Of a stretch of 64,000 nt of DNA, positions 1 through 64,000 are shown piece after piece; positions within the stretch are counted from its first letter, which is position 1; each line of letters begins with the position of its first letter. The translations under genes were made by a program, and so were the position numbers. The stretch spans positions 6,227,074 to 6,291,073 of the forward strand of contig NZ_CP041186.1 in assembly GCF_006517175.1 (NCBI RefSeq), given 5' to 3'. A model generated the notes under the pieces. That model saw only the letters and a list, made by a program, of their open reading frames with translations, did no database searches and was not told the DNA's origin. Origin of the DNA: Persicimonas caeni. GTDB lineage: Bacteria > Myxococcota_A > Bradymonadia > Bradymonadales > Bradymonadaceae.

Positions 1-2
1 CG

Positions 3-365
3 TCGGTCGACCCCGTCGAGCTCGCCAGCGACGCTCAGCAGGTGGTGGCCGGCGAGTTGCACAGCTGCGCCTTGCTCGACGACGGAGGCGTGCAGTGCTG
101 GGGTGACAACAAGTTCGGCCAGCTCGGCTACGGCCACGAAAACCCCGTCGGCGACACAGCCACGCCTTCGACCGTCGGCAAAGTCTACCTCGGCGCCAAA
201 GCTACCGCGCTCGCCGCCGGCGCCTACCACACCTGCGCGCTGCTCGAAGATGGCAACGTGCGCTGCTGGGGCTACAATGAACACGGCCAGCTCGGCTACG
301 GGCACTCGAACGACATCGGAGACAACGAGCCGCCGGGGAGCGTCGCAAATGTGGCGGTGGAGTGA
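3..365 (+). CDS. RCC1-repeat protein, C-terminal fragment
   Basis: The frame is open from the left window edge, so the N-terminus is missing. What remains is two RCC1-type beta-propeller blades, each with the pattern H-[ST]-C-A-L-L followed by CWG and GQLGYG. This Cys-rich bacterial RCC1 form is typical of secreted or surface proteins, and another member lies at 15308-17026. The frame ends 12 bases before yigZ. Substrate or partner cannot be told from the fragment. Confidence 0.85.
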   Translation, partial: SVDPVELASDAQQVVAGELHSCALLDDGGVQCWGDNKFGQLGYGHENPVGDTATPSTVGKVYLGAKATALAAGAYHTCALLEDGNVRCWGYNEHGQLGYGHSNDIGDNEPPGSVANVAVE

Positions 366-377
366 GCGGGTGGAGGT

Positions 378-1022
378 ATGAGCAACGATACCAACCAAAA
401 CGAAAACCCGGAGCCGTATAAGGTCGTCGCCGGGTTCGGCGAAGCCGAGTACGTGGTCGAGCGCAGTCGGTTCATCGGGCGTGCGTTGCCGGTCGAGTCG
501 GAAGACGAGGCGCTCGCCTACGTCGATGAGGTCAAAGAGGAACACTACGACGCGCGTCATGTCTGCTACGGGTTTCGCATCGGACGGGGCTCGCAGACGA
601 TCGATCGGTGCAACGACGACGGCGAGCCGGCGCGTACCGCCGGGCTTCCAATCTGGCAGATTCTGGAGGGGCGCGAGATTACCGACACGTTGGTGGTGGT
701 GATCCGCTATTTCGGAGGCATCAAGCTTGGGATGGGAGGGCTTGCGCGGGCCTACCGCGAGGCGGCCAGGCAAGCGCTCGACGAGGCCGGGGTCGAGCAG
801 CGGTTTCCGTCGGTCGATGTCTCATTGAGCGTGCCGTACGCGATGCACGGCAAAGTCGAGCATCTGCTCGATCAGTTCGAGGGGGTTCGCGAGCGTGACA
901 CCGACTTTACGGCCGATGTCACGCTGCATTTGTCGATCTATCGACGGGACCTGGGCAAGGTGACGAAGCGGTTGGCCGCGCTTCTCCAGTGCGAGCCCGG
1001 CGAGGTCTTCGACCAGTCCTGA
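378..1022 (+). CDS. yigZ: YigZ / IMPACT family protein (UPF0029)
   Basis: This 214-residue protein has the expected length and motifs of the YigZ/IMPACT family: DGEPARTAGLPI at residues 81-92 and YFGGIKLGMGGLARAY at 111-126. The family is cytosolic. Its eukaryotic member IMPACT binds GCN1, but the bacterial role is poorly defined (known of the family). GGAGG sits only one base before ATG 378, an unusually tight spacing, yet no better in-frame start exists between the upstream stop and this ATG. The last 85 bases overlap the 3' end of the convergent kinase-like gene on the other strand. Confidence 0.9.
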   Translation: MSNDTNQNENPEPYKVVAGFGEAEYVVERSRFIGRALPVESEDEALAYVDEVKEEHYDARHVCYGFRIGRGSQTIDRCNDDGEPARTAGLPIWQILEGREITDTLVVVIRYFGGIKLGMGGLARAYREAARQALDEAGVEQRFPSVDVSLSVPYAMHGKVEHLLDQFEGVRERDTDFTADVTLHLSIYRRDLGKVTKRLAALLQCEPGEVFDQS

Positions 1023-2182
1023 CTGGGCATGCTTGCGGGGTTGGGGCGGCGCTTCTGTTGCCCCTGCTCGCCTTTCGAGGCCGTGTTCGGGCTTTGTCTC
1101 GGCAGTACGGCGGTGACGCGAAACTCTTCGCCGGACTTTGCTTCCGACCAACTTCCCCCCATCTCCCGTGTCAATTCGGCGGCGAGGCCCAGAGGCGTCG
1201 AGCCGTCGAGGGTGTTGCGCCGCAGAATACCGAGCAAGTCGAGGCGCAGGCTGCCCCGGGGCTTGCGGGGGGCGACGATTTCGAGGCACGCCCCCACCGA
1301 GCGCGAGCTGACGCGCACGCTGCAGTGGTTGTCACCCTCGGAGTCGAGCATGTAGGCGGCCAGCATGATGTAGACGAGCTGATACAGCCGCGGCCGGTCG
1401 GTGCGAAGGTACGCCGGGCGAAGTTGCAATTCGACGTGGGCGTTGAGAAAGCTGCCGAGCTGGTCGTGCACCCGCTCGACGGCGTCGGCCAAGTTGACTC
1501 GCTCGCTGTGGCCGCTCGACTCGGCGGCCAGCATCTCGAGCTCACTCACGATGCTGTGGATGCGGTTGAGGTTGCGCCCCAAGCGATCGACCATCAGCGC
1601 CATCTTGTCGTCGTCGTGAGGCACCATCGCGCTAAGCTGGCGCAGATAGCCCACGCAGGTGGTCAGCGGGTTGTTGAGCTCGTGGCCGACCGCGCCGGCG
1701 AGATCGGTCAGCGCATGCTCGTCGGCGACCATTGCCATGTCGTCGTCGATGGGCGCCAACACACGGTCCATCTCGAGCACACGCTCCATGTCGATGATTT
1801 GAGTGCGCTCGAGCGCTTGTTCGTCGCGCACGGTCGTGCGCAGCGACTCCGGCTCGTCGTCGAGCTGCCAGATGAGCATCTCGGGATTGGTGTCGTCCGC
1901 CGGCGCGCGCCCGTTCGATGAGCAGAGCCCGGCCGGCACACTCTCCTCTTCGTCTCGCCGTTCGCGTTTGGCCCACCCCATCCGAATCGTCGACGGGCGG
2001 TCGTCCCACTCGTCGGAGTCAGACACCTTTTCGTCGCGAATCCACTCGTCGGTCGGGGGTGTGTCCTCTTCGACACACGGCTGCCGCTCGCTCTCCGGAA
2101 TCTCCAGCGTCGGACATTCCTCGAGCGTCATTCGGTCGGTGGTGTTCCTGCGGAGCGAATCGTTGTTTCGCTCGTCTGTCAT
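938..2182 (-). CDS. Histidine kinase-like protein with eroded ATPase domain
   Basis: The protein has 414 residues. About 150 acidic, low-complexity residues come first, then a HisKA-type H-box (GHELNNPLTT, His167) and a region that aligns by position with HATPase_c. The ATP-binding motifs look degraded: the N-box Asn is absent (YIMLAAYMLDS where a LxxNAxx would be expected), and the DxGxG G1 box is replaced by a stretch around IVAPRKPRG. Only the GLAAELTREMGGS segment resembles the G2 region. No membrane segment is seen, so it is probably cytosolic. It may be a phosphotransfer or dimerisation pseudokinase rather than an active kinase (inference). The basic C-terminal tail overlaps yigZ antisense and may not be conserved. 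Confidence 0.7.
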   Translation of the reverse strand: MTDERNNDSLRRNTTDRMTLEECPTLEIPESERQPCVEEDTPPTDEWIRDEKVSDSDEWDDRPSTIRMGWAKRERRDEEESVPAGLCSSNGRAPADDTNPEMLIWQLDDEPESLRTTVRDEQALERTQIIDMERVLEMDRVLAPIDDDMAMVADEHALTDLAGAVGHELNNPLTTCVGYLRQLSAMVPHDDDKMALMVDRLGRNLNRIHSIVSELEMLAAESSGHSERVNLADAVERVHDQLGSFLNAHVELQLRPAYLRTDRPRLYQLVYIMLAAYMLDSEGDNHCSVRVSSRSVGACLEIVAPRKPRGSLRLDLLGILRRNTLDGSTPLGLAAELTREMGGSWSEAKSGEEFRVTAVLPRQSPNTASKGEQGQQKRRPNPASMPSQDWSKTSPGSHWRSAANRFVTLPRSRR

Positions 2183-2807
2183 CGCATGCCCCCTGTCGGC
2201 GTCGGACAGAGTTGAAGTTGGTCACCACCCCTGCCTGCGAAGGTGGACTTGCAGCACACAAGTCCGCCTCCACGACGACATACGACGGGTGTAACACGCC
2301 TCGAATTTCCCCAACTCGAGCGCCGCTGGCCTCCCTGCTGGTCGCTCGAGCTACTTCTAGTGTTTCCTCTGGTTGGCCAAAGTAAACGCATCGAGGGCGA
2401 CCGCCAAATGATAATCCACACCGGATTGACCGGGATTTGTCACCACCGCGTCACCCAGAATACAGTTGTGGAGGCTCGAAGGCGCCGATGCATCGCGTCG
2501 TACGTCGCTTTGGCAGAGAGTTTGTCCTACATGTGAATACATGGCGCGGTGCGCAAATTTTTCTGGGCTCTGTTTGGCGTGTTTGCCAAACCGCCCTGAC
2601 AGGCCGTACGAGCCCTAAGGTGGGCGATCTCTGCGGTCTGCCGCGCCAACCCCTCACGTGCTCGAGTGAGCGCAATGTTCACGGGGAAAGGTGGGTTCGG
2701 GGTTAGATTTGAATTCGGTTACGAGTTAGATTGTAGAATCTGCACGGGCCGGAGAGACTGCCTCGGCCGGAGCCCGAAGAACGTCGAATAACCTGGAGGA
2801 ACGCCTC
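2183..2807. other. Intergenic region, no gene recognised
   Basis: About 625 bases lie between the divergent kinase-like gene and the lipase-like gene. Short open frames here have no recognisable motif or good ribosome site. Two small dyads are visible: GTTTGGC/GCCAAAC (2572-2578 and 2585-2591) and AGATT/AATCT (2728-2732 and 2737-2741). Either could be an operator, but nothing confirms this. Confidence 0.5.
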
Positions 2808-3857
2808 GTGACCACCCCCATAAAAGTGCTGGAGCGCTATACCGTGCGGAGCGCGGTGCGCATGCCGCGCATGCTCGGTGAACGCCTGTTCGGAGCGCCG
2901 CCGACCAATGATCTGGGCGTGCCACTCGACTATCAGACCCACATGATGCTCAGCTTGGCTGATTATGTTGGCCAACCACAACTGCACGAGTTGGGTACCG
3001 AGGGGGCGCGCGCCGAGTACGAGCGAACCAACCTGATGTGCAACCTGCCGGTGTGCAAGCTGCGCGAGATCGAGGATCGCCGAATCGACGGGCCGCACGG
3101 GCAGATCCCGGTACGCATCTATCGACCCTCACACGCGCCAGGCCTGCCAGCTTGCGTTTACTACCACGGCGGCGGCTTCGTCATCGGCGGACTCGACGGC
3201 TACGACGGGCTATGCAGCGCGCTGGCCGAGCGTGGCCGGTGCGTGGTCATCAGCGTCGACTACCGCCTGGCACCAGAGCACCCCTTTCCCGCGCCGATCG
3301 ACGACAGCCTGGCTGCCTATCGCTGGGTGCGCGACCACGCCGACGACCTGGGTATCGATGCTGAGCGCATCGCCGTCGCCGGTGATTCGGCGGGCGGCAA
3401 TTTGGCCACAGTGGTCTGCCAGCAGCTCGTCGAGGCCGGCGAGGAGCCGCCGGCGTATCAGTTGCTCATCTACCCGACGACCGATCAGATCGGCGAATAC
3501 GCTTCACATCGCCATTTCGGCGAAGGCTTCCTGTTGACCGGAGCGATGATGGATTGGTTTACCCGGACCTATCTTTCCGGCTACAGCGATTTGGACGACC
3601 CGCGTGTCTCGCCGCTTCGCTTCGACCGCCTCGATAAGCTGCCCCCGACGAGGGTGATCACCGCCGGGTTCGACCCCCTCAGGGACGAGGGCATTGCCTA
3701 TGCCGAGCGCCTCGCTGACGCGGGCGTGACGACCGTCCACCGCAGCTTCGATCGCCTTATCCACAGTTTTATCACCATGGGCGGTCTGCTCGACTCGGCG
3801 GGCCACGCCGTGGCCGATATTGCGCATGGGCTCCGCGATGCCCTGCATCGCGCGTAG
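2808..3857 (+). CDS. Alpha/beta hydrolase, hormone-sensitive lipase (HSL) family
   Basis: This is a 349-residue esterase or lipase of the HSL family. The oxyanion-hole motif HGGG is at residues 120-123, the nucleophile elbow GDSAGG at 192-197 (Ser194), the acid in DPLRDEG (Asp289) and the base His319 in LIHSF. The family hydrolyses short- to medium-chain esters in the cytosol, and the true substrate is unknown. The start is GTG 2808, supported by CTGGAGGA seven bases upstream. No signal peptide is seen. It converges with the aminotransferase gene 15 bases downstream. Confidence 0.88.
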   Translation: MTTPIKVLERYTVRSAVRMPRMLGERLFGAPPTNDLGVPLDYQTHMMLSLADYVGQPQLHELGTEGARAEYERTNLMCNLPVCKLREIEDRRIDGPHGQIPVRIYRPSHAPGLPACVYYHGGGFVIGGLDGYDGLCSALAERGRCVVISVDYRLAPEHPFPAPIDDSLAAYRWVRDHADDLGIDAERIAVAGDSAGGNLATVVCQQLVEAGEEPPAYQLLIYPTTDQIGEYASHRHFGEGFLLTGAMMDWFTRTYLSGYSDLDDPRVSPLRFDRLDKLPPTRVITAGFDPLRDEGIAYAERLADAGVTTVHRSFDRLIHSFITMGGLLDSAGHAVADIAHGLRDALHRA

Positions 3858-3872
3858 TGGTAAGGACGTTGG

Positions 3873-5054
3873 CTACAAGTGTTTGGCAGCGGCCTCGACG
3901 GCCGCTTCGACGTCGGCGTCGTGGCCGTGATCGGCCAGCGCCTCGGCGACTGCGCGCACGGTTTTGAGTAGCTCCTCGGGCAGGGTGATCACGTGACCCA
4001 TGTGGCCGACGCGGAAATAGTCCTGCTTTCGACCCGGGTAGAGCCCACCGGCGACAATCACGCCGCGCTTTTTGATGTCGGCCAACATACTCGCGTCGAC
4101 GCCCTCCGGATACATGATCGCGCTGAGGGTATTGGCGGCGAGGTCGTCGGTGGCCGGGAAGAGCTCCAAGCCCAGCGTCGTCCAGGCGGCGCGCATGGCG
4201 TCGGCGGCGACCTGGTGGGCGTTGATGCGCGCGGAGATGCCGCGCTCGCCGCGATATTCGTAGGCGAGGATCTCTGCCAGGCTGGCCTCGAGGGCATTGA
4301 CCAGATTGGTCGCCGGCGTCGAGAAGTAGCTGCCGCGGCGCTCTTCGTAGGCGTTCATGATGGGGAGCCACTCTCGCCAGTCCAACGACATCGGTGGGGG
4401 CTCGGAGAGTGCCGCGCGTGCTTCCATGGCGCGAGGGCTGGCGACCATCAGCGCGAGCCCGGGAGGCACGCCGACAGCCTTTTGTGAGGCAGTCAGATAG
4501 ACGTCGGCGCCCCATTCGCTCATCTGAAAAGCTTCGGCGGCGGTGGCGCAAACCCCGTCGAACACCGACAGGACATCGTACTGGCGAGCGAGCTCGCAGA
4601 TCGTCTCGGCGTCGATGCGCACGCCGGTCGAGGTGTCGACGTGGGTGGCAAAGATGGCGTCGACCGGACGCGCCTCGAGTGCTTGCTTTAGGCCGTCGAC
4701 GCTGGGCACCTGACCGGGCCGGGCGCCCACTTCGGTGAGCTGGACGCCGCGGCGACGAAGCATCTCGGCCATGCGATCCGAAAAGTAGCCGGTGTTGACG
4801 ACCAGCGCGCGTTGGCCGGGCTCGAGCAGGTTGCACACCGCCATTTCCATGGCGATGGTCCCGCTGCCGGCGATGACGAACGGTTGGCTGTCGGGGCCGG
4901 CGCACCACACCTGGCGCATCATCTCGATGGAGCTGCCGAAGTTTTCGATAAAGTCGGCGGCGAGATGGCTCGGCGGAGGGGTTTCGAAGGCCTCGAGTAC
5001 GGTCGGAGAGACCTCAATCGGGCCGGGGATCATCAACAGATTCTTGTTCGGCAT
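3873..5054 (-). CDS. Class V aminotransferase (alanine/serine-glyoxylate type)
   Basis: This 393-residue PLP enzyme resembles alanine:glyoxylate or serine:glyoxylate aminotransferases. It opens with LLMIPGPIEVSP, typical of the family, has the cofactor-phosphate loop SGTIAME near residues 64-70, Asp166 for the pyridine nitrogen, and the Schiff-base lysine in TASQKAVG (Lys192). The last part, with RVGHMGH, is the usual C-terminal signature. GAGG sits six bases before ATG 5054. It lies 84 bases downstream of the sulfotransferase gene on the same strand, so the two may be co-transcribed. Which amino donor it uses cannot be told. Confidence 0.88.
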   Translation of the reverse strand: MPNKNLLMIPGPIEVSPTVLEAFETPPPSHLAADFIENFGSSIEMMRQVWCAGPDSQPFVIAGSGTIAMEMAVCNLLEPGQRALVVNTGYFSDRMAEMLRRRGVQLTEVGARPGQVPSVDGLKQALEARPVDAIFATHVDTSTGVRIDAETICELARQYDVLSVFDGVCATAAEAFQMSEWGADVYLTASQKAVGVPPGLALMVASPRAMEARAALSEPPPMSLDWREWLPIMNAYEERRGSYFSTPATNLVNALEASLAEILAYEYRGERGISARINAHQVAADAMRAAWTTLGLELFPATDDLAANTLSAIMYPEGVDASMLADIKKRGVIVAGGLYPGRKQDYFRVGHMGHVITLPEELLKTVRAVAEALADHGHDADVEAAVEAAAKHL

Positions 5055-5138
5055 CGGCTACCTCAATCGATACGACGAAATTCGATCTGGAACGCAGCCA
5101 GTATCCCACAGTTGTGTGCAGGTGCAAGGCCGGCGACA

Positions 5139-6293
5139 CTACGGTTCGAAGCCGTAGGTGTCGAAGACCTCGCGCAACTCGTGGGCGATGAAGCCCTTGG
5201 AGAGTCCATACTGTTCGAGGGAGTAGGAGTGGCTGCTCGTGTGCTTGTCAGCGCGGGCGAGTTCTTCGCGCACCCGCCGGCGCACGTCGTCGGTGAGCGG
5301 GCGGTCGAGCCACGCGTAGATGCGCTCGAGAGTCGCCTCCGGGGCGCTGACGAGGTCGTCGAAGCGAATCGTGGTCATCTTCCCCGGCCCCAACTCGGAG
5401 CGCGCCCGGTGCATGCGCTTGTAGTAGTCGATGGCGAGCATGGCCAGACGCCGGCTCGGCGCGCCGTCTTCGGGCAACGAGGGCGAAACCGCCGCCCAGG
5501 CGGCACGAAACATGCTCACAAATGAGGGGATGCTCTTGTAGGGGTGGCGCACCAGGTGCACGAAACGCGCCTGGGGAAAGGCCGTACGCATGGTTTCGAG
5601 TCGGCCGGCCATCAATACGCTCTTGTCGAGCAGTTGTCCGTCGGATTGCTCGGCCTCGAAGATGCGCTGGACGCTGTCGCGGTAGTAGCGCGCCAAGCGC
5701 TCGCGCACCGGGGCGGGTAGCGTGTCGACGAAGCCTGCCTCGTGGGCGGCGTCGAGTTCGTGCAACAGAAGATAGAGTCCGGGGCTGAGCAGCGTGAGTA
5801 CGAAGAGCCCCTCGTCTTCCTCGGGCCTGGAGAAGCCGAGCTGGTGGATGCCGTCCCAGCCGTCGAAGGCGAGGCCCTCGAGTTTATCGAGCGCCCAGCG
5901 CAGTGGGCCGCCCACGCGCTTGTCGAGGCGTTCGAGGCCGTGGATGAGCCGAATGATCGACACCGACGGCAAGATGGTGTGGTACAGCTTGAAGTGGGCG
6001 AAGTCGTCGTCCAGAGACATCAAACGATGCAAAAAGGTGGTGCCGCTTCGGGGCGCGGCGACGATAAAGATCGGCTCGCCCGGGTCGCGGTCGCGGTAGC
6101 CGGGAAACAGCACGTCGTCGAGCGCGCGCCCCATCCGCACGCCCGCGTAGACCATCCGATGCGCGGCGAATAGGCCCAGCGCCCAGCCGATGCGGCGCAA
6201 ATCGGGCTGCGTGATCGACAGAGTGGTCTTCGCCACTGCGCGTAACGTAGTTTGATCGACGAAGATGGGATCACGCTCAGCAGGCCGGGCCAT
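5139..6293 (-). CDS. Sulfotransferase family protein
   Basis: This 384-residue protein has the PAPS-binding signatures of sulfotransferases: the 5'-phosphosulfate loop APRSGTTFLHRL at residues 80-91 and a 3'-phosphate-binding segment VRHPYKSIPSF near residues 250-260. It belongs to the bacterial group related to sulfolipid and hopanoid-type sulfotransferases (inference), which move sulfate from PAPS to an alcohol. The acceptor is unknown. There is no clear signal peptide. It is upstream of the aminotransferase gene on the same strand. Confidence 0.85.
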   Translation of the reverse strand: MARPAERDPIFVDQTTLRAVAKTTLSITQPDLRRIGWALGLFAAHRMVYAGVRMGRALDDVLFPGYRDRDPGEPIFIVAAPRSGTTFLHRLMSLDDDFAHFKLYHTILPSVSIIRLIHGLERLDKRVGGPLRWALDKLEGLAFDGWDGIHQLGFSRPEEDEGLFVLTLLSPGLYLLLHELDAAHEAGFVDTLPAPVRERLARYYRDSVQRIFEAEQSDGQLLDKSVLMAGRLETMRTAFPQARFVHLVRHPYKSIPSFVSMFRAAWAAVSPSLPEDGAPSRRLAMLAIDYYKRMHRARSELGPGKMTTIRFDDLVSAPEATLERIYAWLDRPLTDDVRRRVREELARADKHTSSHSYSLEQYGLSKGFIAHELREVFDTYGFEP

Positions 6294-6472
6294 TGTCTAT
6301 CCACTCTCGAGGGAAGCACAATTTAGCCCAAACTTAAGACGCGTGCACCCAATGTGAAGCCGAATGAGCGTGGCTGGCTCGCGGTGGGGCGTTTGACGTC
6401 ATCCCTTGTGGTGTTTAGCGTCCCGACGCACGTTCTCTGATTTTGTGACTCTCCACTTCAAGGAGCACTACT

Positions 6473-6835
6473 GTGATTAAACTCGTCGTCAAGACACCTA
6501 ACGACGGAGAACTCCAGACTATCTGCACTCGGGAGTACAACGAAGCTAGCTTCGTGATGCCCGAGCCGCGAAACGTCCTGTCCATCCCCAACGAAGAGGG
6601 TGAGGACGAGACGCGCTACTACGTCGAAAACGTCATCCACCACCTTGCCGACGACCAGCCCGAGCTTCAGCTCGTGGTCCGTGACGAGGAAGAGGTCCTG
6701 CGCCAGGTGCGCCAGCAGCGCCAGCAGCAGATGCGCCAAATGCAGCAGCTCCAGCAGTCCCAGGGCGGCCAGGGCGGCGGCAACCCGTTTAGCAAGGGCG
6801 GCAACAGCGGCAACAACAGCCCGTTTAGCCTGTAA
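6473..6835 (+). CDS. Small Gln-rich protein of unknown function
   Basis: This is a 120-residue protein I do not recognise. Residues 1-75 look like a compact beta-rich fold that includes the phrase MPEPRNVLSIPNEEG. Residues 76-96 are a Gln/Arg-rich helix (RQQRQQQMRQMQQLQQ), and the tail is Gly/Asn-rich and ends NNSPFSL. AGGAG seven bases before GTG 6473 decides the start. A strong terminator follows 32 bases after the stop, so it is a one-gene transcript. The low-complexity tail suggests a multimerising or surface-interacting region (inference). Confidence 0.75.
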   Translation: MIKLVVKTPNDGELQTICTREYNEASFVMPEPRNVLSIPNEEGEDETRYYVENVIHHLADDQPELQLVVRDEEEVLRQVRQQRQQQMRQMQQLQQSQGGQGGGNPFSKGGNSGNNSPFSL

Positions 6836-6866
6836 GTCCAGCCGGACATGTCCAAGCAGCCGAAAG

Positions 6867-6910
6867 AGCCTGGCGGTGCAAGTCCTTGCGCCGCCAGGCT
6901 TTTTTGTTTT
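6867..6910 (+). terminator. Rho-independent terminator
   Basis: A stem of about 15 bp (AGCCTGGCGGTGCAA paired with TTGCGCCGCCAGGCT, one G-U pair) with a GTCC loop is followed by TTTTTTGTTTT. It ends the transcript of the small Gln-rich gene. Confidence 0.92.
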
Positions 6911-7012
6911 TAGAAAGGTCATTGGCTACTACCGGGGGGGCGTCTATGATGAAGACCAGAAGAGTCAACAACGTATCAAAGGTAGCGAAGCAACCAAGGC
7001 CTCGAGGTGAGT

Positions 7013-8140
7013 ATGCGTCTACGTCGGCGAATTGCCGCTCTGATGACGATGGTGGTGCTGTGGGTTCCGATTTCGGTTTCCGCTCAGTCAGCGCCTGCAG
7101 CAGCACAAGCACAAAAAGCAGAACAAGCACAGAAGGCCGAACAGGCACAAGAGCAAGCGGAGCACGACCAGTTACGGCAGGTAGCAGCGCCTACCGAAGA
7201 GGCGCGGGAGACAGAGCAGACAGACGAGGACTGGTGGACCCCATGGTACTTGGTCGACTACGGGCTCATCGCTGCGGGAACCACCGCGTTGATCGTCGGC
7301 GAAGAAATTGAGCCTACCTACGACGCGGGCATCGGACCGGCCTACAATCCGGATGATCCGGCGAGCTTCTTCGCAAGCCCCGACGCCCAACTCGTCGGCG
7401 AGCGCTTTATCGATGAACACCAGGGCGAGACCGTGCCGGCCTCCTGGGTGATGGGCGCCATCGGCGGCGCCACGCTCTATCTGGGCGCGCTCGAAGGCAA
7501 GGCGTGGGCCGACGGCTCGGGCTCCGCTCAGCAATTTCACGACATGATGATCGGCTTTCTGGAGACCACCGCGCTTACGGCCGGGGTGACCAACTTGGTC
7601 AAGCCTTCGGTGGGCCGGCTGCGTCCCGACTTCCAGGACCGCGCGCTGCGTCACGTCTGCAGCACGGACGCGCCGTCGAACGTCGACTGTGACGGCTACC
7701 GAAACCAGCCACTGTCAGACGATCCCGACGAGGCCGAGGCGATCTTGCTCGACGGGCGGCGGAGCTTCTTCTCGGGCCACAGCTCCAACGCGTTCAGCGT
7801 GTTCACCTACACCTCGTTGGCCATCGGCGGGCACTACGTCTGGGGCGACGACGCCACCCCTCGAAGCCGCGCTGCGGGCATTTTTGCCCAAAGTCTGCTG
7901 ATGACGACGGCCTCGTATGTGGCCGGCTCGCGCCTAATTGACGGGCGCCACCATGTCAGCGACGTACTCAGCGGAGCGGCGGTCGGACTGGCTTTTGCCA
8001 ACTTCTCCTACTGGCGGCGCTTCGACCTCGCCGGCAACCCGCGTGGTCGAGACCTGCAGTTCTGGGAGCAAGTCGACCTCGACATCGAGCTCGGCCCGGC
8101 GCCCAACGGGGCCGGCGTGCAGCTTACGGTTCGTCACTGA
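7013..8140 (+). CDS. PAP2-family phosphatase, exported
   Basis: This is a 375-residue PAP2 superfamily protein with an N-terminal signal peptide (Arg-rich start, hydrophobic core, VSAQSA cleavage region). An Ala/Gln/Glu repeat linker (AQKAEQ) follows at about residues 30-50. The catalytic signature is present as KPSVGRLRP (197-205), SGHSS (254-258) and SR-x5-H-x3-D (Arg307, His313, Asp317). The second motif reads FSGH rather than the usual PSGH, while the catalytic His is kept. The family removes phosphate from lipid or isoprenoid phosphates at the membrane or in the periplasm. GAGG at 7004-7007 favours ATG 7013 over the overlapping GTG 7007. Confidence 0.85.
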   Translation: MRLRRRIAALMTMVVLWVPISVSAQSAPAAAQAQKAEQAQKAEQAQEQAEHDQLRQVAAPTEEARETEQTDEDWWTPWYLVDYGLIAAGTTALIVGEEIEPTYDAGIGPAYNPDDPASFFASPDAQLVGERFIDEHQGETVPASWVMGAIGGATLYLGALEGKAWADGSGSAQQFHDMMIGFLETTALTAGVTNLVKPSVGRLRPDFQDRALRHVCSTDAPSNVDCDGYRNQPLSDDPDEAEAILLDGRRSFFSGHSSNAFSVFTYTSLAIGGHYVWGDDATPRSRAAGIFAQSLLMTTASYVAGSRLIDGRHHVSDVLSGAAVGLAFANFSYWRRFDLAGNPRGRDLQFWEQVDLDIELGPAPNGAGVQLTVRH

Positions 8141-8224
8141 GAGAGGCCCCAAGACAAATATTGAGCAGCGGGAACTACCAGTCAGCGCTCGTTTGTTGGA
8201 CTGACGCACCAGTCACCCTTGTGT

Positions 8225-8245
8225 GTAAATCGCCTTGTGATTTAC
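8225..8245. promoter_or_regulatory. Dyad operator candidate upstream of desaturase
   Basis: GTAAATC (8225-8231) and GATTTAC (8239-8245) form a perfect 7-bp inverted repeat with a 7-base spacer, about 63 bases before the desaturase start. Many desaturase genes are controlled by TetR-type lipid-sensing repressors, so this could be such an operator (inference). Confidence 0.35.
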
Positions 8246-8307
8246 CTTGGGGCGTGATTGTGTTATTGAAAGACGACGTTCACGAAAATCAGTACCGATG
8301 ACTGAGT

Positions 8308-9426
8308 ATGCAAACAGAGCAGGGTAGTACCTCGCCCTCCGTGAAGTTCTCGCACGGGGGCGACTTTCGCCGCACGCTGCAAAAGCGTGTGAAGCATTAC
8401 TTCAAAGACACCGGGCTCGATCAACGCGATCAGCCTGCGATGTATCTCAAGACCGCCGTCATCCTCGGTTGGTTTTTCGCCTCCTACGCAGCTTTGGTCT
8501 TCGCTCCGCTTCCGTGGTGGGGGCGTGTGTTGATGGCCATCTCGCTGGGCCTTTCGTGTGCCGGAATCGGCTTTAGCATCATGCACGACGCCGGGCACCG
8601 AGCCTATTCGAAGAATAACTGGGTCAATCAGCTGCTTTTCATGTCCCTCGACATGCTCGGTGGCAGTTCGTACGTGTGGCGTTTCAAGCACAACACCCTG
8701 CACCACTCGTTTGCCAATATCGACGGCCACGACGACGACATCGATATCGGTTTGCTCGGACGCCTCTCGCCGGAACAGAAGCGCCTGCCGTTTCACCGCT
8801 TTCAGCACTGGTATGTGTGGCCACTGTACGGTCTCTTGGTGGTCAAATGGCAGTTTTGGGACGATTTCTACTGCTGGGCGACCGGGAAGGTCGGCGGTCG
8901 TGAAATGCCCCGTCCCAAGGGGATGGACGCGGCCGTGTTGGTAGGAGGAAAGCTGGTCTTTCTGGTCTTCGGTTTTGTGGTTCCGGCGCTCATTCACCCC
9001 GTCGGCTGGGTCATCGCGTTTTACCTGTTGGCTTCATTCGTCCAGGGTATCGTGCTGGCGACGGTCTTCCAGCTGGCGCATTGCGTCGAAGAGGCCGACT
9101 TTCCGGTGCCGCCCGAGAGCCACCGCATGGAGCATGACTGGGCCACTCACCAGTTGATGACGACGGTGGACTTCGCTCAGAAGAACCCGCTTATCACGTG
9201 GTATGTGGGAGGCTTGAACTACCAGGTCGAGCACCATCTCTTCCCACGGATCTCACATATCCACTATCCCAAGCTCGCCGAAATCGTTCGCGAAACGTGT
9301 GAAGAATTCGGCGTGCCTTACCACGCTCAACCCACCCTGTGGGGTGGCATTCGCTCCCACTTCCGCCACCTGCGTCGGATGGGGCGGCCCGAGACCGCCA
9401 GCGAGCCAACGCTGAACGCGGCTTGA
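8308..9426 (+). CDS. Membrane fatty-acid desaturase
   Basis: This 372-residue integral membrane desaturase has the three diiron histidine boxes: HDAGH (93-97), HNTLHH (128-133) and QVEHH (306-310). Hydrophobic pairs lie at about 50-90 and 208-258. A QxxHH third box is typical of front-end (delta-5/delta-6-like) or linoleoyl-CoA desaturases, but no N-terminal cytochrome b5 domain is present, so electrons must come from a separate partner. It introduces a double bond into membrane acyl chains. The start at ATG 8308 has only a weak upstream purine stretch. A dyad at 8225-8245 may regulate it. Confidence 0.92.
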   Translation: MQTEQGSTSPSVKFSHGGDFRRTLQKRVKHYFKDTGLDQRDQPAMYLKTAVILGWFFASYAALVFAPLPWWGRVLMAISLGLSCAGIGFSIMHDAGHRAYSKNNWVNQLLFMSLDMLGGSSYVWRFKHNTLHHSFANIDGHDDDIDIGLLGRLSPEQKRLPFHRFQHWYVWPLYGLLVVKWQFWDDFYCWATGKVGGREMPRPKGMDAAVLVGGKLVFLVFGFVVPALIHPVGWVIAFYLLASFVQGIVLATVFQLAHCVEEADFPVPPESHRMEHDWATHQLMTTVDFAQKNPLITWYVGGLNYQVEHHLFPRISHIHYPKLAEIVRETCEEFGVPYHAQPTLWGGIRSHFRHLRRMGRPETASEPTLNAA

Positions 9427-9429
9427 ACG

Positions 9430-9509
9430 AAAAAAATCGGAGGCAGGACCTCGAGCCCTGGCAGCGAGGCCTGTGCCTGCCGTCCAGAGCTGGAAGGTCT
9501 GCCTCCGAT
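9430..9509 (-). terminator. Long hairpin terminator for the PRC-barrel operon
   Basis: ATCGGAGGCAGGACCT (9436-9451) pairs, with one mismatch or bulge, with AGGTCTGCCTCCGAT (9495-9509). Read on the minus strand, the stem is followed by seven T residues (plus-strand A-tract 9430-9436), so it should stop transcription leftward from the PRC-barrel gene. There is no T-tract on the plus side. Confidence 0.8.
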
Positions 9510-9534
9510 CGTCGTTCTGCCCTTCGTTAAGGTG

Positions 9535-9858
9535 TCAGGCGCGCGGACGTGTCGACGATGACTCGGAGCCGCGGTAGATCTTCACCCGCGGCTCGGTATG
9601 CGTCTGTGTATGCCCCTGCGTGTGCGTCCCCTTGTGCAGGTAGACGCCATCGCTGGTGATGTCGATATCGTCGACCGAGAAGCGCTCGCCGTTGTCGAGG
9701 ATCACGGTGCGCACAAGCTTGGCGTCGGTATCGACGAGCATGTCGTCGATCTTGCCGATGCGTCCGCCGTCGCGCTCGTAGAGCACCTTTCCGCGAACAT
9801 CCTCTTTGCGGTCGGACACGTGCCAATCGTCGAGATGGGACAACTTCTTCAGAGCCAT
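9535..9858 (-). CDS. PRC-barrel domain protein (copy 1)
   Basis: A 107-residue protein whose residues 1-75 form a PRC-barrel: a start of the type LSHLDDWHV, then DVRGKVLYE, GRIGKIDDMLVDTD and VRTVILDNGERFSV. The tail is His/Thr-rich. PRC-barrels occur in photosynthetic reaction centres, RNA-processing proteins and stress proteins (known), and the partner here is unknown. AGGAGG is seven bases before ATG 9858. It is last in a minus-strand set DUF2382 gene - microprotein - PRC-barrel and is followed by a terminator. A paralogue lies at 13646-13951 with the same order of motifs. Confidence 0.85.
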   Translation of the reverse strand: MALKKLSHLDDWHVSDRKEDVRGKVLYERDGGRIGKIDDMLVDTDAKLVRTVILDNGERFSVDDIDITSDGVYLHKGTHTQGHTQTHTEPRVKIYRGSESSSTRPRA

Positions 9859-9913
9859 GTGCTACCTCCTGGCGTAGAATGGGCGTGAATCAGCCGTTCG
9901 ATCGATGCGCGGC

Positions 9914-10030
9914 TCAGTCGATGAGCGCCACAAGGAACCAAACTGCTGCGATCAGGACGATGAGACCGAGAATCCAGCCCCAAATCTGGGCGGTTCTGTC
10001 TTTGTTCTTTTCAACTTCGATGCGTGCCAT
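9914..10030 (-). CDS. 38-aa single-helix membrane microprotein (copy 1)
   Basis: A short reading frame with a good ribosome site (GGAGG seven bases before ATG 10030) encodes 38 residues. The start is MARIEVEKNKDR, followed by one hydrophobic helix (about residues 15-36, beginning IWGWILGL) and the end ALID. It lies between the DUF2382 gene and the PRC-barrel gene on the same strand, with gaps of 48 and 55 bases. The protein at 13971-14084 shares the start (RIEVEK), the WGWI helix opening and the size, so the two are paralogues. Inner membrane location is inferred. I know no named family for it. Confidence 0.75.
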   Translation of the reverse strand: MARIEVEKNKDRTAQIWGWILGLIVLIAAVWFLVALID

Positions 10031-10078
10031 ATCGTTGCCTCCGTGGTTTGAGGGTCGCGTTGCAGTGCTCGGCGCGGG

Positions 10079-11179
10079 TTAGGAGCGCTGGCGGCGCCGG
10101 GCGGTTTCGAAGCCGTAGCGGGCCGCGTCACGGTGGTTCGAGAAGGTCCCCTCACCGTGCTCGCGCTCGTAGGCGCGCTTCATGTCAGGCTCCAGATCAT
10201 TGTACTCACGCCCCTTGTAGCGCTGACTGACGCCAAAGGCGTGGCCGAAGCGATACGCCGGCTCGTAGTGGCTGTAGTCCTTGCCCGTGCTACCGAACTG
10301 TGACTTGTGGTGTTGCTTGAAGTCGGACTCGAAGTGGCCGTAGCCGTGCTTGTCGGACACCCCTTCGGTCAGCCGCTCGATGTCGATTTCGGTCTCACGC
10401 GCCGTTTCGCGGATGGTCTCGGTATGCTCCTCGACCTCCTTGCCGACGTGGAGCTCCTCCTCGATGCGCGTCTCCTTTTGGACCACCGGCTCCTCGGCGT
10501 GCTCGCGCACCTCGATGGTCTCTTCGCTGAAGACGTCCTTGTCTCCTTTGACCGGCTTGTCGACCTTCTCGCGGCGCACGTCGGCGTGCTCCTCGCGAAG
10601 GTGGACTTCCTCTTCGACCGGCTTCTCCTTGACGCGCTTGTGCACGCGCAGACCGCCTGTTTCCACGTCGCGCTTGCCGACACGTACGTCTTCGTGCGCT
10701 TTGGTGATGCGCGCCTCTTCGCCGGAGCCGAGGATGCGGTTTCGCTCCTGTTCGACCTGCTCACGGTTGTAGAGGTCGGCGTTGGGGTTGAACCCCTGGT
10801 AGCCTGTCTCACGCCACTTTTCGCGGCGGCTCGACAGGTCGACCGACTCTTGGTTGTCGAGGTAACGCGCGATTTCGTCGGCCTTGCTGTCGTCGTCGAC
10901 CTCGGTGATGATCAGGTTTCCGCCGCGGCGAACCGCCTCGGCGAACTCACGCGCGTCGGTCGATGGCACCCCGCGTGACTCGAGCTCGTCGACCAGTTTG
11001 GCGGTGGTGTTTTCGCCGCTCCGGCCGATGCCCCAGGGGTCGTTGCCCTCCGAGAGACTTCGCCAAGTCACTGTATTGACGTGCCTTTCGCTCACGCCGT
11101 GGTCCTTCAGACCGTTCTTGATGCGGTGGACCGTCTGTTCGCTGTCGAAAAGTCCCACTATTGTCGTAGTCATGGTCAT
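10079..11179 (-). CDS. DUF2382 protein with N-terminal stress-protein-like domain
   Basis: A 366-residue hydrophilic protein. Residues 5-105 begin TTIVGLFDSEQTVHR and resemble the fold of general stress protein 17M (inference). Residues about 155-275 form a DUF2382 (YsnF/AvaK-type) domain with repeated EE/EV-rich strands such as VHKRVKEKPVEEEVH and VREHAEEPVV. The C-terminus is Tyr/His-rich (FGHAFGVSQRYKGRE) and basic. DUF2382 proteins are linked to desiccation and oxidative stress in several bacteria. The ribosome site is AGGAGG upstream of ATG 11179. It heads the minus-strand set that continues into the 38-aa microprotein and PRC-barrel protein. Confidence 0.85.
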   Translation of the reverse strand: MTMTTTIVGLFDSEQTVHRIKNGLKDHGVSERHVNTVTWRSLSEGNDPWGIGRSGENTTAKLVDELESRGVPSTDAREFAEAVRRGGNLIITEVDDDSKADEIARYLDNQESVDLSSRREKWRETGYQGFNPNADLYNREQVEQERNRILGSGEEARITKAHEDVRVGKRDVETGGLRVHKRVKEKPVEEEVHLREEHADVRREKVDKPVKGDKDVFSEETIEVREHAEEPVVQKETRIEEELHVGKEVEEHTETIRETARETEIDIERLTEGVSDKHGYGHFESDFKQHHKSQFGSTGKDYSHYEPAYRFGHAFGVSQRYKGREYNDLEPDMKRAYEREHGEGTFSNHRDAARYGFETARRRQRS

Positions 11180-11377
11180 GCCTCCTCATGCGCGATCGCG
11201 CCGGGCGAATGTCCCGGCACACCGAACGCGCAGGCTTGGGTTAGGTGCTAGCTGCTATGGCCGTACACAGTGGGGCTTACGAGGCCCGATATGCGGCCTG
11301 AATTGTCAGAAATTGGCAGTCAGACAGGTATACTGCAGCGGTAATGCAAGGTGGCGTGAGCCGGAAAACAGCAAATA

Positions 11378-12043
11378 TCAGGAAGGGCGTGATTCGCCCG
11401 GCTCGTTGCCAGAATCTGTGCGCTGGCGCTCGATGTCGATGTGCTCGCGCCGCAACGTCACCGGCTCGCTGATATCTTGCGAGTGCCGCACGCGACGCAC
11501 GTGAACCTCTTCGACGAGCACCAATTGCTTGACCAATCGCTCTTCGAGCACCGGGATGACGACCGTGTCGCCGTCCTGGCGCACTCGCGGTGGCTCGTCG
11601 ACCACGCGTCCAATGGGCACGCGCTCGATCTTGGCCTCCTCGAAGTCGATGTGGTCGTCGAGGGTGAACTCCTCGGTGTCGACCTGCTTGTGGACGAGCA
11701 CACGTCCGATGGGACGGCGCTGGCGGCTGACGTTGATATGCTCTCGTGCCACCGTCATGTCGGCGCCGCCGTTGTCGGGCGACGACGTCTCATCGCGCGA
11801 GGTCTCATTGCGCGAGGGAGTGCGAGCCCGTGGCCGTGGCTCGGACATCTCGAACTCGTCAAAACGTCCGTCGAGCCGATAGGTCCCGTCGTCGGTCACC
11901 GTCACGCGCTCGTGGGGCACCACGGCGCGGCGGCCGTCGCCGAAGGCCACGCTCAGGGTGCCGGCGCGCTCTCCCGAGAGCACGTCGGTCACCAATCTTC
12001 CTACCTCTCCTACTTCATCGGTGACCTTCGCTCTTGTCGCCAT
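11378..12043 (-). CDS. DUF2382 protein, shorter paralogue
   Basis: A 221-residue protein. The N-terminal 75 residues form a small barrel-like segment that binds into RYRL-type strands, followed by an Arg/Ser/Glu linker. A DUF2382 domain then occupies about residues 95-205 (VAREHINVSRQRRPIGRVLV, VPIGRVVDEPPRVR, VLVEEVHVRRVRH). ATG 12043, with GGAG eight bases upstream, is preferred over a start 43 codons further out that lacks a ribosome site. The conserved promoter motif at 12111-12138 lies about 68 bases upstream. It is a separate transcript from the gene at 10079-11179, because a 198-base gap lies between them. Confidence 0.82.
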   Translation of the reverse strand: MATRAKVTDEVGEVGRLVTDVLSGERAGTLSVAFGDGRRAVVPHERVTVTDDGTYRLDGRFDEFEMSEPRPRARTPSRNETSRDETSSPDNGGADMTVAREHINVSRQRRPIGRVLVHKQVDTEEFTLDDHIDFEEAKIERVPIGRVVDEPPRVRQDGDTVVIPVLEERLVKQLVLVEEVHVRRVRHSQDISEPVTLRREHIDIERQRTDSGNEPGESRPS

Positions 12044-12065
12044 AATGCTTCTCCGTGCGGCTTGG

Positions 12066-12087
12066 GATATCTGCACGATATCTGCAC
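12066..12087. repeat. Tandem 11-bp direct repeat in the leader region
   Basis: GATATCTGCAC occurs twice in immediate tandem (12066-12076, 12077-12087), between the promoter-like motif and the start of the short DUF2382 gene. It could be a regulator site or part of the mRNA leader. Confidence 0.6.
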
Positions 12088-12110
12088 GTGGGCAGACACT
12101 CGTCGATTCA

Positions 12111-12138
12111 AACTTACGGTTGTGCGCAAATCGGTCAA
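12111..12138 (-). promoter_or_regulatory. Promoter-like motif for the short DUF2382 gene
   Basis: On the minus strand the pattern is TTGACC, 16 bases, TAAGTT. The surrounding block TACGGTTG-N9-CGGTCAAACT (plus strand, 12115-12141) recurs exactly, with the same spacer length, at 14140-14166 in front of the 37-aa microprotein gene. The identity in two otherwise different upstream regions supports a real promoter used by the same sigma factor or regulator (inference). Confidence 0.6.
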
Positions 12139-12303
12139 ACTCTGGAGCAGCGATTGACCCCGGCGGTTGCATTGGCTTTGGTGCTGCGGCATCGTGGGCA
12201 TACAGGCATTGAAATCGGTGACATTGGGCCTATCGCTTCGACCAGGCACAGGCTGGCTGGGGTAGCCCCCGGCTTCTGAACTCTCCATCCGCGGCTCTCG
12301 ACG

Positions 12304-13626
12304 ATGCTTCTGACCTCCAAGGCAGCCTCACAACGTGAATTTTGCAACTGGGCGGGCAACCAGACTTGTCGGCCCGCCGGTATCCACATGCCCAGTTCGG
12401 AAGCCGAGTTCGTCGAACTCGTCCGGCTGGTACGCGCCCGTGGCCAGACCTTGCGAGTCGTCGGCGCCGGCCATTCGTGGTCGGGCATCGCGTGCACCGA
12501 CGGTCATTTGGTCAGCCTCGACCGCATGGCGGAGGTGCTCGAGCTCGACGCCGACGCCGGCACCGTGACGGTGGAGGCGGGCGTTCGCCTGCACGCGCTG
12601 GTCGACTATTTGCTCGAGCGAGGTATGGCGCTGCCCAACCTGGGCTCGGTGGCCGAGCAGTCTGTCGCAGGCGTCATCTCCACGGGCACGCACGGCACCG
12701 GGGTGGGTATCGGCAATTTGTCGTCCATGGTCGAGTCGCTTCGGCTGGTCACCGGCACCGGCGATATCGTCGAGGTCGACCGAGAGAGCGACCCTGCGCT
12801 CTTCGCCGCCGCCAGGGTCGGCTTGGGGAGTCTGGGAATCATCACCGCCGTGACGATGCGCTGCGTGCCCGCGTTCAACCTGTACGAGCGCTCCTGGACC
12901 CTGCGCTTCGACGAGGCGCTCTGCCAGATGCAGTCGCTCGTCGACCGCCACGACCACATCAAGTTTTGGTGGCTGCCGCACACCGGTCGCATCCAAGTAT
13001 TTGCCGCCGACCGCACCCCGCGCGAGCCGACACGGGTCAAGCTGATGCATCGCATCGACGACTCCGGGCTGCTCAAGCCGGTTTTTGCTGGGGTGTTGGG
13101 GCTGGGCGGGCGCTATCCGGAGATGATCCCGGCGCTCAACTGGCTCGTGGCGGCGACCTATTTTGCCGACTACGAGCTGGTCGACCGCAGCCACCGCGTC
13201 TTCAATTTGCCGATGCCGCCGAGTCACCTGGAGGCCGAGTTCGGCTTTGCGCGCGAGGACGCCGAGTCGGCCCTCGAGCAGATGCGTGCGCTCATCGAGT
13301 GGGACCAGATTCGGGTGAATTTCATCACCGAGGTGCGCTTTGTGGCCGCCGACGACATCTGGCTGAGCCCGGCCTACGGGCGCGAATCGTGCCAGCTGGG
13401 CGCGTATATCGGCGAGACGCCGCAGTGGCGCTCCTATTTTGAAGGGGTCGAGCAAATCGCCTGGCGCATGGGGGCGCGGCCGCACTGGGGCAAGACGTTC
13501 TTTGCCGGTGCCGAGCAGATGCGCGAGGTCTTTCCGCACTTCGACGACTTTCTCGAGGTGCGCGAGCGCATCGATCCCGACCGTGTCTTCTCGAACGCGT
13601 TTACCCGGCGCGTGCTAGGCAGCTAG
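12304..13626 (+). CDS. FAD-linked sugar-1,4-lactone oxidase (ALO/gulonolactone oxidase family)
   Basis: A 440-residue oxidase with an N-terminal FAD-binding PCMH domain: VVGAGHSWSG (around residues 52-61) and GVISTGTHGTG (118-128), where the His contacts FAD in this family. A C-terminal ALO domain ends in the characteristic HWGK (residues 397-400). The family oxidises aldono-lactones or related polyols in the cytosol and gives ascorbate-type products in eukaryotes. The bacterial substrate here is unknown. The start ATG 12304 follows a divergent region shared with the DUF2382 gene. It is flanked on both sides by stress-type PRC/DUF2382 genes. Confidence 0.88.
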   Translation: MLLTSKAASQREFCNWAGNQTCRPAGIHMPSSEAEFVELVRLVRARGQTLRVVGAGHSWSGIACTDGHLVSLDRMAEVLELDADAGTVTVEAGVRLHALVDYLLERGMALPNLGSVAEQSVAGVISTGTHGTGVGIGNLSSMVESLRLVTGTGDIVEVDRESDPALFAAARVGLGSLGIITAVTMRCVPAFNLYERSWTLRFDEALCQMQSLVDRHDHIKFWWLPHTGRIQVFAADRTPREPTRVKLMHRIDDSGLLKPVFAGVLGLGGRYPEMIPALNWLVAATYFADYELVDRSHRVFNLPMPPSHLEAEFGFAREDAESALEQMRALIEWDQIRVNFITEVRFVAADDIWLSPAYGRESCQLGAYIGETPQWRSYFEGVEQIAWRMGARPHWGKTFFAGAEQMREVFPHFDDFLEVRERIDPDRVFSNAFTRRVLGS

Positions 13627-13645
13627 TGCCTCGACGGCTCGTGCA

Positions 13646-13951
13646 CTAGGGGCGGTCCATCGGTCGCGACGGCCGATGCGCCCCGGGCGCACGCGCCGGC
13701 GGCTCGGCGAGCTTGGTGGCGTGCGGCTCGAGGATGATCTGGCCGTTTTCGTCGATGATGTCCTCGGTCGCGTAGTGGCGCCCGTCTTCGAGTACCACGC
13801 TGGTGACGATGCGGGTGTCGGTATCGACGACCATGTCGATGATCGTGCCCAGGCATTCGCCGCTGCGTCGGCACAATTCCTGCCCGCGAATATCTTGGTG
13901 TTTGTGCTTGAGCTTCCAGTCGGCGAGCTTCGAGAGTCGCTGGATCGTCAT
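13646..13951 (-). CDS. PRC-barrel domain protein (copy 2)
   Basis: A 101-residue paralogue of the protein at 9535-9858. It shares the order LSKLADWKL, DIRGQELC, GTIIDMVVDTDTRIV and VLEDGRHYATED, then a Pro/Arg-rich tail that differs from copy 1. AGGAGG is seven bases before ATG 13951. It follows the 37-aa microprotein gene on the same strand with a 19-base gap, so microprotein and PRC-barrel form a two-gene transcript. It converges with the lactone oxidase gene 19 bases away. Confidence 0.85.
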   Translation of the reverse strand: MTIQRLSKLADWKLKHKHQDIRGQELCRRSGECLGTIIDMVVDTDTRIVTSVVLEDGRHYATEDIIDENGQIILEPHATKLAEPPARAPGAHRPSRPMDRP

Positions 13952-13970
13952 GCTCTACCTCCTGCATGTG

Positions 13971-14084
13971 TTAGCCGGCAAATTCCGCCACCATCCAAAT
14001 GAGGGCGAGGATTGCGATGATCGCGACGATCCAACCCCAGAAGGTCGAACTCGCCGCGGCTTTCTTCTCCACCTCGATACGCAT
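13971..14084 (-). CDS. 37-aa single-helix membrane microprotein (copy 2)
   Basis: This short frame encodes 37 residues. It starts MRIEVEKKAAASS, has one hydrophobic helix beginning FWGWIVAI (about residues 14-33), and ends AEFAG. GGAGG is seven bases before ATG 14084. It is a paralogue of the 38-aa protein at 9914-10030 and, like it, lies directly upstream of a PRC-barrel gene. The promoter-like motif at 14136-14163 is 52 bases upstream. Repetition of the pairing supports a real gene. Its function is unknown, and a membrane anchor or partner of the PRC-barrel protein is possible (inference). Confidence 0.75.
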   Translation of the reverse strand: MRIEVEKKAAASSTFWGWIVAIIAILALIWMVAEFAG

Positions 14085-14135
14085 CGGTCTGCCTCCACAC
14101 GGGATCGATGAGTTGGTAGGCAACTCCACTCGCTA

Positions 14136-14163
14136 AATCTACGGTTGGCCCGCAGGCGGTCAA
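14136..14163 (-). promoter_or_regulatory. Promoter-like motif for microprotein/PRC-barrel copy 2
   Basis: On the minus strand the pattern is TTGACC, 16 bases, TAGATT. The block TACGGTTG-N9-CGGTCAAACT (plus strand, 14140-14166) is identical to that at 12115-12141 outside the 9-base spacer. Confidence 0.6.
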
Positions 14164-14290
14164 ACTGGGGGCCGAGCGCACTTTCTTCGCTTCATCTTAG
14201 ATCCATTTGGGCGCGGCTGCGTATCTACCCGTATCGGCCACGACAATCGTGGTGACTCGACTACCAACCTTGGCGACGACAACGGGTACG

Positions 14291-15253
14291 ATGATGAAGA
14301 CGGCGACGACGATGACGAAGACTGTGTGGATGACGCTGCTCATGTTCGCGGGTCTGGCGCTCTTTGCGAGCGCGCCGGCCCTGGCGCAGTACTCACGGGC
14401 CGCCGCCGAGAGCGTGCCCATGAAGACCGAGCGCGTGAAGGTGCGCGACGACTCCGGCAACGTGCGCTACGAGAAGCGAAAGGTGCGCGTCGACTCGGAC
14501 AAGTGGGGCAACGCCGCCGGCAACCAGTACGACCTGGCGGTCGACGGGGCCTTCGAGGGCCAGACGGTGGCCGTGCTGCACTTCTACACCGGCGAGGGCT
14601 TCGACTTTAGCCTCCCCAAAAAGGCGCTCGCCCAGAAAGGGTTCTCGGTCTACCGGTGGATGAACCGGGCGCCGAGCCCCGAAAAGCTCGAAAAGGCGCT
14701 CGAGAAGGCGTGCCAGTTGTGGATCATCTCCGGGTCGACTCGCCAGCTCAACGACAAGCACCTGGCGGTGATCAAGAAGTTCTTCGACAGCGGCAAAGGC
14801 GTCTATATCTGGGGAGACAACCAGCCGTATTACGCCGACGCCAACGCGGTCGCCAAGGTGCTGTTCAACGGGCAGATGACCGGCAATCTGATGGGCAACC
14901 AGACCGTGTCGCTCCAGGAAGAGAAGGGCAAGCCGGGTCTGCTGCCCAACCACCTTTTGACCACCGGCCTCGAGTATATCTACGAGGGGATCACCATCGC
15001 GACCATCCAGCCCAACGACGCGCTCGAGCCGCTCATCTACGGCTCGGCGGGTAACCTGGTGTCGGCGTTCTACGACCACGACGGCAAACGCGCCATCCTC
15101 GACGGCGGGTTCACCCGGCTCTATATCAACTGGGATACGGCGGGCACCGCGCGCTACGTCAAGAACGCGGCCGCCTGGTTGGTCAACTACGAGCGCTTCG
15201 GCGACGAGGTGGTCGCCGCCAAGCACCGCAATCCGAAGGACGAGGAAGAGTGA
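14291..15253 (+). CDS. Exported protein of unknown function
   Basis: About 320 residues. A signal peptide runs from a Thr/Lys-rich n-region through TLLMFAGLALFASA to a cleavage site near ALAQ. The mature part has a mixed alpha/beta pattern (VAVLHFYTG, LWIISGSTRQL, FFDSGKGVYIWGDN, YIYEGITIATI, AILDGGFTRLYI) like a class I glutamine amidotransferase or DUF4350-type fold without an obvious Cys nucleophile. The start is uncertain: ATG 14291, 14294 or 14312 all leave a good signal peptide, and an ATG at 14207 would add an unlikely extension. The tail is charged (KDEEE). No family is named with confidence. Confidence 0.7.
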   Translation: MMKTATTMTKTVWMTLLMFAGLALFASAPALAQYSRAAAESVPMKTERVKVRDDSGNVRYEKRKVRVDSDKWGNAAGNQYDLAVDGAFEGQTVAVLHFYTGEGFDFSLPKKALAQKGFSVYRWMNRAPSPEKLEKALEKACQLWIISGSTRQLNDKHLAVIKKFFDSGKGVYIWGDNQPYYADANAVAKVLFNGQMTGNLMGNQTVSLQEEKGKPGLLPNHLLTTGLEYIYEGITIATIQPNDALEPLIYGSAGNLVSAFYDHDGKRAILDGGFTRLYINWDTAGTARYVKNAAAWLVNYERFGDEVVAAKHRNPKDEEE

Positions 15254-15266
15254 ATCTGGCGGGAGC

Positions 15267-15293
15267 GACGGCCGGGGTCGCCCCCCGGCCGTC
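15267..15293. terminator. GC-rich hairpin between convergent genes
   Basis: GACGGCCGGGG (15267-15277) pairs perfectly with CCCCGGCCGTC (15283-15293) across a 5-base loop. It sits between the ends of two convergent genes, but no T-tract follows on either side, so termination is inferred from position. Confidence 0.5.
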
Positions 15294-15307
15294 CAGTGGG
15301 CCGACAG

Positions 15308-17026
15308 CTAGTTGTTCGCTCGCGCACAGAGCACCGGCTGCGGGCTCGCTGCATCGTCAGTGTTCCCGGTTCCAAGCTGCCCTTTATTGTTCAGCCCCCA
15401 ACACAAGACGTTGTCATTCCTGCCCGTGGCACACGTGAAGGACCTGCCTGCATCGATGGTGTTCGCGGCGGTCAGAGTGCCCAGCTGTGTCGGATAGGTA
15501 TACTGAGTCGGCGGTACCGAGCCTGTGCCGATGGCTCCATCGACGTTCGAGCCCCAGCAGTACGGACGCGAGTTGTCCCTCTCGAGGGCGCAGGTATGGC
15601 TGTCTCCCGCACGAACCCACTTGAATTGAGGCGTGTTCTGCACGGGCGTCGGCGCTTGCGTGTCATTGGTGTCGCCGGTGCCGAGTTGCCCACTGGCGTT
15701 TAGGCCCCAGCAGTCGACAAAGCCCTGGCTCGACACCGCGCAGGTGTGCCCAAAGCCTCCGTCGACCCGCTCGGCACCGATGCCGTTGGACAGCACGACC
15801 TCGAGCGGATCCGCACTGTCGCCCACGTTGGTCGAAATCTGGCCGAGTTGGCCTCCTCCGTTGGCACCCCAACACCACAGCTTGTTGGGCAGGTTGGGGT
15901 CGCTTGACTGGCTCACCGCACAGGAGTGCAAATCTCCCAAGCCCAGGTTGATCGGGCGCCCCTGCCAGTCGTGGTCGACAGCGACGGGGCCCTTTTCGTA
16001 GGCATTGGTTCCGCTCACGCCGAGTTGGTACTTATCGTTGTCTCCCCAACATAACACGCTGGGCGGGGTCTGATTCGAGCCGCGAGTGATGCCGCAGGTG
16101 TGGGCGCCACCACTGGCAATCTTGTGGAAGGACACAGAGGTATTCGTCTGGGTCACGACTTTGACGGGGTTGTCGGAGGACTGGCCCTGGCTGTTGCCGA
16201 GCTGTCCGCGCCCGCCAAAACCCCAGCAGAAGACTTCCCCGTTGCTGGCGAGTGCGCAGGTGTGTTCGCCCCCCGCCGAAATCATGGTGATGGGGTTGTT
16301 GGGGGACAGCGGAATCCTCTCGGCGCGCATCCTCGAGGGGGAGTTCTCCGCGCCGAATTGGCCCCAGCAATACACGTGGCCTTGCACCAGCATGCAGGCA
16401 TGGTCGTTCCCGGTGGTGACCATGTCGGCGACGGCTTCGTCGACGATGCCGTCACAATCGTTGTCGATGCCATCGCTCAGAAGTTGGCCGTTGTTGGCCA
16501 TGCCGCACCCTTGCTCGACGGCGCGGTAATCGGGCGGGGCCACGCATGTGCCGTCTTCATTGAGCACGGCGCGACCGCATGCGCCATCCGAAGATTCATT
16601 GTACGGGCAGGGGGTACACCCGTTTTCGGGCACGCCATCGCAGTCGTTGTCGACAAAGTCGCCGCAGATCTCCGGGCCGCAGGTCGACGTGTCGGTGTCT
16701 TGGCCGACGTCCTCGCTGGGTGCATCCGGTGTCACGTCCACCCCGGTATCGGTGCTGGGCGCATCGGGCGCCGTGTCAGACGTCGCGTCGGTAGACGCGT
16801 CCTCCTGGGGCTCGGCGCCGAGCTTGTAGCACGCGCTGAAGTTCTTGCCGGGCACCGGGCGGCACACGTAGCCGCTGCCACATTGGCCGACGGCGGCCGG
16901 ATCGCAAGTGAACTGATATTCGTCGACCTGCAACTCCTGGCTACAACCGACCAGGCTGCCCCCAGCCAGCGCCAATGCAAGTCCACATGCCCACCGAAAC
17001 ATCTCTCTTCGAACGACTTGGTACAT
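15308..17026 (-). CDS. RCC1-repeat surface lipoprotein
   Basis: A 572-residue lipoprotein. A lipobox GSLVGC lies near residues 23-28. It is followed by a Cys-rich segment with CGSGYVCRPVPG, a Thr/Asp/Pro linker, two MopE-like DNDCDG motifs (about 125 and 188), and then seven RCC1 blades, each with H-[ST]-C-A-x and CWG. The blades should close a beta-propeller displayed on the outer membrane or outside. Start choice: codon 1 at 17026 has a weak GGAAAGAG, and ATG 17002 would also keep the signal peptide. It lies 27 bases downstream of the TPR protein gene on the same strand, so the two are probably one operon. Confidence 0.88.
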   Translation of the reverse strand: MYQVVRREMFRWACGLALALAGGSLVGCSQELQVDEYQFTCDPAAVGQCGSGYVCRPVPGKNFSACYKLGAEPQEDASTDATSDTAPDAPSTDTGVDVTPDAPSEDVGQDTDTSTCGPEICGDFVDNDCDGVPENGCTPCPYNESSDGACGRAVLNEDGTCVAPPDYRAVEQGCGMANNGQLLSDGIDNDCDGIVDEAVADMVTTGNDHACMLVQGHVYCWGQFGAENSPSRMRAERIPLSPNNPITMISAGGEHTCALASNGEVFCWGFGGRGQLGNSQGQSSDNPVKVVTQTNTSVSFHKIASGGAHTCGITRGSNQTPPSVLCWGDNDKYQLGVSGTNAYEKGPVAVDHDWQGRPINLGLGDLHSCAVSQSSDPNLPNKLWCWGANGGGQLGQISTNVGDSADPLEVVLSNGIGAERVDGGFGHTCAVSSQGFVDCWGLNASGQLGTGDTNDTQAPTPVQNTPQFKWVRAGDSHTCALERDNSRPYCWGSNVDGAIGTGSVPPTQYTYPTQLGTLTAANTIDAGRSFTCATGRNDNVLCWGLNNKGQLGTGNTDDAASPQPVLCARANN

Positions 17027-17053
17027 ATCTCTTTCCAGCGGTGTGGCTGATCT

Positions 17054-17881
17054 CTAAAAGCTCTGGGTCCAGACGACGCGCAGGCCGTCTCGTGTCGTGC
17101 TCACGGCCAATCCTTCGTCGCTCTCGGCGTCTCCACGCACGAGCATGTAGATGCCTGCACCGGTCAATAGAGCGCCGCCCACGCTCATGCCGATGCCCAC
17201 CGCGTCGAGGGTCCGAGCTTGCGAGGCGTTGTCGAGCGCCTGCTGGCGTGTGATCTCGGTCACGTAGCCGTCTCGGCGCGGCGCGTCGTGGACTTCGCTG
17301 CGAAGGGAGTCCGCCCACAGCAGCGAGCCGACACCGGCGCCCATCAACGCCACGCCCGACCCGGTGGCCACCCACGCCCAGGTGGGAGGCCCGGCTTCGG
17401 CCTGGGGGCCGACCGGTTCGACGGTTGCGTCTTGCTGCCCCGAATCGTCGTTGGTTTCGGAAGGCTCGGTCGCGTCGGCGAGTTGAGTCTCTTTCTCTTT
17501 GCACGCCGCGGTCAACTCGGCGGTGTACTCGTCGAGCTTCTTGTCGACCACGCGCGGCGCCGGCGCCTCGACCTTGGGCGCCGTCTTCGCCTTCGCGTAC
17601 GCCTCGCGCGCCGCCTTGCAGTCACCGAGCTTTTGGTAGGCGCGCCCCAGGTTCAGGTAGGTGATATTGAGCTCGCCTAGCGCCGTCGACTCCTCGAGCA
17701 CGGCGACGGCCAGCGCGTAATCCTTGCTGATAATCGCGCGGACACCTTGCTCGTTGAGCTTCTGCTGCTCGGCGCTGTATTGGGCGAATTCCTCGGCGTG
17801 AGCCACGGCGGGGCTGGCGAGCGCCAGCAGCAGGCCGGTGGCCACGAATGTCACGAATTTCCGGAGATAAAACGGACGCAT
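17054..17881 (-). CDS. Exported TPR protein with C-terminal membrane segments
   Basis: About 275 residues. A signal peptide (FVATGLLLALASPAVAHA) is followed by a TPR-like region around residues 40-105 (LNLGRAYQKLGDCKAAREAY). A Pro/Ala/Lys linker comes next, then two hydrophobic segments (WAWVATGSGVALMGAGVGSLL and the GIGMSVGGALLTGAGIYML region). This layout recurs in myxobacterial gene neighbourhoods as a periplasmic scaffold anchored at the C-terminus (inference). The start is ATG 17881, and a GTG two codons earlier is possible. Neither has a strong ribosome site. It is the first gene of the pair with the RCC1 lipoprotein. Confidence 0.8.
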   Translation of the reverse strand: MRPFYLRKFVTFVATGLLLALASPAVAHAEEFAQYSAEQQKLNEQGVRAIISKDYALAVAVLEESTALGELNITYLNLGRAYQKLGDCKAAREAYAKAKTAPKVEAPAPRVVDKKLDEYTAELTAACKEKETQLADATEPSETNDDSGQQDATVEPVGPQAEAGPPTWAWVATGSGVALMGAGVGSLLWADSLRSEVHDAPRRDGYVTEITRQQALDNASQARTLDAVGIGMSVGGALLTGAGIYMLVRGDAESDEGLAVSTTRDGLRVVWTQSF

Positions 17882-18084
17882 ACGCACAACTTACACCACG
17901 TACTCGGTAAAAAAGTGGAACCTGCGCAGTATATGTCCCCCAATGAGCCGGCACAAGGTAGCGTGAGAGGTTTGTTGGGACCAAATGAGTGCAGATGGTT
18001 TGCAAATTTGGGCGGCTGCGGTTAGCACTTTGGCAACACGTTCAACCGACGAAGACCTCCAACCCCGAAGACTCTGGTAAGCCC

Positions 18085-19254
18085 ATGTCGATCCTCGACC
18101 GCATCATCGCCATCGCCCGCCAAGAATCTGCCCAGGCGCTGCTCGAGACGAGCGCGGCCACGTTGCACGGAGATCTGTACGAAGAGGCTGTCGAGGAGTT
18201 CGGCGGCTGGGACGGCGCGCTGGCCGCGGCGCTGGAGAAGGCGCTCGAGGACAACGATCAGGTCACCAAGTCGGCGCGGCGCAAGACGACCAGCCCCGAA
18301 GAAGAGGAGGTCGAGCGCGTGGTCACCGAGGCGGCCCGCGAGCCCATCTTCGCTATGTCGACCGAAGGAGCGTTCTTCAAGGTGCCCGGAGGCGACCTGC
18401 CGGTCACCGAGGTGCCCTCCATCCCGGCGATGCCGCAAGGGGCCGGGCGGCTCTGGCGCCTCGTGCACCAGGGCGAGCCGAGCGGCGTGATCGTCTTCTC
18501 GAATGAGGGGCGCTACTTCGGCCTCGACATGCGCATGGTGCCCAACTGGGATGGCGATTTGATGGACCGGCGCGTCCAGGACGTCATCAAGCTCGACGCC
18601 GGCGAGCGCGTCGTGGACCTGTTGCCGCGCAACGCCCTGTACGGCGGGCGACTCATCCACGTGACCCGCGGCGCCAAAGGCAAGGCCTCGGACGTCTCCG
18701 ACATGAGCTATACCCTCGACCGCCAGGGCCGCGATGCCTTCTTTCTCAACGATGGCGACGAGCCCGTCGCCGTGCTCGCCGGCCCCGAGAAGACCAGCGT
18801 CTTTTGCGCGTCGGCCATGGGCAAGGCGATTCACTTCGACGCCGAGGACTTGCGAACCATGGGCCTGCAGGCCGTGGGCGTCAATGTCATGAAGCTCGAC
18901 GGCGAGCGCGACGCCGTGGTGGCCGCCTTTTTGGGCCACAACGTCGACCAGGTCGCGCTGATCACCGAGCAGGGCATGGGCAAGCGCGTCGACTTCGACG
19001 AGTTCCGCCAGCAGGGACGCGCCGGCGCCGGCCTGCAGTTGCTTCGCCTCGATCGAGGCGACCGCGTCGCCGATGTCGTCGCCTGCCAGCCCGGCGGCGA
19101 CCTCGCCGTGCTCACCGACCGCGGCCGGCTGCACCGCATGCCCGCCACCTCCTTCCGCAAAATGGGCCGCCCCGCCAAGGGCGACCGCCAAATCGAGCTG
19201 ATCGACGACGAGAAGGTCGTCGGCCTCGCCGCGCTTCCCTGTGGGAAGGTCTGA
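18085..19254 (+). CDS. Stand-alone GyrA C-terminal beta-propeller-like protein
   Basis: A 389-residue protein. Residues from about 85 onward look like repeated GyrA/ParC C-terminal blades (VIVFSNEGRYFGLDM, SVFCASAMGKAIHFDAEDL, VALITEQGMGKRVDFDEFRQ, LAVLTDRGRLHRMPATSF). One blade carries QQGRAGAG, similar to the GyrA-box QxRGGKG. The breakage-reunion domain with the catalytic Tyr is absent. The first 85 residues (start MSILDRIIAIARQES) are helical and acidic and do not resemble GyrA. GyrA propellers wrap DNA, so this may be a DNA-bending or nucleoid protein (inference). ATG 18085 is preferred because the upstream 32 codons look non-coding, although its ribosome site is weak. Confidence 0.8.
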   Translation: MSILDRIIAIARQESAQALLETSAATLHGDLYEEAVEEFGGWDGALAAALEKALEDNDQVTKSARRKTTSPEEEEVERVVTEAAREPIFAMSTEGAFFKVPGGDLPVTEVPSIPAMPQGAGRLWRLVHQGEPSGVIVFSNEGRYFGLDMRMVPNWDGDLMDRRVQDVIKLDAGERVVDLLPRNALYGGRLIHVTRGAKGKASDVSDMSYTLDRQGRDAFFLNDGDEPVAVLAGPEKTSVFCASAMGKAIHFDAEDLRTMGLQAVGVNVMKLDGERDAVVAAFLGHNVDQVALITEQGMGKRVDFDEFRQQGRAGAGLQLLRLDRGDRVADVVACQPGGDLAVLTDRGRLHRMPATSFRKMGRPAKGDRQIELIDDEKVVGLAALPCGKV

Positions 19255-19518
19255 TACGCGGTAAGGCTTAATGGGCGGCGCAAATCTTAACCCAAGTTTA
19301 ATGCCTCAGCCTTTGCTCTCGGTGGTGTGACGCCTATAATCAACGCCCACGTAGTTGATGAACTAAGTTGTATCATCTCGACGAGTGAATGAACGGCCCT
19401 GCACGGGTTCGGGCGCATGGATGCGTCTTGGCCTCGTCGGCCCCGACTTTCGGGTGGCCCGAGTTATTCGGGTGGTCTGGATATTTCATGGTTATCTACC
19501 GAGAGTGAGAGAATTAAA

Positions 19519-21306
19519 ATGACGACGACTGAGCACACGACACGGACACCGTCGACAACTGCTCGGTGTCAGCACACCGCGAAGTTCTTTGTCGAAGAAT
19601 CAGATCTCTACAGCACGCTCGCGCACTTCGTGAGCGAAGGGTTGAACGACGACCAGGGGGTGGTCGTCACGGCAACACGCTCGCATTGGAAGGGCTTGAG
19701 GCTCCACCTGTCGAACGCCGACGTGCGCATCGACGAGGCGATTCAACAAGACCAGCTCGTCTTCTTGGACGCCCGAGAGTTGCGCAACGCGATCATGGTC
19801 AAGGGCACGCCCGACCAGGAACGGTTCGACGAGATCATCGGCGAGCAGTTGGCCCAGATGGTCGAGCGTTGGTCGCACGTTCGCGTCTACGACGAGACCG
19901 TCGACGTGTTGGCCGCCGACTCGCAATTTGGTCCCATGCGCCAGCTCGAGCAGCTCTGGGAGCAGCTGCGCAGCCGCCACGAATTTACCCTGATGTCCGG
20001 CTACGGACTCGAGCATTTCGGCGAGTTCGACGAGGAGGAGCCGTTCGACAACGTCTGCAACGCGCACCAAGAGGTGCTCGCCGCCGATGACGACGGTGGC
20101 CGCCAGGTGGCGCGTTGGCAACGCCGGGCGATCGTGCTGAGCAAGCGTCTCGAGCAGGAGCAGCGAGCCAATCGAGAACTCGAAGAGGCGCTCGAAGAGC
20201 AGCGCGAGCGTCAACGGCGTGTCGACGAGTTCATGGGCCAGTTCACTCACGAGCTTCGCAACCCGCTGGCGCCCATCCTGACGGCCATCGAGATGATGAA
20301 CCTGCGCGGCGACGCCACCAACGAGCGTGAGCGCAGCATCATCGAGCGCCAGGTCGGCAACTTGGTGGCGTTGGTCGACGACTACCTCGATGCCTTTCGC
20401 CTGACCTTCGGCGATGTCGAGCTGCAGGAGATGCGCATCGAGGCCGCTGACGTCGTCGGCGAAGCCGTCGCGAAGGTCGCTCCCCTCATCGAAAAGCGCG
20501 ACGTGCACCTGAAGGTCGACGTGGCCAATACCGGGCTGATGCTCGAGGCCGACCCGCAGCGGCTCGCGCAGGCCATCGCTCAGCTGGTCGACAACGCCGC
20601 GCGTGCGTCGGAGCCGGGCCAAGATATCTTGCTGCGCGCCGAGCGCGAGGCCGGCTCGGTGGCCATCTCGGTGCGCGACGAAGGTGCAGGGATGGAGCCG
20701 GCGATGTTGGACGAGGCGTTCGACATGTTCAGCCGCGGCGAGCGTACCGACTACCGCGGACTCGGCCTGGGGTTGGCGCTGGTCCGCAAGGTCGCCAAGC
20801 TGCACGAAGGTGCCGTGGCAGCCTATAGCGATGGCCCCGGTCGCGGCAGTGAGCTTGTCGTGCGGCTTCCGCTGGCCAAGCCCGAGGCGACGCGCCCGAA
20901 GGTCTCGCGGCTCTGTCGCGACGAGATCGAGTCGGGCGGAAAGGTCTTGGTGGTCGACGACAACCAGGACTTCGCGAGCATGCTCGCGGAGACACTCGAG
21001 TTGCTCGGCCACGAGGTCGAGCTGGCGAACGACGCCACCAGTGCGATCGCGCTGTTCGACGAGCACCGACCCGACGTGGCGCTGCTCGATATCAACCTGC
21101 CCGAGATGACCGGCCACGAACTCGCCGAGAAGCTCGAGCGACGCAGCGGGCGGGGCCACGAGCTTCGACTGGTGGCCGTGACCGGCTACAGCGACGACAA
21201 GAAGCGCGAGCTCAGCGAGCAGTTGGGCTTCGACGCTCACCTGGTCAAGCCGATCGTATTGTCGCAGCTACAGCAGACGCTCGACTCGGTATTCGACGAC
21301 GACTGA
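19519..21306 (+). CDS. MEDS-domain hybrid histidine kinase
   Basis: A 595-residue soluble hybrid kinase. Residues about 18-190 resemble the MEDS sensory domain (HTAKFFVEESDLYSTLAHF, VVTATRSHW, DAREL), related to DcmR-type sensors and to RecA/KaiC folds. A coiled coil follows (about 200-235), then HisKA with FTHELRNPLAP (His244), HATPase_c with VDNAARAS (Asn359) and DEGAG (387-391), and a C-terminal receiver with LLDINLPEMTG (Asp524) and LVKPI (Lys577). All catalytic motifs are intact. Phosphate probably passes from His244 to Asp524 or to another receiver. The start ATG 19519 follows a GAGAG stretch. A terminator sits 88 bases after the stop. Confidence 0.88.
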   Translation: MTTTEHTTRTPSTTARCQHTAKFFVEESDLYSTLAHFVSEGLNDDQGVVVTATRSHWKGLRLHLSNADVRIDEAIQQDQLVFLDARELRNAIMVKGTPDQERFDEIIGEQLAQMVERWSHVRVYDETVDVLAADSQFGPMRQLEQLWEQLRSRHEFTLMSGYGLEHFGEFDEEEPFDNVCNAHQEVLAADDDGGRQVARWQRRAIVLSKRLEQEQRANRELEEALEEQRERQRRVDEFMGQFTHELRNPLAPILTAIEMMNLRGDATNERERSIIERQVGNLVALVDDYLDAFRLTFGDVELQEMRIEAADVVGEAVAKVAPLIEKRDVHLKVDVANTGLMLEADPQRLAQAIAQLVDNAARASEPGQDILLRAEREAGSVAISVRDEGAGMEPAMLDEAFDMFSRGERTDYRGLGLGLALVRKVAKLHEGAVAAYSDGPGRGSELVVRLPLAKPEATRPKVSRLCRDEIESGGKVLVVDDNQDFASMLAETLELLGHEVELANDATSAIALFDEHRPDVALLDINLPEMTGHELAEKLERRSGRGHELRLVAVTGYSDDKKRELSEQLGFDAHLVKPIVLSQLQQTLDSVFDDD

Positions 21307-21393
21307 GGCTTGGCAGGCGCAGTATTTGCGTTTCTTATCGTGAACAGTGACAAATTTGCGCCTCGAACGGGGTAAATGGCCAAGTGATTGACG

Positions 21394-21428
21394 TGCCACC
21401 GGCTTTAGGAGCCGGTGGCATTTCTTTT
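21394..21428 (+). terminator. Rho-independent terminator
   Basis: TGCCACCGGCT (21394-21404) and AGCCGGTGGCA (21410-21420) form an 11-bp stem with a TTAGG loop, followed by TTTCTTTT. It lies after the hybrid kinase and before the universal stress protein gene. Confidence 0.88.
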
Positions 21429-21483
21429 GCTATCTCTGCAGGGCAGCGAAAGAACACCATCACTCCTTTGGAGGCCTACGCCT

Positions 21484-22323
21484 ATGGAAACCCAAGCTTC
21501 GAAGAAATCGTTCACGATCGCCCACGCCACCGACCTCGACCCCAACGGCGGCGTCGCGTTTCGCCACAGCGTTGCGTTGGCGCGCGATACTGACAGCGTG
21601 CTCTACTCGCTGCACGCCAACCCCGTCTCGCGCGAAGACGGCCGCAAGATGCCCGACGCCAACGAGATGCTGCGTCAGTGGCATTGGAACGGCGGCAACG
21701 GCAGCGACGCGCCCACCGTCGAGTTCCACAAGATGTTGCACGAGTGCTGCGACGACGCCGTCGACACTCTTCTGGACGCCATGCGTCGCATCGAGCCCGA
21801 CCTGCTCGTGGTCGGCAAGCATCAAAGCGGTGGATTCTTCGAGATCATGCACGACAGCGTCTCGGAGGCCCTGGCGCTGAACACCAATATCCCCACGCTC
21901 TTCTTGCCGCTGGAGAGCCCCGGCTTTGTCGACGAAGAGAGCGGCGCAATGAAGCTCGAGCGGATTCTGGTGCCCGTCCAAGACGAGGCGACGTTCCTGC
22001 AGTCTTTCGAGAAGGTGGGAGAGCTGCTCGAGCGGATGGGCAATCCGGCCTGTGAGGTGGTGCTGCTTCACGTCGGAGACGACGACGTGCTCGACTCGAT
22101 GGTCGTGCCCGAGACCGATGACAAGACGACGTGGAAGATGGTGGAGGGGGAGGGCGATCTTGCCGAAGCGATCTTCGACTGCGTCGAAAACTGCACCGTC
22201 GACCTGATCGTGATGGGCACCCGCGGTCACGACAGCATCGGCGACGTCTTCCGAGGCAGCCGCACCCAGCGAGTCGTGCGTCGCTCGCCGTGCCCGGTCC
22301 TCTCGGTCCCGCTGGTCGACTGA
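21484..22323 (+). CDS. Universal stress protein, two tandem Usp domains
   Basis: A 279-residue protein with two Usp folds. The first begins KSFTIAHATDLDPNG and ends with the phosphate-loop-like stretch DLLVVGKHQSGGFFEIMHDS. The second begins ERILVPVQDEA and ends DLIVMGTRGHDSIGDVFRGS. The second has the usual G-x2-G-x9-G-[ST]-like ATP loop (MGTRGHDSIGDVFRGS), while the first is more degraded. Usp proteins are cytosolic and induced by starvation or stress (known). ATG 21484 with an upstream TGGAGG is chosen over an in-frame start inside the preceding hairpin region. It is transcribed separately from the kinase because of the intervening terminator. Confidence 0.87.
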   Translation: METQASKKSFTIAHATDLDPNGGVAFRHSVALARDTDSVLYSLHANPVSREDGRKMPDANEMLRQWHWNGGNGSDAPTVEFHKMLHECCDDAVDTLLDAMRRIEPDLLVVGKHQSGGFFEIMHDSVSEALALNTNIPTLFLPLESPGFVDEESGAMKLERILVPVQDEATFLQSFEKVGELLERMGNPACEVVLLHVGDDDVLDSMVVPETDDKTTWKMVEGEGDLAEAIFDCVENCTVDLIVMGTRGHDSIGDVFRGSRTQRVVRRSPCPVLSVPLVD

Positions 22324-22335
22324 TGCGTCTTTAGC

Positions 22336-22363
22336 GCCTGGCGGCGCGGTCGCGCCGCCAGGC
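22336..22363. terminator. Bidirectional hairpin between convergent genes
   Basis: GCCTGGCGGC pairs with GCCGCCAGGC around a GC-rich loop, between the stop of the Usp gene and the stop of the PKD lipoprotein gene. A short CTCTTT follows on the plus side. Position and stem strength suggest a terminator for both. Confidence 0.65.
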
Positions 22364-22371
22364 ACCACTCT

Positions 22372-25300
22372 TTAGTACAAGTCGATGTCGACAATATACT
22401 CGTACGGCTCCGAAATCCCCGCCGACGAGGTCGACGAATCTTCCATGACAATCAGGTAGTAGGTCCCTGCCGTCAGGCCGGTGAAGTTCTCGGTGAAGCC
22501 GATATTGCAACCGACGAACGCGCTGTCGAGGTCGGTGCACGGCGAGCCGGTGAGCACCGAGTCGAGGTCGACGTTGGCGTTGTCGTCCAGGTCGAGCATC
22601 ACGTCGGCGGTCATGCCGCTGGGGACGGTGAAGCTGAAGACCTGGTCGGGGCCGCCGAAGGTGTTGCCGGTGGCGCTGCAGGTGCCGCTGCCGCCGGCCG
22701 CCAGCGACGTGAAGTCGTTGGACAGGCCGCCCAGGTCACTCTCGACGACGAAGCGTCCGGCCACGCCGGCGGCGAGCTCGTAGGCGTCGCCGCAGGTGTC
22801 GGCGCTGTTCGTCAGCGTCAGCGTGTTGGCGGCGCCCGGCGTCGGCACGCGCCACATATAGAAGTCGACGCTGTTGTCGCCGGTGTCGGTGCCGTCGGCG
22901 TCGCGGCCCAGCGAGTAGTCGTCGGGGGCGTCGTCGGTCGAGGCGCCTTCGCCGGCGAAGTTGCCCGGCGCGGCCGAGAAGTCACCGTAGCCCACCGCGT
23001 CGATGACGGCGCCGGTGTCGTCTTTGAGCACCAAGCTGTCCTCACCGTTTTGCAGGTCGGCGAAGGCGTCGGTGATGTCCTCGTTGGCCGCGCTTCCGTC
23101 GCCGACGACCAGGTAGCCGTCCTGCGGCATGGTCGTGCCTTGCGGGAAGGTCAGCGTGTCGTAGGAGCTTCCCGTCGAGCCGTTGATGCCCTCCAGGCTG
23201 TAGCCCGAGATGTCCATGCCGGGCGTGCCGTACAGCTCGACGAACGTGCCCGTGTCGCTCCCGGCGGTGCGGTAGAGCAATTCGTTAATCAGAAGCTTCT
23301 CGATGGTGTACGACTGTGGGCCGCCCACGTTGTTGGTGCGGTCGAGGTCCGGGTTGCTCTCGTACGGGTCGATGAGCATATACGCGTCGTAGTCGCCGAT
23401 GGGCAGGTTCGTGGCGCCCGTGGTCACGGTGACCGTCTGGCCTACGGCGACGTCCTGCGAGACGTACTCGCTGATATCGTAGGAGGTGGTGTCGTCGGGC
23501 GCGGCGCTCAGGTCGTGGAAGAAGCGCACGAAGAACGATGCGGTCGCGTCGGTGGTGCCGCGGTTCTCGATGACGACCTCGTATTGGACGTCCGAGCCGG
23601 TGGCCACGGCCGTAAACGACTGCACGGCCAGGTCCGGGGCCATCGCCAGGGCGTTGATCTGAATGGTGTCGCTGGCGGTGTCGCCGTCGGCGTCGGTGAC
23701 CACGACCTCGGCGTCGTACACGCCGATATTGTTGTAGGTGTGGCTGACCGACTGGCCGCTCTGCGGCGAGGTGCCGTCGCCGAAATACCAGGTGTAGGTG
23801 AGCGGGGCGTTGCCGCCGCTGGCGCTGGCCGAGAAGTTCACCGACAGGGGCGCCGCGCCGGTGGTCGTGTCCGCGCTGGCGGTCACCGCCGGCTGGCTAT
23901 TGTCGGCGGCCTGGATGGTCACCGTGTCGCTGTCGGTGTCGCCGTTGGCGTCGGTCACCGTGACGGTGGCCGTGTGGCTTCCGGCGGTGGTGTACGAATG
24001 GCTCGGGTTCTGGACGGTGCTCGTGGGCGTGCCGTCGCCGAAGTTCCACTCGTAGGTGAACGGCGCGTCGCCGTTGGCGACCGCGGCGTTGAAGTTGACG
24101 TTGAACGGCACGATGCCCGAGGCGGGCGAAGCCGACGCCGACACCTGCGGCACCGAGTTGTCGTTGACCTCGATGACGACCGTGGCGCTGTCCGAGTCGC
24201 CGTTGTCGTCGGTCACCACCACCGTGGCGGTGTAGGTGCCCGGCGACTGGTAGACGTGCGTGGGGTTCTGGTCACTCGCCGAGTTGCCGTCGCCGAAGTT
24301 CCAGGCGTAGTTCAGCGGGGCGTTGCCGCCGCTGGCGCTGCCGAAGAATTGGACCTGCAGCGGCGCGTAGCCGCTTTTGGGCGTCGCCGAGGCGCTCGCC
24401 GAGGGGACGAGGTCGCTGCCCACGTCGATCTGGACGCTGCCCGAGGCCGAGTCGCCGTTGGCGTCGGTCACGGTGACGCTGGCGTTGAACTGGCCGGCCG
24501 TCTGGTAGGTGTGCACCGGGTTGGCCGACGTCGAGGTGTTGCCGTCGCCGAAATTCCACGCGTAGGTCAGGCTGCCGTCGCCGCCCGAGGCGTTCGAGCT
24601 GAACTGGACTTGCAGGGGCGCCAAGCCGCTCTCCGGGGTGGCCGTCGGGCCGACCGAGGGGACGGTGTTGTCAGTCGCGGTCACGGTGATGCTGTCGGTG
24701 GCCACGTCGCCGTTGGCGTCGGTCACCGTTACGCTGACCGCGTAGTCGCCGGCGGCTTGGAAGGTGTGCGAGGGCTTGCGGGCCGAGGAGGTCTCGCCGT
24801 CGCCGAAGTCCCAGGCGAACTCGAGGGGCGCGTCGCCGCCCTGGACCTGCGGGTCGAACTGCACGCTCAGCGGCGCGATGCCGCTCTGGGGGCTCGCCGC
24901 GATTTCGGTGATGGGGGCGGTGTTGTCGGCCACCTGAATCTGGACGCGGTCGGTGGCGGTCTGCCCGTCGGCGTCGGTCACTTTGAAGACCGCCGAGAAG
25001 GTGCCCGGGGTGGTGTACTCGTGCGAGGGGTTCTGCGCGTCGGTGCTCGCCGAGCCGTCGCCGAAGGACCACTCGTAGGTGAACGGCTCGTTGCCGCCGA
25101 CGACCGAGCCGTTGAACGACACGGTCAAGGGCACGATGCCCGACGAGGGCGAGGCGCTGGCCGAGGCGACCGGGGTCTCGTTGTCGGCCACACGAATCTC
25201 GGTGGTGGCCGGATCGCTGTCGACGCCGGTGGCCGTGTCGGTCACCACCACCGAGGCGGTGAAGGTGCCGGCCGTCTCGTAGCGGTGGCTGGGCGTCTTG

Positions 25301-25806
25301 CCCGTGCCCGTCGAGCCGTCGCCGAAGTCCCAAGCGTAGCTGTACTCGCCCGAGCCGCCGGTCACGTTGGCGGTGAACGACACATTGAGCGGGGCGATGC
25401 CCGACTCCGGGGTGGCCGTGACGCTGGCGGTCGCGGCTTCGGCCGGGACGACCGAGATGGTCAGCGACTTGACCGTGCTGCCGCCGAGCGCGTCGGAGAC
25501 GGTGGCCGTGGCGGTGTACTCACCGACCTCGGTGTAGGTGTGGGTGACCTCGGTGCCGGTGCCCGTGGCCCCGTCGCCGAAGGCCCACTGCACATACAGC
25601 GGCTCGGTGCTCGTGTTGGCGACCACCGAGAACGACACCTCTAGCGGCGCCTGGCCGCTCATCGGGGTCGCTTCGACCATCTCGACCGACAGATCCGACT
25701 CCTCTTGAGGGGCGTCGGCCGCGCAGGACGCGAGCGAGGCGGCCGCGAGAAAGAGGGTCGAGACGAGGGCGAAAAAACGTGCCTTTCCAAATAAGGAAGG
25801 GGCCAT
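22372..25806 (-). CDS. PKD-repeat surface lipoprotein
   Basis: A 1144-residue lipoprotein with lipobox ASLASC close to residue 28. Eight consecutive PKD domains follow (each with a pattern like Y-x-W-x-FGDG, then H-x-[YF] and a VTV-type strand), spanning about residues 45-720. After them come a CARDB-type domain (starting DLAVQSFTAV), a lamin-tail domain (LLINELLYRTAG, GDFSA region) and a PPC-like C-terminal domain. Such proteins are usually extracellular or outer-membrane adhesins or glycan binders (inference). AAGGAG seven bases before ATG 25806 sets the start. The eight PKD blocks resemble each other closely at DNA level, suggesting internal duplication. Confidence 0.88.
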   Translation of the reverse strand: MAPSLFGKARFFALVSTLFLAAASLASCAADAPQEESDLSVEMVEATPMSGQAPLEVSFSVVANTSTEPLYVQWAFGDGATGTGTEVTHTYTEVGEYTATATVSDALGGSTVKSLTISVVPAEAATASVTATPESGIAPLNVSFTANVTGGSGEYSYAWDFGDGSTGTGKTPSHRYETAGTFTASVVVTDTATGVDSDPATTEIRVADNETPVASASASPSSGIVPLTVSFNGSVVGGNEPFTYEWSFGDGSASTDAQNPSHEYTTPGTFSAVFKVTDADGQTATDRVQIQVADNTAPITEIAASPQSGIAPLSVQFDPQVQGGDAPLEFAWDFGDGETSSARKPSHTFQAAGDYAVSVTVTDANGDVATDSITVTATDNTVPSVGPTATPESGLAPLQVQFSSNASGGDGSLTYAWNFGDGNTSTSANPVHTYQTAGQFNASVTVTDANGDSASGSVQIDVGSDLVPSASASATPKSGYAPLQVQFFGSASGGNAPLNYAWNFGDGNSASDQNPTHVYQSPGTYTATVVVTDDNGDSDSATVVIEVNDNSVPQVSASASPASGIVPFNVNFNAAVANGDAPFTYEWNFGDGTPTSTVQNPSHSYTTAGSHTATVTVTDANGDTDSDTVTIQAADNSQPAVTASADTTTGAAPLSVNFSASASGGNAPLTYTWYFGDGTSPQSGQSVSHTYNNIGVYDAEVVVTDADGDTASDTIQINALAMAPDLAVQSFTAVATGSDVQYEVVIENRGTTDATASFFVRFFHDLSAAPDDTTSYDISEYVSQDVAVGQTVTVTTGATNLPIGDYDAYMLIDPYESNPDLDRTNNVGGPQSYTIEKLLINELLYRTAGSDTGTFVELYGTPGMDISGYSLEGINGSTGSSYDTLTFPQGTTMPQDGYLVVGDGSAANEDITDAFADLQNGEDSLVLKDDTGAVIDAVGYGDFSAAPGNFAGEGASTDDAPDDYSLGRDADGTDTGDNSVDFYMWRVPTPGAANTLTLTNSADTCGDAYELAAGVAGRFVVESDLGGLSNDFTSLAAGGSGTCSATGNTFGGPDQVFSFTVPSGMTADVMLDLDDNANVDLDSVLTGSPCTDLDSAFVGCNIGFTENFTGLTAGTYYLIVMEDSSTSSAGISEPYEYIVDIDLY

Positions 25807-26021
25807 TGCGTACTCCTTACTGCGCAAAAACGTTGGCTATAACGCGAGCAGCAATAGCAGGCATGCAATCGCTCGGCAACACCCGCGCCGGGTCGTGTCA
25901 CCAGTAGTTCACACAACGTGTTTGTTTTTCGAAGCCGACAGGATTACGATGCTCTTGTCTCTTTTTTGATACAGACGTCCTTGTGGGGGAGCGTCACTTC
26001 CCCTGCATTAAAGATGTCCTT

Positions 26022-28652
26022 ATGAAGAAGCTCGTCTTTCCGGCGGTCGTCGCCGCAGCCCTTCTCTCCAGCTTGCCCGCGAGCGCCCAGACGCTCGTCG
26101 AAGATTTCGCCGACCCGCTCGTCGATTGGCGAAGCGACTGGCTCAAGCTCAACAGCAACCTCGAAAACTACTACGTGGCCGGCGGCGGCACGGCGGGAGA
26201 CCGGGGCAACAACCCCACCGGGCTGTGGCTGTCGGACGGCTCGAACTCCGGTGATGCCGATATTGTCTTTACGGGCAGCTACGGCGACGCCATCCGGCGC
26301 CTCGAGCTCGACGCGGCCTGCTGGTCGACGGGGACGGAGTTCTACGCCTTCGACAAAGACGGCACCGAGATCTTCAGCCAGGCGTGCACGTCCAACGACG
26401 GCACCCCGGTGCAGACGTATCCCCACCACTTCACGGTGACCTCGACCAACGGCATCGGCGGCTGGGGCTTTCGCGGCGGCGGCATCGAAGGCAACACGGC
26501 CATCGACAACGTGACCGTCGAGCTCGGCCCGGTGGTCACTGTCGACGCCGGCGGGGGCTACACCGTCGCCGAGGGCGGCACCGTCTCGGTGAGCGCGACC
26601 TGCCCGAGCGCCAACTGCGCGAGCTACGATTGGGACATCGACTGCGACGGCACCACCGCCTACGACGACGCGAGCGGGCAGTCGGCCACCTTCTCGGCCG
26701 CCACCCTCGACGGCCCGTCGACCTGCCAGATCGCGGTGCAGGCATGCGACGGCTCGGGAACCTGCAGCACCGACACGGCGGTCGTCGACGTGACCAACGC
26801 CGCGCCGACCATCACCTCGACCCCGCCGACGACGATCCAGGTCGGCGACACCTACACCCACACCCTCACGGCGAGCGACCCGGCGAGCGCGGACACGCTT
26901 AGCTTCGCGCTGGCCGGCGGCCCCGCGTCGATGACGTTGTCGGGCGATACGCTCTCGTTTGCCCCCAATTGCGGCGACGTGGGCACACACACTGTGATGG
27001 TGACGGTGAGCGATGACGACGGCGCGACCTCCAACCTGACCTACGATCTGACGGTCGAGCAGCGCGATAACGACGGCGACAGCGTCGGCGACTGCGACGA
27101 CAACTGCGCCGCGCTGGCCAACCCGGCGCAGACCGACGCCGATGGCGACGGCACCGGCGACGTGTGCGACCCCGTCCCGGTGGCCAACGCCGACACCTAC
27201 AGCACCGCCGAGGACACCCTGTTGACCGTGGTCACCCCGGGCGTGCTCGACAACGACAACGACTCCGACGGCGACGCCATGACCGCCGCGGTCGTCCAGG
27301 CCCCCACGAGCGGCACCCTCACGCTCAACGCCGACGGCTCGTTCGACTACCAGCCCAACGCGAACTTCAACGGCACCGACACCTTCACCTACGCCGCCTC
27401 AGACGCGGCCAACGCCTCGACCCCGGCGACGGTCACCGTCACCGTCACCGCGGTCAACGACGCCCCGGTGCTCGTCGACCCGACCCCGACCGGCCCGCTG
27501 ACGGCCACGGCCGGCACCGAGCTTAGCTTCACCATCGTGGGCACCGACCTCGACGGCGACACCTTGAGCTACGACGTGCCCAACCTGCCCACGGGCGCGA
27601 GCGTCGACGCCACGAGCGGCGCGTTCGCCTGGACGCCGACCTATCTCGACGCCGGCACGCATACCGTGACCCTCGTGGTCAGCGACGGCGCCGCCCAGGA
27701 CACCCGCGACGTGGACATCGAAGTCGTCACCGCCGACGAAGACGGCGACGGCCTGTACGACGACTGGGAGACGAGCAACGGCCTCGACCCGACCACCGCC
27801 GACACCGACGCCGACGGCATCGCCGACGCCGAAGAGGTGGGCGACGATCTCGACAACCCGGTCGACACCGACGCCGACGGCACCATCGACGCCCTCGACA
27901 CCGACAGCGACGAAGACGGCGTCGCCGACGCCGACGAGGCCGGCGACAACGACCTGGCCACCGCCGCGGTCGACACCGACGCCGACGGCACCCCCGACTA
28001 CCGCGACCTCGACAGCGACGAGGACACGGTCGGAGACGACACGGACAACTGCCGCCTCGTCGCCAACCCCGACCAGGCCGACGCCGACGCCGACGGCCAG
28101 GGCGACGCCTGCGACGACGACCTCGACGGCGACACCATCGCCGACGACGCCGACAACTGCCCCGAGGTCGCCAACACCGACCAGGCCGACCTCGACGGCG
28201 ACGGCACCGGCGACGAGTGCGACGGCGACATCGACGGCGACGGCACGGACAACACCGCCGACAACTGCCCGCTGACCGCCAACGCCGACCAGACGAACAC
28301 CGACGCCGACGAGTTCGGCGACGCCTGCGACGAGGACGACGACGAAGACGGCACCCTCGACGACGCCGACAACTGCCCGCTGGTCGCCAACGCCGACCAA
28401 GCCGACTTCGACGAAGACGGCCAGGGCGACGCCTGCGACGATGACGCCGACGACGACGGCGTGGTCGGCGATGCCGACGCCTGCCCGCTCGACCCCAACG
28501 AGACCGACGACGGCTGCCCCGCGACCTACCAAGGCGCCTCGGCCGGTAGCGGCTGCGCCTGCAGCAGCACACAGGGCCCGACCGGCAGCTTCGCCGCCGC
28601 GATGTTCTTCTTGCTGGGACTCGCCGGCCTGCGGCTGCGCCGCCGCGATTGA
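26022..28652 (+). CDS. MYXO-CTERM-type surface protein with thrombospondin-3 repeats
   Basis: An 876-residue exported protein. The signal peptide is MKKLVFPAVVAAALLSSLPASA. Then follow an Ig-like or beta-rich N-terminal domain, cadherin/VCBS-like segments (VPVANADTYSTAEDTLLTV, VNDAPVLVDP) and a long stretch of Asp-rich, Ca-binding thrombospondin type-3 repeats (DxDxDGxxD/DNC) at about residues 580-835. The C-terminus is SGCACSS, a hydrophobic helix and LRLRRRD. This tail matches the MYXO-CTERM pattern, which is cut and sorted to the outer surface. ATG 26022 is chosen because the signal peptide begins there, although the ribosome site is weak. Confidence 0.86.
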   Translation: MKKLVFPAVVAAALLSSLPASAQTLVEDFADPLVDWRSDWLKLNSNLENYYVAGGGTAGDRGNNPTGLWLSDGSNSGDADIVFTGSYGDAIRRLELDAACWSTGTEFYAFDKDGTEIFSQACTSNDGTPVQTYPHHFTVTSTNGIGGWGFRGGGIEGNTAIDNVTVELGPVVTVDAGGGYTVAEGGTVSVSATCPSANCASYDWDIDCDGTTAYDDASGQSATFSAATLDGPSTCQIAVQACDGSGTCSTDTAVVDVTNAAPTITSTPPTTIQVGDTYTHTLTASDPASADTLSFALAGGPASMTLSGDTLSFAPNCGDVGTHTVMVTVSDDDGATSNLTYDLTVEQRDNDGDSVGDCDDNCAALANPAQTDADGDGTGDVCDPVPVANADTYSTAEDTLLTVVTPGVLDNDNDSDGDAMTAAVVQAPTSGTLTLNADGSFDYQPNANFNGTDTFTYAASDAANASTPATVTVTVTAVNDAPVLVDPTPTGPLTATAGTELSFTIVGTDLDGDTLSYDVPNLPTGASVDATSGAFAWTPTYLDAGTHTVTLVVSDGAAQDTRDVDIEVVTADEDGDGLYDDWETSNGLDPTTADTDADGIADAEEVGDDLDNPVDTDADGTIDALDTDSDEDGVADADEAGDNDLATAAVDTDADGTPDYRDLDSDEDTVGDDTDNCRLVANPDQADADADGQGDACDDDLDGDTIADDADNCPEVANTDQADLDGDGTGDECDGDIDGDGTDNTADNCPLTANADQTNTDADEFGDACDEDDDEDGTLDDADNCPLVANADQADFDEDGQGDACDDDADDDGVVGDADACPLDPNETDDGCPATYQGASAGSGCACSSTQGPTGSFAAAMFFLLGLAGLRLRRRD

Positions 28653-28665
28653 GCGATGGGGTCAA

Positions 28666-28747
28666 TCGGTGCGTGGGCATCTTGCCCGCGTTCTCGGTGC
28701 GGGGGCATCTTGCCCTCGTTCTCGGTGCGTGGGCATCTTGCCCTCGC
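28666..28747. repeat. Three-copy 28-bp tandem repeat (REP-like)
   Basis: Three units of 28 bp (starts 28666, 28694, 28722) contain GGGCATCTTGCCC, which can fold as GGGCA-TCT-TGCCC. The unit is the reverse complement of the six-copy array at 34618-34785 and related to the arrays at 28981 and 56684. It lies just after the MYXO-CTERM gene. Confidence 0.88.
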
Positions 28748-28980
28748 AGGCAACCGCCTCACCCCAACAATCACTTGTGGTGAATAAGCCGACCATTCGC
28801 CCCCCACGGCCGTAGTTTCAGGCCGAAGGGGGGCAGGCGCAAAGCGCCGGGGGGTTGAGGTAGCTGATCGGCAAGGCCTACAGAATCAAACCAGACCAAA
28901 CTGGTCTGCTCCCGACAACAACACATCTACTTACACATCTACTTACGCTCCGCCTACGCCTTCTGCGCGTCGACTCGTCT
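28748..28980. other. Intergenic spacer with a GC hairpin
   Basis: No gene is recognised. A hairpin forms from GCCCCCCACGGCC (from about 28800) and GGCCGAAGGGGGGC (to about 28834), with one A/A mismatch, followed by GCGCAAAGCGC. Similar Cys/Gly-rich palindromes of the type CCCCGGCTTCGCCGAAGGGG occur near 40530, so this may be a genomic repeat. Confidence 0.45.
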
Positions 28981-29222
28981 ATCGGAGCGAGTGCTTGCAG
29001 CGCTCGCAGACGAGGGCAAGATGCCCACGCACCGAACAAATCGCGCGCTATCGGAGCGAGTGCTTGCAGCGCTCGCAGACGAGGGCAAGATGCCCCCGCA
29101 CCGAACAACTCGCGCGCTATCGGAGCGAGTGCTTGCAGCGCTCGCAGACGAGGGCAAGATGCCCACGCACCGAACAAATCGTGCGCTATCGGAGCGAGTG
29201 CTTGCAGCGCCCGCAGACGAGG
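28981..29222. repeat. 69-bp tandem repeat, 3.5 copies
   Basis: Unit starts are 28981, 29050, 29119 and 29188, exactly 69 bp apart, with only a few substitutions. The fourth copy breaks off in a G-run at 29222. Each unit carries GAGGGCAAGATGCCC and the half GCTTGCAGCGCTCGCAGACG. The period is divisible by three, so an open frame crosses the array, but no start signal or family match supports coding. Confidence 0.9.
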
Positions 29223-29283
29223 GGGGGAAGGGTGTGGACGAGGGTTGCGACAATGCTCACGGCGGCCAAAAATTTCTCACCGA

Positions 29284-29608
29284 CCCATTGCTGCAACTTG
29301 TTGACGAGTCGCAAAATCGCTCGCCGACCCATTGCGATACCGTGATCGCTTCTCGCTCGAAAGCTCGCCGAGGGGTTGCTGCAACGGGGCGAACAGGCCT
29401 CGAGCAGCTCGTCGAAGGGTTGCTCGAAGGGGCGAGCTCGCTCCTCGATCCCCAGGGCGGGGGTTGCACCAACCCTCCGGCGAGGCCCCGGGAGCGACCT
29501 TCGAGGGTGATGGCAACCCTCGCCGACAGGCTCTCAGAGCTCGCTTACATGTTGCAGCAACCTATCGACGAGCGATTTTGCGACTCGCCCAAGGGTTGCA
29601 GCAATGGG
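29284..29608. repeat. 40-bp inverted repeat flanking 245 bp
   Basis: The left arm 29284-29323 and right arm 29569-29608 are inverted copies: a 19-base identical block (CGAGCGATTTTGCGACTCG in the right arm) and a 14-base identical block (GTTGCAGCAATGGG), separated by a divergent stretch of about six bases. A third, decayed direct copy follows at about 29613-29656. The interior holds more GTTGCTGCAA/TTGCAGCAA words. No coding signal is seen. It looks like a mosaic of decayed palindromic repeats. Confidence 0.7.
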
Positions 29609-29684
29609 GTGACGAGCGATTTTGGAACTCGCTTACATATTGCAGCAATGGGGGACCACGTCGTCTCGATCCAACGCGCGGGCT

Positions 29685-30365
29685 TCACGGCTCCCTCCGC
29701 TGCAGCAAAAACATGAAGTGCGAGCAGGCCCAGCGGCCCAGCCGGCTCTGGGCGACCGCGCTATCGGCGGGGCGCCACACGCGGCGGGCCGTCTCGGGCA
29801 GGCGGTGCACCGGAGCGAACATCACGCCGCGAAAGTCGACCAGCTCGAAGAGCGGCGAGGCGAGCCTGCGGACCTCGAGCGGGTGCAGTGCGGTGGCGCA
29901 GTGCCAGCCCTCGGGCTGGTAGTCGTTGAACCGGCGGCGTAGGTCGGAGGGGGCGTCGAAGGCGAGCAGCCCGCCGGGGCGAAGCACGCGGTGGCATTCG
30001 GCGAGGACTCGCCGGATATAGGACGGGTCGAGGTGCATGAAGAAGTGCAGCGAGAAGACCGCGTCGAAGCTCTCCGGGGCATAGGGGAGGGCGTCGGCGC
30101 GGGCGCACTCGATCGGGGTGTCGGGATGGCGGTGCCGTGCGCGACCGACCATCGCAGCGCTGGCGTCGACGCCCGCCGTGGCAAGGTCGAGGGTGCGCCC
30201 GGTGCCACACGCGAGGTCGAGCCGGTCGACCCCGGGCTCGTCCGGCAGCCACTGCGCGAGCACCTCGCGCTCTTGTCGGTCCAAGAACTGGCCCCAGGTG
30301 TGGCCAAATCGGGTGTCGTCGTAGGTGGGGGCGAGTTGGTCGTAATAGTCGACGACCTCATCCAT
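29685..30365 (-). CDS. Class I SAM-dependent methyltransferase
   Basis: A 226-residue methyltransferase of the UbiE/Methyltransf_11 type. Motif I is LDLACGTGRT (residues 49-58), a second acidic strand element appears at ARADALPYAPESFDAVFS, and motif post-II is VLRPGGLLAFD. The substrate is unknown. AGGAG seven bases before ATG 30365 supports the start. The gene is between the repeat mosaic at its 3' end and a frameshifted pseudogene that diverges upstream. It reads intact. Confidence 0.87.
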   Translation of the reverse strand: MDEVVDYYDQLAPTYDDTRFGHTWGQFLDRQEREVLAQWLPDEPGVDRLDLACGTGRTLDLATAGVDASAAMVGRARHRHPDTPIECARADALPYAPESFDAVFSLHFFMHLDPSYIRRVLAECHRVLRPGGLLAFDAPSDLRRRFNDYQPEGWHCATALHPLEVRRLASPLFELVDFRGVMFAPVHRLPETARRVWRPADSAVAQSRLGRWACSHFMFLLQRREP

Positions 30366-30602
30366 GAGCGCTCCTGTTCCTTTTTGCGGGGATCGGTTCT
30401 TGTGAGATGGGCGGTGGACGCAGCAGTTCGTACATGTCTCAAGCTATAGTGGCGTTGTGGCGAGGCGACGGCGTGGCGGTGCAGGGAAGGTGGAGAATCT
30501 GTGCAGTTTTTGTGCGGGGCGTCGGGTCTCGCGGTCCCTTCCTTGATCGCGCTCGCGCCGCTAGAGTGCGCGCGGCGACACACACTCACCCCGTTGGAGA
30601 CT

Positions 30603-32037
30603 ATGGGTTCGGGAACAGGCGACATCGCGCGTGACCTGGCGAGGTCACTTCAATACATCAAGCGTGCCGAGGGGATCGCCTTGGTCGACGGGGCGGGGTT
30701 GTGGCTGTTGTCGCGGCCGAAGCCATCGCGCGAGTGGTCTCCGAAGCTCGCCGAGGCGTTGGCTCGCGAGGAGCTTGCCTCGCGGCGAGAGCTGGCGAAC
30801 CTCGTCGGTGCGCGTGAGGTGAAGAGGGTCACACCCGGGTGGTTGGGGCGCTTGTCGTATCATCTGGGTCGTCTGGACCCCGAGCGCGCCAGCTCACCCA
30901 CCTCTTCCTGCAGTGGATGGCGGTCGACGAGCGAGAGTTGACGCGGCGCAAGCTCCACCACGAGGCGCTGGACGGTTTGCGCAGCGGGTCGTTGGAGGAG
31001 GCGGCGCTGGGTCTGACCGCGGCTTGGGAGCAGGCGCACGTGGCCGCGCCCATCGAGCCGGCGCACGAAGGGCTCGATATCGAGGCGCTCGGCGCGCTCT
31101 ACTTGGCCTTCCCCGAGCTCCCAGTCACGCCGGACGTACGCCGCAGCAAGGATGCCCTCGAGGGCATCCTTGGCTTTCTGCGCGCGAGTTCTTCGCCGAC
31201 GTGCTCGCCGGCAAGCCCTTGGCCGAGCGCGCCGAGAATCGCGCCTGGATGCAGCGGGCGAGCGGCTTCGACGTGCAGCGCTGGGCCGACGGCTTCGATC
31301 GGCGATCGACACGGGGCCAAGGCGGTCGTCGATCGCGTCGTCTCCGAATTTGCCGAGGCGTGTGGGCTCGAGCTCGACGACCATGTCAAGCCAGAGGTGC
31401 TCCACGACAGCTTTTGGTACGACGACGGTAACGAGGCGTGGCTCGTCGACGAGGAGTCCTACGAGTTCGAGACGATGCACGAGTCGGCGATGACGCGGCG
31501 TCTGCTCGAAGCCGTCGAGGCGGAGGACTTCGCCGCGGTCGAGGGCATCGCGCGATGGACCAAACCGATGCTCTCCACTACGACCTCAGCCCGTGGTTGC
31601 ACGCGACTTTCCTGTTCGCCGTCGTCGAGCCGGCGTCGATTCCGTACAGGGAGCGCGAGGAGCATCTTCGCAGGCTTCATGACGGCGATTGGTGGCGCGA
31701 GCAGGCGCGTTGGGTTGCCGGACTGCTTCGCGCCGGTGAGTTCGAAGACTACCTCGCCGATCTGGCGCGAACGGGCTACGCCGACCGACTCACCGCGGCG
31801 ACTCCGTTGATCATCGTCGGTCTGGAGTACGGAGACGACGATGCCAAGAAGGTCGCGCAGATGTACGTCGAGGCGATCTGCACAGTGGTGCCCGAGCAAC
31901 TGCCGCGAGTGTTGGAGGCCGCGTGTCTCTACCTGCATCCAGAGTTGTCGAGTGAGCTGGTGTCCACGTACGCGAGTAGCCTGCCCGAGCAGCTAGATGG
32001 CCAACCGGCCCTGTCGGCCGTGTTGGCGCGAGGCTGA
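30603..32037 (+). pseudogene. Frameshifted pseudogene of an unknown ~480-aa protein
   Basis: One protein appears spread over three frames. It begins at ATG 30603 (GGAG five bases upstream), with DIARDLARSLQYIKR and LANLVGAREVKRV. The frame changes near 30885 (to QLTHLFLQWMAVDEREL), near 31187 (to REFFADVLAGKPLAERAE), near 31312 (to AKAVVDRVVSEFAEAC) and near 31556 (to MDQTDALHYDLSPW), and the protein ends at TGA 32037. Two shifts are -1 and two +1, so the N- and C-termini are in the same frame. Each piece has normal codon use. No family was recognised. Decay by small indels is the simplest reading. Confidence 0.75.
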
Positions 32038-32090
32038 GATGTTCGAGGCGGCCAAAAGCGGTTGCCAGGCACCTGCTGCGGGCCTACCTT

Positions 32091-32129
32091 GCCGGTCCGT
32101 TCAATGCCGGTCCGTTCGATGCCGGTCCC
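32091..32129. repeat. 15-bp direct repeat upstream of tesB
   Basis: GCCGGTCCGTTCAAT, GCCGGTCCGTTCGAT and a third partial GCCGGTCCC follow each other directly, between the pseudogene and the tesB start. It may be a slip-strand expansion or a regulator site. Confidence 0.6.
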
Positions 32130-32138
32130 ACAAAATGG

Positions 32139-33011
32139 ATGACCACCATGACTGATGTACTCACGCAACTCGTCGACCTTTTGTCTCTCGAGCCGATCGA
32201 GAAGAACCTGTTCCGCGGCCAGTCGCAGGATTTGGGGTGGGGGCAGGTCTTCGGCGGGCAGGTGCTCGGCCAGTCGTTGTCGGCGGCTGCGCAGACGGTG
32301 CCCGAGAACCGGCACGTGCACTCGTTTCACGGCTACTTCTTGCTGCCGGGCGACGTCAGTCGGCCGATTGTCTACGACGTCGACCGGGCGCGTGACGGCG
32401 GGAGCTTTACGACGCGGCGGGTGAGCGCGATCCAGAACGGCGAGAAGATCTTTACGATGGCGGCGTCGTTTCAAGTCGAGGAGGAGGGCTTCGAGCATCA
32501 AGAGGAGATGCCCGAGGTTCCCGGGCCCGAGGGGTTGCCCTCGCAGACCGAGCTGGCCCGCAGGATCGCCGACCAGATTCCGTCGCCGCTTCGGGAGCGG
32601 TTTACCGCCGCGTCGCCTATCGAGACGCGGCCCATCGACCCGATCAACCCGTTCGACCCGGACGCGCGTCCGCCCGAGAGCGCGGTGTGGTATCGCGCCG
32701 CCGGAGACCTCCCCGACGACCCGTCGGTCCACCAATATCTGCTGGCCTATGCGTCCGACTTCAACTTTTTGGCGACGTCGATGTACCCGCACGCGGTCTC
32801 GTGGCTGACGCCGGGCATGCAGGTGGCGAGCCTCGACCACGCCATGTGGTTCCACCGTCCGTTTCGCATGGACGATTGGGTGCTGCACGTGGTCGAGAGC
32901 CCGTCGGCGACCGGCGGGCGAGGCTTGGTGCGCGGCCGTATCTACGACCGCGAGGGCAACCTCGTCGCCTCGACCGCCCAGGAAGGCTTGATTCGCAAGC
33001 GAAGCAAGTAG
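32139..33011 (+). CDS. tesB: Acyl-CoA thioesterase II (TesB)
   Basis: A 290-residue double-hotdog thioesterase of TesB length. It shows RGQSQDLGWGQVFGGQVLGQ near the N-terminus, the family phrase HSFHGYFLLPGD (residues 62-73) and the catalytic Asp in ASLDHAMWFH near residue 234. It hydrolyses acyl-CoA to free acid and CoA in the cytosol. ATG 32139 and the in-frame ATG 32148 are both possible, and neither has a strong ribosome site. The gene ends only seven bases from the convergent membrane protein gene. Confidence 0.92.
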   Translation: MTTMTDVLTQLVDLLSLEPIEKNLFRGQSQDLGWGQVFGGQVLGQSLSAAAQTVPENRHVHSFHGYFLLPGDVSRPIVYDVDRARDGGSFTTRRVSAIQNGEKIFTMAASFQVEEEGFEHQEEMPEVPGPEGLPSQTELARRIADQIPSPLRERFTAASPIETRPIDPINPFDPDARPPESAVWYRAAGDLPDDPSVHQYLLAYASDFNFLATSMYPHAVSWLTPGMQVASLDHAMWFHRPFRMDDWVLHVVESPSATGGRGLVRGRIYDREGNLVASTAQEGLIRKRSK

Positions 33012-33018
33012 TTAGTAG

Positions 33019-33534
33019 TTAGACCGGCAGGACCTTGCCGGCCGCCTTGCGCACCCCGGCGTTGACCAGCCCGTAGGTGGCGTGGCCGGCGAATTGGCGC
33101 GCGTGGGCCTGCCAGGGCAGGGCGCCGGGGCCTTTGTGCACGCCGACGGCCGGTTTGAGGATCTCCTCGACGAGCACGAAGGTCGCCACGCCGAACAACG
33201 CGCCGCGCAGCAGGCTGTCGCCGGCGCCGAGCCGGCGCCTCGCCATGGCGATGGCCACGCCGTTGCCCACGCCCAAGCCCCACTTGACGCCTTTGACGGC
33301 GCGTTTTCGGTCCTTGCGCGACAGGCGCTTGCCCATCTTCTTACTCACCTTGTCGACGAGGACCTCTTCGGCGGGCTTCTTCTCGGCGAAGGCCTCCTCG
33401 ATCTTCGAGCCCGTCTTCTGGCTCGAGGCGAGCATCGTCGTCACCTTCTTCATCGCCCAGGTTGCCACTGCACCGGCTACCAAGCCGGTCGCCAGCTTGA
33501 GTCCTTTGTCGCGCGCGTCTCCGATTTTGGACAT
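33019..33534 (-). CDS. Small membrane-associated protein (DUF1440/YagU-like)
   Basis: A 171-residue protein, basic in the middle, with hydrophobic segments at about residues 14-33 (LATGLVAGAVATWAMKKV), 92-112 and 118-138. The start resembles DUF1440 proteins such as YagU, but the resemblance is limited. GAGGAG directly abuts an upstream ATG, and the next ATG at 33534 gives a normal six-base spacing, so it is taken as the start. The gene converges with tesB and is followed at its 5' side by the 260-bp repeat array. Confidence 0.7.
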   Translation of the reverse strand: MSKIGDARDKGLKLATGLVAGAVATWAMKKVTTMLASSQKTGSKIEEAFAEKKPAEEVLVDKVSKKMGKRLSRKDRKRAVKGVKWGLGVGNGVAIAMARRRLGAGDSLLRGALFGVATFVLVEEILKPAVGVHKGPGALPWQAHARQFAGHATYGLVNAGVRKAAGKVLPV

Positions 33535-33610
33535 GGTCATCTCCTCAATGAAGTTGTGTGTTCGTTGCACTGGGCAAACCTAACCACGTCGCGTAGGTGC
33601 GAAGGGGGGG

Positions 33611-34606
33611 CGATGGCCTTGCAGGGGAGTCACGCCCTCTATTTGGGGCGCGCTGGACTACGCGCGATAAGGACATGAGGGCTGCGAGTTGTGGCGGCAC
33701 GGTAATTGAGGAGAGGGAATTGGAGGCCACGGCAACCCGAACGCCCAACAAGGCAGCCCCTAAGTCCTTAACGCCCGCAGTTCAGGGCGCCCTATGTAGC
33801 GGGCGCTACTGCCCTGCAAGGCCACCACGTAGCGCGATTGTGAAGGGGGTTCGATGGCGTCGAAGAGTGGCGATGGCCTTGCAGGGGGAGTCACGCCATC
33901 TATTTGGGGCGCGCTGGACTACGCGCGATAAGGACATGGGGGCTGCGAGTTGTGGCGGCACGGCAATTGAGGACAGGGAATTGGAGGCCACGGCAACCCG
34001 AACGCCCAACAAGGCAGCCCCTAAGTCCTTAACGCCCGCAGTTCAGGGCGCCCTATGTAGCGGGCGCTACTGCCCTGCAAGGCCACCACGTAGCGCGATT
34101 GTGAAGGGGTTCGATGGCGTCGAAGAGTGGCGATGGCCTTGCAGGGGAGTCACGCCATCTATTTGGGGCGCGCTGGACTACGCGCGATAAGGACATGGGG
34201 GCTGCGAGTTGTGGCGGCACGGTAATTGAGGAGAGGGAATTGGAGGCCCCGGCAACCCGAACGCCCAACAAGGCAACCCCTAAGTCCTTAACGCCCGCAG
34301 TTCAGCGCGCCCTATGTAGCGGGCGCTACTGCCCTGCAAGGCCACCACGTAGCGCGATTGTGAAGGGGGTTCGATGGCGTCGAAGAGTGGCGATGGCCTT
34401 GCAGGGGAGTCACGCCATCTATTTGGGGCGCGCTGGACTACGCGCGATAAGGACATGGGGGCTGCGAGTTGTGGCGGCACGGTAATTGAGGACAGGGAGA
34501 TGCAGGCCACGGCAACCCGAACGCCCAACAAGGCAGCCCCTAAGTCCTTAACGCCCGCAGTTCAGGGCGCCCTATGTAGCGGGCGCTACTGCCCTGCAAG
34601 GCCACC
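33611..34606. repeat. 260-bp tandem repeats built from a large palindrome (3.8 copies)
   Basis: Four units start at 33611, 33871, 34131 and 34391, exactly 260 bp apart, and the last ends at about 34606. Each unit contains a ~210-bp imperfect palindrome bounded by GGCCTTGCAGGG and CCCTGCAAGGCC (for example 33875-33886 and 34073-34084). Inside are matching blocks TAAGGACATGGGGGCTGC and GCAGCCCCTAAGTCCTTA, with CAATT/AATTG at the centre. A linker of about 46 bp separates palindromes. Single-base length differences between copies shift the reading frame, so no protein is conserved across copies. Confidence 0.9.
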
Positions 34607-34617
34607 GTCGAAGTCCA

Positions 34618-34785
34618 CGAGGGCAAGATGCCCGCGCACCGATGGCGAGGGCAAGATGCCCGCGCACCGAGGACGAGGGCAAGATGCCCGCGCACCGATG
34701 GCGAGGGCAAGATGCCCGCGCACCGATGGCGAGGGCAAGATGCCCGCGCACCGAGGACGAGGGCAAGGTGCCCGCGCACCGATGC
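34618..34785. repeat. Six-copy 28-bp tandem repeat (REP-like)
   Basis: Exactly six 28-bp units fill 34618-34785 and stop at the base before the antiporter's stop codon. Each has GAGGGCAAGATGCCC, which can fold as GGGCA-AGA-TGCCC, with GATGG and GAGGA variants alternating. It is the same unit as at 28666 in the other orientation and follows directly after the 260-bp array. Confidence 0.92.
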
Positions 34786-35871
34786 TCAATCCCCCGACTT
34801 GCGCAGACTGCGCACCAGGATGACCGCCAGGGTGATCACCGTGATGGGCACCAAGAAGCCCATCACGGCGAGGCTGAAGAAGTCGAGCGCTGCGTGCTCG
34901 GTGGCGGCGAGCACCAGGTAGGTGGTGTAGGCGACGTAGTAGGCCACAAACACCGCGCCCTCCCACCGGTCGATGACGTGCCCGCTGAAGAAGACCGGCA
35001 AGCAGGCCAGCGAGGCGACGAGCACCAGCGGGAGGTCGAAGGCCAAGACGCCCGGGCTGACCGCGATGGGGTCGGGTGAGAAGATGGTGGTGAGCGCGAG
35101 CACCGACAGCAGGTTGAACAGGTTGCTGCCCACCACGTTGCCCACCGCGATGTCGCGCTCGCCGCGAAGGCTGGCCATCACCGAGGTCGCCAACTCGGGC
35201 AGCGACGTGCCGGCGGCGACGATCGTCAGCGAGATGACCAGGTCGCTGACCTCGAAGAGTTTGGCGAGGCCCACCGCGGTGCCCACGAACCATTGCGAGC
35301 CGAGCACCAGGAGGGCGAGGCCGACGATGACGAGCCCGACCTCCAGGGCGATGGCGGCGGCGCCGGGCTTGGGCTCGCGGCCGAATTCCTCCTCGTACTC
35401 TTGCTCGACGGGCGCGCTGGTCTTGCGGCTCTGGCGGATGGTGTAGAGGGTGTAGAACCCGAACGACCCGAACAAGACGATGCCCTCCCAGGCAGCCAAC
35501 TGCCCGTCGAGGGCCATCAGGAGCACCACGACGGTGGCCCCGATCATCAGCGGGACTTCTTTTCGTACCAACTGCTGGGCGACGACCAGGGGGGCGAAGA
35601 GGGCCGAGAGGCCCAGGATCATCAAGATGTTGAAGAGGTTGCTGCCCAGGACGTTGCCCAGGGCGATGTCACCGCGGCCGCCGACGGCGCCCTGGAGGCT
35701 GACGGCGAGCTCGGGGGCGCTGGTGCCGAAGGCGACCACGGTCAGGCCCACCACGAGCGCCGAGACGCCGAAGCGCTGGGCGAGCGACGAGGCGCCGCGC
35801 ACCAGCAGGTCGGCCCCGCCGACGAGAAACACCAACCCCACAACGCCGCGAATGAGGCTCCAGGTATCCAT
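34786..35871 (-). CDS. Calcium/sodium antiporter (CaCA family)
   Basis: A 361-residue membrane protein of the YrbG/CaCA type with about ten hydrophobic segments. The two inverted alpha-repeats are clear: GTSAPELAVS with GNVLGSNLFNI in the first half, GTSLPELATS with GNVVGSNLFNL in the second. The Glu of each PEL motif binds the cation in this family. An acidic cytoplasmic loop (EQEYEEEFGREPK) separates the halves. It exchanges Ca2+ for Na+ across the inner membrane. ATG 35871, with GGGAAG five or six bases upstream, is preferred over a TTG four codons earlier. The 28-bp repeat array abuts the stop codon. Confidence 0.92.
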   Translation of the reverse strand: MDTWSLIRGVVGLVFLVGGADLLVRGASSLAQRFGVSALVVGLTVVAFGTSAPELAVSLQGAVGGRGDIALGNVLGSNLFNILMILGLSALFAPLVVAQQLVRKEVPLMIGATVVVLLMALDGQLAAWEGIVLFGSFGFYTLYTIRQSRKTSAPVEQEYEEEFGREPKPGAAAIALEVGLVIVGLALLVLGSQWFVGTAVGLAKLFEVSDLVISLTIVAAGTSLPELATSVMASLRGERDIAVGNVVGSNLFNLLSVLALTTIFSPDPIAVSPGVLAFDLPLVLVASLACLPVFFSGHVIDRWEGAVFVAYYVAYTTYLVLAATEHAALDFFSLAVMGFLVPITVITLAVILVRSLRKSGD

Positions 35872-36097
35872 TGCACTTCCCAAATTTCGATAAGCAGTGT
35901 GCTGAATAGGTTCGTCGTGAATCTACGTCACGAGCGCAAAATGTCGACCTCATGAAGCTATCTGGGGCGCTACCACGTTGGCCGAGCGATGCCATGTGCC
36001 CAATCGTGTCCACTTTGTGAATGTTGTGTCGCGGCGAATGGTGTAGCGTGCCGTGCTGGTCAACTTACTGTGAGCGCCTTTCGAACTGGAGCCTGTT

Positions 36098-37276
36098 ATG
36101 CAGCGTCCCTCGGGCCACGAAGTCCATGTGCCATTGGCGGTGGTTCGCAAATTAATCAGTGACTTGATCCATACGGGCGATCTGAGGCTTCGAGCCCGTC
36201 GGGATACCGTCGAGCACCTCCACGCCCGTCAGACGCTTGGTGAGGACCTGCGCGATTGGATTCAAGCGCGCATCGACGTCAACGAGCGCAGCGCGCAGAA
36301 AGAGGCGGTCGCCGAGATGGTGGATTGGTTGCTCGAGCGCCCGGAGCTCGACGACCTCTTCATGGCCGACGTCGACCTGTATTGGATGCTTCGCCGGCGG
36401 GTGTGGGATATTCGCGACGAACTCGCCGCCGGTGGCGCCGACCAGACGTTCGCCACAGTCGGGGAGGCCGATTCATCACACGCCGGCGAGCAGACCGTGG
36501 TCTATACGTCTCCGGTCACCCAGAAGAAGCCTCAGGCCTCGCGGTTCAAGTTCTTGGGCATTGACTTCCCGCTCTTCGGGGCGTCGGTGGACGAGGCCTC
36601 GTCGTATGTCGGCTCGGGCTTTTGCTGCGTGCGCCAAGAGAAGGTCGAGCACGCCTTCGAGCTGGGCATCAGCGACTACCTGTGCGTGAGCTGCGACGCA
36701 TGCGGTCGGGACAACTTTTTGGACGCCTCCGATCGGGCTTCCCAGCCGTGCCGGGAGTGTGGCGTGGAGATCGCGTTCCCTCCGTTCCCCGACGAGACCC
36801 CCTGCATCGGCTACGAGGCGCTGCGCGCGGGCGGCGCCGCGCTGACCAAGGACACCGAGTTCGGCATGATCACCTGGGAGAACGCCGAAAACGGCGTCAC
36901 TCACGGAGTCCCCTGGATTGATCCCGACAGGGTCGAGGACGTCGATATCGTCGAGCTCGAGGAAGGCTGGCACGCCGCGCGCCTCGACCCCGACGATATG
37001 TGGGAGCTGTTGCGCACCCCTTCGTTCGTGAGCTGGCAGGGCGAGTTCTGGCTCTTCTCGGGCGGACACCCGATGGTCTACGTGGGCGCTTGGACCCGCG
37101 TCGAATTCTGCATGCATGCCGAAGATGGCAAGGGCGAGGCGCTGTTCAACGAGGTCGTCGAAGACCTGCCCGAGCGCGACCTGTGGCCCGAGCTCGAACC
37201 CGACGGGTCGGTGGCCGCGTACGTGTTCCGCTGCCCCGAGACGGGACGACTGCGCGCGAGCTGGGACATGCCGTAG
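36098..37276 (+). CDS. CbrC-like protein (UPF0167) with N-terminal extension
   Basis: A 392-residue protein. Residues about 150-392 resemble CbrC (UPF0167, linked to colicin E2 tolerance in E. coli): FKFLGIDFPLFG, a CDACG / CREC zinc-ribbon-like Cys set, ALRAGGAALTKD, and ELLRTPSFVSWQGEFWL followed by HPMVYVGAW. CbrC itself is about 195 residues, so the first 145 residues are extra. They are helical and Arg/Asp-rich, with no known domain. GGAG sits seven bases before ATG 36098. The role is unknown. Confidence 0.8.
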   Translation: MQRPSGHEVHVPLAVVRKLISDLIHTGDLRLRARRDTVEHLHARQTLGEDLRDWIQARIDVNERSAQKEAVAEMVDWLLERPELDDLFMADVDLYWMLRRRVWDIRDELAAGGADQTFATVGEADSSHAGEQTVVYTSPVTQKKPQASRFKFLGIDFPLFGASVDEASSYVGSGFCCVRQEKVEHAFELGISDYLCVSCDACGRDNFLDASDRASQPCRECGVEIAFPPFPDETPCIGYEALRAGGAALTKDTEFGMITWENAENGVTHGVPWIDPDRVEDVDIVELEEGWHAARLDPDDMWELLRTPSFVSWQGEFWLFSGGHPMVYVGAWTRVEFCMHAEDGKGEALFNEVVEDLPERDLWPELEPDGSVAAYVFRCPETGRLRASWDMP

Positions 37277-37312
37277 CGCGCAGTCGTCGTCGAGTCGAGG
37301 GACTGCAGGCGG

Positions 37313-38746
37313 TCAGGCGCCGGGGCCTTCGCCGCGGTCCTGCGGGCCGCACTGGCCGGAGACGCGGAGTTCCTTGGCCAGGTTGCGAATGGCGGTGCGG
37401 ATTCCCTCCTCGAAGACGGGGTGATAGACCGGCTTTTCGAGAAGCTCGGGGACGGTGAGTCCCTCTTGGATCGCCCAGGCGAGCAGGTGGGAGGTGTGCT
37501 CGACGCGCGGGCCGAACATCTCGGCGGCGATGAGCCGGCAGTTGGACTTGCGCCCGTACAGCCGCACCAATCCGCAGTTGGCGCCCATCACACGAGCGCG
37601 GCCCTGGTTGTCGTAGGAGACCTCGCCGATGGCGATCTCGTCGGGGTCGAGGTCGATGTAGCGCTCTCCCACAATGGCCATCTGGGGCTCGGTAAACGCA
37701 ATCTCGAGGCTCGTCTTGCGCACGGTTGCCTGCACGTCGGGGAATTGCGCGGCGTTCGCCCCGGCGATGCGTCCCTCGTCGGAGGCCTCGTGCAGGATGG
37801 GGCGGTGGCCGCTGACGTCGCCGGCCACGAAGATCGAGGTGTCGCCACACTGCAGCGTGCGCGGGTCGGAGATGGGCAGGCCGCGATGGTCCAGGGGGAT
37901 CCCCGCCTTCTCGAGGTCGAGGGCCTCGACGTTGGGGCGCCGGCCGGCGGCGCTCATCACGTGCTGGAAGACGCGTTCGTGGTCTTCGCCGTTCAGGTCC
38001 GTCCACTGAATCCGGTAGCCCCCGTCGACCTTCTCGACGCCGGTGGCGTCGGATTTGAGGTGCAGCGTGAGCTGCTTGCCGAAGACCTTATGGGCCTTGG
38101 CGACGATCTTGGGATCGCTGAAGCGACCCAGCTCGTCGAACGGGTTGAAGAACTCGATTTGCACGCCCAGGCGCGTCAGTGCTTGGCCGATCTCGAGGCC
38201 GATGATGCCCGTGCCGAAGATCGCCATCGACTCGGGCAGATCCTCCCACTCGAAGACGTCATCGTTGACGAGCACGTCGTCGCGAATGGCGTCGAGCTGC
38301 GGCGGGATCCAGGGCCGCGAGCCGGTGGCGATGACCACCGATTTGGCTTCCACGCGGGTGTGGTCGCCGACCTGCAGCGACTTGGGCCCGACGAAGCGCG
38401 CTTCGCCGCGCAGGCGTTTCTCCTCCGGGATCGACTCGGTCGAGTCGACCACGAATCCCACGAAGCGGTCGCGCTCGCTGCGCACCCGCTCCATGACCGC
38501 GCGCCCGTCGACGTTCCAGTTCTCGACGTTGACGCCGAACTCACGCGCATGGGCGACGTTGTGAGCGGCCTCGGCGGCCGCGATGAGTAGTTTCGATGGC
38601 ATGCACCCGACCCGGGCGCAGGTGGTTCCGTAGGGGCCCGATTCGATGAGCACCCAACTCGCGCCGGCCTTCTCGGCTTCCCTGCGAGCGTTCAGGCCGG
38701 CTGTACCGGCACCGATGATGGCCACGTCGACGCGTTTTGTCTTCAT
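37313..38746 (-). CDS. Flavin-dependent pyridine nucleotide-disulfide oxidoreductase
   Basis: A 477-residue enzyme of the dihydrolipoamide dehydrogenase family. The FAD motif is DVAIIGAGTAGLNA (residues 7-20), the redox pair is CARVGC (43-48), the NAD(P) motif is GTGIIGLEIG, and the second FAD segment is IFVAGDVSG. The C-terminal active-site segment reads HPVFEEG, where Lpd/MerA-type members usually have HPT-x-E. It therefore differs from a canonical lipoamide dehydrogenase and may act on another disulfide or quinone. No lipoamide complex genes lie nearby. Confidence 0.88.
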   Translation of the reverse strand: MKTKRVDVAIIGAGTAGLNARREAEKAGASWVLIESGPYGTTCARVGCMPSKLLIAAAEAAHNVAHAREFGVNVENWNVDGRAVMERVRSERDRFVGFVVDSTESIPEEKRLRGEARFVGPKSLQVGDHTRVEAKSVVIATGSRPWIPPQLDAIRDDVLVNDDVFEWEDLPESMAIFGTGIIGLEIGQALTRLGVQIEFFNPFDELGRFSDPKIVAKAHKVFGKQLTLHLKSDATGVEKVDGGYRIQWTDLNGEDHERVFQHVMSAAGRRPNVEALDLEKAGIPLDHRGLPISDPRTLQCGDTSIFVAGDVSGHRPILHEASDEGRIAGANAAQFPDVQATVRKTSLEIAFTEPQMAIVGERYIDLDPDEIAIGEVSYDNQGRARVMGANCGLVRLYGRKSNCRLIAAEMFGPRVEHTSHLLAWAIQEGLTVPELLEKPVYHPVFEEGIRTAIRNLAKELRVSGQCGPQDRGEGPGA

Positions 38747-38854
38747 ACACTACCTCTTTGGTTCCAATAGTTGTGACTCGGCGGTTAGACGTTAAGCACA
38801 CGCCAGAGGTTTCACAAACGTTCTCTGCACGGTCTCTGCGGCGATTGGCGCTGC

Positions 38855-39793
38855 TCATTTGGGTCGAACTTCGATCAGCGTGACCTCGGGCGGGCAGTTG
38901 AACCGAATGGGCGGCAGTCCGTGCGCGCGCTCGGCGCCGACGCCGGAGGTGACGTTGAGGTGGGTGCCGTCGACGAGCGTGTGGCCAAACGCCCAATCGC
39001 GCGGCACCCGGCTGAGGGTCAGCGGCGGGCCATACAGCGGCACGCGCACCTGGCCGCCGTGGGTGTGGCCCGCGAGCGCCAGGTCGACCGGCTCGCCGCG
39101 AATGTTGAGGATATAGTCGGGGGCGTGGCCGATGACGATGTCCAGGGCCGCGTCGGGAGAGCCTGCGTCGAGCCAGCTTCTCGCTTGTTCCCGGGAGAGC
39201 GTGCGCGACATGCCCCCGGTGAGCCCGAGGATGCGCACCGTGCCGGCCTCCGTGGCGACCGTGATCGCCTCGTCGTGCAAGGTGGTGGTCCGGGCGCGGC
39301 GGTCGAACTCTCTCCAGTCGGCCACGGTCAGGTCGCGGTCGACGTCTCCCTCGACGTTGAAGGTTCCGTAGGTCGGCTCGAGCGTGGCGAAGAGCCCGGC
39401 GACTTTGTCGAGTTCAGCGGCGGTCGGCGGCTGCAGCACGTCGCCGGTGTGCACGACGAGGTCTGGCTCGAGCTCGGCGACTCGAGCGAAGACCTCTCGC
39501 TCGTACTCGCCAATCGTCGGCGTCTGGATATCCGACAGATGCACGATGCGAAGCGGGCGGGTGATCGCGTCGCTGGTGATCTCGACGCGTCGCACTTGCA
39601 GCATGTACGGCTCGATGTGGCTGGACCACACGTAGGTGCAAAGCAGCAGAATCCCGACACAAATCGCCGCGGTGTGGTTCCAAGTCCACCGACGTCGGGC
39701 CACAGCCGAGCCCACCCCAACGACCACCAACAGGAGGGGGCCGACGACCATCAGGCTGTAGTACAGATATTTGAGTGCCTCGAACGTTGACAT
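38855..39793 (-). CDS. Membrane-anchored metallophosphoesterase-like protein
   Basis: A 312-residue protein. Two hydrophobic segments near the N-terminus (LYYSLMVVGPLLLVVVGVG, AICVGILLLCTYVW) anchor a phosphoesterase-fold domain. Some metal motifs are kept: GDVLQ, GHAPD and GHTHGGQ. Others are altered: the first site reads HLSDIQTP where DxH is usual, and the GNHE/D position reads VEGDVDRD. Two-metal catalysis may therefore be reduced or changed. ATG 39793 is chosen over a TTG start. It diverges from the uridine kinase gene across a 71-base gap. Confidence 0.82.
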   Translation of the reverse strand: MSTFEALKYLYYSLMVVGPLLLVVVGVGSAVARRRWTWNHTAAICVGILLLCTYVWSSHIEPYMLQVRRVEITSDAITRPLRIVHLSDIQTPTIGEYEREVFARVAELEPDLVVHTGDVLQPPTAAELDKVAGLFATLEPTYGTFNVEGDVDRDLTVADWREFDRRARTTTLHDEAITVATEAGTVRILGLTGGMSRTLSREQARSWLDAGSPDAALDIVIGHAPDYILNIRGEPVDLALAGHTHGGQVRVPLYGPPLTLSRVPRDWAFGHTLVDGTHLNVTSGVGAERAHGLPPIRFNCPPEVTLIEVRPK

Positions 39794-39864
39794 CGTGGGT
39801 CGGTTCGGGTGAAGTTCGCTCGACGAAAGGCGAAAATGGTTGTACGCCAGCGACGGAATCAAGC

Positions 39865-40506
39865 ATGCAGGTCGATCTTCAGGACTCCCTCGAACCCCCC
39901 GTCATCGTCGGCATCGCCGGCGGCACCGGATCGGGCAAGACTACACTAGCCCGACGCATTCAGGAGGGCGTTGGCGACAACAGCACTCTGTTGCAGCACG
40001 ACTGGTATTATCACGACCAGAGCAACGTGCCGATGGAGGAGCGCGCCAAGGTCAACTTCGACCATCCGGAGAGTCTGGACAACGACTTGCTGGTGACCCA
40101 CCTGACCAAGCTCAAGGCCGGCGAAGCGGTCGAAGTTCCGCAGTACGATTTTACGCGCCACACGCGTCTCGAGGAGACCGTGCGCGTCGAACCCACCCCA
40201 GTGGTGGTCGTCGAGGGGATTTTACTCTTCGCGGTGCCCGAACTGCGTGAGCGCTTCGACATCAAGCTGTACGTCGACACCGACTCCGACATCCGCGCGT
40301 TTCGCAGGATAAGACGAGATATCCGCGAGCGCGGCCGTGACTTCGAGTCGATCCGCGCGCAGTACTACAAGACGGTGCGCCCGATGCACCTCGAGTTCGT
40401 CGAGCCGTCGAAGCGCTGGGCCGATCTGATCATCCCCGAGGGGGGCAACAACTTCATCGCCCTCGACGTCATCATCGAGCGTCTCAAGCGCTTCTTAGAG
40501 CTCTAA
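39865..40506 (+). CDS. udk: Uridine kinase
   Basis: A 213-residue kinase of normal Udk length. Walker A is GGTGSGKTT (residues 19-27), the mixed-fold acceptor strand contains QHDWYYHDQS, and the PRK/uridine kinase signature appears in VVVEGILLF. The lid and base are RIRRDIRERGRDF. It phosphorylates uridine and cytidine with ATP or GTP in pyrimidine salvage. ATG 39865 begins where homology begins, while an upstream in-frame ATG overlaps the divergent gene. A repeat block follows the stop. Confidence 0.92.
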   Translation: MQVDLQDSLEPPVIVGIAGGTGSGKTTLARRIQEGVGDNSTLLQHDWYYHDQSNVPMEERAKVNFDHPESLDNDLLVTHLTKLKAGEAVEVPQYDFTRHTRLEETVRVEPTPVVVVEGILLFAVPELRERFDIKLYVDTDSDIRAFRRIRRDIRERGRDFESIRAQYYKTVRPMHLEFVEPSKRWADLIIPEGGNNFIALDVIIERLKRFLEL

Positions 40507-40523
40507 TCTTCTTTCCTGCAATC

Positions 40524-40662
40524 CTCCTCCCCCCGGCTTCGCCGAAGGGGAGGTGCCTCGCGTAGTCTGCGAGGCGGAGGGGCCCGGTCAGCAAGCAAGG
40601 GATTACAAACTCCAACCCGCGAGGCGGAGGGGCCCGGTCAGCTAGCAAGGGACTGCAATCTC
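40524..40662. repeat. Palindrome and direct repeats after udk
   Basis: CCTCCCC/GGGGAGG enclose CGGCTTCGCCG (40526-40553), a hairpin. Then a block of about 40 bp beginning GCGAGGCGGAGGGGCCCGGT occurs twice (from about 40578 and 40619). The second copy runs into the 3' end of the DUF3891 gene and supplies its last codons. Confidence 0.75.
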
Positions 40663-41384
40663 ACCCCCCGCCGGCCCACTTCGGCCTCTCGCCACGCACG
40701 TTCCATCTCTTCTGCGTTCTCAGCGCGCCCTTCGAGCACCCGCACATACAGCCCACAGTCCAGCTCCGGCTCTGCAAAGGGCCACGGATCGACCGTCAGC
40801 GTCGCGTCGCTCTCCCAGCGCAACTTCAATTCAGTGCCGTCGGGCGCCGTCGACCACTTGTCGGGGTCGGTCAGCCACCGTGGGATCGAGTCTGTTTGAG
40901 TGCGCGGGCCGGTCAAACAGAGGTGCAGCGAGAAGATGTCGAAGAATTTGACCCACCGCAGCGCTTCGTCGGACGCGTCGAGGCGCCAGTCGGCGATGAG
41001 TCCCTCCAGGCGCTCGCGCCTGGCTCTCTCGGGCCCGACCAAGGTGTCGACGTCGCGTGTGCCCGAGAAGGTCGTGTAGTGGCGGCTGACCAGGTGCGCG
41101 ATCCACGGGTGGACCTCTTCGAGGGCGTCGAGTCCGTGTCGGTACAGCGCGATCTTCTCCTCCATCGGGTAGGTGATGAAGTCGTGCGGCAAGCCGCGAT
41201 CGTCGTTGAATAGCGGCTGCGCGTCGGCCTCACGCCACGGGTTGTCGTGCACGCCGATGGCCTGGACGAGCAGCGGGTCGAGCCGGGTGGGCTTCCAGGC
41301 GCCGGCGAGGAGGCCGGAGAGGACCGCGTGGTGTTCCTGGGTGATGCACTCGAAGGTCGAATCGGACGTCGGGCGGATGAGCAT
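40638..41384 (-). CDS. DUF3891 family protein
   Basis: A 248-residue protein starting MLIRPTSD, with FECITQEHHAVLSG, AIGVHDNPWREADAQP and a C-terminal helical region. This matches DUF3891 in length and in its conserved His/Asp/Trp positions, which look like an HD-type metal site (VHDN, and H in HYTTFSG). Function is unknown. There is no ribosome site, but the start is 14 bases after the stop of the upstream NAD-binding gene, so translation is probably coupled. The extreme C-terminus lies inside a repeat. Confidence 0.83.
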   Translation of the reverse strand: MLIRPTSDSTFECITQEHHAVLSGLLAGAWKPTRLDPLLVQAIGVHDNPWREADAQPLFNDDRGLPHDFITYPMEEKIALYRHGLDALEEVHPWIAHLVSRHYTTFSGTRDVDTLVGPERARRERLEGLIADWRLDASDEALRWVKFFDIFSLHLCLTGPRTQTDSIPRWLTDPDKWSTAPDGTELKLRWESDATLTVDPWPFAEPELDCGLYVRVLEGRAENAEEMERAWREAEVGRRGVRLQSLAS

Positions 41385-41398
41385 GGGTGCGGGCTCGT

Positions 41399-42145
41399 TC
41401 AGTCTCGGTGGCGGAGATCGTAGGCGTCTACGACTGTGTTGGCCGCGTCGGGCGACAGGGCCAGGGCGACGAGGTGCTCGGCGAGTTCGGTGTTGGTCAT
41501 CGAGGCATAGCGGTCGCGAAGCTTCTTGGCCCCCAGTGCCCCAAGCGCCTCGAGCACCGCGTCGCCCACCGCGGCAGCCACGCGCTCGCCGGGGCGCGAC
41601 TCGCCGCGGCCGGGCCCGGAGATGAACGCCGGTCGCACCACCGTGTACGGCAGCTGGCTTTCGACCACACTGCGCTCGGCCATCCAGCGCGCTTTCATGT
41701 ACGAGGTGGTCGCGTTCGGGCCGACGCCGATGGCCGAGATGTAGACGAAGCGCGGCTGGATCTCGGCCTGCTGGCAGGCGTGAACCAACAGCTCGGTCAG
41801 CTTGAAGTCGACGGCGTGGTAGGTGTTGTTGTTCGGGTTGTCGGCGGCTTGCTTGCGGGCGCGAGTGGTGCCGATGAGGCAGAAAACGATGTCCGGCTGT
41901 AACTCGGACATGCATTCGCACATCTCATTTTCATCCCACGGGGTCGTGTCGACCTGGGCGCCGTAGCTCTCGAAGCGCGGCGTGTACTCGTCGAGCCTCG
42001 AGGAGTTCGGACGAATATGAGCGATGGTGTCGACCCCGGATTGGGCGAGCAGGCGCACCACCTCGCGGCCGGTGTAGCCGGTGGCTCCTGCGACGAATGC
42101 GGTGGGTTTCGTCACGGTACTGCTCCGTTCTGCGTCAACTGACAT
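41399..42145 (-). CDS. NAD(P)-binding Rossmann protein (NmrA/atypical SDR)
   Basis: A 248-residue protein with the nucleotide loop AGATGYTGREV (near residue 20). It has a YISAIGVG strand and a Tyr-x-Lys-like element (SYMKARWMAE), plus VVRPAFISGPG, as in NmrA-like or atypical SDR proteins. It may be a redox sensor or a reductase. AAGGTGA upstream of ATG 42145 gives the start, and an extension of 22 codons lacks support. It is first in a two-gene unit with the DUF3891 gene. Confidence 0.85.
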   Translation of the reverse strand: MSVDAERSSTVTKPTAFVAGATGYTGREVVRLLAQSGVDTIAHIRPNSSRLDEYTPRFESYGAQVDTTPWDENEMCECMSELQPDIVFCLIGTTRARKQAADNPNNNTYHAVDFKLTELLVHACQQAEIQPRFVYISAIGVGPNATTSYMKARWMAERSVVESQLPYTVVRPAFISGPGRGESRPGERVAAAVGDAVLEALGALGAKKLRDRYASMTNTELAEHLVALALSPDAANTVVDAYDLRHRD

Positions 42146-42330
42146 GTGCAAGTCACCTTGCACCTCATAACAAATTATAGCAACGATGAGCCACGATCGT
42201 ACTCGTGGCAAGGCTGCGTGCTTGCTGCGGCGTGCTTGCTGCGGCGAGGGGTGGCGCTATGATCGCGTCCCGCATCGCTGGTCTGACTCGAACACTGGTC
42301 TGGTCTGACTCGAACACCGAAGAGAGATAT

Positions 42331-42918
42331 ATGTCTTGGCAAGAAGCTTGGGAAGAGAAGCGCACCCCCTGGGATGCAGGCGCCTCGGCGCCGTCGCTGT
42401 GTGAACTGGTCGATTGCGACGACTTGCCCGAGGGGCGCGCGTTGGTGCCCGGGGCGGGCTCGGGCTACGACGTGCTCACGCTGGCCGGCCCGAAGCGAAA
42501 GGCCATCGGCCTCGACCTCGCCCCCGGAGCCAAGCAACGCTTCGAGGCGCTGCGCGAGCAAGAGGGTGTGCCCGCCGAGCAGGCCGAGATGGTCGTGGGC
42601 AACTTCTTCGACTGGCAGCCCGACGAACTCTTCGACGTCATCTGGGACTACACGTTTTTGTGTGCTATCGAGCCCGAGATGCGCCAGCGTTGGGCCGAAA
42701 GGGTCGACGAGTTGTTGAAACCCGACGGCGAGCTCGTCACGCTCATCTTTCCCATCGTCGACAAAGACCCCAACGAGGGGCCGCCCTACGCGCTCAGCCC
42801 CGAGCTTGTGCGCGAGCTTGTCACCCCTCGCTTCGAACCTATCTATCTCGAGCCGGTCGAGCACAGCCACCCGGGCCGCGAAGGCAAGGAGTGGCTCGGT
42901 CGCTGGCGACGGGCTTGA
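42331..42918 (+). CDS. TPMT-family methyltransferase
   Basis: A 195-residue SAM-dependent methyltransferase of the thiopurine methyltransferase type: SWQEAWEEKRTPWDAGASAP at the start, ALVPGAGSGYDV as motif I (around residues 38-49), DFIWDYTFLCAI-like post-motif residues and FPIVDKDPNEGPPY. TPMT-type enzymes methylate sulfur, selenium or tellurium compounds (known). AGAGAG before ATG 42331 fits the start, and an extension upstream runs through direct repeats and is not likely coding. Confidence 0.88.
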   Translation: MSWQEAWEEKRTPWDAGASAPSLCELVDCDDLPEGRALVPGAGSGYDVLTLAGPKRKAIGLDLAPGAKQRFEALREQEGVPAEQAEMVVGNFFDWQPDELFDVIWDYTFLCAIEPEMRQRWAERVDELLKPDGELVTLIFPIVDKDPNEGPPYALSPELVRELVTPRFEPIYLEPVEHSHPGREGKEWLGRWRRA

Positions 42919-42954
42919 TTGCAGTGTTGCACTCCGTCTGGAGAGTTTGTCCCC

Positions 42955-44469
42955 ATGAATCACCTGAGCATGTACGGATCCTCGCTCGCGCTTCTGACCG
43001 ACCTGTACCAACTGACGATGGCGCAGGGCTATTGGAAGCAAGAGATGGTCGAGACCGACGCCATCTTCCACCTCTTCTTTCGTAAGCCACCGTTCAAAGG
43101 CGGCTACGCGATCGCAGCCGGGTTGAAGACGGCCGTCGAGTTCCTCATGGACTTCGAGTTCGCCGCCGACGACTTGGCCTACCTGGCCGACCTGCGCGGC
43201 AACGACGGCGAGCGCCTCTTCGAGTCGGAGTTCTTGGAATTCTTGAGGGGCATGGAGTTCTCCTGCAGCGTCGACGCGATGCCCGAGGGGAGCGTGGTCT
43301 TCCCTCAGGAGCCCTTGCTCCGCGTCGAAGGACCCCTGATTCAGTGCCAGTTGCTCGAGACGGCGCTGCTCAACATCATCAACTTCCAGACGCTGGTGGC
43401 GACCAAGGCCTCGCGGATTTGCTACGCGACCCAGGGCGAGCCGGTGCTCGAGTTCGGCTTGCGCCGCGCGCAGGGCATCGACGGGGCGATCTCGGCGTCA
43501 CGCGCCGCGGTCATCGGCGGCTGCTCGGCGACCTCGAACGTGCTCGCCGGCAAGCTCTTCGGCATCCCGGTCAAGGGGACGCACGCCCACTCGTGGGTCA
43601 TGAGCTTCGGCTCCGAGCTCGAGGCCTTCGAGGCCTATGCCCAGGCGATGCCGAACAACGCGGTCTTCTTGGTCGACACCTACGACACCATCGAGGGCGT
43701 CAAGAACGCCATCAAGGTGGGCGAGAAGCTGCGCCAGAACGGCTACGAAATGGCCGGCATCCGCCTCGACTCGGGCGACTTGGCCTGGTTCAGCATCGAA
43801 GCCCGAAAGATGCTCGATGAAGCAGGCTTCGAGAAGACCAAGATCGTCGCCTCGAATAACCTCGACGAGCGCACCATCCGCTCCCTCAAAGAGCAGGGCG
43901 CTCAGATTGTGGTCTGGGGCGTGGGCACCCACCTGGCGACCGCCAAGGACCAGCCGGCGCTCGGCGGTGTCTACAAGCTGTCGGCGGTGCGCAAGAACGG
44001 CGGCGAGTGGGAGCACAAGGTCAAGGTGAGCGAGCAGCGCATCAAGATCTCGAACCCCGGCAGGATTCAGGTGCGTCGATTCTGGAAGAACAAGGCGAGC
44101 CGCTTCGGAGGGCAGGGCGAGTTCATGGGCGACATGATCTTCGACGAGCTCATGGGCGAGCCGCAGTCGAATATCATCGTCGACCCGCTCGACGAGACGC
44201 GACGCAAGCGCCTGGAAGGCTCGGGCATCGACATGCTCAAGCCCATCTTCCGCGAGGGGCAGTATGTGGGCGAGGATGTGATCCAAGACGACATCATGGA
44301 AATCCAAGAGCACGCCCGGCATATGCTCAAGTACTTCCACGATGGCATCAAGCGCTTCGACAACCCGCACGAATACCCGGCCGGGCTCGAGAAGAACCTG
44401 TACGACCTGAAGACGCGCCTGATTTTGGAGGCCCGCGGCTTCGAGCCGGAGACCTCCTCGTCCTGGTGA
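42955..44469 (+). CDS. pncB: Nicotinate phosphoribosyltransferase
   Basis: A 504-residue enzyme of NAPRTase type: LLTDLYQLTMAQGYW near the start, KGTHAHSWVMSFG in the active site, GIRLDSGDLAWFS for phosphoribosyl binding, and GVGTHLATAKDQPALGGVYKL near the end. It makes nicotinate mononucleotide in NAD salvage. GGAG about 11 bases before ATG 42955 is the best start signal, and an ATG 36 bases upstream has none. The gene converges with the glycine-zipper lipoprotein gene 24 bases away. Confidence 0.93.
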   Translation: MNHLSMYGSSLALLTDLYQLTMAQGYWKQEMVETDAIFHLFFRKPPFKGGYAIAAGLKTAVEFLMDFEFAADDLAYLADLRGNDGERLFESEFLEFLRGMEFSCSVDAMPEGSVVFPQEPLLRVEGPLIQCQLLETALLNIINFQTLVATKASRICYATQGEPVLEFGLRRAQGIDGAISASRAAVIGGCSATSNVLAGKLFGIPVKGTHAHSWVMSFGSELEAFEAYAQAMPNNAVFLVDTYDTIEGVKNAIKVGEKLRQNGYEMAGIRLDSGDLAWFSIEARKMLDEAGFEKTKIVASNNLDERTIRSLKEQGAQIVVWGVGTHLATAKDQPALGGVYKLSAVRKNGGEWEHKVKVSEQRIKISNPGRIQVRRFWKNKASRFGGQGEFMGDMIFDELMGEPQSNIIVDPLDETRRKRLEGSGIDMLKPIFREGQYVGEDVIQDDIMEIQEHARHMLKYFHDGIKRFDNPHEYPAGLEKNLYDLKTRLILEARGFEPETSSSW

Positions 44470-44493
44470 TCAGCCAGTCGCTGTGGTGATGCG

Positions 44494-45138
44494 TCAGTCG
44501 ACGTCGATGGTGCGCGTGGTTCGAAGGATCATCTCCGAGCCGGCGGGCAATTCGGCGTCGGCACTTCCCATGCCCAGGCTGATGAGCGTGCCTGCGCCTG
44601 CGCCGATGGCTCCACCGAGAAGCGCGCCTCCGACGTCTCGGCCGATGATCGCGCCCAGTGCGGCGCCAGCCACACCACCCACGGCAGCGCCCGTGCCGAT
44701 GTCGCTCTTGTCACGCTCGGCCTCGACCTCGGTCTGCACGATCTCGGCGGGCAACTCGTAGGTCTCTCCGTCGAACGAAATCTCCTGGACGTGCAGCCGG
44801 ATGGCGGCCTGGTCGCCCATCTCTTCCGATTCTTTGAGTCCCGTCACTTCTCCGCGCACCATCGCCCCGGCAGGGACGACCGTCTCGCCGTCTTCGGTGA
44901 CCAGCGGGTCGAGCAGGGTGGCGCTGAACTCATCGCCCTCGCTGGTCGTCTCGGTCGACAGCTTCTGGTTGAGCTCGACTCGAAGCTCGGTGCCCGACGG
45001 AATCGCGTCGTCCGAAGGAAGTCGCTGTGTGGTGTACTCGCCTGTGGTGTCGGCTCCCTCGTTTTCGACCTGGGCGGTGCGACAACCGACCGCCGCGAGG
45101 AGCACGACGAGGAACGTCGCAAATACTCGATATGCCAT
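44494..45138 (-). CDS. Glycine-zipper lipoprotein
   Basis: A 214-residue lipoprotein (lipobox LAAVGC near residue 19). The mature part has a beta-rich domain (ELRVELNQKLSTETTSEGDE, VPAGAMVRGEVTG) and a Gly-zipper stretch near residues 145-190 (GAAVGGVAGAALGAIIGRDVGG and GALLGGAIGAGAG). Gly-zipper lipoproteins often insert into or under the outer membrane. The final strand is ILRTTRTIDVD. It reads away from a long intergenic region. Confidence 0.83.
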   Translation of the reverse strand: MAYRVFATFLVVLLAAVGCRTAQVENEGADTTGEYTTQRLPSDDAIPSGTELRVELNQKLSTETTSEGDEFSATLLDPLVTEDGETVVPAGAMVRGEVTGLKESEEMGDQAAIRLHVQEISFDGETYELPAEIVQTEVEAERDKSDIGTGAAVGGVAGAALGAIIGRDVGGALLGGAIGAGAGTLISLGMGSADAELPAGSEMILRTTRTIDVD

Positions 45139-45550
45139 GATCTTGCCTCCGGGGCCGCGCCTCCACCATGGGTCGAGTCCGCTGGATCGAGTCCGCGGGA
45201 TCGTGGCCGATGGGAGTTGCGTCGACCCCTCGAAGTAGAAATGAAACAGCTCGGGGAGCGCAGCGTGTGAGCGACGCGCTGTTCGCCGACGAATCTAATG
45301 ACAAACAGGCGACGCACTGCCGAACCCTCTAGTGTGGGATATAAACATCAATGGCGCTCCTGCAACGGCATACGCGCAATAATTGCCGTGGACTGAACCG
45401 CGGTTCACGGTTGACGAAAGTTGACTCATTCGAGTAACTAAGGCCCCAGATTTTGATAACTCGGTTGGATGATCGTCGTGGGGGGCGAGGTGTGACCTTG
45501 GTCACGGTCATCGGCTGGTAGTATTCCACTGCAATCACAGGAGTGTGACT
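45139..45550. other. Intergenic region between two lipoprotein genes
   Basis: About 410 bases with no recognised gene. A direct repeat TCGAGTCCGC occurs twice near 45174 and 45189. A dyad at 45492-45505 is listed separately. Nothing else is visible. Confidence 0.5.
45492..45505. promoter_or_regulatory. Dyad operator candidate
   Basis: GTGACC and GGTCAC form a perfect 6-bp inverted repeat with a 2-base centre, about 45 bases before the coiled-coil lipoprotein start. No regulator is identified. Confidence 0.3.
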
Positions 45551-47293
45551 ATGCGTATCCGTACGACCTTATTGGTAACTTGTATGCTCGCGATGGGCGC
45601 GTCGAGCTGCGACCTCGTCAAGAAAGCAGCGCGCGGCGATTCCATCGACCAGCGTGACCTGGTCAACAGTGCCGACAAAGAAGTCAAAGATCACCAGCGC
45701 GAGCAGAAACAGGCGTCCGACTACGCCAAGCGCATCGACCAGACGCTCGGCGAGATCGAAGAGCAGCGCAAAGAAGGCCGCTTCAGCGCCGCCGAGTACC
45801 GCGAGAAGACCCTGCAGCGTCACATGGACAAGCTGCGCGAGCTCGACTCGGACCACGAGATGCTCAAAAAGGCGCCCAAGCGCCTGGCCGAGATCAAAGA
45901 GAAGTACACCAAAGAGGTCTACCAGCGCAAAGCTCTGGCCGAAGAGTGCTCCGAGCACGTCAACAAGGCCAAAGAAAACCGCATGGAAGATCGCTGGCGC
46001 TACGTCGACCGCGAGCTCGAGAACTACGTGCAGTGCCGCCGCAAGCTCAAGGACGTCGGCGGTGACGAGGCCAAGATCGCCGAGATGGACGCGGTCTATA
46101 AAGACGAGTTCAAGAAGTTCGCCGACTACGCCCTCGAGTTGATCGAGAAAGAGCGCAAGGCCAAGAACTTCCGCACCGCCGTGGCCTTCGAGAAGAATAT
46201 CGAGCAGAAGCTCGAGGACTACGACGAGGTCGAAGAGTCGAACGACTACACCAAAGGTGTGGCCAAGCGCGTCGAGAAGGTGCGCATGACCTACCGCGAC
46301 CCCGCCGAGGTCCGCGCCGAGAAGGCTGAAGAGGCGTTCAACTCCTGGAAGAAGACCGCCGAAGCCGCCTTCAACAAGGACATGGAGAAGATCAAGTCCG
46401 CCGAAAAGGCTGCCAAGCCCGCCTATGACGAAGGCGTCGCCGCTCTCGAGAAGGGCGAGTACGGCAAGGCTCTGAAGAAGCTGACCGAAGCGCGTCAGAA
46501 GCTCTACGAGACCGCCTTCCCGTCGGCCGTGGCGCTCGACACCGCCATCAACAACGGCAACCTCAAGCGTGGCCTCTCCTACGAAATCGCCTCGGCCATC
46601 GCCCGAGTGCACTTCGAAGAGGGCAACATCGCCAAGCTGTACCCCGAGCTCAAGATCATCAAAGAGGGCCGCGGTTGGCTCGACGGCGGTGAAGAGCTCG
46701 AAGTGCGCCTGTACGACATCCTCGCCGACCGCAAGGGCAAGCTCGCTCCCAAGGCCAGCGACCCGGTCAAGCGCTACGCCAGCCGCTACTCGGACACCGC
46801 CAAGAAGTATCGCTTCACCAAAGAAGCCGCCGACGCCAAAGTCGGTGAGGCCTACGCGATGCTCGGCGTCGACATCGAGACGGTCAGCCACCGTCGCGCC
46901 GGTTCGAACCCCGACGAGTACAAAGGCAAGGTCGTCTTCGTCGAAGAGACCGTCACCAGCGTCAAAGGTGGCTACCTCAACTTCGACTTCCGCGGCGAGT
47001 ACAGCGTGCCGACCAAGTGCTGGCACACCAACAAGATCGCCAGCGTCAACGCCTACACCGGTCGCGTGACCTACGAGCAGAAGTGCAAGTACAAGAAGGT
47101 CAAGCGTGGCTACATCCTCAAGGTCAAGAAGCCCAAGGGTGTCAAAGTCGGCAAAGGTGACGTGGTCAGCTTCTTCGCCACCGTCGGCGACAAGCAGGGC
47201 AAGTTCACCGTCAACCTGAACGAGCCCGGCTACGTGCGCGTGGCTCCGGACGGCAAGACCGCCTGGTACCTTGGCGTGGACGTCAAGAAGTAA
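45551..47293 (+). CDS. Charged coiled-coil lipoprotein
   Basis: A 580-residue lipoprotein (lipobox GASSC near residue 20). The mature part is very rich in Lys, Glu, Arg and Asp, with long helices likely to be coiled coils over about residues 45-330. A more globular C-terminal region includes AKVGEAYAMLGVDIE and VVFVEETVTSVKGGY, with a Cys pair (CWHTNK and EQKCKYKK). Codons are dominated by AAG and GAG. No family is known to me. AGGAG seven bases before ATG 45551 sets the start. A strong terminator follows. Confidence 0.8.
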   Translation: MRIRTTLLVTCMLAMGASSCDLVKKAARGDSIDQRDLVNSADKEVKDHQREQKQASDYAKRIDQTLGEIEEQRKEGRFSAAEYREKTLQRHMDKLRELDSDHEMLKKAPKRLAEIKEKYTKEVYQRKALAEECSEHVNKAKENRMEDRWRYVDRELENYVQCRRKLKDVGGDEAKIAEMDAVYKDEFKKFADYALELIEKERKAKNFRTAVAFEKNIEQKLEDYDEVEESNDYTKGVAKRVEKVRMTYRDPAEVRAEKAEEAFNSWKKTAEAAFNKDMEKIKSAEKAAKPAYDEGVAALEKGEYGKALKKLTEARQKLYETAFPSAVALDTAINNGNLKRGLSYEIASAIARVHFEEGNIAKLYPELKIIKEGRGWLDGGEELEVRLYDILADRKGKLAPKASDPVKRYASRYSDTAKKYRFTKEAADAKVGEAYAMLGVDIETVSHRRAGSNPDEYKGKVVFVEETVTSVKGGYLNFDFRGEYSVPTKCWHTNKIASVNAYTGRVTYEQKCKYKKVKRGYILKVKKPKGVKVGKGDVVSFFATVGDKQGKFTVNLNEPGYVRVAPDGKTAWYLGVDVKK

Positions 47294-47364
47294 ACGACTA
47301 AGTGGTGTGACACCGAAAGGTTGAATCTCACTTCGGCGTCACCCCACTAGCTAGTCGATTAAAC

Positions 47365-47401
47365 AAAAAAGGCCGGCGCTTTCGAGGCGCCGGCCTTTTT
47401 T
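47365..47401. terminator. Bidirectional Rho-independent terminator
   Basis: AAAAAAGGCCGGCGC pairs with GCGCCGGCCTTTTTT around a TTTCGAG loop. T-tracts are present on both strands. Confidence 0.93.
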
Positions 47402-47415
47402 GTGTTCACTTTGTG

Positions 47416-47678
47416 TTCACGCATCTGAACCACGTAGCAATTCACGCATCTGAACCACGTGGCAATTCGCTGCCCCAAAATCCTTATTTGCCCAAATAGA
47501 AGGCGGTACTGAAACCGAAACGCCTCAAATCCGAAAGAGAAGGCCTTGCAGGTCATCAACGCCCGCTATTTAAGCAATTAAGGATTTTGGGGCAGCGAGT
47601 TGTGGAGTGGTTCAGCGTTGCGGATGGCGAGTTGTGGAGTGGTTCGAGGTTGCGGATGGCGAGTTGTGGCGTGGTTGA
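47416..47678. repeat. Palindromic element related to the 260-bp array
   Basis: CTGCCCCAAAATCCTTA (47470-47486) and TAAGGATTTTGGGGCAG (47579-47595) are perfect 17-bp inverted arms around a palindromic interior that includes AAGGCCTTGCAGG. To the left, a 25-bp unit occurs twice (47416 and 47441). To the right, a 32-bp unit beginning GCGAGTTGTGG occurs three times (47595, 47627, 47659). The words GGCCTTGCAGG, CGCCCG, TAAGGA and GCGAGTTGTGG are shared with the array at 33611-34606 but arranged inside out. Confidence 0.82.
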
Positions 47679-47795
47679 GTCAGTATAATTAACCTCAGGT
47701 TTATAATAGCGTCAGGATAATCCAGATTCACCGTGTCATCGGTTTTCACTACGTTGAGTATCACGTAAGGTGAAACCTCAACCGGAGGATATGTG

Positions 47796-49262
47796 ATGAA
47801 ACAATTGCTCGCTGCGTCATTGATTGGCTGTGTTGCTCTCGCAGGGTGTGCGGACGTCGACGAAGGGCCGGCCGAGTCGGGTTGGTCGGTCGGCGGCGAG
47901 ACCACCGTGGGCATGTCGGCGGACTGCGCCGAGACGGTCGAGCCGAGCTGGTTCACCGAGCAGCCCTCGATGTGGTACCAGCCGTCGTTCTTCGGGTTTT
48001 CGCCCAACTCGGGCTTGCTGTTGCGTGCCGACTCGGTGATGGCGAGCGCGGTGGCGTACCGGGCGGCCGACGGCGAGGAGTTCTACGCTGGCGTCGGGCC
48101 GTACAGCCACGCCGTCGACGCGCACTGGAGGCTCGAGGCACGCGGTCAGGCGTACACCAACGATATCGACGTCGTCGATCGCGCGACCGACGAGGTGTTG
48201 GCGACCGTCGAACTCGGCGACACATCCAGCTGGGTGCCGGCCGCGTCGTTCGGCCCGCAGGGCGAACTCTTCACCGTGTTCTCGTGTGTCGAGACAGGCC
48301 TTCGCGTGTCCGTCTGGTCGATCGCCGACGACGCCTCGGTGCTCGATGTCGAGCTCGACACCGGCGAGCGCTGCAACGGCTACTACTCGCCGAACCCGGA
48401 AATCGCGTACACGCCCGACGCCGGCGCCTTGGTGCTGACCCTTCCGAGCACGGGCGAGTTGGTGCACGTCGACCTGCGTGAGGAGCGAGTGACCTCGGTG
48501 CTCGCCCACGAGCCCGCAGAAGGCGACCACAACATGCTGCCCGTCGAGGGCATCCTCGACCTGGCCGTGCACCCAACCGGAGAGTTCGCCGCAACGAGCG
48601 GCGTCGACGGCAAGGTGCGCTTCTGGACCCTGCCGGGCCTCGAGCCGGTCGGCGAGCCGCTGACTGCAGGCGTCGCCGCGGTCAACCTGAACACGTACGC
48701 CCCGCCGCATCGCGTCTCGCCGCTCGAGTGGACGCCCGACGGGCGGCTCCTTGCGATGATGTCGCCCTCGGGCGACATGGTGCTGCGCGAGCGCACCGGC
48801 GAGACGGTGAGCACGCTCGTCTCGCCGGAGTTCGAAGGCTGGATTCCCGAAGGGACGACCGACGGTATTGTCAACCCGCCGATGGCCATCGCCTTCGACG
48901 AGAACGGCCGGATCGGCGTGGGTAGCTACTTGTCGGCAGGTATCTGGACGTGCGGCGAGGAGGTGATCGACCACCGTGAAGGCGGGCTCGACGCCCAGAT
49001 CGAGCTCGAAGGCCCCGAGGAGCTTCGCGCCGGCCGGCGCGGCGTGTTCCACGCACGTGTCGAGGGCGCCGACGCCCCGATGGTCATGCGTCTCGTCGTC
49101 GACGGCGAGCAGCAATTGTGGCCGCAGCGCGGCGGAAGCTTCAACTGGCACGCCTACGAGCCGGGGACTTACCACGTGGTGCTCGAGGTCGACGACGGCA
49201 CCGCCTCGGCGACTCGTGAGATGACCGTCGAAGTGACGCCCGATACGACCCTGGAACGCTAA
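47796..49262 (+). CDS. WD40/quinoprotein-like lipoprotein
   Basis: A 488-residue lipoprotein (lipobox ALAGC near residue 18). Repeated beta-strand segments such as GVDGKVRFWTLPGLEPVGEPL-type elements and WTPDGRLLAMMSPSGD indicate a beta-propeller. The C-terminal ~90 residues form an Ig-like beta domain (HARVEGADAPMVMRLVVDGE). GGAGG seven bases before ATG 47796 selects this start rather than the GTG one codon earlier. The gene is seven bases from the LysR gene, so they probably share a transcript. Confidence 0.8.
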   Translation: MKQLLAASLIGCVALAGCADVDEGPAESGWSVGGETTVGMSADCAETVEPSWFTEQPSMWYQPSFFGFSPNSGLLLRADSVMASAVAYRAADGEEFYAGVGPYSHAVDAHWRLEARGQAYTNDIDVVDRATDEVLATVELGDTSSWVPAASFGPQGELFTVFSCVETGLRVSVWSIADDASVLDVELDTGERCNGYYSPNPEIAYTPDAGALVLTLPSTGELVHVDLREERVTSVLAHEPAEGDHNMLPVEGILDLAVHPTGEFAATSGVDGKVRFWTLPGLEPVGEPLTAGVAAVNLNTYAPPHRVSPLEWTPDGRLLAMMSPSGDMVLRERTGETVSTLVSPEFEGWIPEGTTDGIVNPPMAIAFDENGRIGVGSYLSAGIWTCGEEVIDHREGGLDAQIELEGPEELRAGRRGVFHARVEGADAPMVMRLVVDGEQQLWPQRGGSFNWHAYEPGTYHVVLEVDDGTASATREMTVEVTPDTTLER

Positions 49263-49269
49263 AAGGACG

Positions 49270-50166
49270 ATGAAAGGACTCGGACACCTCCCCTCCATCG
49301 ACAACCTGCGCTGCTTTCTGGCGGCCGCCGAACACCTCAACTTTCGGCGCGCCGCCGAGCAGATGGCGCTCACGCCGACCGCCTTCGGCCAGCGCATCCA
49401 GAAGCTCGAGGAGCTCTTAGACCAGCGCCTCTTCGAGCGCACCACCCGCCACGTCGAACTCACCGCCGCCGGCCGGCGGCTTTTGGGGCAGGCTCGCCAG
49501 ACGGTCCAGCAGGCCAGGCGCTGCGCCGAGGTCGTCCACCGGGAGGAGGAAGCGCCCGCGCGCTTTACCGTGGGCACGCGCTTCGAGCTTGGCTTGTCGT
49601 GGATTGTGCCCGCGCTGCAAGAGCTTCGTGAGGTCCACCCCAATTGGCATGTCGATCTGTACTTCGGCTCCGGCTCGGACATCCTCGACGAGTTGCGCGC
49701 CGGCAAGGTCGACTGCGTGGTCACCAGCGCCCCGGTCGCCGAGCGCAAATGGCACGCCGAGTTTCTGCACCCCGAGGAGTACGTCTTCGTGGCCGCGCCC
49801 GACCTGCTCGACAAGACCCCGTTCGACGAGCCCGACCACGCCCGGGAGCACGTGCTCCTCGACATCGACCGCACCCTCCCGCTGACGCGGTACCTGACCT
49901 CGGTCACCGGCGAGTTGAAATTTGATCAGGTCTGGATGTGCGGCGCCGGCGGCGCGATGCACCGACTGGTGCTCGACGCCGCCGGCGTGGCGGTCTTGCC
50001 GCTCTACATGGTCGAGGACGACCTGCAGGAGGGCAGGTTGGTGCGGCTTCTGCCCGAGGTGGAGCTGCTGAGCGACTCGTTTCGGCTGCTGTACCGGGAT
50101 TCGAGCTCCCTGCAGGGCGTGTTGTGGCGGTTCGCCGAGTTTATGCGGGGGCGGCCGTTGGAGTAG
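49270..50166 (+). CDS. LysR-family transcriptional regulator
   Basis: A 298-residue regulator. The winged HTH is at residues 10-68 (LRCFLAAAEHLNFRRAAEQM, LTPTAFGQRIQKLEELL, LFERTTRHVELTAAG), with an effector domain beyond residue 95 (FTVGTRFELGLSW, LDELRAGKVDCVVTSAP). LysR proteins sense a small molecule and regulate nearby genes. It follows the WD-like lipoprotein gene by seven bases, an unusual partner, since LysR genes usually diverge from their targets. AAGGA before ATG 49270 is a fair ribosome site. Confidence 0.9.
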   Translation: MKGLGHLPSIDNLRCFLAAAEHLNFRRAAEQMALTPTAFGQRIQKLEELLDQRLFERTTRHVELTAAGRRLLGQARQTVQQARRCAEVVHREEEAPARFTVGTRFELGLSWIVPALQELREVHPNWHVDLYFGSGSDILDELRAGKVDCVVTSAPVAERKWHAEFLHPEEYVFVAAPDLLDKTPFDEPDHAREHVLLDIDRTLPLTRYLTSVTGELKFDQVWMCGAGGAMHRLVLDAAGVAVLPLYMVEDDLQEGRLVRLLPEVELLSDSFRLLYRDSSSLQGVLWRFAEFMRGRPLE

Positions 50167-50191
50167 GGGGGACGTCTTTCGCGGATGTTTA

Positions 50192-50211
50192 CCCCAAGGC
50201 AAGCCTTGGGG
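50192..50211. terminator. Hairpin between convergent genes
   Basis: CCCCAAGGC-AA-GCCTTGGGG is a perfect inverted repeat between the ends of the LysR and TPP-enzyme genes. No T-tract, so terminator function is inferred from position. Confidence 0.45.
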
Positions 50212-50265
50212 CTGCACCGGCGAGAGCTCCGCTCGGGGCAAGCCCCGGCTCCGCAGGAAAGCCCA

Positions 50266-52023
50266 TCAAACCGAAATCGACCCCTTCCGGAAATCACTCG
50301 GCGCCAGGTGCAGGTTGATGAGCACCGGGACGCCCTCCGAGGCGAGCTTCTGAGCCTCTTTGATGGCGTCGTCGACCTCGGCCTCGTCGGTCACCAGGAT
50401 GCCCTTGCCGCCGTAGCCCTCGGCGACCTTGTGGTACTCGGTGTGGCGAAGGCAGGTGCCCACGTCGTCTTCGAGGATGACCGTCTGGTCGCGCGCGATC
50501 TGCGCCCAGGAGGCGTCGGTGCCCACGACTGCGATGGGGGCGAGGCCGTGGCGGATATAGGTGTCGAACTCGGCCAGGCTGTAGGCGCTCGAGCCGTCGC
50601 CCCAGATGAGCCAGATCTCGGAGTCGGGCCGGCACAGCGCGCCGCCCAGGGCGAAGCCGCCGCCCACGCCGAGCGTGCCGAAGACGCCCGGGTCGAGCCA
50701 GTTGAGCGGCTGTCGGGGACGCAGCACGTAGGCGCCGGTGGCGACGAAATCGCCGCCGTCGACCGCGATCACCGCGTTGTCGCCCATCAGCTCTTCGAGG
50801 CGCTTGAAGAAGTAGATCGGGTGCACGAGCTCCTCGCCCTCGGTAGCGCGGGCGTCGATGTCGGCGTTGCGCTTCTCCTCGCGCTCGCGAATCTCGCCGA
50901 ACCACAAATCCCAGCTGCGTTTGCCGCCGCCCATGCGCTCGGCGAGCCGGATGAGGAACTCGCCGGGGTGCATCTGCAAGGGGATGTCGGGCTTGCGGTT
51001 CTTGGTCAGGTCCTCTTCGCTCAGGTTGGCGGACACCAGCGTGGCCTTCGAGCTGATCTTGCGGCCGTAGCCCAGCCGGAAGTCGAACGGGAAGCCGGCC
51101 ACAATGGCGTAGTCACACTTTTTGAGCGACGCGGTGCGCTTGTGGAAGAACTGGATGTCGCTGTCGCGCCCCAAGAGGCCGCGCGCCATGCCGCCCAGCC
51201 ACACCGGGATGCCCAGCATCTCGATGGCCTCGGCGACCTCACGAGCCTGCCGCTGGTTCATGTTGACCAACGTCTGGTTGCCGACGACGAGCACCGGCTT
51301 TTCGGCGCGGGCCAGCGCATCGGCGGCCTTGTCGAGCTTGGCGTCGAGGCTCTTGCCGAAGGGGAGGTCGACCGACGGGGGCGACAGGTCCACCGAGATA
51401 TGCGGCTGGTGGAATTGGCGCGCCAGGTAGGCCTTCATGCCCAGCTGGGCGCCCTTGGCCAGGAGCGTCTTGGGGTCGTCGAGGCCAGCCTCCTCGAGGT
51501 ACCAACCGCGCACGATCTCCTCGGGATAGAGCAGGTCGATGGGAACCTCCACAAAGACCGGGCCGGGCACGCCACTGGTGGCGACGTCGAGGGCTTTCTT
51601 GATGGTCGGGCCGAGCGCCTTGACGGTGGTCACGCGGGTGCACCACTTGACGATGGGCTTCATGAGCGACATCTGGTCGATGTCCTGCAGCGAGCCTCGC
51701 CCACGCAGGATCGTAGCGGTCGCCCCGCCGAGCACGAGCACCGGCGACTGGGCCATCTGCGCGTTTTTGACGGCGGTGACTGTGTTGGTCACCCCCGGGC
51801 CGGCGGTCACCGCGGCCACGCCCACGTTGCCGGTCATCCGCGCGACGGCATCGGCGGCGAACACCGCACTCGCCTCGTCACGCACATCGACCACGTCGAT
51901 GCCCAGGTTCTTCGAGCCCACAAGAATCGGCGAGATATGCCCGCCACACAGGGTGAAGAGGTACTCGACGCCGCGCTCACGCAGCTGCTCGGCAATGATA
52001 TATCCACCGTCGCGATCGGCCAT
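50266..52023 (-). CDS. Thiamine-diphosphate-dependent enzyme (acetolactate synthase / 2-hydroxyacyl-CoA lyase-like)
   Basis: A 585-residue ThDP enzyme with three domains. The N-terminal pyrimidine-binding domain has the catalytic Glu in [16 protein letters not shown] (near residue 50). The central domain starts near residue 200, and the C-terminal pyrophosphate domain carries GDGSSAYS with the metal-binding segment VVGTDAS. The family splits or joins 2-oxo or 2-hydroxyacyl compounds, and similarity is closest to ILVBL/2-hydroxyacyl-CoA lyase-type proteins by overall layout (inference). GGGAG seven bases before ATG 52023 sets the start. Confidence 0.87.
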
Positions 52024-52214
52024 GTGTCTGCTCCCTTTGGACCAGTGACAAAATTGTAGAAACGACGCGTTTTGCTCTACCACAACGCTGGTTTCGACGC
52101 CAGTGAACGACGATTCATTGGGGCGCGGGCGTCCCCGCCCGCCGGCGTGGCCTCTGGCCCGCCGCACGTGTTTGGGCAGGGCGGTCGGGTAGCAGGGGAC
52201 ACGCGAGTTGGGGT

Positions 52215-52237
52215 CCGACCTGCACCATTCAGGTCGG
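52215..52237 (-). terminator. Hairpin after the alpha/beta hydrolase gene
   Basis: CCGACCTG and CAGGTCGG form an 8-bp stem with a 7-base loop, three bases beyond the stop of the minus-strand hydrolase gene. No T-tract follows. Confidence 0.45.
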
Positions 52238-52239
52238 GC

Positions 52240-53055
52240 TCACGGCTCCAGCCAGGTCATCATCGCCTCGCTGATCTCGACGGCGCGGGTTTTTTGCAGG
52301 TTGTGGCCGCCTGTGTCGAAGTGCAAGCGCGGTCCCTGGGGGACGCCGTCGGGGAGTTCGGCGAGGAGTTCGTCGACGATGGTGGGTTCGACGAGGGGGT
52401 CGTCGTCGGCCCAGGCGCACATGACCGGCACCTGCAGTCGGCGTACGCGGCGGCGGTAGGCGTTGAAGTCCCAGCGGTTGATCGCGGCGAGGGTGCGCTC
52501 GATTTCGTCGGGGGTGGTGTGGCGGAAGCCGGCCGCGGCGTAGGCCTTTTCGAGGCCGGCCATCAAGGGCTGGCGCACCAGCGGGGTGCGCAGGCCGGCG
52601 GCGATGAGGCCGGGCACGGGCATTTGGCGCAGGCCGCGGTGAGGGCGCAGGCCGACCGGGGCGATGAGCACGAGCCCGTCGACGAGGTCGGGGTAGCGCG
52701 CGGCGGCGGTGACCGCCACCAGCGCCCCGTAGGAGTGGGCGACCAGGACCGTGCGCTCGACGCCGAGCGCGTCGGCGACCCGGGCGATGTGGGTCGCCGC
52801 GGCGGCCGCTGTGGGCGCGGCCATCGTGGCCGAGGTCTGGCCGAAGCCGGGCATGTCGAGGCGCACCAGGCGCATGCGGTCGGCCACGCACGGGGCGAAC
52901 CAACGAAAGTCGCGCACCGAGCCGGGCAGGCCGTGCACGGCGATGGCGCTTCGGGGGGACGGCGAGTCGGTCGGGCCCTCGTCGACGAGGGCGAATTGCT
53001 CGGCGCCGCGGCGCACGATGCGCCGGGGCTCGAGCGATGGTTTTGCGGGTGTCAT
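52240..53055 (-). CDS. Alpha/beta hydrolase
   Basis: A 271-residue hydrolase with the oxyanion motif AVHGLPGS and the nucleophile elbow VAHSYGALVA (A-H-S-Y-G instead of G-x-S-x-G). A cap region lies in the middle, and Asp and His near the end are in WADDDPLVE and DTGGHNLQK. Members include esterases, epoxide hydrolases and C-C hydrolases. It starts 22 bases after the amidohydrolase gene ends, so they are probably co-transcribed. No strong ribosome site precedes ATG 53055. Confidence 0.85.
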   Translation of the reverse strand: MTPAKPSLEPRRIVRRGAEQFALVDEGPTDSPSPRSAIAVHGLPGSVRDFRWFAPCVADRMRLVRLDMPGFGQTSATMAAPTAAAAATHIARVADALGVERTVLVAHSYGALVAVTAAARYPDLVDGLVLIAPVGLRPHRGLRQMPVPGLIAAGLRTPLVRQPLMAGLEKAYAAAGFRHTTPDEIERTLAAINRWDFNAYRRRVRRLQVPVMCAWADDDPLVEPTIVDELLAELPDGVPQGPRLHFDTGGHNLQKTRAVEISEAMMTWLEP

Positions 53056-53077
53056 AGTACTGCGGGACGTCGGACCA

Positions 53078-53944
53078 CTAGGAATCGGAGACGTCGAGGT
53101 CGAACACCTCGACGGCGTTGCGCCATAAGAAGCGCTCGCGCGCCTCGTCGTCAAGGCCGAGCTCGCCCAGCCCGCTCAGGCAGTCGCCGGGCATGATCAT
53201 CGGGAAGTTGCTGCCGAAGAGGACCTTTTTGCGGCCGTCCTTGCGCAGGTAGTCGACGAATTGCGGCGGGAAGCGGGACGGCTTGTAGGCCGAGGTGTCG
53301 ATGTAGACGTTCGGGTACTTGCGGGCCAGGGCGATCATCTCGTCGGTCCACGGGTAGCCGATGTGGCCGCCGACGATGGTCAGCTCGGGGAAGTCGAGGG
53401 CGACGTGGTCGAGGTACGGGATGGGCCGGCCCCACTCGGAGGAGCGCAGTGGGCCGGTGTGGCCGACCTGCAGGCAAAAGGGCACGCCCATCTCGACGCA
53501 GGCGACGTAGACCGGGTAGTAGCGCCGGTCGTCGGGCGGCAGATCCCACAGCCAGGGCAGCGCGCGGATGGCCTTGAAGCCGAGTTCCTCGACGCAGCGG
53601 CGCACCTGCTCGACGGCCTTCATCGGCTGTGACAGGTCGACCGAGCCGACGCCCACGAGCAGGTCGGGCCGGGCGTCGACCATCTGGGCGACCTCGTCGT
53701 TCGAGATGATCGCGCCTTCGGGTCCCCACCAGGCGCTGACGAGCGCGCGGTCGATGTCGGCCGCCTCGAGCGCGGCGACGGTGACGTCGAGCGGGATCTC
53801 GTCGGGCACCTCTTCCATGCCCATCCAGCGCCGAAGTGACTCGAACATCGGGTGGGCGGCGAAATTCGCCGAGGGGTGCTGGATCCAGGCGTCGATGCGA
53901 AGTGCGTCTTGTTTGCCTTGTTTTCCTTTTGTGTTCGTCGGCAT
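53078..53944 (-). CDS. Amidohydrolase family 2 (TIM-barrel) protein
   Basis: A 288-residue protein of the ACMSD/amidohydrolase-2 type: RIDAWIQHP near the start (a His replaces the usual H-x-H pair region), VGVGSVDLSQP, GVPFCLQVGHTG, LTIVGGHIGYPW, and an end with KVLFGSNFPMI. Members decarboxylate or hydrolyse aromatic acids or lactones using a metal. The weak N-terminal metal motif leaves activity uncertain. GGGAG six bases before ATG 53944 sets the start. It is followed by the alpha/beta hydrolase gene. Confidence 0.82.
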   Translation of the reverse strand: MPTNTKGKQGKQDALRIDAWIQHPSANFAAHPMFESLRRWMGMEEVPDEIPLDVTVAALEAADIDRALVSAWWGPEGAIISNDEVAQMVDARPDLLVGVGSVDLSQPMKAVEQVRRCVEELGFKAIRALPWLWDLPPDDRRYYPVYVACVEMGVPFCLQVGHTGPLRSSEWGRPIPYLDHVALDFPELTIVGGHIGYPWTDEMIALARKYPNVYIDTSAYKPSRFPPQFVDYLRKDGRKKVLFGSNFPMIMPGDCLSGLGELGLDDEARERFLWRNAVEVFDLDVSDS

Positions 53945-54195
53945 TGCGGACTCCCTGGTTGGTCGTGTAGCGATACGGCACCATAACACAATCTATCGAA
54001 AACACGGCACGTCTGTGTTACCAGCGCTGGAAGCCCTGCCTCCGAGGGTCTTGAGAACTCCTGCTATGACGCACACCCCCATGGTCCCACGGTCTCTGCG
54101 GCCTCCACGTTTTCACGGCTTTTGCGGCCTCTCGACATCAATGGCCGTGTCTGCTTAACTGCGCGCATTGATGAAGTCTCGAGCGAAGTGAAGTC

Positions 54196-55971
54196 ATGAA
54201 GTTGTTTGTACGTAGTCTGCTCGCCGTCCTCGTCGCCGCCTCCGTTGCCTGTGGTGGTGACGGCCGCCCCGTCGAAGACTCCCCCGACGGCAAGGACGCC
54301 CAGGCGCTTCCGCATGGTAAGGCCGACAGCCTCTACAGTGCGTGTGAGTTCGACCACATCGTCTTGTGGCTCAACGACCCGGCGACCGACGTCGCGGCGC
54401 TCAAGGTCTCTGGCGTGCACACCCGCGCGGCCAACAACCTCATCGAGCACCGAAACGGGCCCGACGGCCAGTTGCTGACGAGCGACGACGACTTCTTCGG
54501 CGATATCGAGGAGGTCGACGACGTCTATTTCGTCGGGCCGGTCGCCCTGGCGCAGCTGGCCGGCGGGGTGTCGAGCTATTGCGAGAAGGGCGACTATGGC
54601 GTGCAAGCCGAGACGATCTTCTCGCCGCAGCCCTACCACACAAGTCACCTCGCGCGGGTCCAGGAGCTCATCGAGTCGGCGGAGCGCTCGCTCGACATCG
54701 CGATGTATAGCTTTCGGGACCAGGGGATCCTGCAGGCCATCGAGGACGCGGTCGACCGCGGGGTGAGCGTGCGGATGATCTTCCAGGGCACCTACGACGA
54801 CCGCAGCGAGCCGGCCGGGTCGATGTCGGCCAAGCTCGAGGACGCGGGCGTGACCGTGCGGTGGGTCAACAAGATCATGCACCACAAATTCGTGCTCGTC
54901 GACGGGCCGCGCAACACGCTGCTCGAGGCGCCCGGCGCCACGCTGGCCAGCGGCAGCGGCAACTGGTCGTACTCGGCGGGGACGCGCTACGACGAGAACA
55001 CCGTGGTCGTCCGCGGGGACGCGGAGCTGGCCTTGCGCTTCCAGAAGGAGTTCAACCACCTGTGGGCGCACTCGCGGCCGTTCGACTGGAACGACGAGCT
55101 CGTCTACTTCGAGTCGATGCCTATCGAGGCGGGGATGATCCCGGACCACGACGGGCTGGACGCCAAGTTCACCTCGGCCAATTTCCGCACCTACTACTCG
55201 AGCCGCTACGGCAACACGTTCTCGGTCGAGCGCGGCCGCGACGAGGTCTCCGACCGCATCGTCGAACTCATCGAGGAGGCGGACGAGTCCATCTGGATCG
55301 CCTCGGGTCACCTGCGCTCGCGGCCCATCTCGGAGGCGCTGCTGCAGAAGTGGCAAGACCACCCCGACATGGACATCCGCATCTACCTCGACGGCCAGGA
55401 GTATATCAGCGAGTGGTACCACGGTGAGCAGGAGCGCGAGCTCGTCGACTGCCTCGACGAGGCCGGTGACAGCGAGGCGCAGCGCCAGGATTGCCTCGAC
55501 AAGGGCTTTTATTTCAGCTTCGAGATGCAGCGCGCCGGCATCCCCACGCGCTTCAAGTACTACTCGTACCGCTGGCACTACACCTACGCGGTGCAGATGC
55601 ACCACAAGTACCTGATCTTCGACGGCGACACGGTCGCCTCCGGCTCGTACAACCTGTCGGACAACGCCGAGCACAACACCATGGAGAATCTGGTGGTGTA
55701 CCGGGCGAGTCACTACCCGCAGCTTGTCGGCGCCTTCGTCGACAACTTCACCGACATCTGGGAGACCGGCCGCGCCGAGGGCGTCTTGGGCCAGCTCACC
55801 GACCTCATCGAGAACGCCACCACCCAGATCCCCATCGTCTTCGAGCCTATGGCGCTCACCTGGCAAGAGGTCACCGACCTCAAAGCGCTCATCCGCGACA
55901 CCTGCCCGGCCATCAACAGCGAAGACTACCGTCGCTACCCCGAGGACCACGAAGTCTGTTATCTGGACTGA
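54196..55971 (+). CDS. Phospholipase D-like lipoprotein
   Basis: A 591-residue lipoprotein (lipobox SVACGG near residue 19). Residues about 45-120 contain repeated strand-helix segments (FDHIVLWLNDPAT, GVHTRAANNLIEHR) that look like helix-hairpin-helix elements. Two PLD catalytic motifs follow: MHHKFVLVDG with ASGSGNWS (near 230-260) and MHHKYLIFDGDTVASGSYNLS (near 473-493). PLD proteins hydrolyse phosphodiesters such as lipids or nucleic acids. Both HKD motifs are complete, so it should be active. Confidence 0.9.
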   Translation: MKLFVRSLLAVLVAASVACGGDGRPVEDSPDGKDAQALPHGKADSLYSACEFDHIVLWLNDPATDVAALKVSGVHTRAANNLIEHRNGPDGQLLTSDDDFFGDIEEVDDVYFVGPVALAQLAGGVSSYCEKGDYGVQAETIFSPQPYHTSHLARVQELIESAERSLDIAMYSFRDQGILQAIEDAVDRGVSVRMIFQGTYDDRSEPAGSMSAKLEDAGVTVRWVNKIMHHKFVLVDGPRNTLLEAPGATLASGSGNWSYSAGTRYDENTVVVRGDAELALRFQKEFNHLWAHSRPFDWNDELVYFESMPIEAGMIPDHDGLDAKFTSANFRTYYSSRYGNTFSVERGRDEVSDRIVELIEEADESIWIASGHLRSRPISEALLQKWQDHPDMDIRIYLDGQEYISEWYHGEQERELVDCLDEAGDSEAQRQDCLDKGFYFSFEMQRAGIPTRFKYYSYRWHYTYAVQMHHKYLIFDGDTVASGSYNLSDNAEHNTMENLVVYRASHYPQLVGAFVDNFTDIWETGRAEGVLGQLTDLIENATTQIPIVFEPMALTWQEVTDLKALIRDTCPAINSEDYRRYPEDHEVCYLD

Positions 55972-55973
55972 TT

Positions 55974-56030
55974 CCTCGAGTCCCTAATCCTCGAGCTCCT
56001 AATCCCTCGAGCCCCTAATCCCTCGAGCCC
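55974..56030. repeat. Tandem ~16-bp repeats after the PLD gene
   Basis: Units of the form CCTCGAG-x-CCCTAAT recur about four times with small changes in the 120-base gap after the PLD gene. No gene is seen here. Confidence 0.7.
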
Positions 56031-56120
56031 ACAAGCCCTCAAGAAACGCCGAGCGGTGTTTACCTTGAGTTCGGGGGAAGTGTAGGGAGTTCAGTGGTTT
56101 ACACACGGTGGGAGGACGCC

Positions 56121-56375
56121 ATGGAATACTGGTGGTTCATCGTCTTTATCTCAGCATTCTTGGTGGGCTTGGTCGCCTACTTCTTGTGGCGACAGTTCTA
56201 CATGCGCCCGGCCGACGTCTCGGAGCCGCGGGGCGCGGGCAGGGCGTCGCACTATCGTCGAGGCAAGGGGAAGGGCACCGAAGACATTCGGCGAGCCGAC
56301 CGAGAGTCCGACGCGTACCGAGTAGAAGAAGAACACCATCGCGGCAGCCAAGAGCAGAGTCCGCCGCTTTCGTGA
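56121..56375 (+). CDS. 84-aa membrane protein with charged tail (first of a pair)
   Basis: An 84-residue protein with one N-terminal hydrophobic helix (MEYWWFIVFISAFLVGLVAY) and a long charged tail (HYRRGKGKGTEDIRRADRES). GGGAGG five bases before ATG 56121 sets the start. A second 84-residue protein with the same plan follows 48 bases later. Function is unknown. The tail would face the cytosol if the N-terminus is outside (inference). Confidence 0.75.
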   Translation: MEYWWFIVFISAFLVGLVAYFLWRQFYMRPADVSEPRGAGRASHYRRGKGKGTEDIRRADRESDAYRVEEEHHRGSQEQSPPLS

Positions 56376-56423
56376 GCAGACGCACCTTCGATCTTCAGAA
56401 GTTCTTTCGAGAGGTGAACGACC

Positions 56424-56678
56424 ATGGATGCATTCATTTGGATTGTGCTCTCCGTCATCGTCATCGCCACCGTGCTGGGCGTCATCGCGATCGCGTGGCG
56501 GTATCTCAAGCGCCAAAAAGAGGGGACGCATCGCCGAGAGACGTTGTCGTCGTCGACCGATAGGTCGCAGCGAGACCGCCACGAGCACGACTTGGGCAGG
56601 CACGAGACCTCCACCGACGAGCGGACGCGCCGCTCCGGCGGAGGCACGCGGGTCTACCGCAGTGAGAGTGGCGCCTGA
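56424..56678 (+). CDS. 84-aa membrane protein with charged tail (second of a pair)
   Basis: An 84-residue protein with one N-terminal hydrophobic helix (IWIVLSVIVIATVLGVIAIA), then a Ser/Arg/Asp/His-rich tail. GAGAGGTGA before ATG 56424 gives the ribosome site. It matches its upstream neighbour in length and layout but not clearly in sequence. The last codons fall in a 20-bp repeat that recurs at 56739-56758. Confidence 0.75.
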   Translation: MDAFIWIVLSVIVIATVLGVIAIAWRYLKRQKEGTHRRETLSSSTDRSQRDRHEHDLGRHETSTDERTRRSGGGTRVYRSESGA

Positions 56679-56758
56679 TTCGGAGCGAGGGCATCTTGCC
56701 CTCGTCTGCGAGAGCTGGAAGCACTCGCACCGAAAGACGAGAGTGGCGTCTGATTCGG
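56664..56758. repeat. REP-like element flanked by a 20-bp direct repeat
   Basis: GAGAGTGGCG-[CT]-CTGATTCGG occurs at 56664-56683 and 56739-56758. The 55 bases between carry GAGGGCATCTTGCCCTCGTC and GCACTCGCACCG, a diverged copy of the unit in the 69-bp array at 28981 in reverse orientation. The flanking repeat resembles a target-site duplication but also spans the gene end and the next gene's stop region. Confidence 0.75.
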
Positions 56759-56759
56759 G

Positions 56760-58145
56760 TCAGTTTTTCGGGTAGGCCGTCCAGCCCTCGGTCCAGGGCG
56801 CAGCGCTCGGCGAGAACGCGCCGCGGTAGACGGCGGTCAAGTCGAAGCCGTCGGGCGGCGGACCGATATCGCGACCGGTGGTGTGCTCGGGGGAGGGCAC
56901 CCAGTCCGGGTCGCCCAGATTGTAGGGCGTCTCGAAGCCGGGGTCGGAGCCGAACACGTTGTTGTACTCGGGGCTGGTGAAGTGAGCCTGCGGGTCGAAG
57001 GTGGTTTGTTGGGCGAGCTCGTCCATCGAGAAGTAGCTCGTGCCGTCGGCGCCGATATTGTAGAAGAGGGTGTTCTCGACGATGATCTTGTCGGCGACGC
57101 CGTGCTGGCCCGACTCGGTGCCCTCGATGTGGATGCCGCCGGTGCTCGGGCTCATGACGATGCCGTGGGACAAGTAGCCCAGGCCGCCGCTCTTGACGAT
57201 GAGGCCGCGCTGCAGGTCGGTCTGCTCCTCGGTGCCGATGATCGTGTAGTTGTAAATCTGGAAGTCGGTCTGCGGTGTGGCCGTGGGCTGCTCGCCGCGG
57301 TTTTCGATCTCGATGGCTTCCTCGCCATTCGAGTCCATCTGCACAGCCAAAAACTGACCGGTGCCTCGCCATCCGACGTCGAGGTCGAAGCCGTCGCCTT
57401 GCGGGCGGCTCGAGACGGCGTGGCGGATATCGACCGTGCCGCCGAAGAGCTCGATGCCGTCGTCGTCGCCCAGGTGCGCCTGGATATAGTCGACGGTGGT
57501 CTCCGAGCCGCAGGCGGCCAGTGTGATGCCGTTGAGCGCCTTCTGCCCGTCGATCAACCCACCGCCAAACTCGCTGCGCACGTACTTGAGCGTGCCGCAA
57601 TCCCACGTGTCGTCAGTGCCGCCGATCTTGTCTTCGTCCTCGTTTTCGAGGATGCGAAGCGTCATCTCGGGGCGGTTGAGCGTGGCTTTTCCGATGAGCG
57701 CGAGCCCACCCCAGTCGCCCGAGCGGCGCTGGCCTTCGGGCTTGGCGCTGGTGAAGACAATAGGGTTTTCGCGAGTGCCCTCGGCGACGAGCTTGGCCCC
57801 GGCCTGGGTGACCAGCGCGCTGTTGCGCTCGCCCAGAATGCGCGTGCCCGGCTCGATGGTCAGCGTGGCCGGCTGGATGACGATGATCAGGTTTTTGAGG
57901 ACGTAATCGTTATCGGCCGTCCATGTGGTGTCTTCGACGATATAGTCGGTCACCTCGACGCGCGGCTTGCCGAGCTCCTGGCAGATCCCGGCGACACATT
58001 GGCCCTCGGCTCCGCAATCTGAGCTGGTGTTGCACTCGTCGAAGTCGAGCGCCAGCGAGCAACTCGACAGGAGCGGGAGTGTCAGGAGAAGTGTCAGGAG
58101 GCCCCACCGCCCACAATCAAACGTGTCCGATACTGCCTGGCTCAT
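56760..58145 (-). CDS. Beta-helix-type surface lipoprotein
   Basis: A 461-residue lipoprotein (lipobox LLSSC near residue 29). After a Cys-rich stretch (CNTSSDCGAEGQCVAGICQ) comes a long, regular beta-rich region with Asn/Gly turns (LTIEPGTRILGE, GDWGGLALIGKATLN, IELFGGTVDIRHAV, YLSHGIVMSPSTGGIHIEG), as in right-handed beta-helices. Such proteins are often outer-membrane attached adhesins or polysaccharide binders (inference). The stop codon abuts the repeat at 56739-56758. ATG 58145 is the chosen start. Confidence 0.82.
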   Translation of the reverse strand: MSQAVSDTFDCGRWGLLTLLLTLPLLSSCSLALDFDECNTSSDCGAEGQCVAGICQELGKPRVEVTDYIVEDTTWTADNDYVLKNLIIVIQPATLTIEPGTRILGERNSALVTQAGAKLVAEGTRENPIVFTSAKPEGQRRSGDWGGLALIGKATLNRPEMTLRILENEDEDKIGGTDDTWDCGTLKYVRSEFGGGLIDGQKALNGITLAACGSETTVDYIQAHLGDDDGIELFGGTVDIRHAVSSRPQGDGFDLDVGWRGTGQFLAVQMDSNGEEAIEIENRGEQPTATPQTDFQIYNYTIIGTEEQTDLQRGLIVKSGGLGYLSHGIVMSPSTGGIHIEGTESGQHGVADKIIVENTLFYNIGADGTSYFSMDELAQQTTFDPQAHFTSPEYNNVFGSDPGFETPYNLGDPDWVPSPEHTTGRDIGPPPDGFDLTAVYRGAFSPSAAPWTEGWTAYPKN

Positions 58146-58335
58146 GGCGCTCACTGCGGTCAAAAACTGATTCGAGGTTCACAGAGCAATACCAAGCTAC
58201 CGTGAGCACTTGGCACGAGCAAGCATTTTGCGTGGACCCGCGGCCACACGCTCGGTCGAGTGGGCTAGTCAGCCTCGTCGGTTTGTGCCATCAAGGGAGT
58301 ATTGCCCTTTTAGAAAGCAGGCCCCAGGAGGCGGG

Positions 58336-59556
58336 ATGAATGGCGTTGGGTTGAGTGCGGAGAGGTGGCGAGAGGTGGCGGATTTCTGGAGGGAGGTCGC
58401 CCAAGTCCCTCAACTGTCGTTCGACGATGCGCTCACGACGGTGGTCGACGGCCTGATGGCGTTGATGCGCGCCTCGCACGTCATGCTCGTGATCCAACTG
58501 CGGGTCGAGCCCGGCTTGCGTCGGTTGGACGGATTTCATCCGGTGTTGTCGCGTGATTTCGGGCCCGACGCCGAGGCGCGGATGATGATTACGGGCGAAT
58601 GGGCCGCGCACGAGCCGCGCCTGCACGAGGACCCGGTCCTGCGCCGTGTCGTCGAAGGGGCGGGCACCTTTCGGGTGGTGCGCCATCGGGCCGACATCGA
58701 TGCCGAGGCGTGGAGCACGGCTCCGGTGCGCCGCCTCCTCGAGCAACTCGAGCTCGAAGACCGGGTCAATGTGGTGGTGCCGGTCGACCCGGACGTCGAA
58801 GTCTCGTTTTGCATCGACCGACCTTCCGGCGAGCCCATCTTCGACGACGCGGACGGCGAGGTGCTCTCGCAGGTGAGTCGTGGGTTGGTGCCGCTCGCGA
58901 CCAACTTCGTGCGCTTCCACGGGCTCATGCCCGGCCAGCAACGCCTGGACGATGACGAGCGCAACCTGTTGGCGCGGCTGTCGAGCCCTGCCTCCGAGGC
59001 CGATATCGCCGCGTCGCTGGGCGTCGAGGTCGCCGCTGTCGAGCAGCGCGCCGAGCAAGTCTACGAGAAGTTGGGCGTCGGCTCGCGACTCGAGTTGATG
59101 CACTTTTGGAAGGCCGCTGACGTCGAGCGCAGCCTGCCGTTGCAGCAGCCTGCCGAACGCGAGGACGTGAGTGCCCCGAAGGCACCACACGAGTCTGGAC
59201 CGCTGATCCCGCGGGTTCGAGACGCGATTGATGGCGCGCTCGAAGATGGAGATCTCAGCAGGGAGGCGGTCGCCCGCCGGTTGGGGAGCAGTGTGCGTGC
59301 CCTGCAGCGTGGACTCGGCGAAGCGGATTTGACGTTCTCGGGACTCGTCGAGGAGAGGCGACAACACCTCGCCATGGTGTTGTTGGCGCTGCCTTGGCTC
59401 ACGTTCAACGAGATCGCCGAGAGGCTCGGTTACGCCCAGGTGTCGAGCTTCAACCGCGCGGTCGCACGGTGGACCGGGAGTACCCCCTCCGAGGTGCGTG
59501 AGGCGTTGATCGACGAGCACCGGACGCGGCGACGGCTCATCGAAGAGAACTCCTGA
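58336..59556 (+). CDS. Regulator with LuxR-like and AraC-like HTH domains
   Basis: A 406-residue regulator. Residues 1-200 form a GAF-like sensory region. Residues about 210-265 look like a LuxR/GerE-type HTH (LDDDERNLLARLSSPASEAD, then IAASLGVEVAAVEQR and YEKLGVGSRLELMHF). Residues about 310-400 form an AraC-type pair of HTHs (LSREAVARRLGSSVRALQRG and LTFNEIAERLGYAQVSSFNRA). Both kinds in one protein is uncommon. AGGAGG just before ATG 58336 sets the start. It is between divergent beta-helix and MYXO-CTERM genes and may control either. Confidence 0.8.
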   Translation: MNGVGLSAERWREVADFWREVAQVPQLSFDDALTTVVDGLMALMRASHVMLVIQLRVEPGLRRLDGFHPVLSRDFGPDAEARMMITGEWAAHEPRLHEDPVLRRVVEGAGTFRVVRHRADIDAEAWSTAPVRRLLEQLELEDRVNVVVPVDPDVEVSFCIDRPSGEPIFDDADGEVLSQVSRGLVPLATNFVRFHGLMPGQQRLDDDERNLLARLSSPASEADIAASLGVEVAAVEQRAEQVYEKLGVGSRLELMHFWKAADVERSLPLQQPAEREDVSAPKAPHESGPLIPRVRDAIDGALEDGDLSREAVARRLGSSVRALQRGLGEADLTFSGLVEERRQHLAMVLLALPWLTFNEIAERLGYAQVSSFNRAVARWTGSTPSEVREALIDEHRTRRRLIEENS

Positions 59557-59635
59557 GTGACTCGAAGGTAACGAGAAGCGAAGAAACTGGCGCGCAATGC
59601 GAAGGCGCGCGAGTGCTGCATCCCCTAGACTCTGT

Positions 59636-59657
59636 TGAATAGCCCACTGACTATTCA
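59636..59657. promoter_or_regulatory. Dyad just upstream of the fused surface protein gene
   Basis: TGAATAG (59636-59642) and CTATTCA (59651-59657) form a 7-bp inverted repeat with an 8-base centre, 15 bases before the start. It could be an operator or an mRNA leader hairpin. Confidence 0.35.
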
Positions 59658-59671
59658 GACTTGAGTCCAAC

Positions 59672-62600
59672 ATGAGCACCTTACTTCGCTTTTTCGCCAC
59701 CGTTGCCGTCGTCTCCTGTCTTGGCGCATTTCTCGGCGCAGCCGAGGTCCAGGCACAGCCGCGGATCATCGTCGGCGGGTTTGAAGCCGGTGGAGTCTCC
59801 ACCATTCTGACCAATCTCGGATACGCTCACGACGTCGATCCGAACGCGCAGTATGCCTTGCCGGTCTCAGCGGGGAGCGCCAGCGGCTATGACATCGTCA
59901 TCAACAGCGGTGCGGTCATCCTCGGCACCAGTCCAGACTATTCGAGCCTGCTAAACGGCGGGGGCCGCATGCTCACGCCGCTAGTGCGCGGGTTTGTGGA
60001 GTGGCCGTTCAATTACCCGCCGGTGGCCAACGAGGACTCCGGGCAGATGGACGAAGAGACCACGATCACCATCGACGTGCTGGGGAACGACACGGATCCG
60101 GACGGGGACCCGATCACCCTCGACAGCGTCGACGTCCCGGCGAACGGTGTCGCGTCGATCGTCTCCGGACAGGTCGAGTACACGCCCAACGCCGACTTCA
60201 ACGGCACGGATACGTTCACCTACACGATCACCGATGATAGCGACGAGCCGGCCACCGGCACGGTGACGGTGACCGTGGCGCCGGTCAACGATTTGCCCTC
60301 CTTCGTGGCGCCCACGCCTGCTTATCAGGCCACGCTGCGTGTGGTCGAAGGCGACGTCCTTGCGATGACTTTGGCCGCCGAGGACATCGACGGCGACACG
60401 TTGACATACGGTGTCGAACCGATGCCGGCCACGGCGGTGATCGACGCGGCGAGCGGGGCGTTCGAGTGGACACCGACTTGGGAAGATATCGGAAACGTGA
60501 GTCTGGAGCTGCAGGTTACGAACGCCGAAGAGACGGTCACACGACCCGTCACGGTGATCGTCGGCATGCTCGACGAGGACGGCGACGGGGTTTCCGATGG
60601 CCAAGAGGTCGCCGAGGGGCTCGAGCCGACGACCGACGACACAGACTCCGACGGCGTGCTCGACGGTGAAGACGCCTGTCCGACTGAAGCCGGGCAGGGC
60701 ACTGACGGGTGCCCCGACGACGTGCAGCCCGACGTCGGAGTGGATGTCGGAGTGGACGCCGGGGCTGACACGGGTGTCGATTCTGGTGTGGACGCAGGAG
60801 TCGATGCAGCAAGCGATGCCGGATCGGATGCGGGGGACGGATCCGATGCCGGACCTGGCGATACAGGTGCCGAGACGTCGTCCAAGGATGGTACTGCCCA
60901 GTCAGGCTGTGCGTGCAACGCGACCGGCAGTGGGCCTGCGCCCGGCTCGGCACTCTTGCTGCTCGTCGGCCTACTCGCGCTGCGGCTCGTGGGCCGGCGC
61001 AAGCGCGGCGAATCGAACGCGAAATCCCGTCGAGTCGCCGCTCTGGCCGCCATCGTCGCGCTATTCGCCGGCGCCGCTTGCGGCGGAGACGGCGGTGGCT
61101 CGACCTCCAATGCTGACGCGAGTGACGACGTCGGCGGCGCAGACATTACGGAGTCCGACGGCGGTGAAGTCGACGGTGGCGAACGCTGCGTGCGCGACGA
61201 GGCGCTCATTGCCGAGCCGCGAAACTGTCGTCTCGACAGTGACTGCGCGTGCGGCGCCTATTGCGATCTCGGCAGTTGCACCTCCGACTGCCTGACGGAC
61301 GACGATTGCGCAGACGGTGAGACCTGCAGCGATTTCGGTCGGTGCCTCTCGCCGCAGAGCCTTCCTGCAGGCGTGGTCGCCGACGAGCGCGGCGAGCTCG
61401 AAGTACGCCCGAGGCTGCTCCCGTACTTGGCCGCCGGCGAGTCTGTCGGCCTCGAACTGCGCGCCCTGAACGCTCCGGTCGAGCGCGTGCGTGCGGTCGC
61501 ATCGCCTGGCCTCGAATTGGTGTGCGCCGAGGGCGAAGATCCCACGGCCGAGTGTCTGATCGAATCTCCCATCGCCGCTGAGCAGATCGTCAGCCTCGAA
61601 GTCCGCGGCACCGACGAGACTGACGATGCCGACGACCGCCGCTTCGTGACCGTGCACACCGCCGGACACGTTCAGACGGTGAGCGTGGAGGAGGCCCCCG
61701 ACGATTCGTCGGTCAACGGCGACCCCGCCGGTGTGTTCGAGGGCTACCTGGAGCCCATCGCCGCGGGCATCGACGGCGAGCCGCTGCAGCCTCTGACGGC
61801 TGCGCAGAGCATCCCGGTTCGCGCGGAAGTCCACATGGCCACCGGCGGAGTCATCATGTTCGAAGACCCGAGCGGCAGGCTTCATCCGCAAGGCCAGTGG
61901 GTCGGTCGATTCGAGCCTTCGGCAAGCGGGAACGCGCTCGAGTTGCCCTCGTTCGTGGCACACCAGGGCAGTGTCGAACCGGGCCAGGATACTGATCTCG
62001 TGGTCTCCGGAGAGGTCTCCGGGCTCGAGTTCACCGACGGCGGCAGCTCGTTTCAGTTCGAGCTCATCCGGCGCGTCCACGGCATGCTTCCCGACGGCAG
62101 AGGCCCGGCGATCAAGTATCGCGGCGCGTTTCGGCGCACCGAGCGCCACGCGGCCGACGCGGTCGCCCCGCAAATTCCGGCGAGCGTGACCACGACGGTC
62201 AATGACTCGCAGATCTATACGCCGCTGAGCTGGGAAGCGCGTGTCGGGACCGAGATCTTGAACGACACTCCGGCGCTGTCTACCTCCGACATGAGCGCGT
62301 TTGCCGACGCGCTAGACAGCCGTGGCGACGGACTGCTGCGCTTCTGCGCCAGCGACTCCCGCCAGCTCCTTCAAGATTCGGCCGATTACTGGATGGGGCC
62401 GTGGTTTGACGAGCGAAATCCTCAGGACCGCTACCTCTTCGATTATGCCACCTCTTGGCCAATTTGGGGCGACATGCCGGGCCTGATGTACGGAGAGTTG
62501 GCCACCTTTGCTTACGACTTCACTAATGGAAGCTTCCAACCCAGGTCTCCGCGTCTGGTCGGCATTGTCGAGGGGCGCGATTGGCAGTGGGCGTGGCACG

Positions 62601-64000
62601 ACGTCCCCTGTGATTTCGACATGGGTGCAGCGACCTATTCGGTCAGGATGCGTGATTGGCAAGTCTTCGGATGTGCCGAGCCCGGCGACCACCCGTTCTC
62701 GGCGCGGTCCATTGATCAATGCGCCGACGTGGCGGCCGACCTTGGCTGCCAGGTGACCGATGACGTGCGCGAGACCTCGTTCACCACGAACACCCGTATT
62801 GAGTATAACGACGATTGCAGCTCCTACGGCGACCTCGACGTCCCGATTACGGTCAACAAGGTCTGCCGCATGCCGAAGGCGCCGCCCATTTGTCCCGAGA
62901 TCATTCTGTGCGATGCGTCGGGCGTCGAGCCCGTGCTCGACCCACGCACCGGCGAATTTACCTGCGGCAAGGCGGGCTACGGCGTGGCGATTGGCGCCGA
63001 CATTCGCGCGGCCGGTGGCGAAGCGATCAAGTCCGACGCGCTCTACGAAAGTTGTATCGCCGACCTCGACCGCCTCTTCAACGGCGTCGACGCGACCAGC
63101 GATATCGAGAGCCTCCTCGCCCCGGGCGATTGCCTCAACGCCTCTCGTTTTCTGTACGCGCTGGGTTCGGCCATCAGGGCGACGCGTACCTCGGACCCGC
63201 AATATCCCACCGAGGCGTTCTCGGCCACGTCGCGGGCTCAGAAGCACGCTCACCGCCTGCTGCAGCGCTGGCTCGTGCTCCACGGCTTCTTGGCCGTCGA
63301 GATGACCCAGCGCGACGCGCTCGAGCATATCCTGCGCGACGAGAACACCACCGTGCCGACTCCGGCCGAGGCATTGACGGCATCGTTGCGAGGCTGGGAG
63401 CTGTTGATGCACCCGCGCTTCGCCACCGTGCTCGACGGACTGCCCGGCGAGGTCTTGCTGCGTCCCGACTGGCGCGTGGAGTTCGACCCGCAAGTGTCGG
63501 CGTCGGCCGAGCACGACCACCACGTGGGCATCCCGGTGGCGATGGTCGAGACGCTGGCGCATCAATACGAGCTGGCCGCCGTGCATCTCGAGCGCGCGGC
63601 CTACTCCTTCGACCAGTCGGCACTGGCCGACGTCGAGGCGCTGGGCCGCATCGAAGAGGTGATGCGCGCCGAGGCCATCGGACTCTACGCTCGCGCCCTC
63701 ACGGCGGCTCAGGCCGAGGGCCTGGCGCAAGTGCCATGGGAGCCGCGCTTCCGAAGCGCGCTCTCGCAGCTCGACACCGCTCGCCAGCGCATGCTCGAGC
63801 GTGCCGACGAGCTCGAGCGTGGCGAGGCGCCGCTTCCGATCTCGGACGTCGATCTGCCGCTCTACTTTTTCGGTGATGCAGCCGCCCCCGGCGAGCGCTT
63901 CGCCGCGGTCAGCGACTATCTGCTGGGCCGCGTCGGCACCAGCGACGTCGGCTGGGCCGAGGACGCCATCACCAAAGCCGAAGCCTCGTTTCAAACCGCG
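59672..64000 (+). CDS. MYXO-CTERM surface protein fused in frame to a lipoprotein (partial)
   Basis: One frame stays open from ATG 59672 to the window end (at least 1443 codons). Part 1 (residues 1-445): signal peptide, a cadherin/VCBS-like segment (DVLGNDTDPDGDPITLD), thrombospondin-3-like repeats, an Asp/Gly linker, then SGCACNA (Cys413, Cys415), a membrane helix (GSALLLLVGLLALRLV) and GRRKRG, a MYXO-CTERM-like tail. Part 2 starts at once with SRRVAALAAIVALFAGAAC, a lipoprotein signal with lipobox Cys470, followed by a Cys-rich stretch and long beta/alpha regions without recognised domains. No stop lies between. GTG 60989 could start part 2 separately. The C-terminus is beyond the window. 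Confidence 0.8.
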   Translation, partial: MSTLLRFFATVAVVSCLGAFLGAAEVQAQPRIIVGGFEAGGVSTILTNLGYAHDVDPNAQYALPVSAGSASGYDIVINSGAVILGTSPDYSSLLNGGGRMLTPLVRGFVEWPFNYPPVANEDSGQMDEETTITIDVLGNDTDPDGDPITLDSVDVPANGVASIVSGQVEYTPNADFNGTDTFTYTITDDSDEPATGTVTVTVAPVNDLPSFVAPTPAYQATLRVVEGDVLAMTLAAEDIDGDTLTYGVEPMPATAVIDAASGAFEWTPTWEDIGNVSLELQVTNAEETVTRPVTVIVGMLDEDGDGVSDGQEVAEGLEPTTDDTDSDGVLDGEDACPTEAGQGTDGCPDDVQPDVGVDVGVDAGADTGVDSGVDAGVDAASDAGSDAGDGSDAGPGDTGAETSSKDGTAQSGCACNATGSGPAPGSALLLLVGLLALRLVGRRKRGESNAKSRRVAALAAIVALFAGAACGGDGGGSTSNADASDDVGGADITESDGGEVDGGERCVRDEALIAEPRNCRLDSDCACGAYCDLGSCTSDCLTDDDCADGETCSDFGRCLSPQSLPAGVVADERGELEVRPRLLPYLAAGESVGLELRALNAPVERVRAVASPGLELVCAEGEDPTAECLIESPIAAEQIVSLEVRGTDETDDADDRRFVTVHTAGHVQTVSVEEAPDDSSVNGDPAGVFEGYLEPIAAGIDGEPLQPLTAAQSIPVRAEVHMATGGVIMFEDPSGRLHPQGQWVGRFEPSASGNALELPSFVAHQGSVEPGQDTDLVVSGEVSGLEFTDGGSSFQFELIRRVHGMLPDGRGPAIKYRGAFRRTERHAADAVAPQIPASVTTTVNDSQIYTPLSWEARVGTEILNDTPALSTSDMSAFADALDSRGDGLLRFCASDSRQLLQDSADYWMGPWFDERNPQDRYLFDYATSWPIWGDMPGLMYGELATFAYDFTNGSFQPRSPRLVGIVEGRDWQWAWHDVPCDFDMGAATYSVRMRDWQVFGCAEPGDHPFSARSIDQCADVAADLGCQVTDDVRETSFTTNTRIEYNDDCSSYGDLDVPITVNKVCRMPKAPPICPEIILCDASGVEPVLDPRTGEFTCGKAGYGVAIGADIRAAGGEAIKSDALYESCIADLDRLFNGVDATSDIESLLAPGDCLNASRFLYALGSAIRATRTSDPQYPTEAFSATSRAQKHAHRLLQRWLVLHGFLAVEMTQRDALEHILRDENTTVPTPAEALTASLRGWELLMHPRFATVLDGLPGEVLLRPDWRVEFDPQVSASAEHDHHVGIPVAMVETLAHQYELAAVHLERAAYSFDQSALADVEALGRIEEVMRAEAIGLYARALTAAQAEGLAQVPWEPRFRSALSQLDTARQRMLERADELERGEAPLPISDVDLPLYFFGDAAAPGERFAAVSDYLLGRVGTSDVGWAEDAITKAEASFQTA

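Follow-up and report, generated by a model that had tools for sequence, protein, structure and literature searches.

Membrane microproteins beside PRC-barrel genes in Persicimonas caeni: candidate minimal members of a tag-and-helix anchor family

PRC-barrel and DUF2382 (YsnF/AvaK-type) stress genes are widespread and, to our knowledge, lack a known mechanism. In the bradymonad Persicimonas caeni, genes of both kinds lie together in a cluster of 4.6 kb, where each PRC-barrel gene is preceded by a tiny frame for a single-helix protein. The locus thus raises the question of whether such frames are genes at all, and what their products might contribute to the PRC-barrel proteins encoded next to them. 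The window, i.e., the whole stretch of DNA analysed, comprises 64,000 nucleotides of a source genome (G000) that consists of a single contig of 8.05 Mb. The original prediction had described a duplicated PRC-barrel/DUF2382/microprotein module with a shared promoter motif and had read it as a stress regulon. Every element that it named was found in place, including the 37- or 38-aa single-helix frame before each PRC-barrel gene and the two DUF2382 genes:

14136 to 14163, minus strand: site B, promoter-like (TTGACC-16-TAGATT), before microprotein 2
13971 to 14084, minus strand: microprotein 2, MRIEVEKKAAASSTFWGWIVAIIAILALIWMVAEFAG, 37 aa, a predicted cytoplasmic IxVEK tag and one transmembrane (TM) helix, with an ortholog in genome G002
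13646 to 13951, minus strand: PRC2, PRC-barrel protein of 101 aa (Pfam PF05239, E=3.1e-5)
12111 to 12138, minus strand: site A, promoter-like (TTGACC-16-TAAGTT), before DUF2382-2
11378 to 12043, minus strand: DUF2382-2, YsnF/AvaK-type, 221 aa as measured from the ATG at 12043 (Pfam PF09557, E=4.5e-17)
10079 to 11179, minus strand: DUF2382-1, 366 aa (Pfam PF09557, E=4.2e-19)
9914 to 10030, minus strand: microprotein 1, MARIEVEKNKDRTAQIWGWILGLIVLIAAVWFLVALID, 38 aa
9535 to 9858, minus strand: PRC1, PRC-barrel protein of 107 aa (Pfam PF05239, E=2.6e-6)
9425 to 9520, minus strand: hairpin with T7 at its end, probably the intrinsic terminator of the DUF2382-1/microprotein 1/PRC1 transcript (-61 kcal/mol, z=-9.3)
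8308 to 9426, plus strand: fatty-acid desaturase (Pfam PF00487), a convergent neighbour outside the module

Site B is followed by the genes for microprotein 2 and PRC2, a plus-strand FAD/lactone oxidase gene, site A with DUF2382-2, and finally DUF2382-1, microprotein 1 and PRC1, after which comes the very stable terminator hairpin. Both microprotein genes have a good ribosome site, GGAGG placed 7 nt 5' of the ATG, as had been proposed, and the PRC-barrel genes start 55 nt (PRC1) and 19 nt (PRC2) past the microproteins. The PRC-barrel proteins score 27.8 and 24.3 bits against a PF05239 gathering score of 21.2, and the DUF2382 proteins 69.3 and 62.8 bits against a PF09557 gathering score of 23, while the match of DUF2382-2 to TIGR02271 (E=2.1e-5) lies under that model's cut-off. 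Genome-wide, only these two PRC and two DUF2382 domains were detected, all inside the cluster. For the microproteins, no Pfam or NCBIfam model scored above its cut-off. The hairpin has an unusual stability for 96 nt and is much longer than an ordinary terminator. In the surroundings, the minus strand encodes an RCC1-repeat protein with a Cu-binding MopE-type motif (15308-17026), and the same fatty-acid desaturase is also the convergent neighbour of the single G002 module (L004/L045).

The first part of the question is answered by comparison with relatives. Genome G002, which belongs to another genus of the same family, harbours a frame of 37 aa, MVRIEVEKRPTSTTAFWSWALLFLLLAMVIWAVIELV, immediately before a PRC gene, and across the three 37-38-aa frames the codons of the tag differ by synonymous changes only (GAA/GAG, GTT/GTG/GTA). 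Together with the recurrence of tag and helix in many longer proteins, the ortholog bears out the expectation that the microprotein frames are conserved in relatives, and so far as sequence can tell, the microproteins are real conserved genes. Chance ORFs, or remnants of longer anchor genes left by decay, might be suspected since the relatives are longer; yet the tag is kept via synonymous changes in all three frames, the frames have equal lengths in two genera, and the gap between microprotein and PRC genes is a mere 19-55 nt, which leaves no decayed domain. Conservation largely excludes this explanation, and we regard it as very improbable. Still more remote is a small hydrophobic toxin of the type I kind or a leader peptide, which the size, the single helix and the short charged N-terminus would fit, whereas protein-level conservation across genera, homology to the N-termini of anchored proteins of 150-420 aa and co-encoding with PRC argue otherwise.

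Neither module is a symmetrical copy of the other. PRC1 and PRC2 are 40% identical and the two microproteins 38%, which argues for an old paralogy rather than a fresh duplication. In the PRC tree, PRC2 (43% identical to the G002 PRC) groups with the G002 protein (94/91) and PRC1 lies outside that pair (85/81), although no fork among these attains the tree tool's own star. Given this grouping, the paralogy of PRC1 and PRC2 probably predates the split of the two genera. Moreover, a promoter motif precedes one of the two microprotein-PRC pairs only, and microprotein 1 lies downstream of a DUF2382 gene. The "duplicated module" is therefore upheld as regards its paralogous pairs, but the paralogy is old, and layout and promoter differ.

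The bipartite motif proposed for two of the transcripts, AGTTTGACCG-N9-CAACCGTA, is indeed matched exactly at just two places in the 8.05-Mb genome, both in the cluster (12115-12141 and 14140-14166). A genome-wide scan with 1-2 mismatches yielded no further match, and the motif is absent before the DUF2382-1/microprotein 1/PRC1 transcript. When the two 250-nt upstream regions were shuffled, their best ungapped 27-mer (20/27) was equalled in 2/300 shuffles, so the case rests on genome-wide uniqueness and on conservation in another genus. Site B is the sole promoter-like site found by a consensus scan of the region, where 0.5 are expected. The layout, sigma-70-like in shape, recurs as TTGACCG-N15-TACCTT before the G002 microprotein ortholog, and is thus conserved between the window and that genus at the level of sequence. 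The general pattern TTGACCG-N15-TAnnTT has three matches each in G000 and G002, of which two and one, respectively, precede these genes; the number of matches per genome is about that of reversed controls.

The microproteins also fall within a wider "IxVEK tag-TM" family, defined by a start of the form M-x-x-I-x-[VI]-[EQ]-[KRQ], a Trp-flanked single helix and a PRC gene immediately downstream. Longer proteins with the common N-terminus MAxI[EPD]VEKK..W.W plus helix occur in a third bradymonad, in another myxobacterial family and in sphingomonad/Erythrobacter-type Alphaproteobacteria. Among 379 genomes of the phylum, a tag + helix profile retrieved both G000 microproteins, the G002 ortholog and a bradymonad protein (G009), where the start MAEIDIQRKSTPMWPWILGIIV stands on an acidic protein of 424 aa upstream of a PRC gene. 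A weak match in another myxobacterial family (G297/L064, E=0.0098; G297:C60:60087) turned out to be a tag-TM gene (99 aa) with a PRC + YsnF-like gene behind it, indicating that the family is broader than the profile threshold; most other weak matches in Myxococcota were unrelated TM segments and were rejected. An L067 protein of the source genome (G000:C1:782311), MADTQRRRSSRNRAGWVWVIVGIVAVALVVWWVAAAVDDDE..., has a similar helix and an acidic tail, lacks the IxVEK tag and a PRC gene nearby, and is perhaps a relative.

The association extends to Alphaproteobacteria. All five PRC relatives found there with PRC1 as a query of genome contigs have a tag-TM gene directly upstream (5/5), which encodes a protein of about 175 aa starting MA[EN]IPVEKKSS. 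A tag + helix query of 150 genomes, drawn from the family of one of these PRC relatives, yielded 26 loci in 17 genomes. In 19 of the 26 a PRC gene follows immediately on the same strand, mostly 1-77 nt past the stop codon, and in eight of these 19 the PRC domain is fused to DUF2382 and followed by a second DUF2382 frame; the remaining seven of the 26 have no PRC neighbour. The microprotein-PRC gene association thus holds across phyla. Among 385 genomes drawn evenly from the alphaproteobacterial class, no match beyond the centre genome itself was found, and hence the tag-TM family appears concentrated there in the centre genome's own family. Plasmids yielded no tblastn match to the tag or the PRC protein, and a PRC-DUF2382 fusion query matched DUF2382-type genes only.

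Throughout the family the tag is nearly invariant, and the part following the helix varies, being OB-like (in an AF2 model), acidic or OmpA-like (PF00691, E=8e-18). Three loci (L079, L082, L091) encode tag-TM proteins with an OmpA-like C-terminal domain and no PRC gene lies within 1.5 kb of them; a TAG breaks the L082 match. An OmpA domain must be periplasmic. This form consequently implies a periplasmic C-terminus and a cytoplasmic tag, and the charge distribution agrees (N-terminal side mostly 0 to +1, C-terminal side mostly -3 to -6), so that an N-in topology is predicted for tag-TM proteins. It is the putatively cytoplasmic tag plus the helix that is conserved along with PRC. As the extensions vary and the tag hardly does, the bradymonad microproteins represent the minimal form, and the best reading places them, as its smallest members, in an unnamed "IxVEK tag + helix" family of anchors that is linked to PRC-barrel/DUF2382 stress genes.

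How far does the stress reading hold? The stress sigma factor EcfG has GGAAC as its -35 element, and in Sphingomonas melonis a PRC-barrel gene is EcfG-dependent, the motif being GGAAC-N17-20-GTT (PMC6599016). In the alphaproteobacterial loci linked to PRC, GGAAC occurs at -110 to -35 of the tag gene in 23/23 cases (background 9%), as compared to 2/7 orphan tag-TM loci; these loci are mutually related, and a binomial P would overstate the enrichment. The strict EcfG pattern GGAAC-N15-18-CGTT is found in 1/30 alphaproteobacterial loci and the looser form, as published, fits better, with GTT at N17-20 after about one-quarter to one-third of the GGAAC sites. Owing to the degenerate -10 part and the relatedness of the loci, the evidence that alphaproteobacterial tag-PRC loci are under the general stress response is good but not conclusive. 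The idea of a stress regulon is thereby strengthened, whereas the promoter layout in the window is not of the EcfG type, and the stress function in P. caeni is putative.

Based on these data, we propose that the anchor family and the PRC-barrel proteins encoded with it form a stress-induced envelope module, in which the tag holds the PRC barrel at the inner membrane; we consider this proposal evenly balanced between right and wrong. The anchor would comprise a short cytoplasmic N-terminal tag (M-x-x-I-x-V-E-K-K) and a Trp-flanked single TM helix in N-in orientation, and would, in lineages other than that of the window, carry a variable periplasmic domain as well. Its gene lies immediately before a gene of one PRC-barrel subfamily (LxDWxL...QDIRG...), and DUF2382 (YsnF/AvaK) genes are frequent neighbours or fusion partners. 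Upon stress, anchor and PRC protein would be co-produced, and the tag, by itself or helped by the Trp belt close to the membrane, would keep the cytoplasmic PRC barrel at the inner membrane, where DUF2382 might be held in turn through the barrel. Since the bradymonad forms consist of tag and helix only, the conserved job must reside on the cytoplasmic or membrane side.

Binding of the tag to PRC is the step that alternatives address. In an AF2 model of a read-through fusion of one alphaproteobacterial tag-TM/PRC pair, employed as a docking device, helix, OB and PRC domains were confident, and the tag (mean pLDDT 64, no strand, pTM 0.46) was not confidently docked to PRC. With no confident tag contact, the docking step goes beyond the comparative evidence that carries the other steps. 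An AF2 model of DUF2382-1 (pLDDT 50) was set aside. The result of the fusion would also suit anchor and PRC proteins that are merely general-stress proteins of a common operon and do not touch, the IxVEKK tag being a topology or insertion signal or binding another partner; the seven of 26 tag-TM loci with no PRC nearby point the same way, and stress promoters alone could explain the linkage. This reading is possible if rather doubtful, as pairs of this tag with this PRC subfamily occur in two phyla despite differences in promoters and extra domains, and a near-invariant IPVEKK is not needed for a mere insertion signal.

Alternatively, the tag might dock DUF2382/YsnF or another envelope complex instead of PRC. 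DUF2382 is fused to PRC in eight loci and is present in the window, and the DUF2382 starts in the alphaproteobacterial fusions resemble the tag (an IPVVEEK stretch). We deem this improbable: the similar stretch is short, and no DUF2382 was found close to the tag genes of G002 and G009, nor beside 11 of the 19 tag genes linked to PRC in Alphaproteobacteria, which makes PRC the more constant neighbour. As an observation in its own right, the DUF2382 part of eight PRC fusions (L073, L081, L086, L087, L088, L090, L095, L096) opens (I/V)P(V/I/L)VEE, like IPVEKK, by coincidence or mimicry. Returning to the tag as a ligand of PRC, we tentatively extend the proposal: I-x-V-E-K might be a portable PRC-barrel docking peptide, and its carriers TM adaptors, the smallest of 37 aa, that connect a PRC/DUF2382 stress scaffold in the cytoplasm with the inner membrane and, in other lineages, with the periplasm and cell wall by way of an OB or OmpA domain.

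The PRC-barrel and DUF2382 families are known, and no description of the anchor family, or of its microprotein form, came up in the sources consulted: literature searches returned nothing on PRC-barrel combined with DUF2382, and nothing relevant that links PRC-barrel to microproteins or small membrane proteins. The anchor gene offers the PRC-barrel/DUF2382 stress genes a possible physical partner and a location that can be tested. Given that the bradymonad microproteins may constitute the anchor's essential part, the tag peptide and a PRC protein of 100 aa make a small, easily assayed pair.

Several known systems resemble the proposed module in part. The YsnF/AvaK general-stress genes likewise feature DUF2382 beside or fused to PRC; they are annotated as stress genes, and no anchor microprotein is described for them in the literature found. 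The EcfG regulon of sphingomonads holds a PRC-barrel gene dependent on the sigma factor and its GGAAC motif (PMC6599016), whereas EcfG is an alphaproteobacterial sigma factor and the window uses TTGACCG-N15-TAnnTT. Archaeal CdpB (8onw, TM-score 0.71) comprises small stand-alone PRC barrels, CdpB1 and CdpB2, that work beside the membrane anchor SepF (PMC12186497), yet these belong to the archaeal divisome, where SepF takes the place of a tag-TM microprotein as anchor. The best solved relative of the window PRC subfamily is the PRC domain of PuhA, the reaction centre subunit H (profile E=4e-6). In subunit H the PRC barrel is a docking module that works with a membrane partner, and because this holds for both of the closest solved PRC barrels, we propose that the tag recruits the barrel to the cytoplasmic face of the membrane under stress. 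PuhA also resembles the proposed module in that its PRC barrel, on the cytoplasmic face, goes together with a single TM helix; in PuhA, however, helix and barrel form one chain and the helix is N-out, whereas in P. caeni they are encoded by two genes and the helix is predicted to be N-in.
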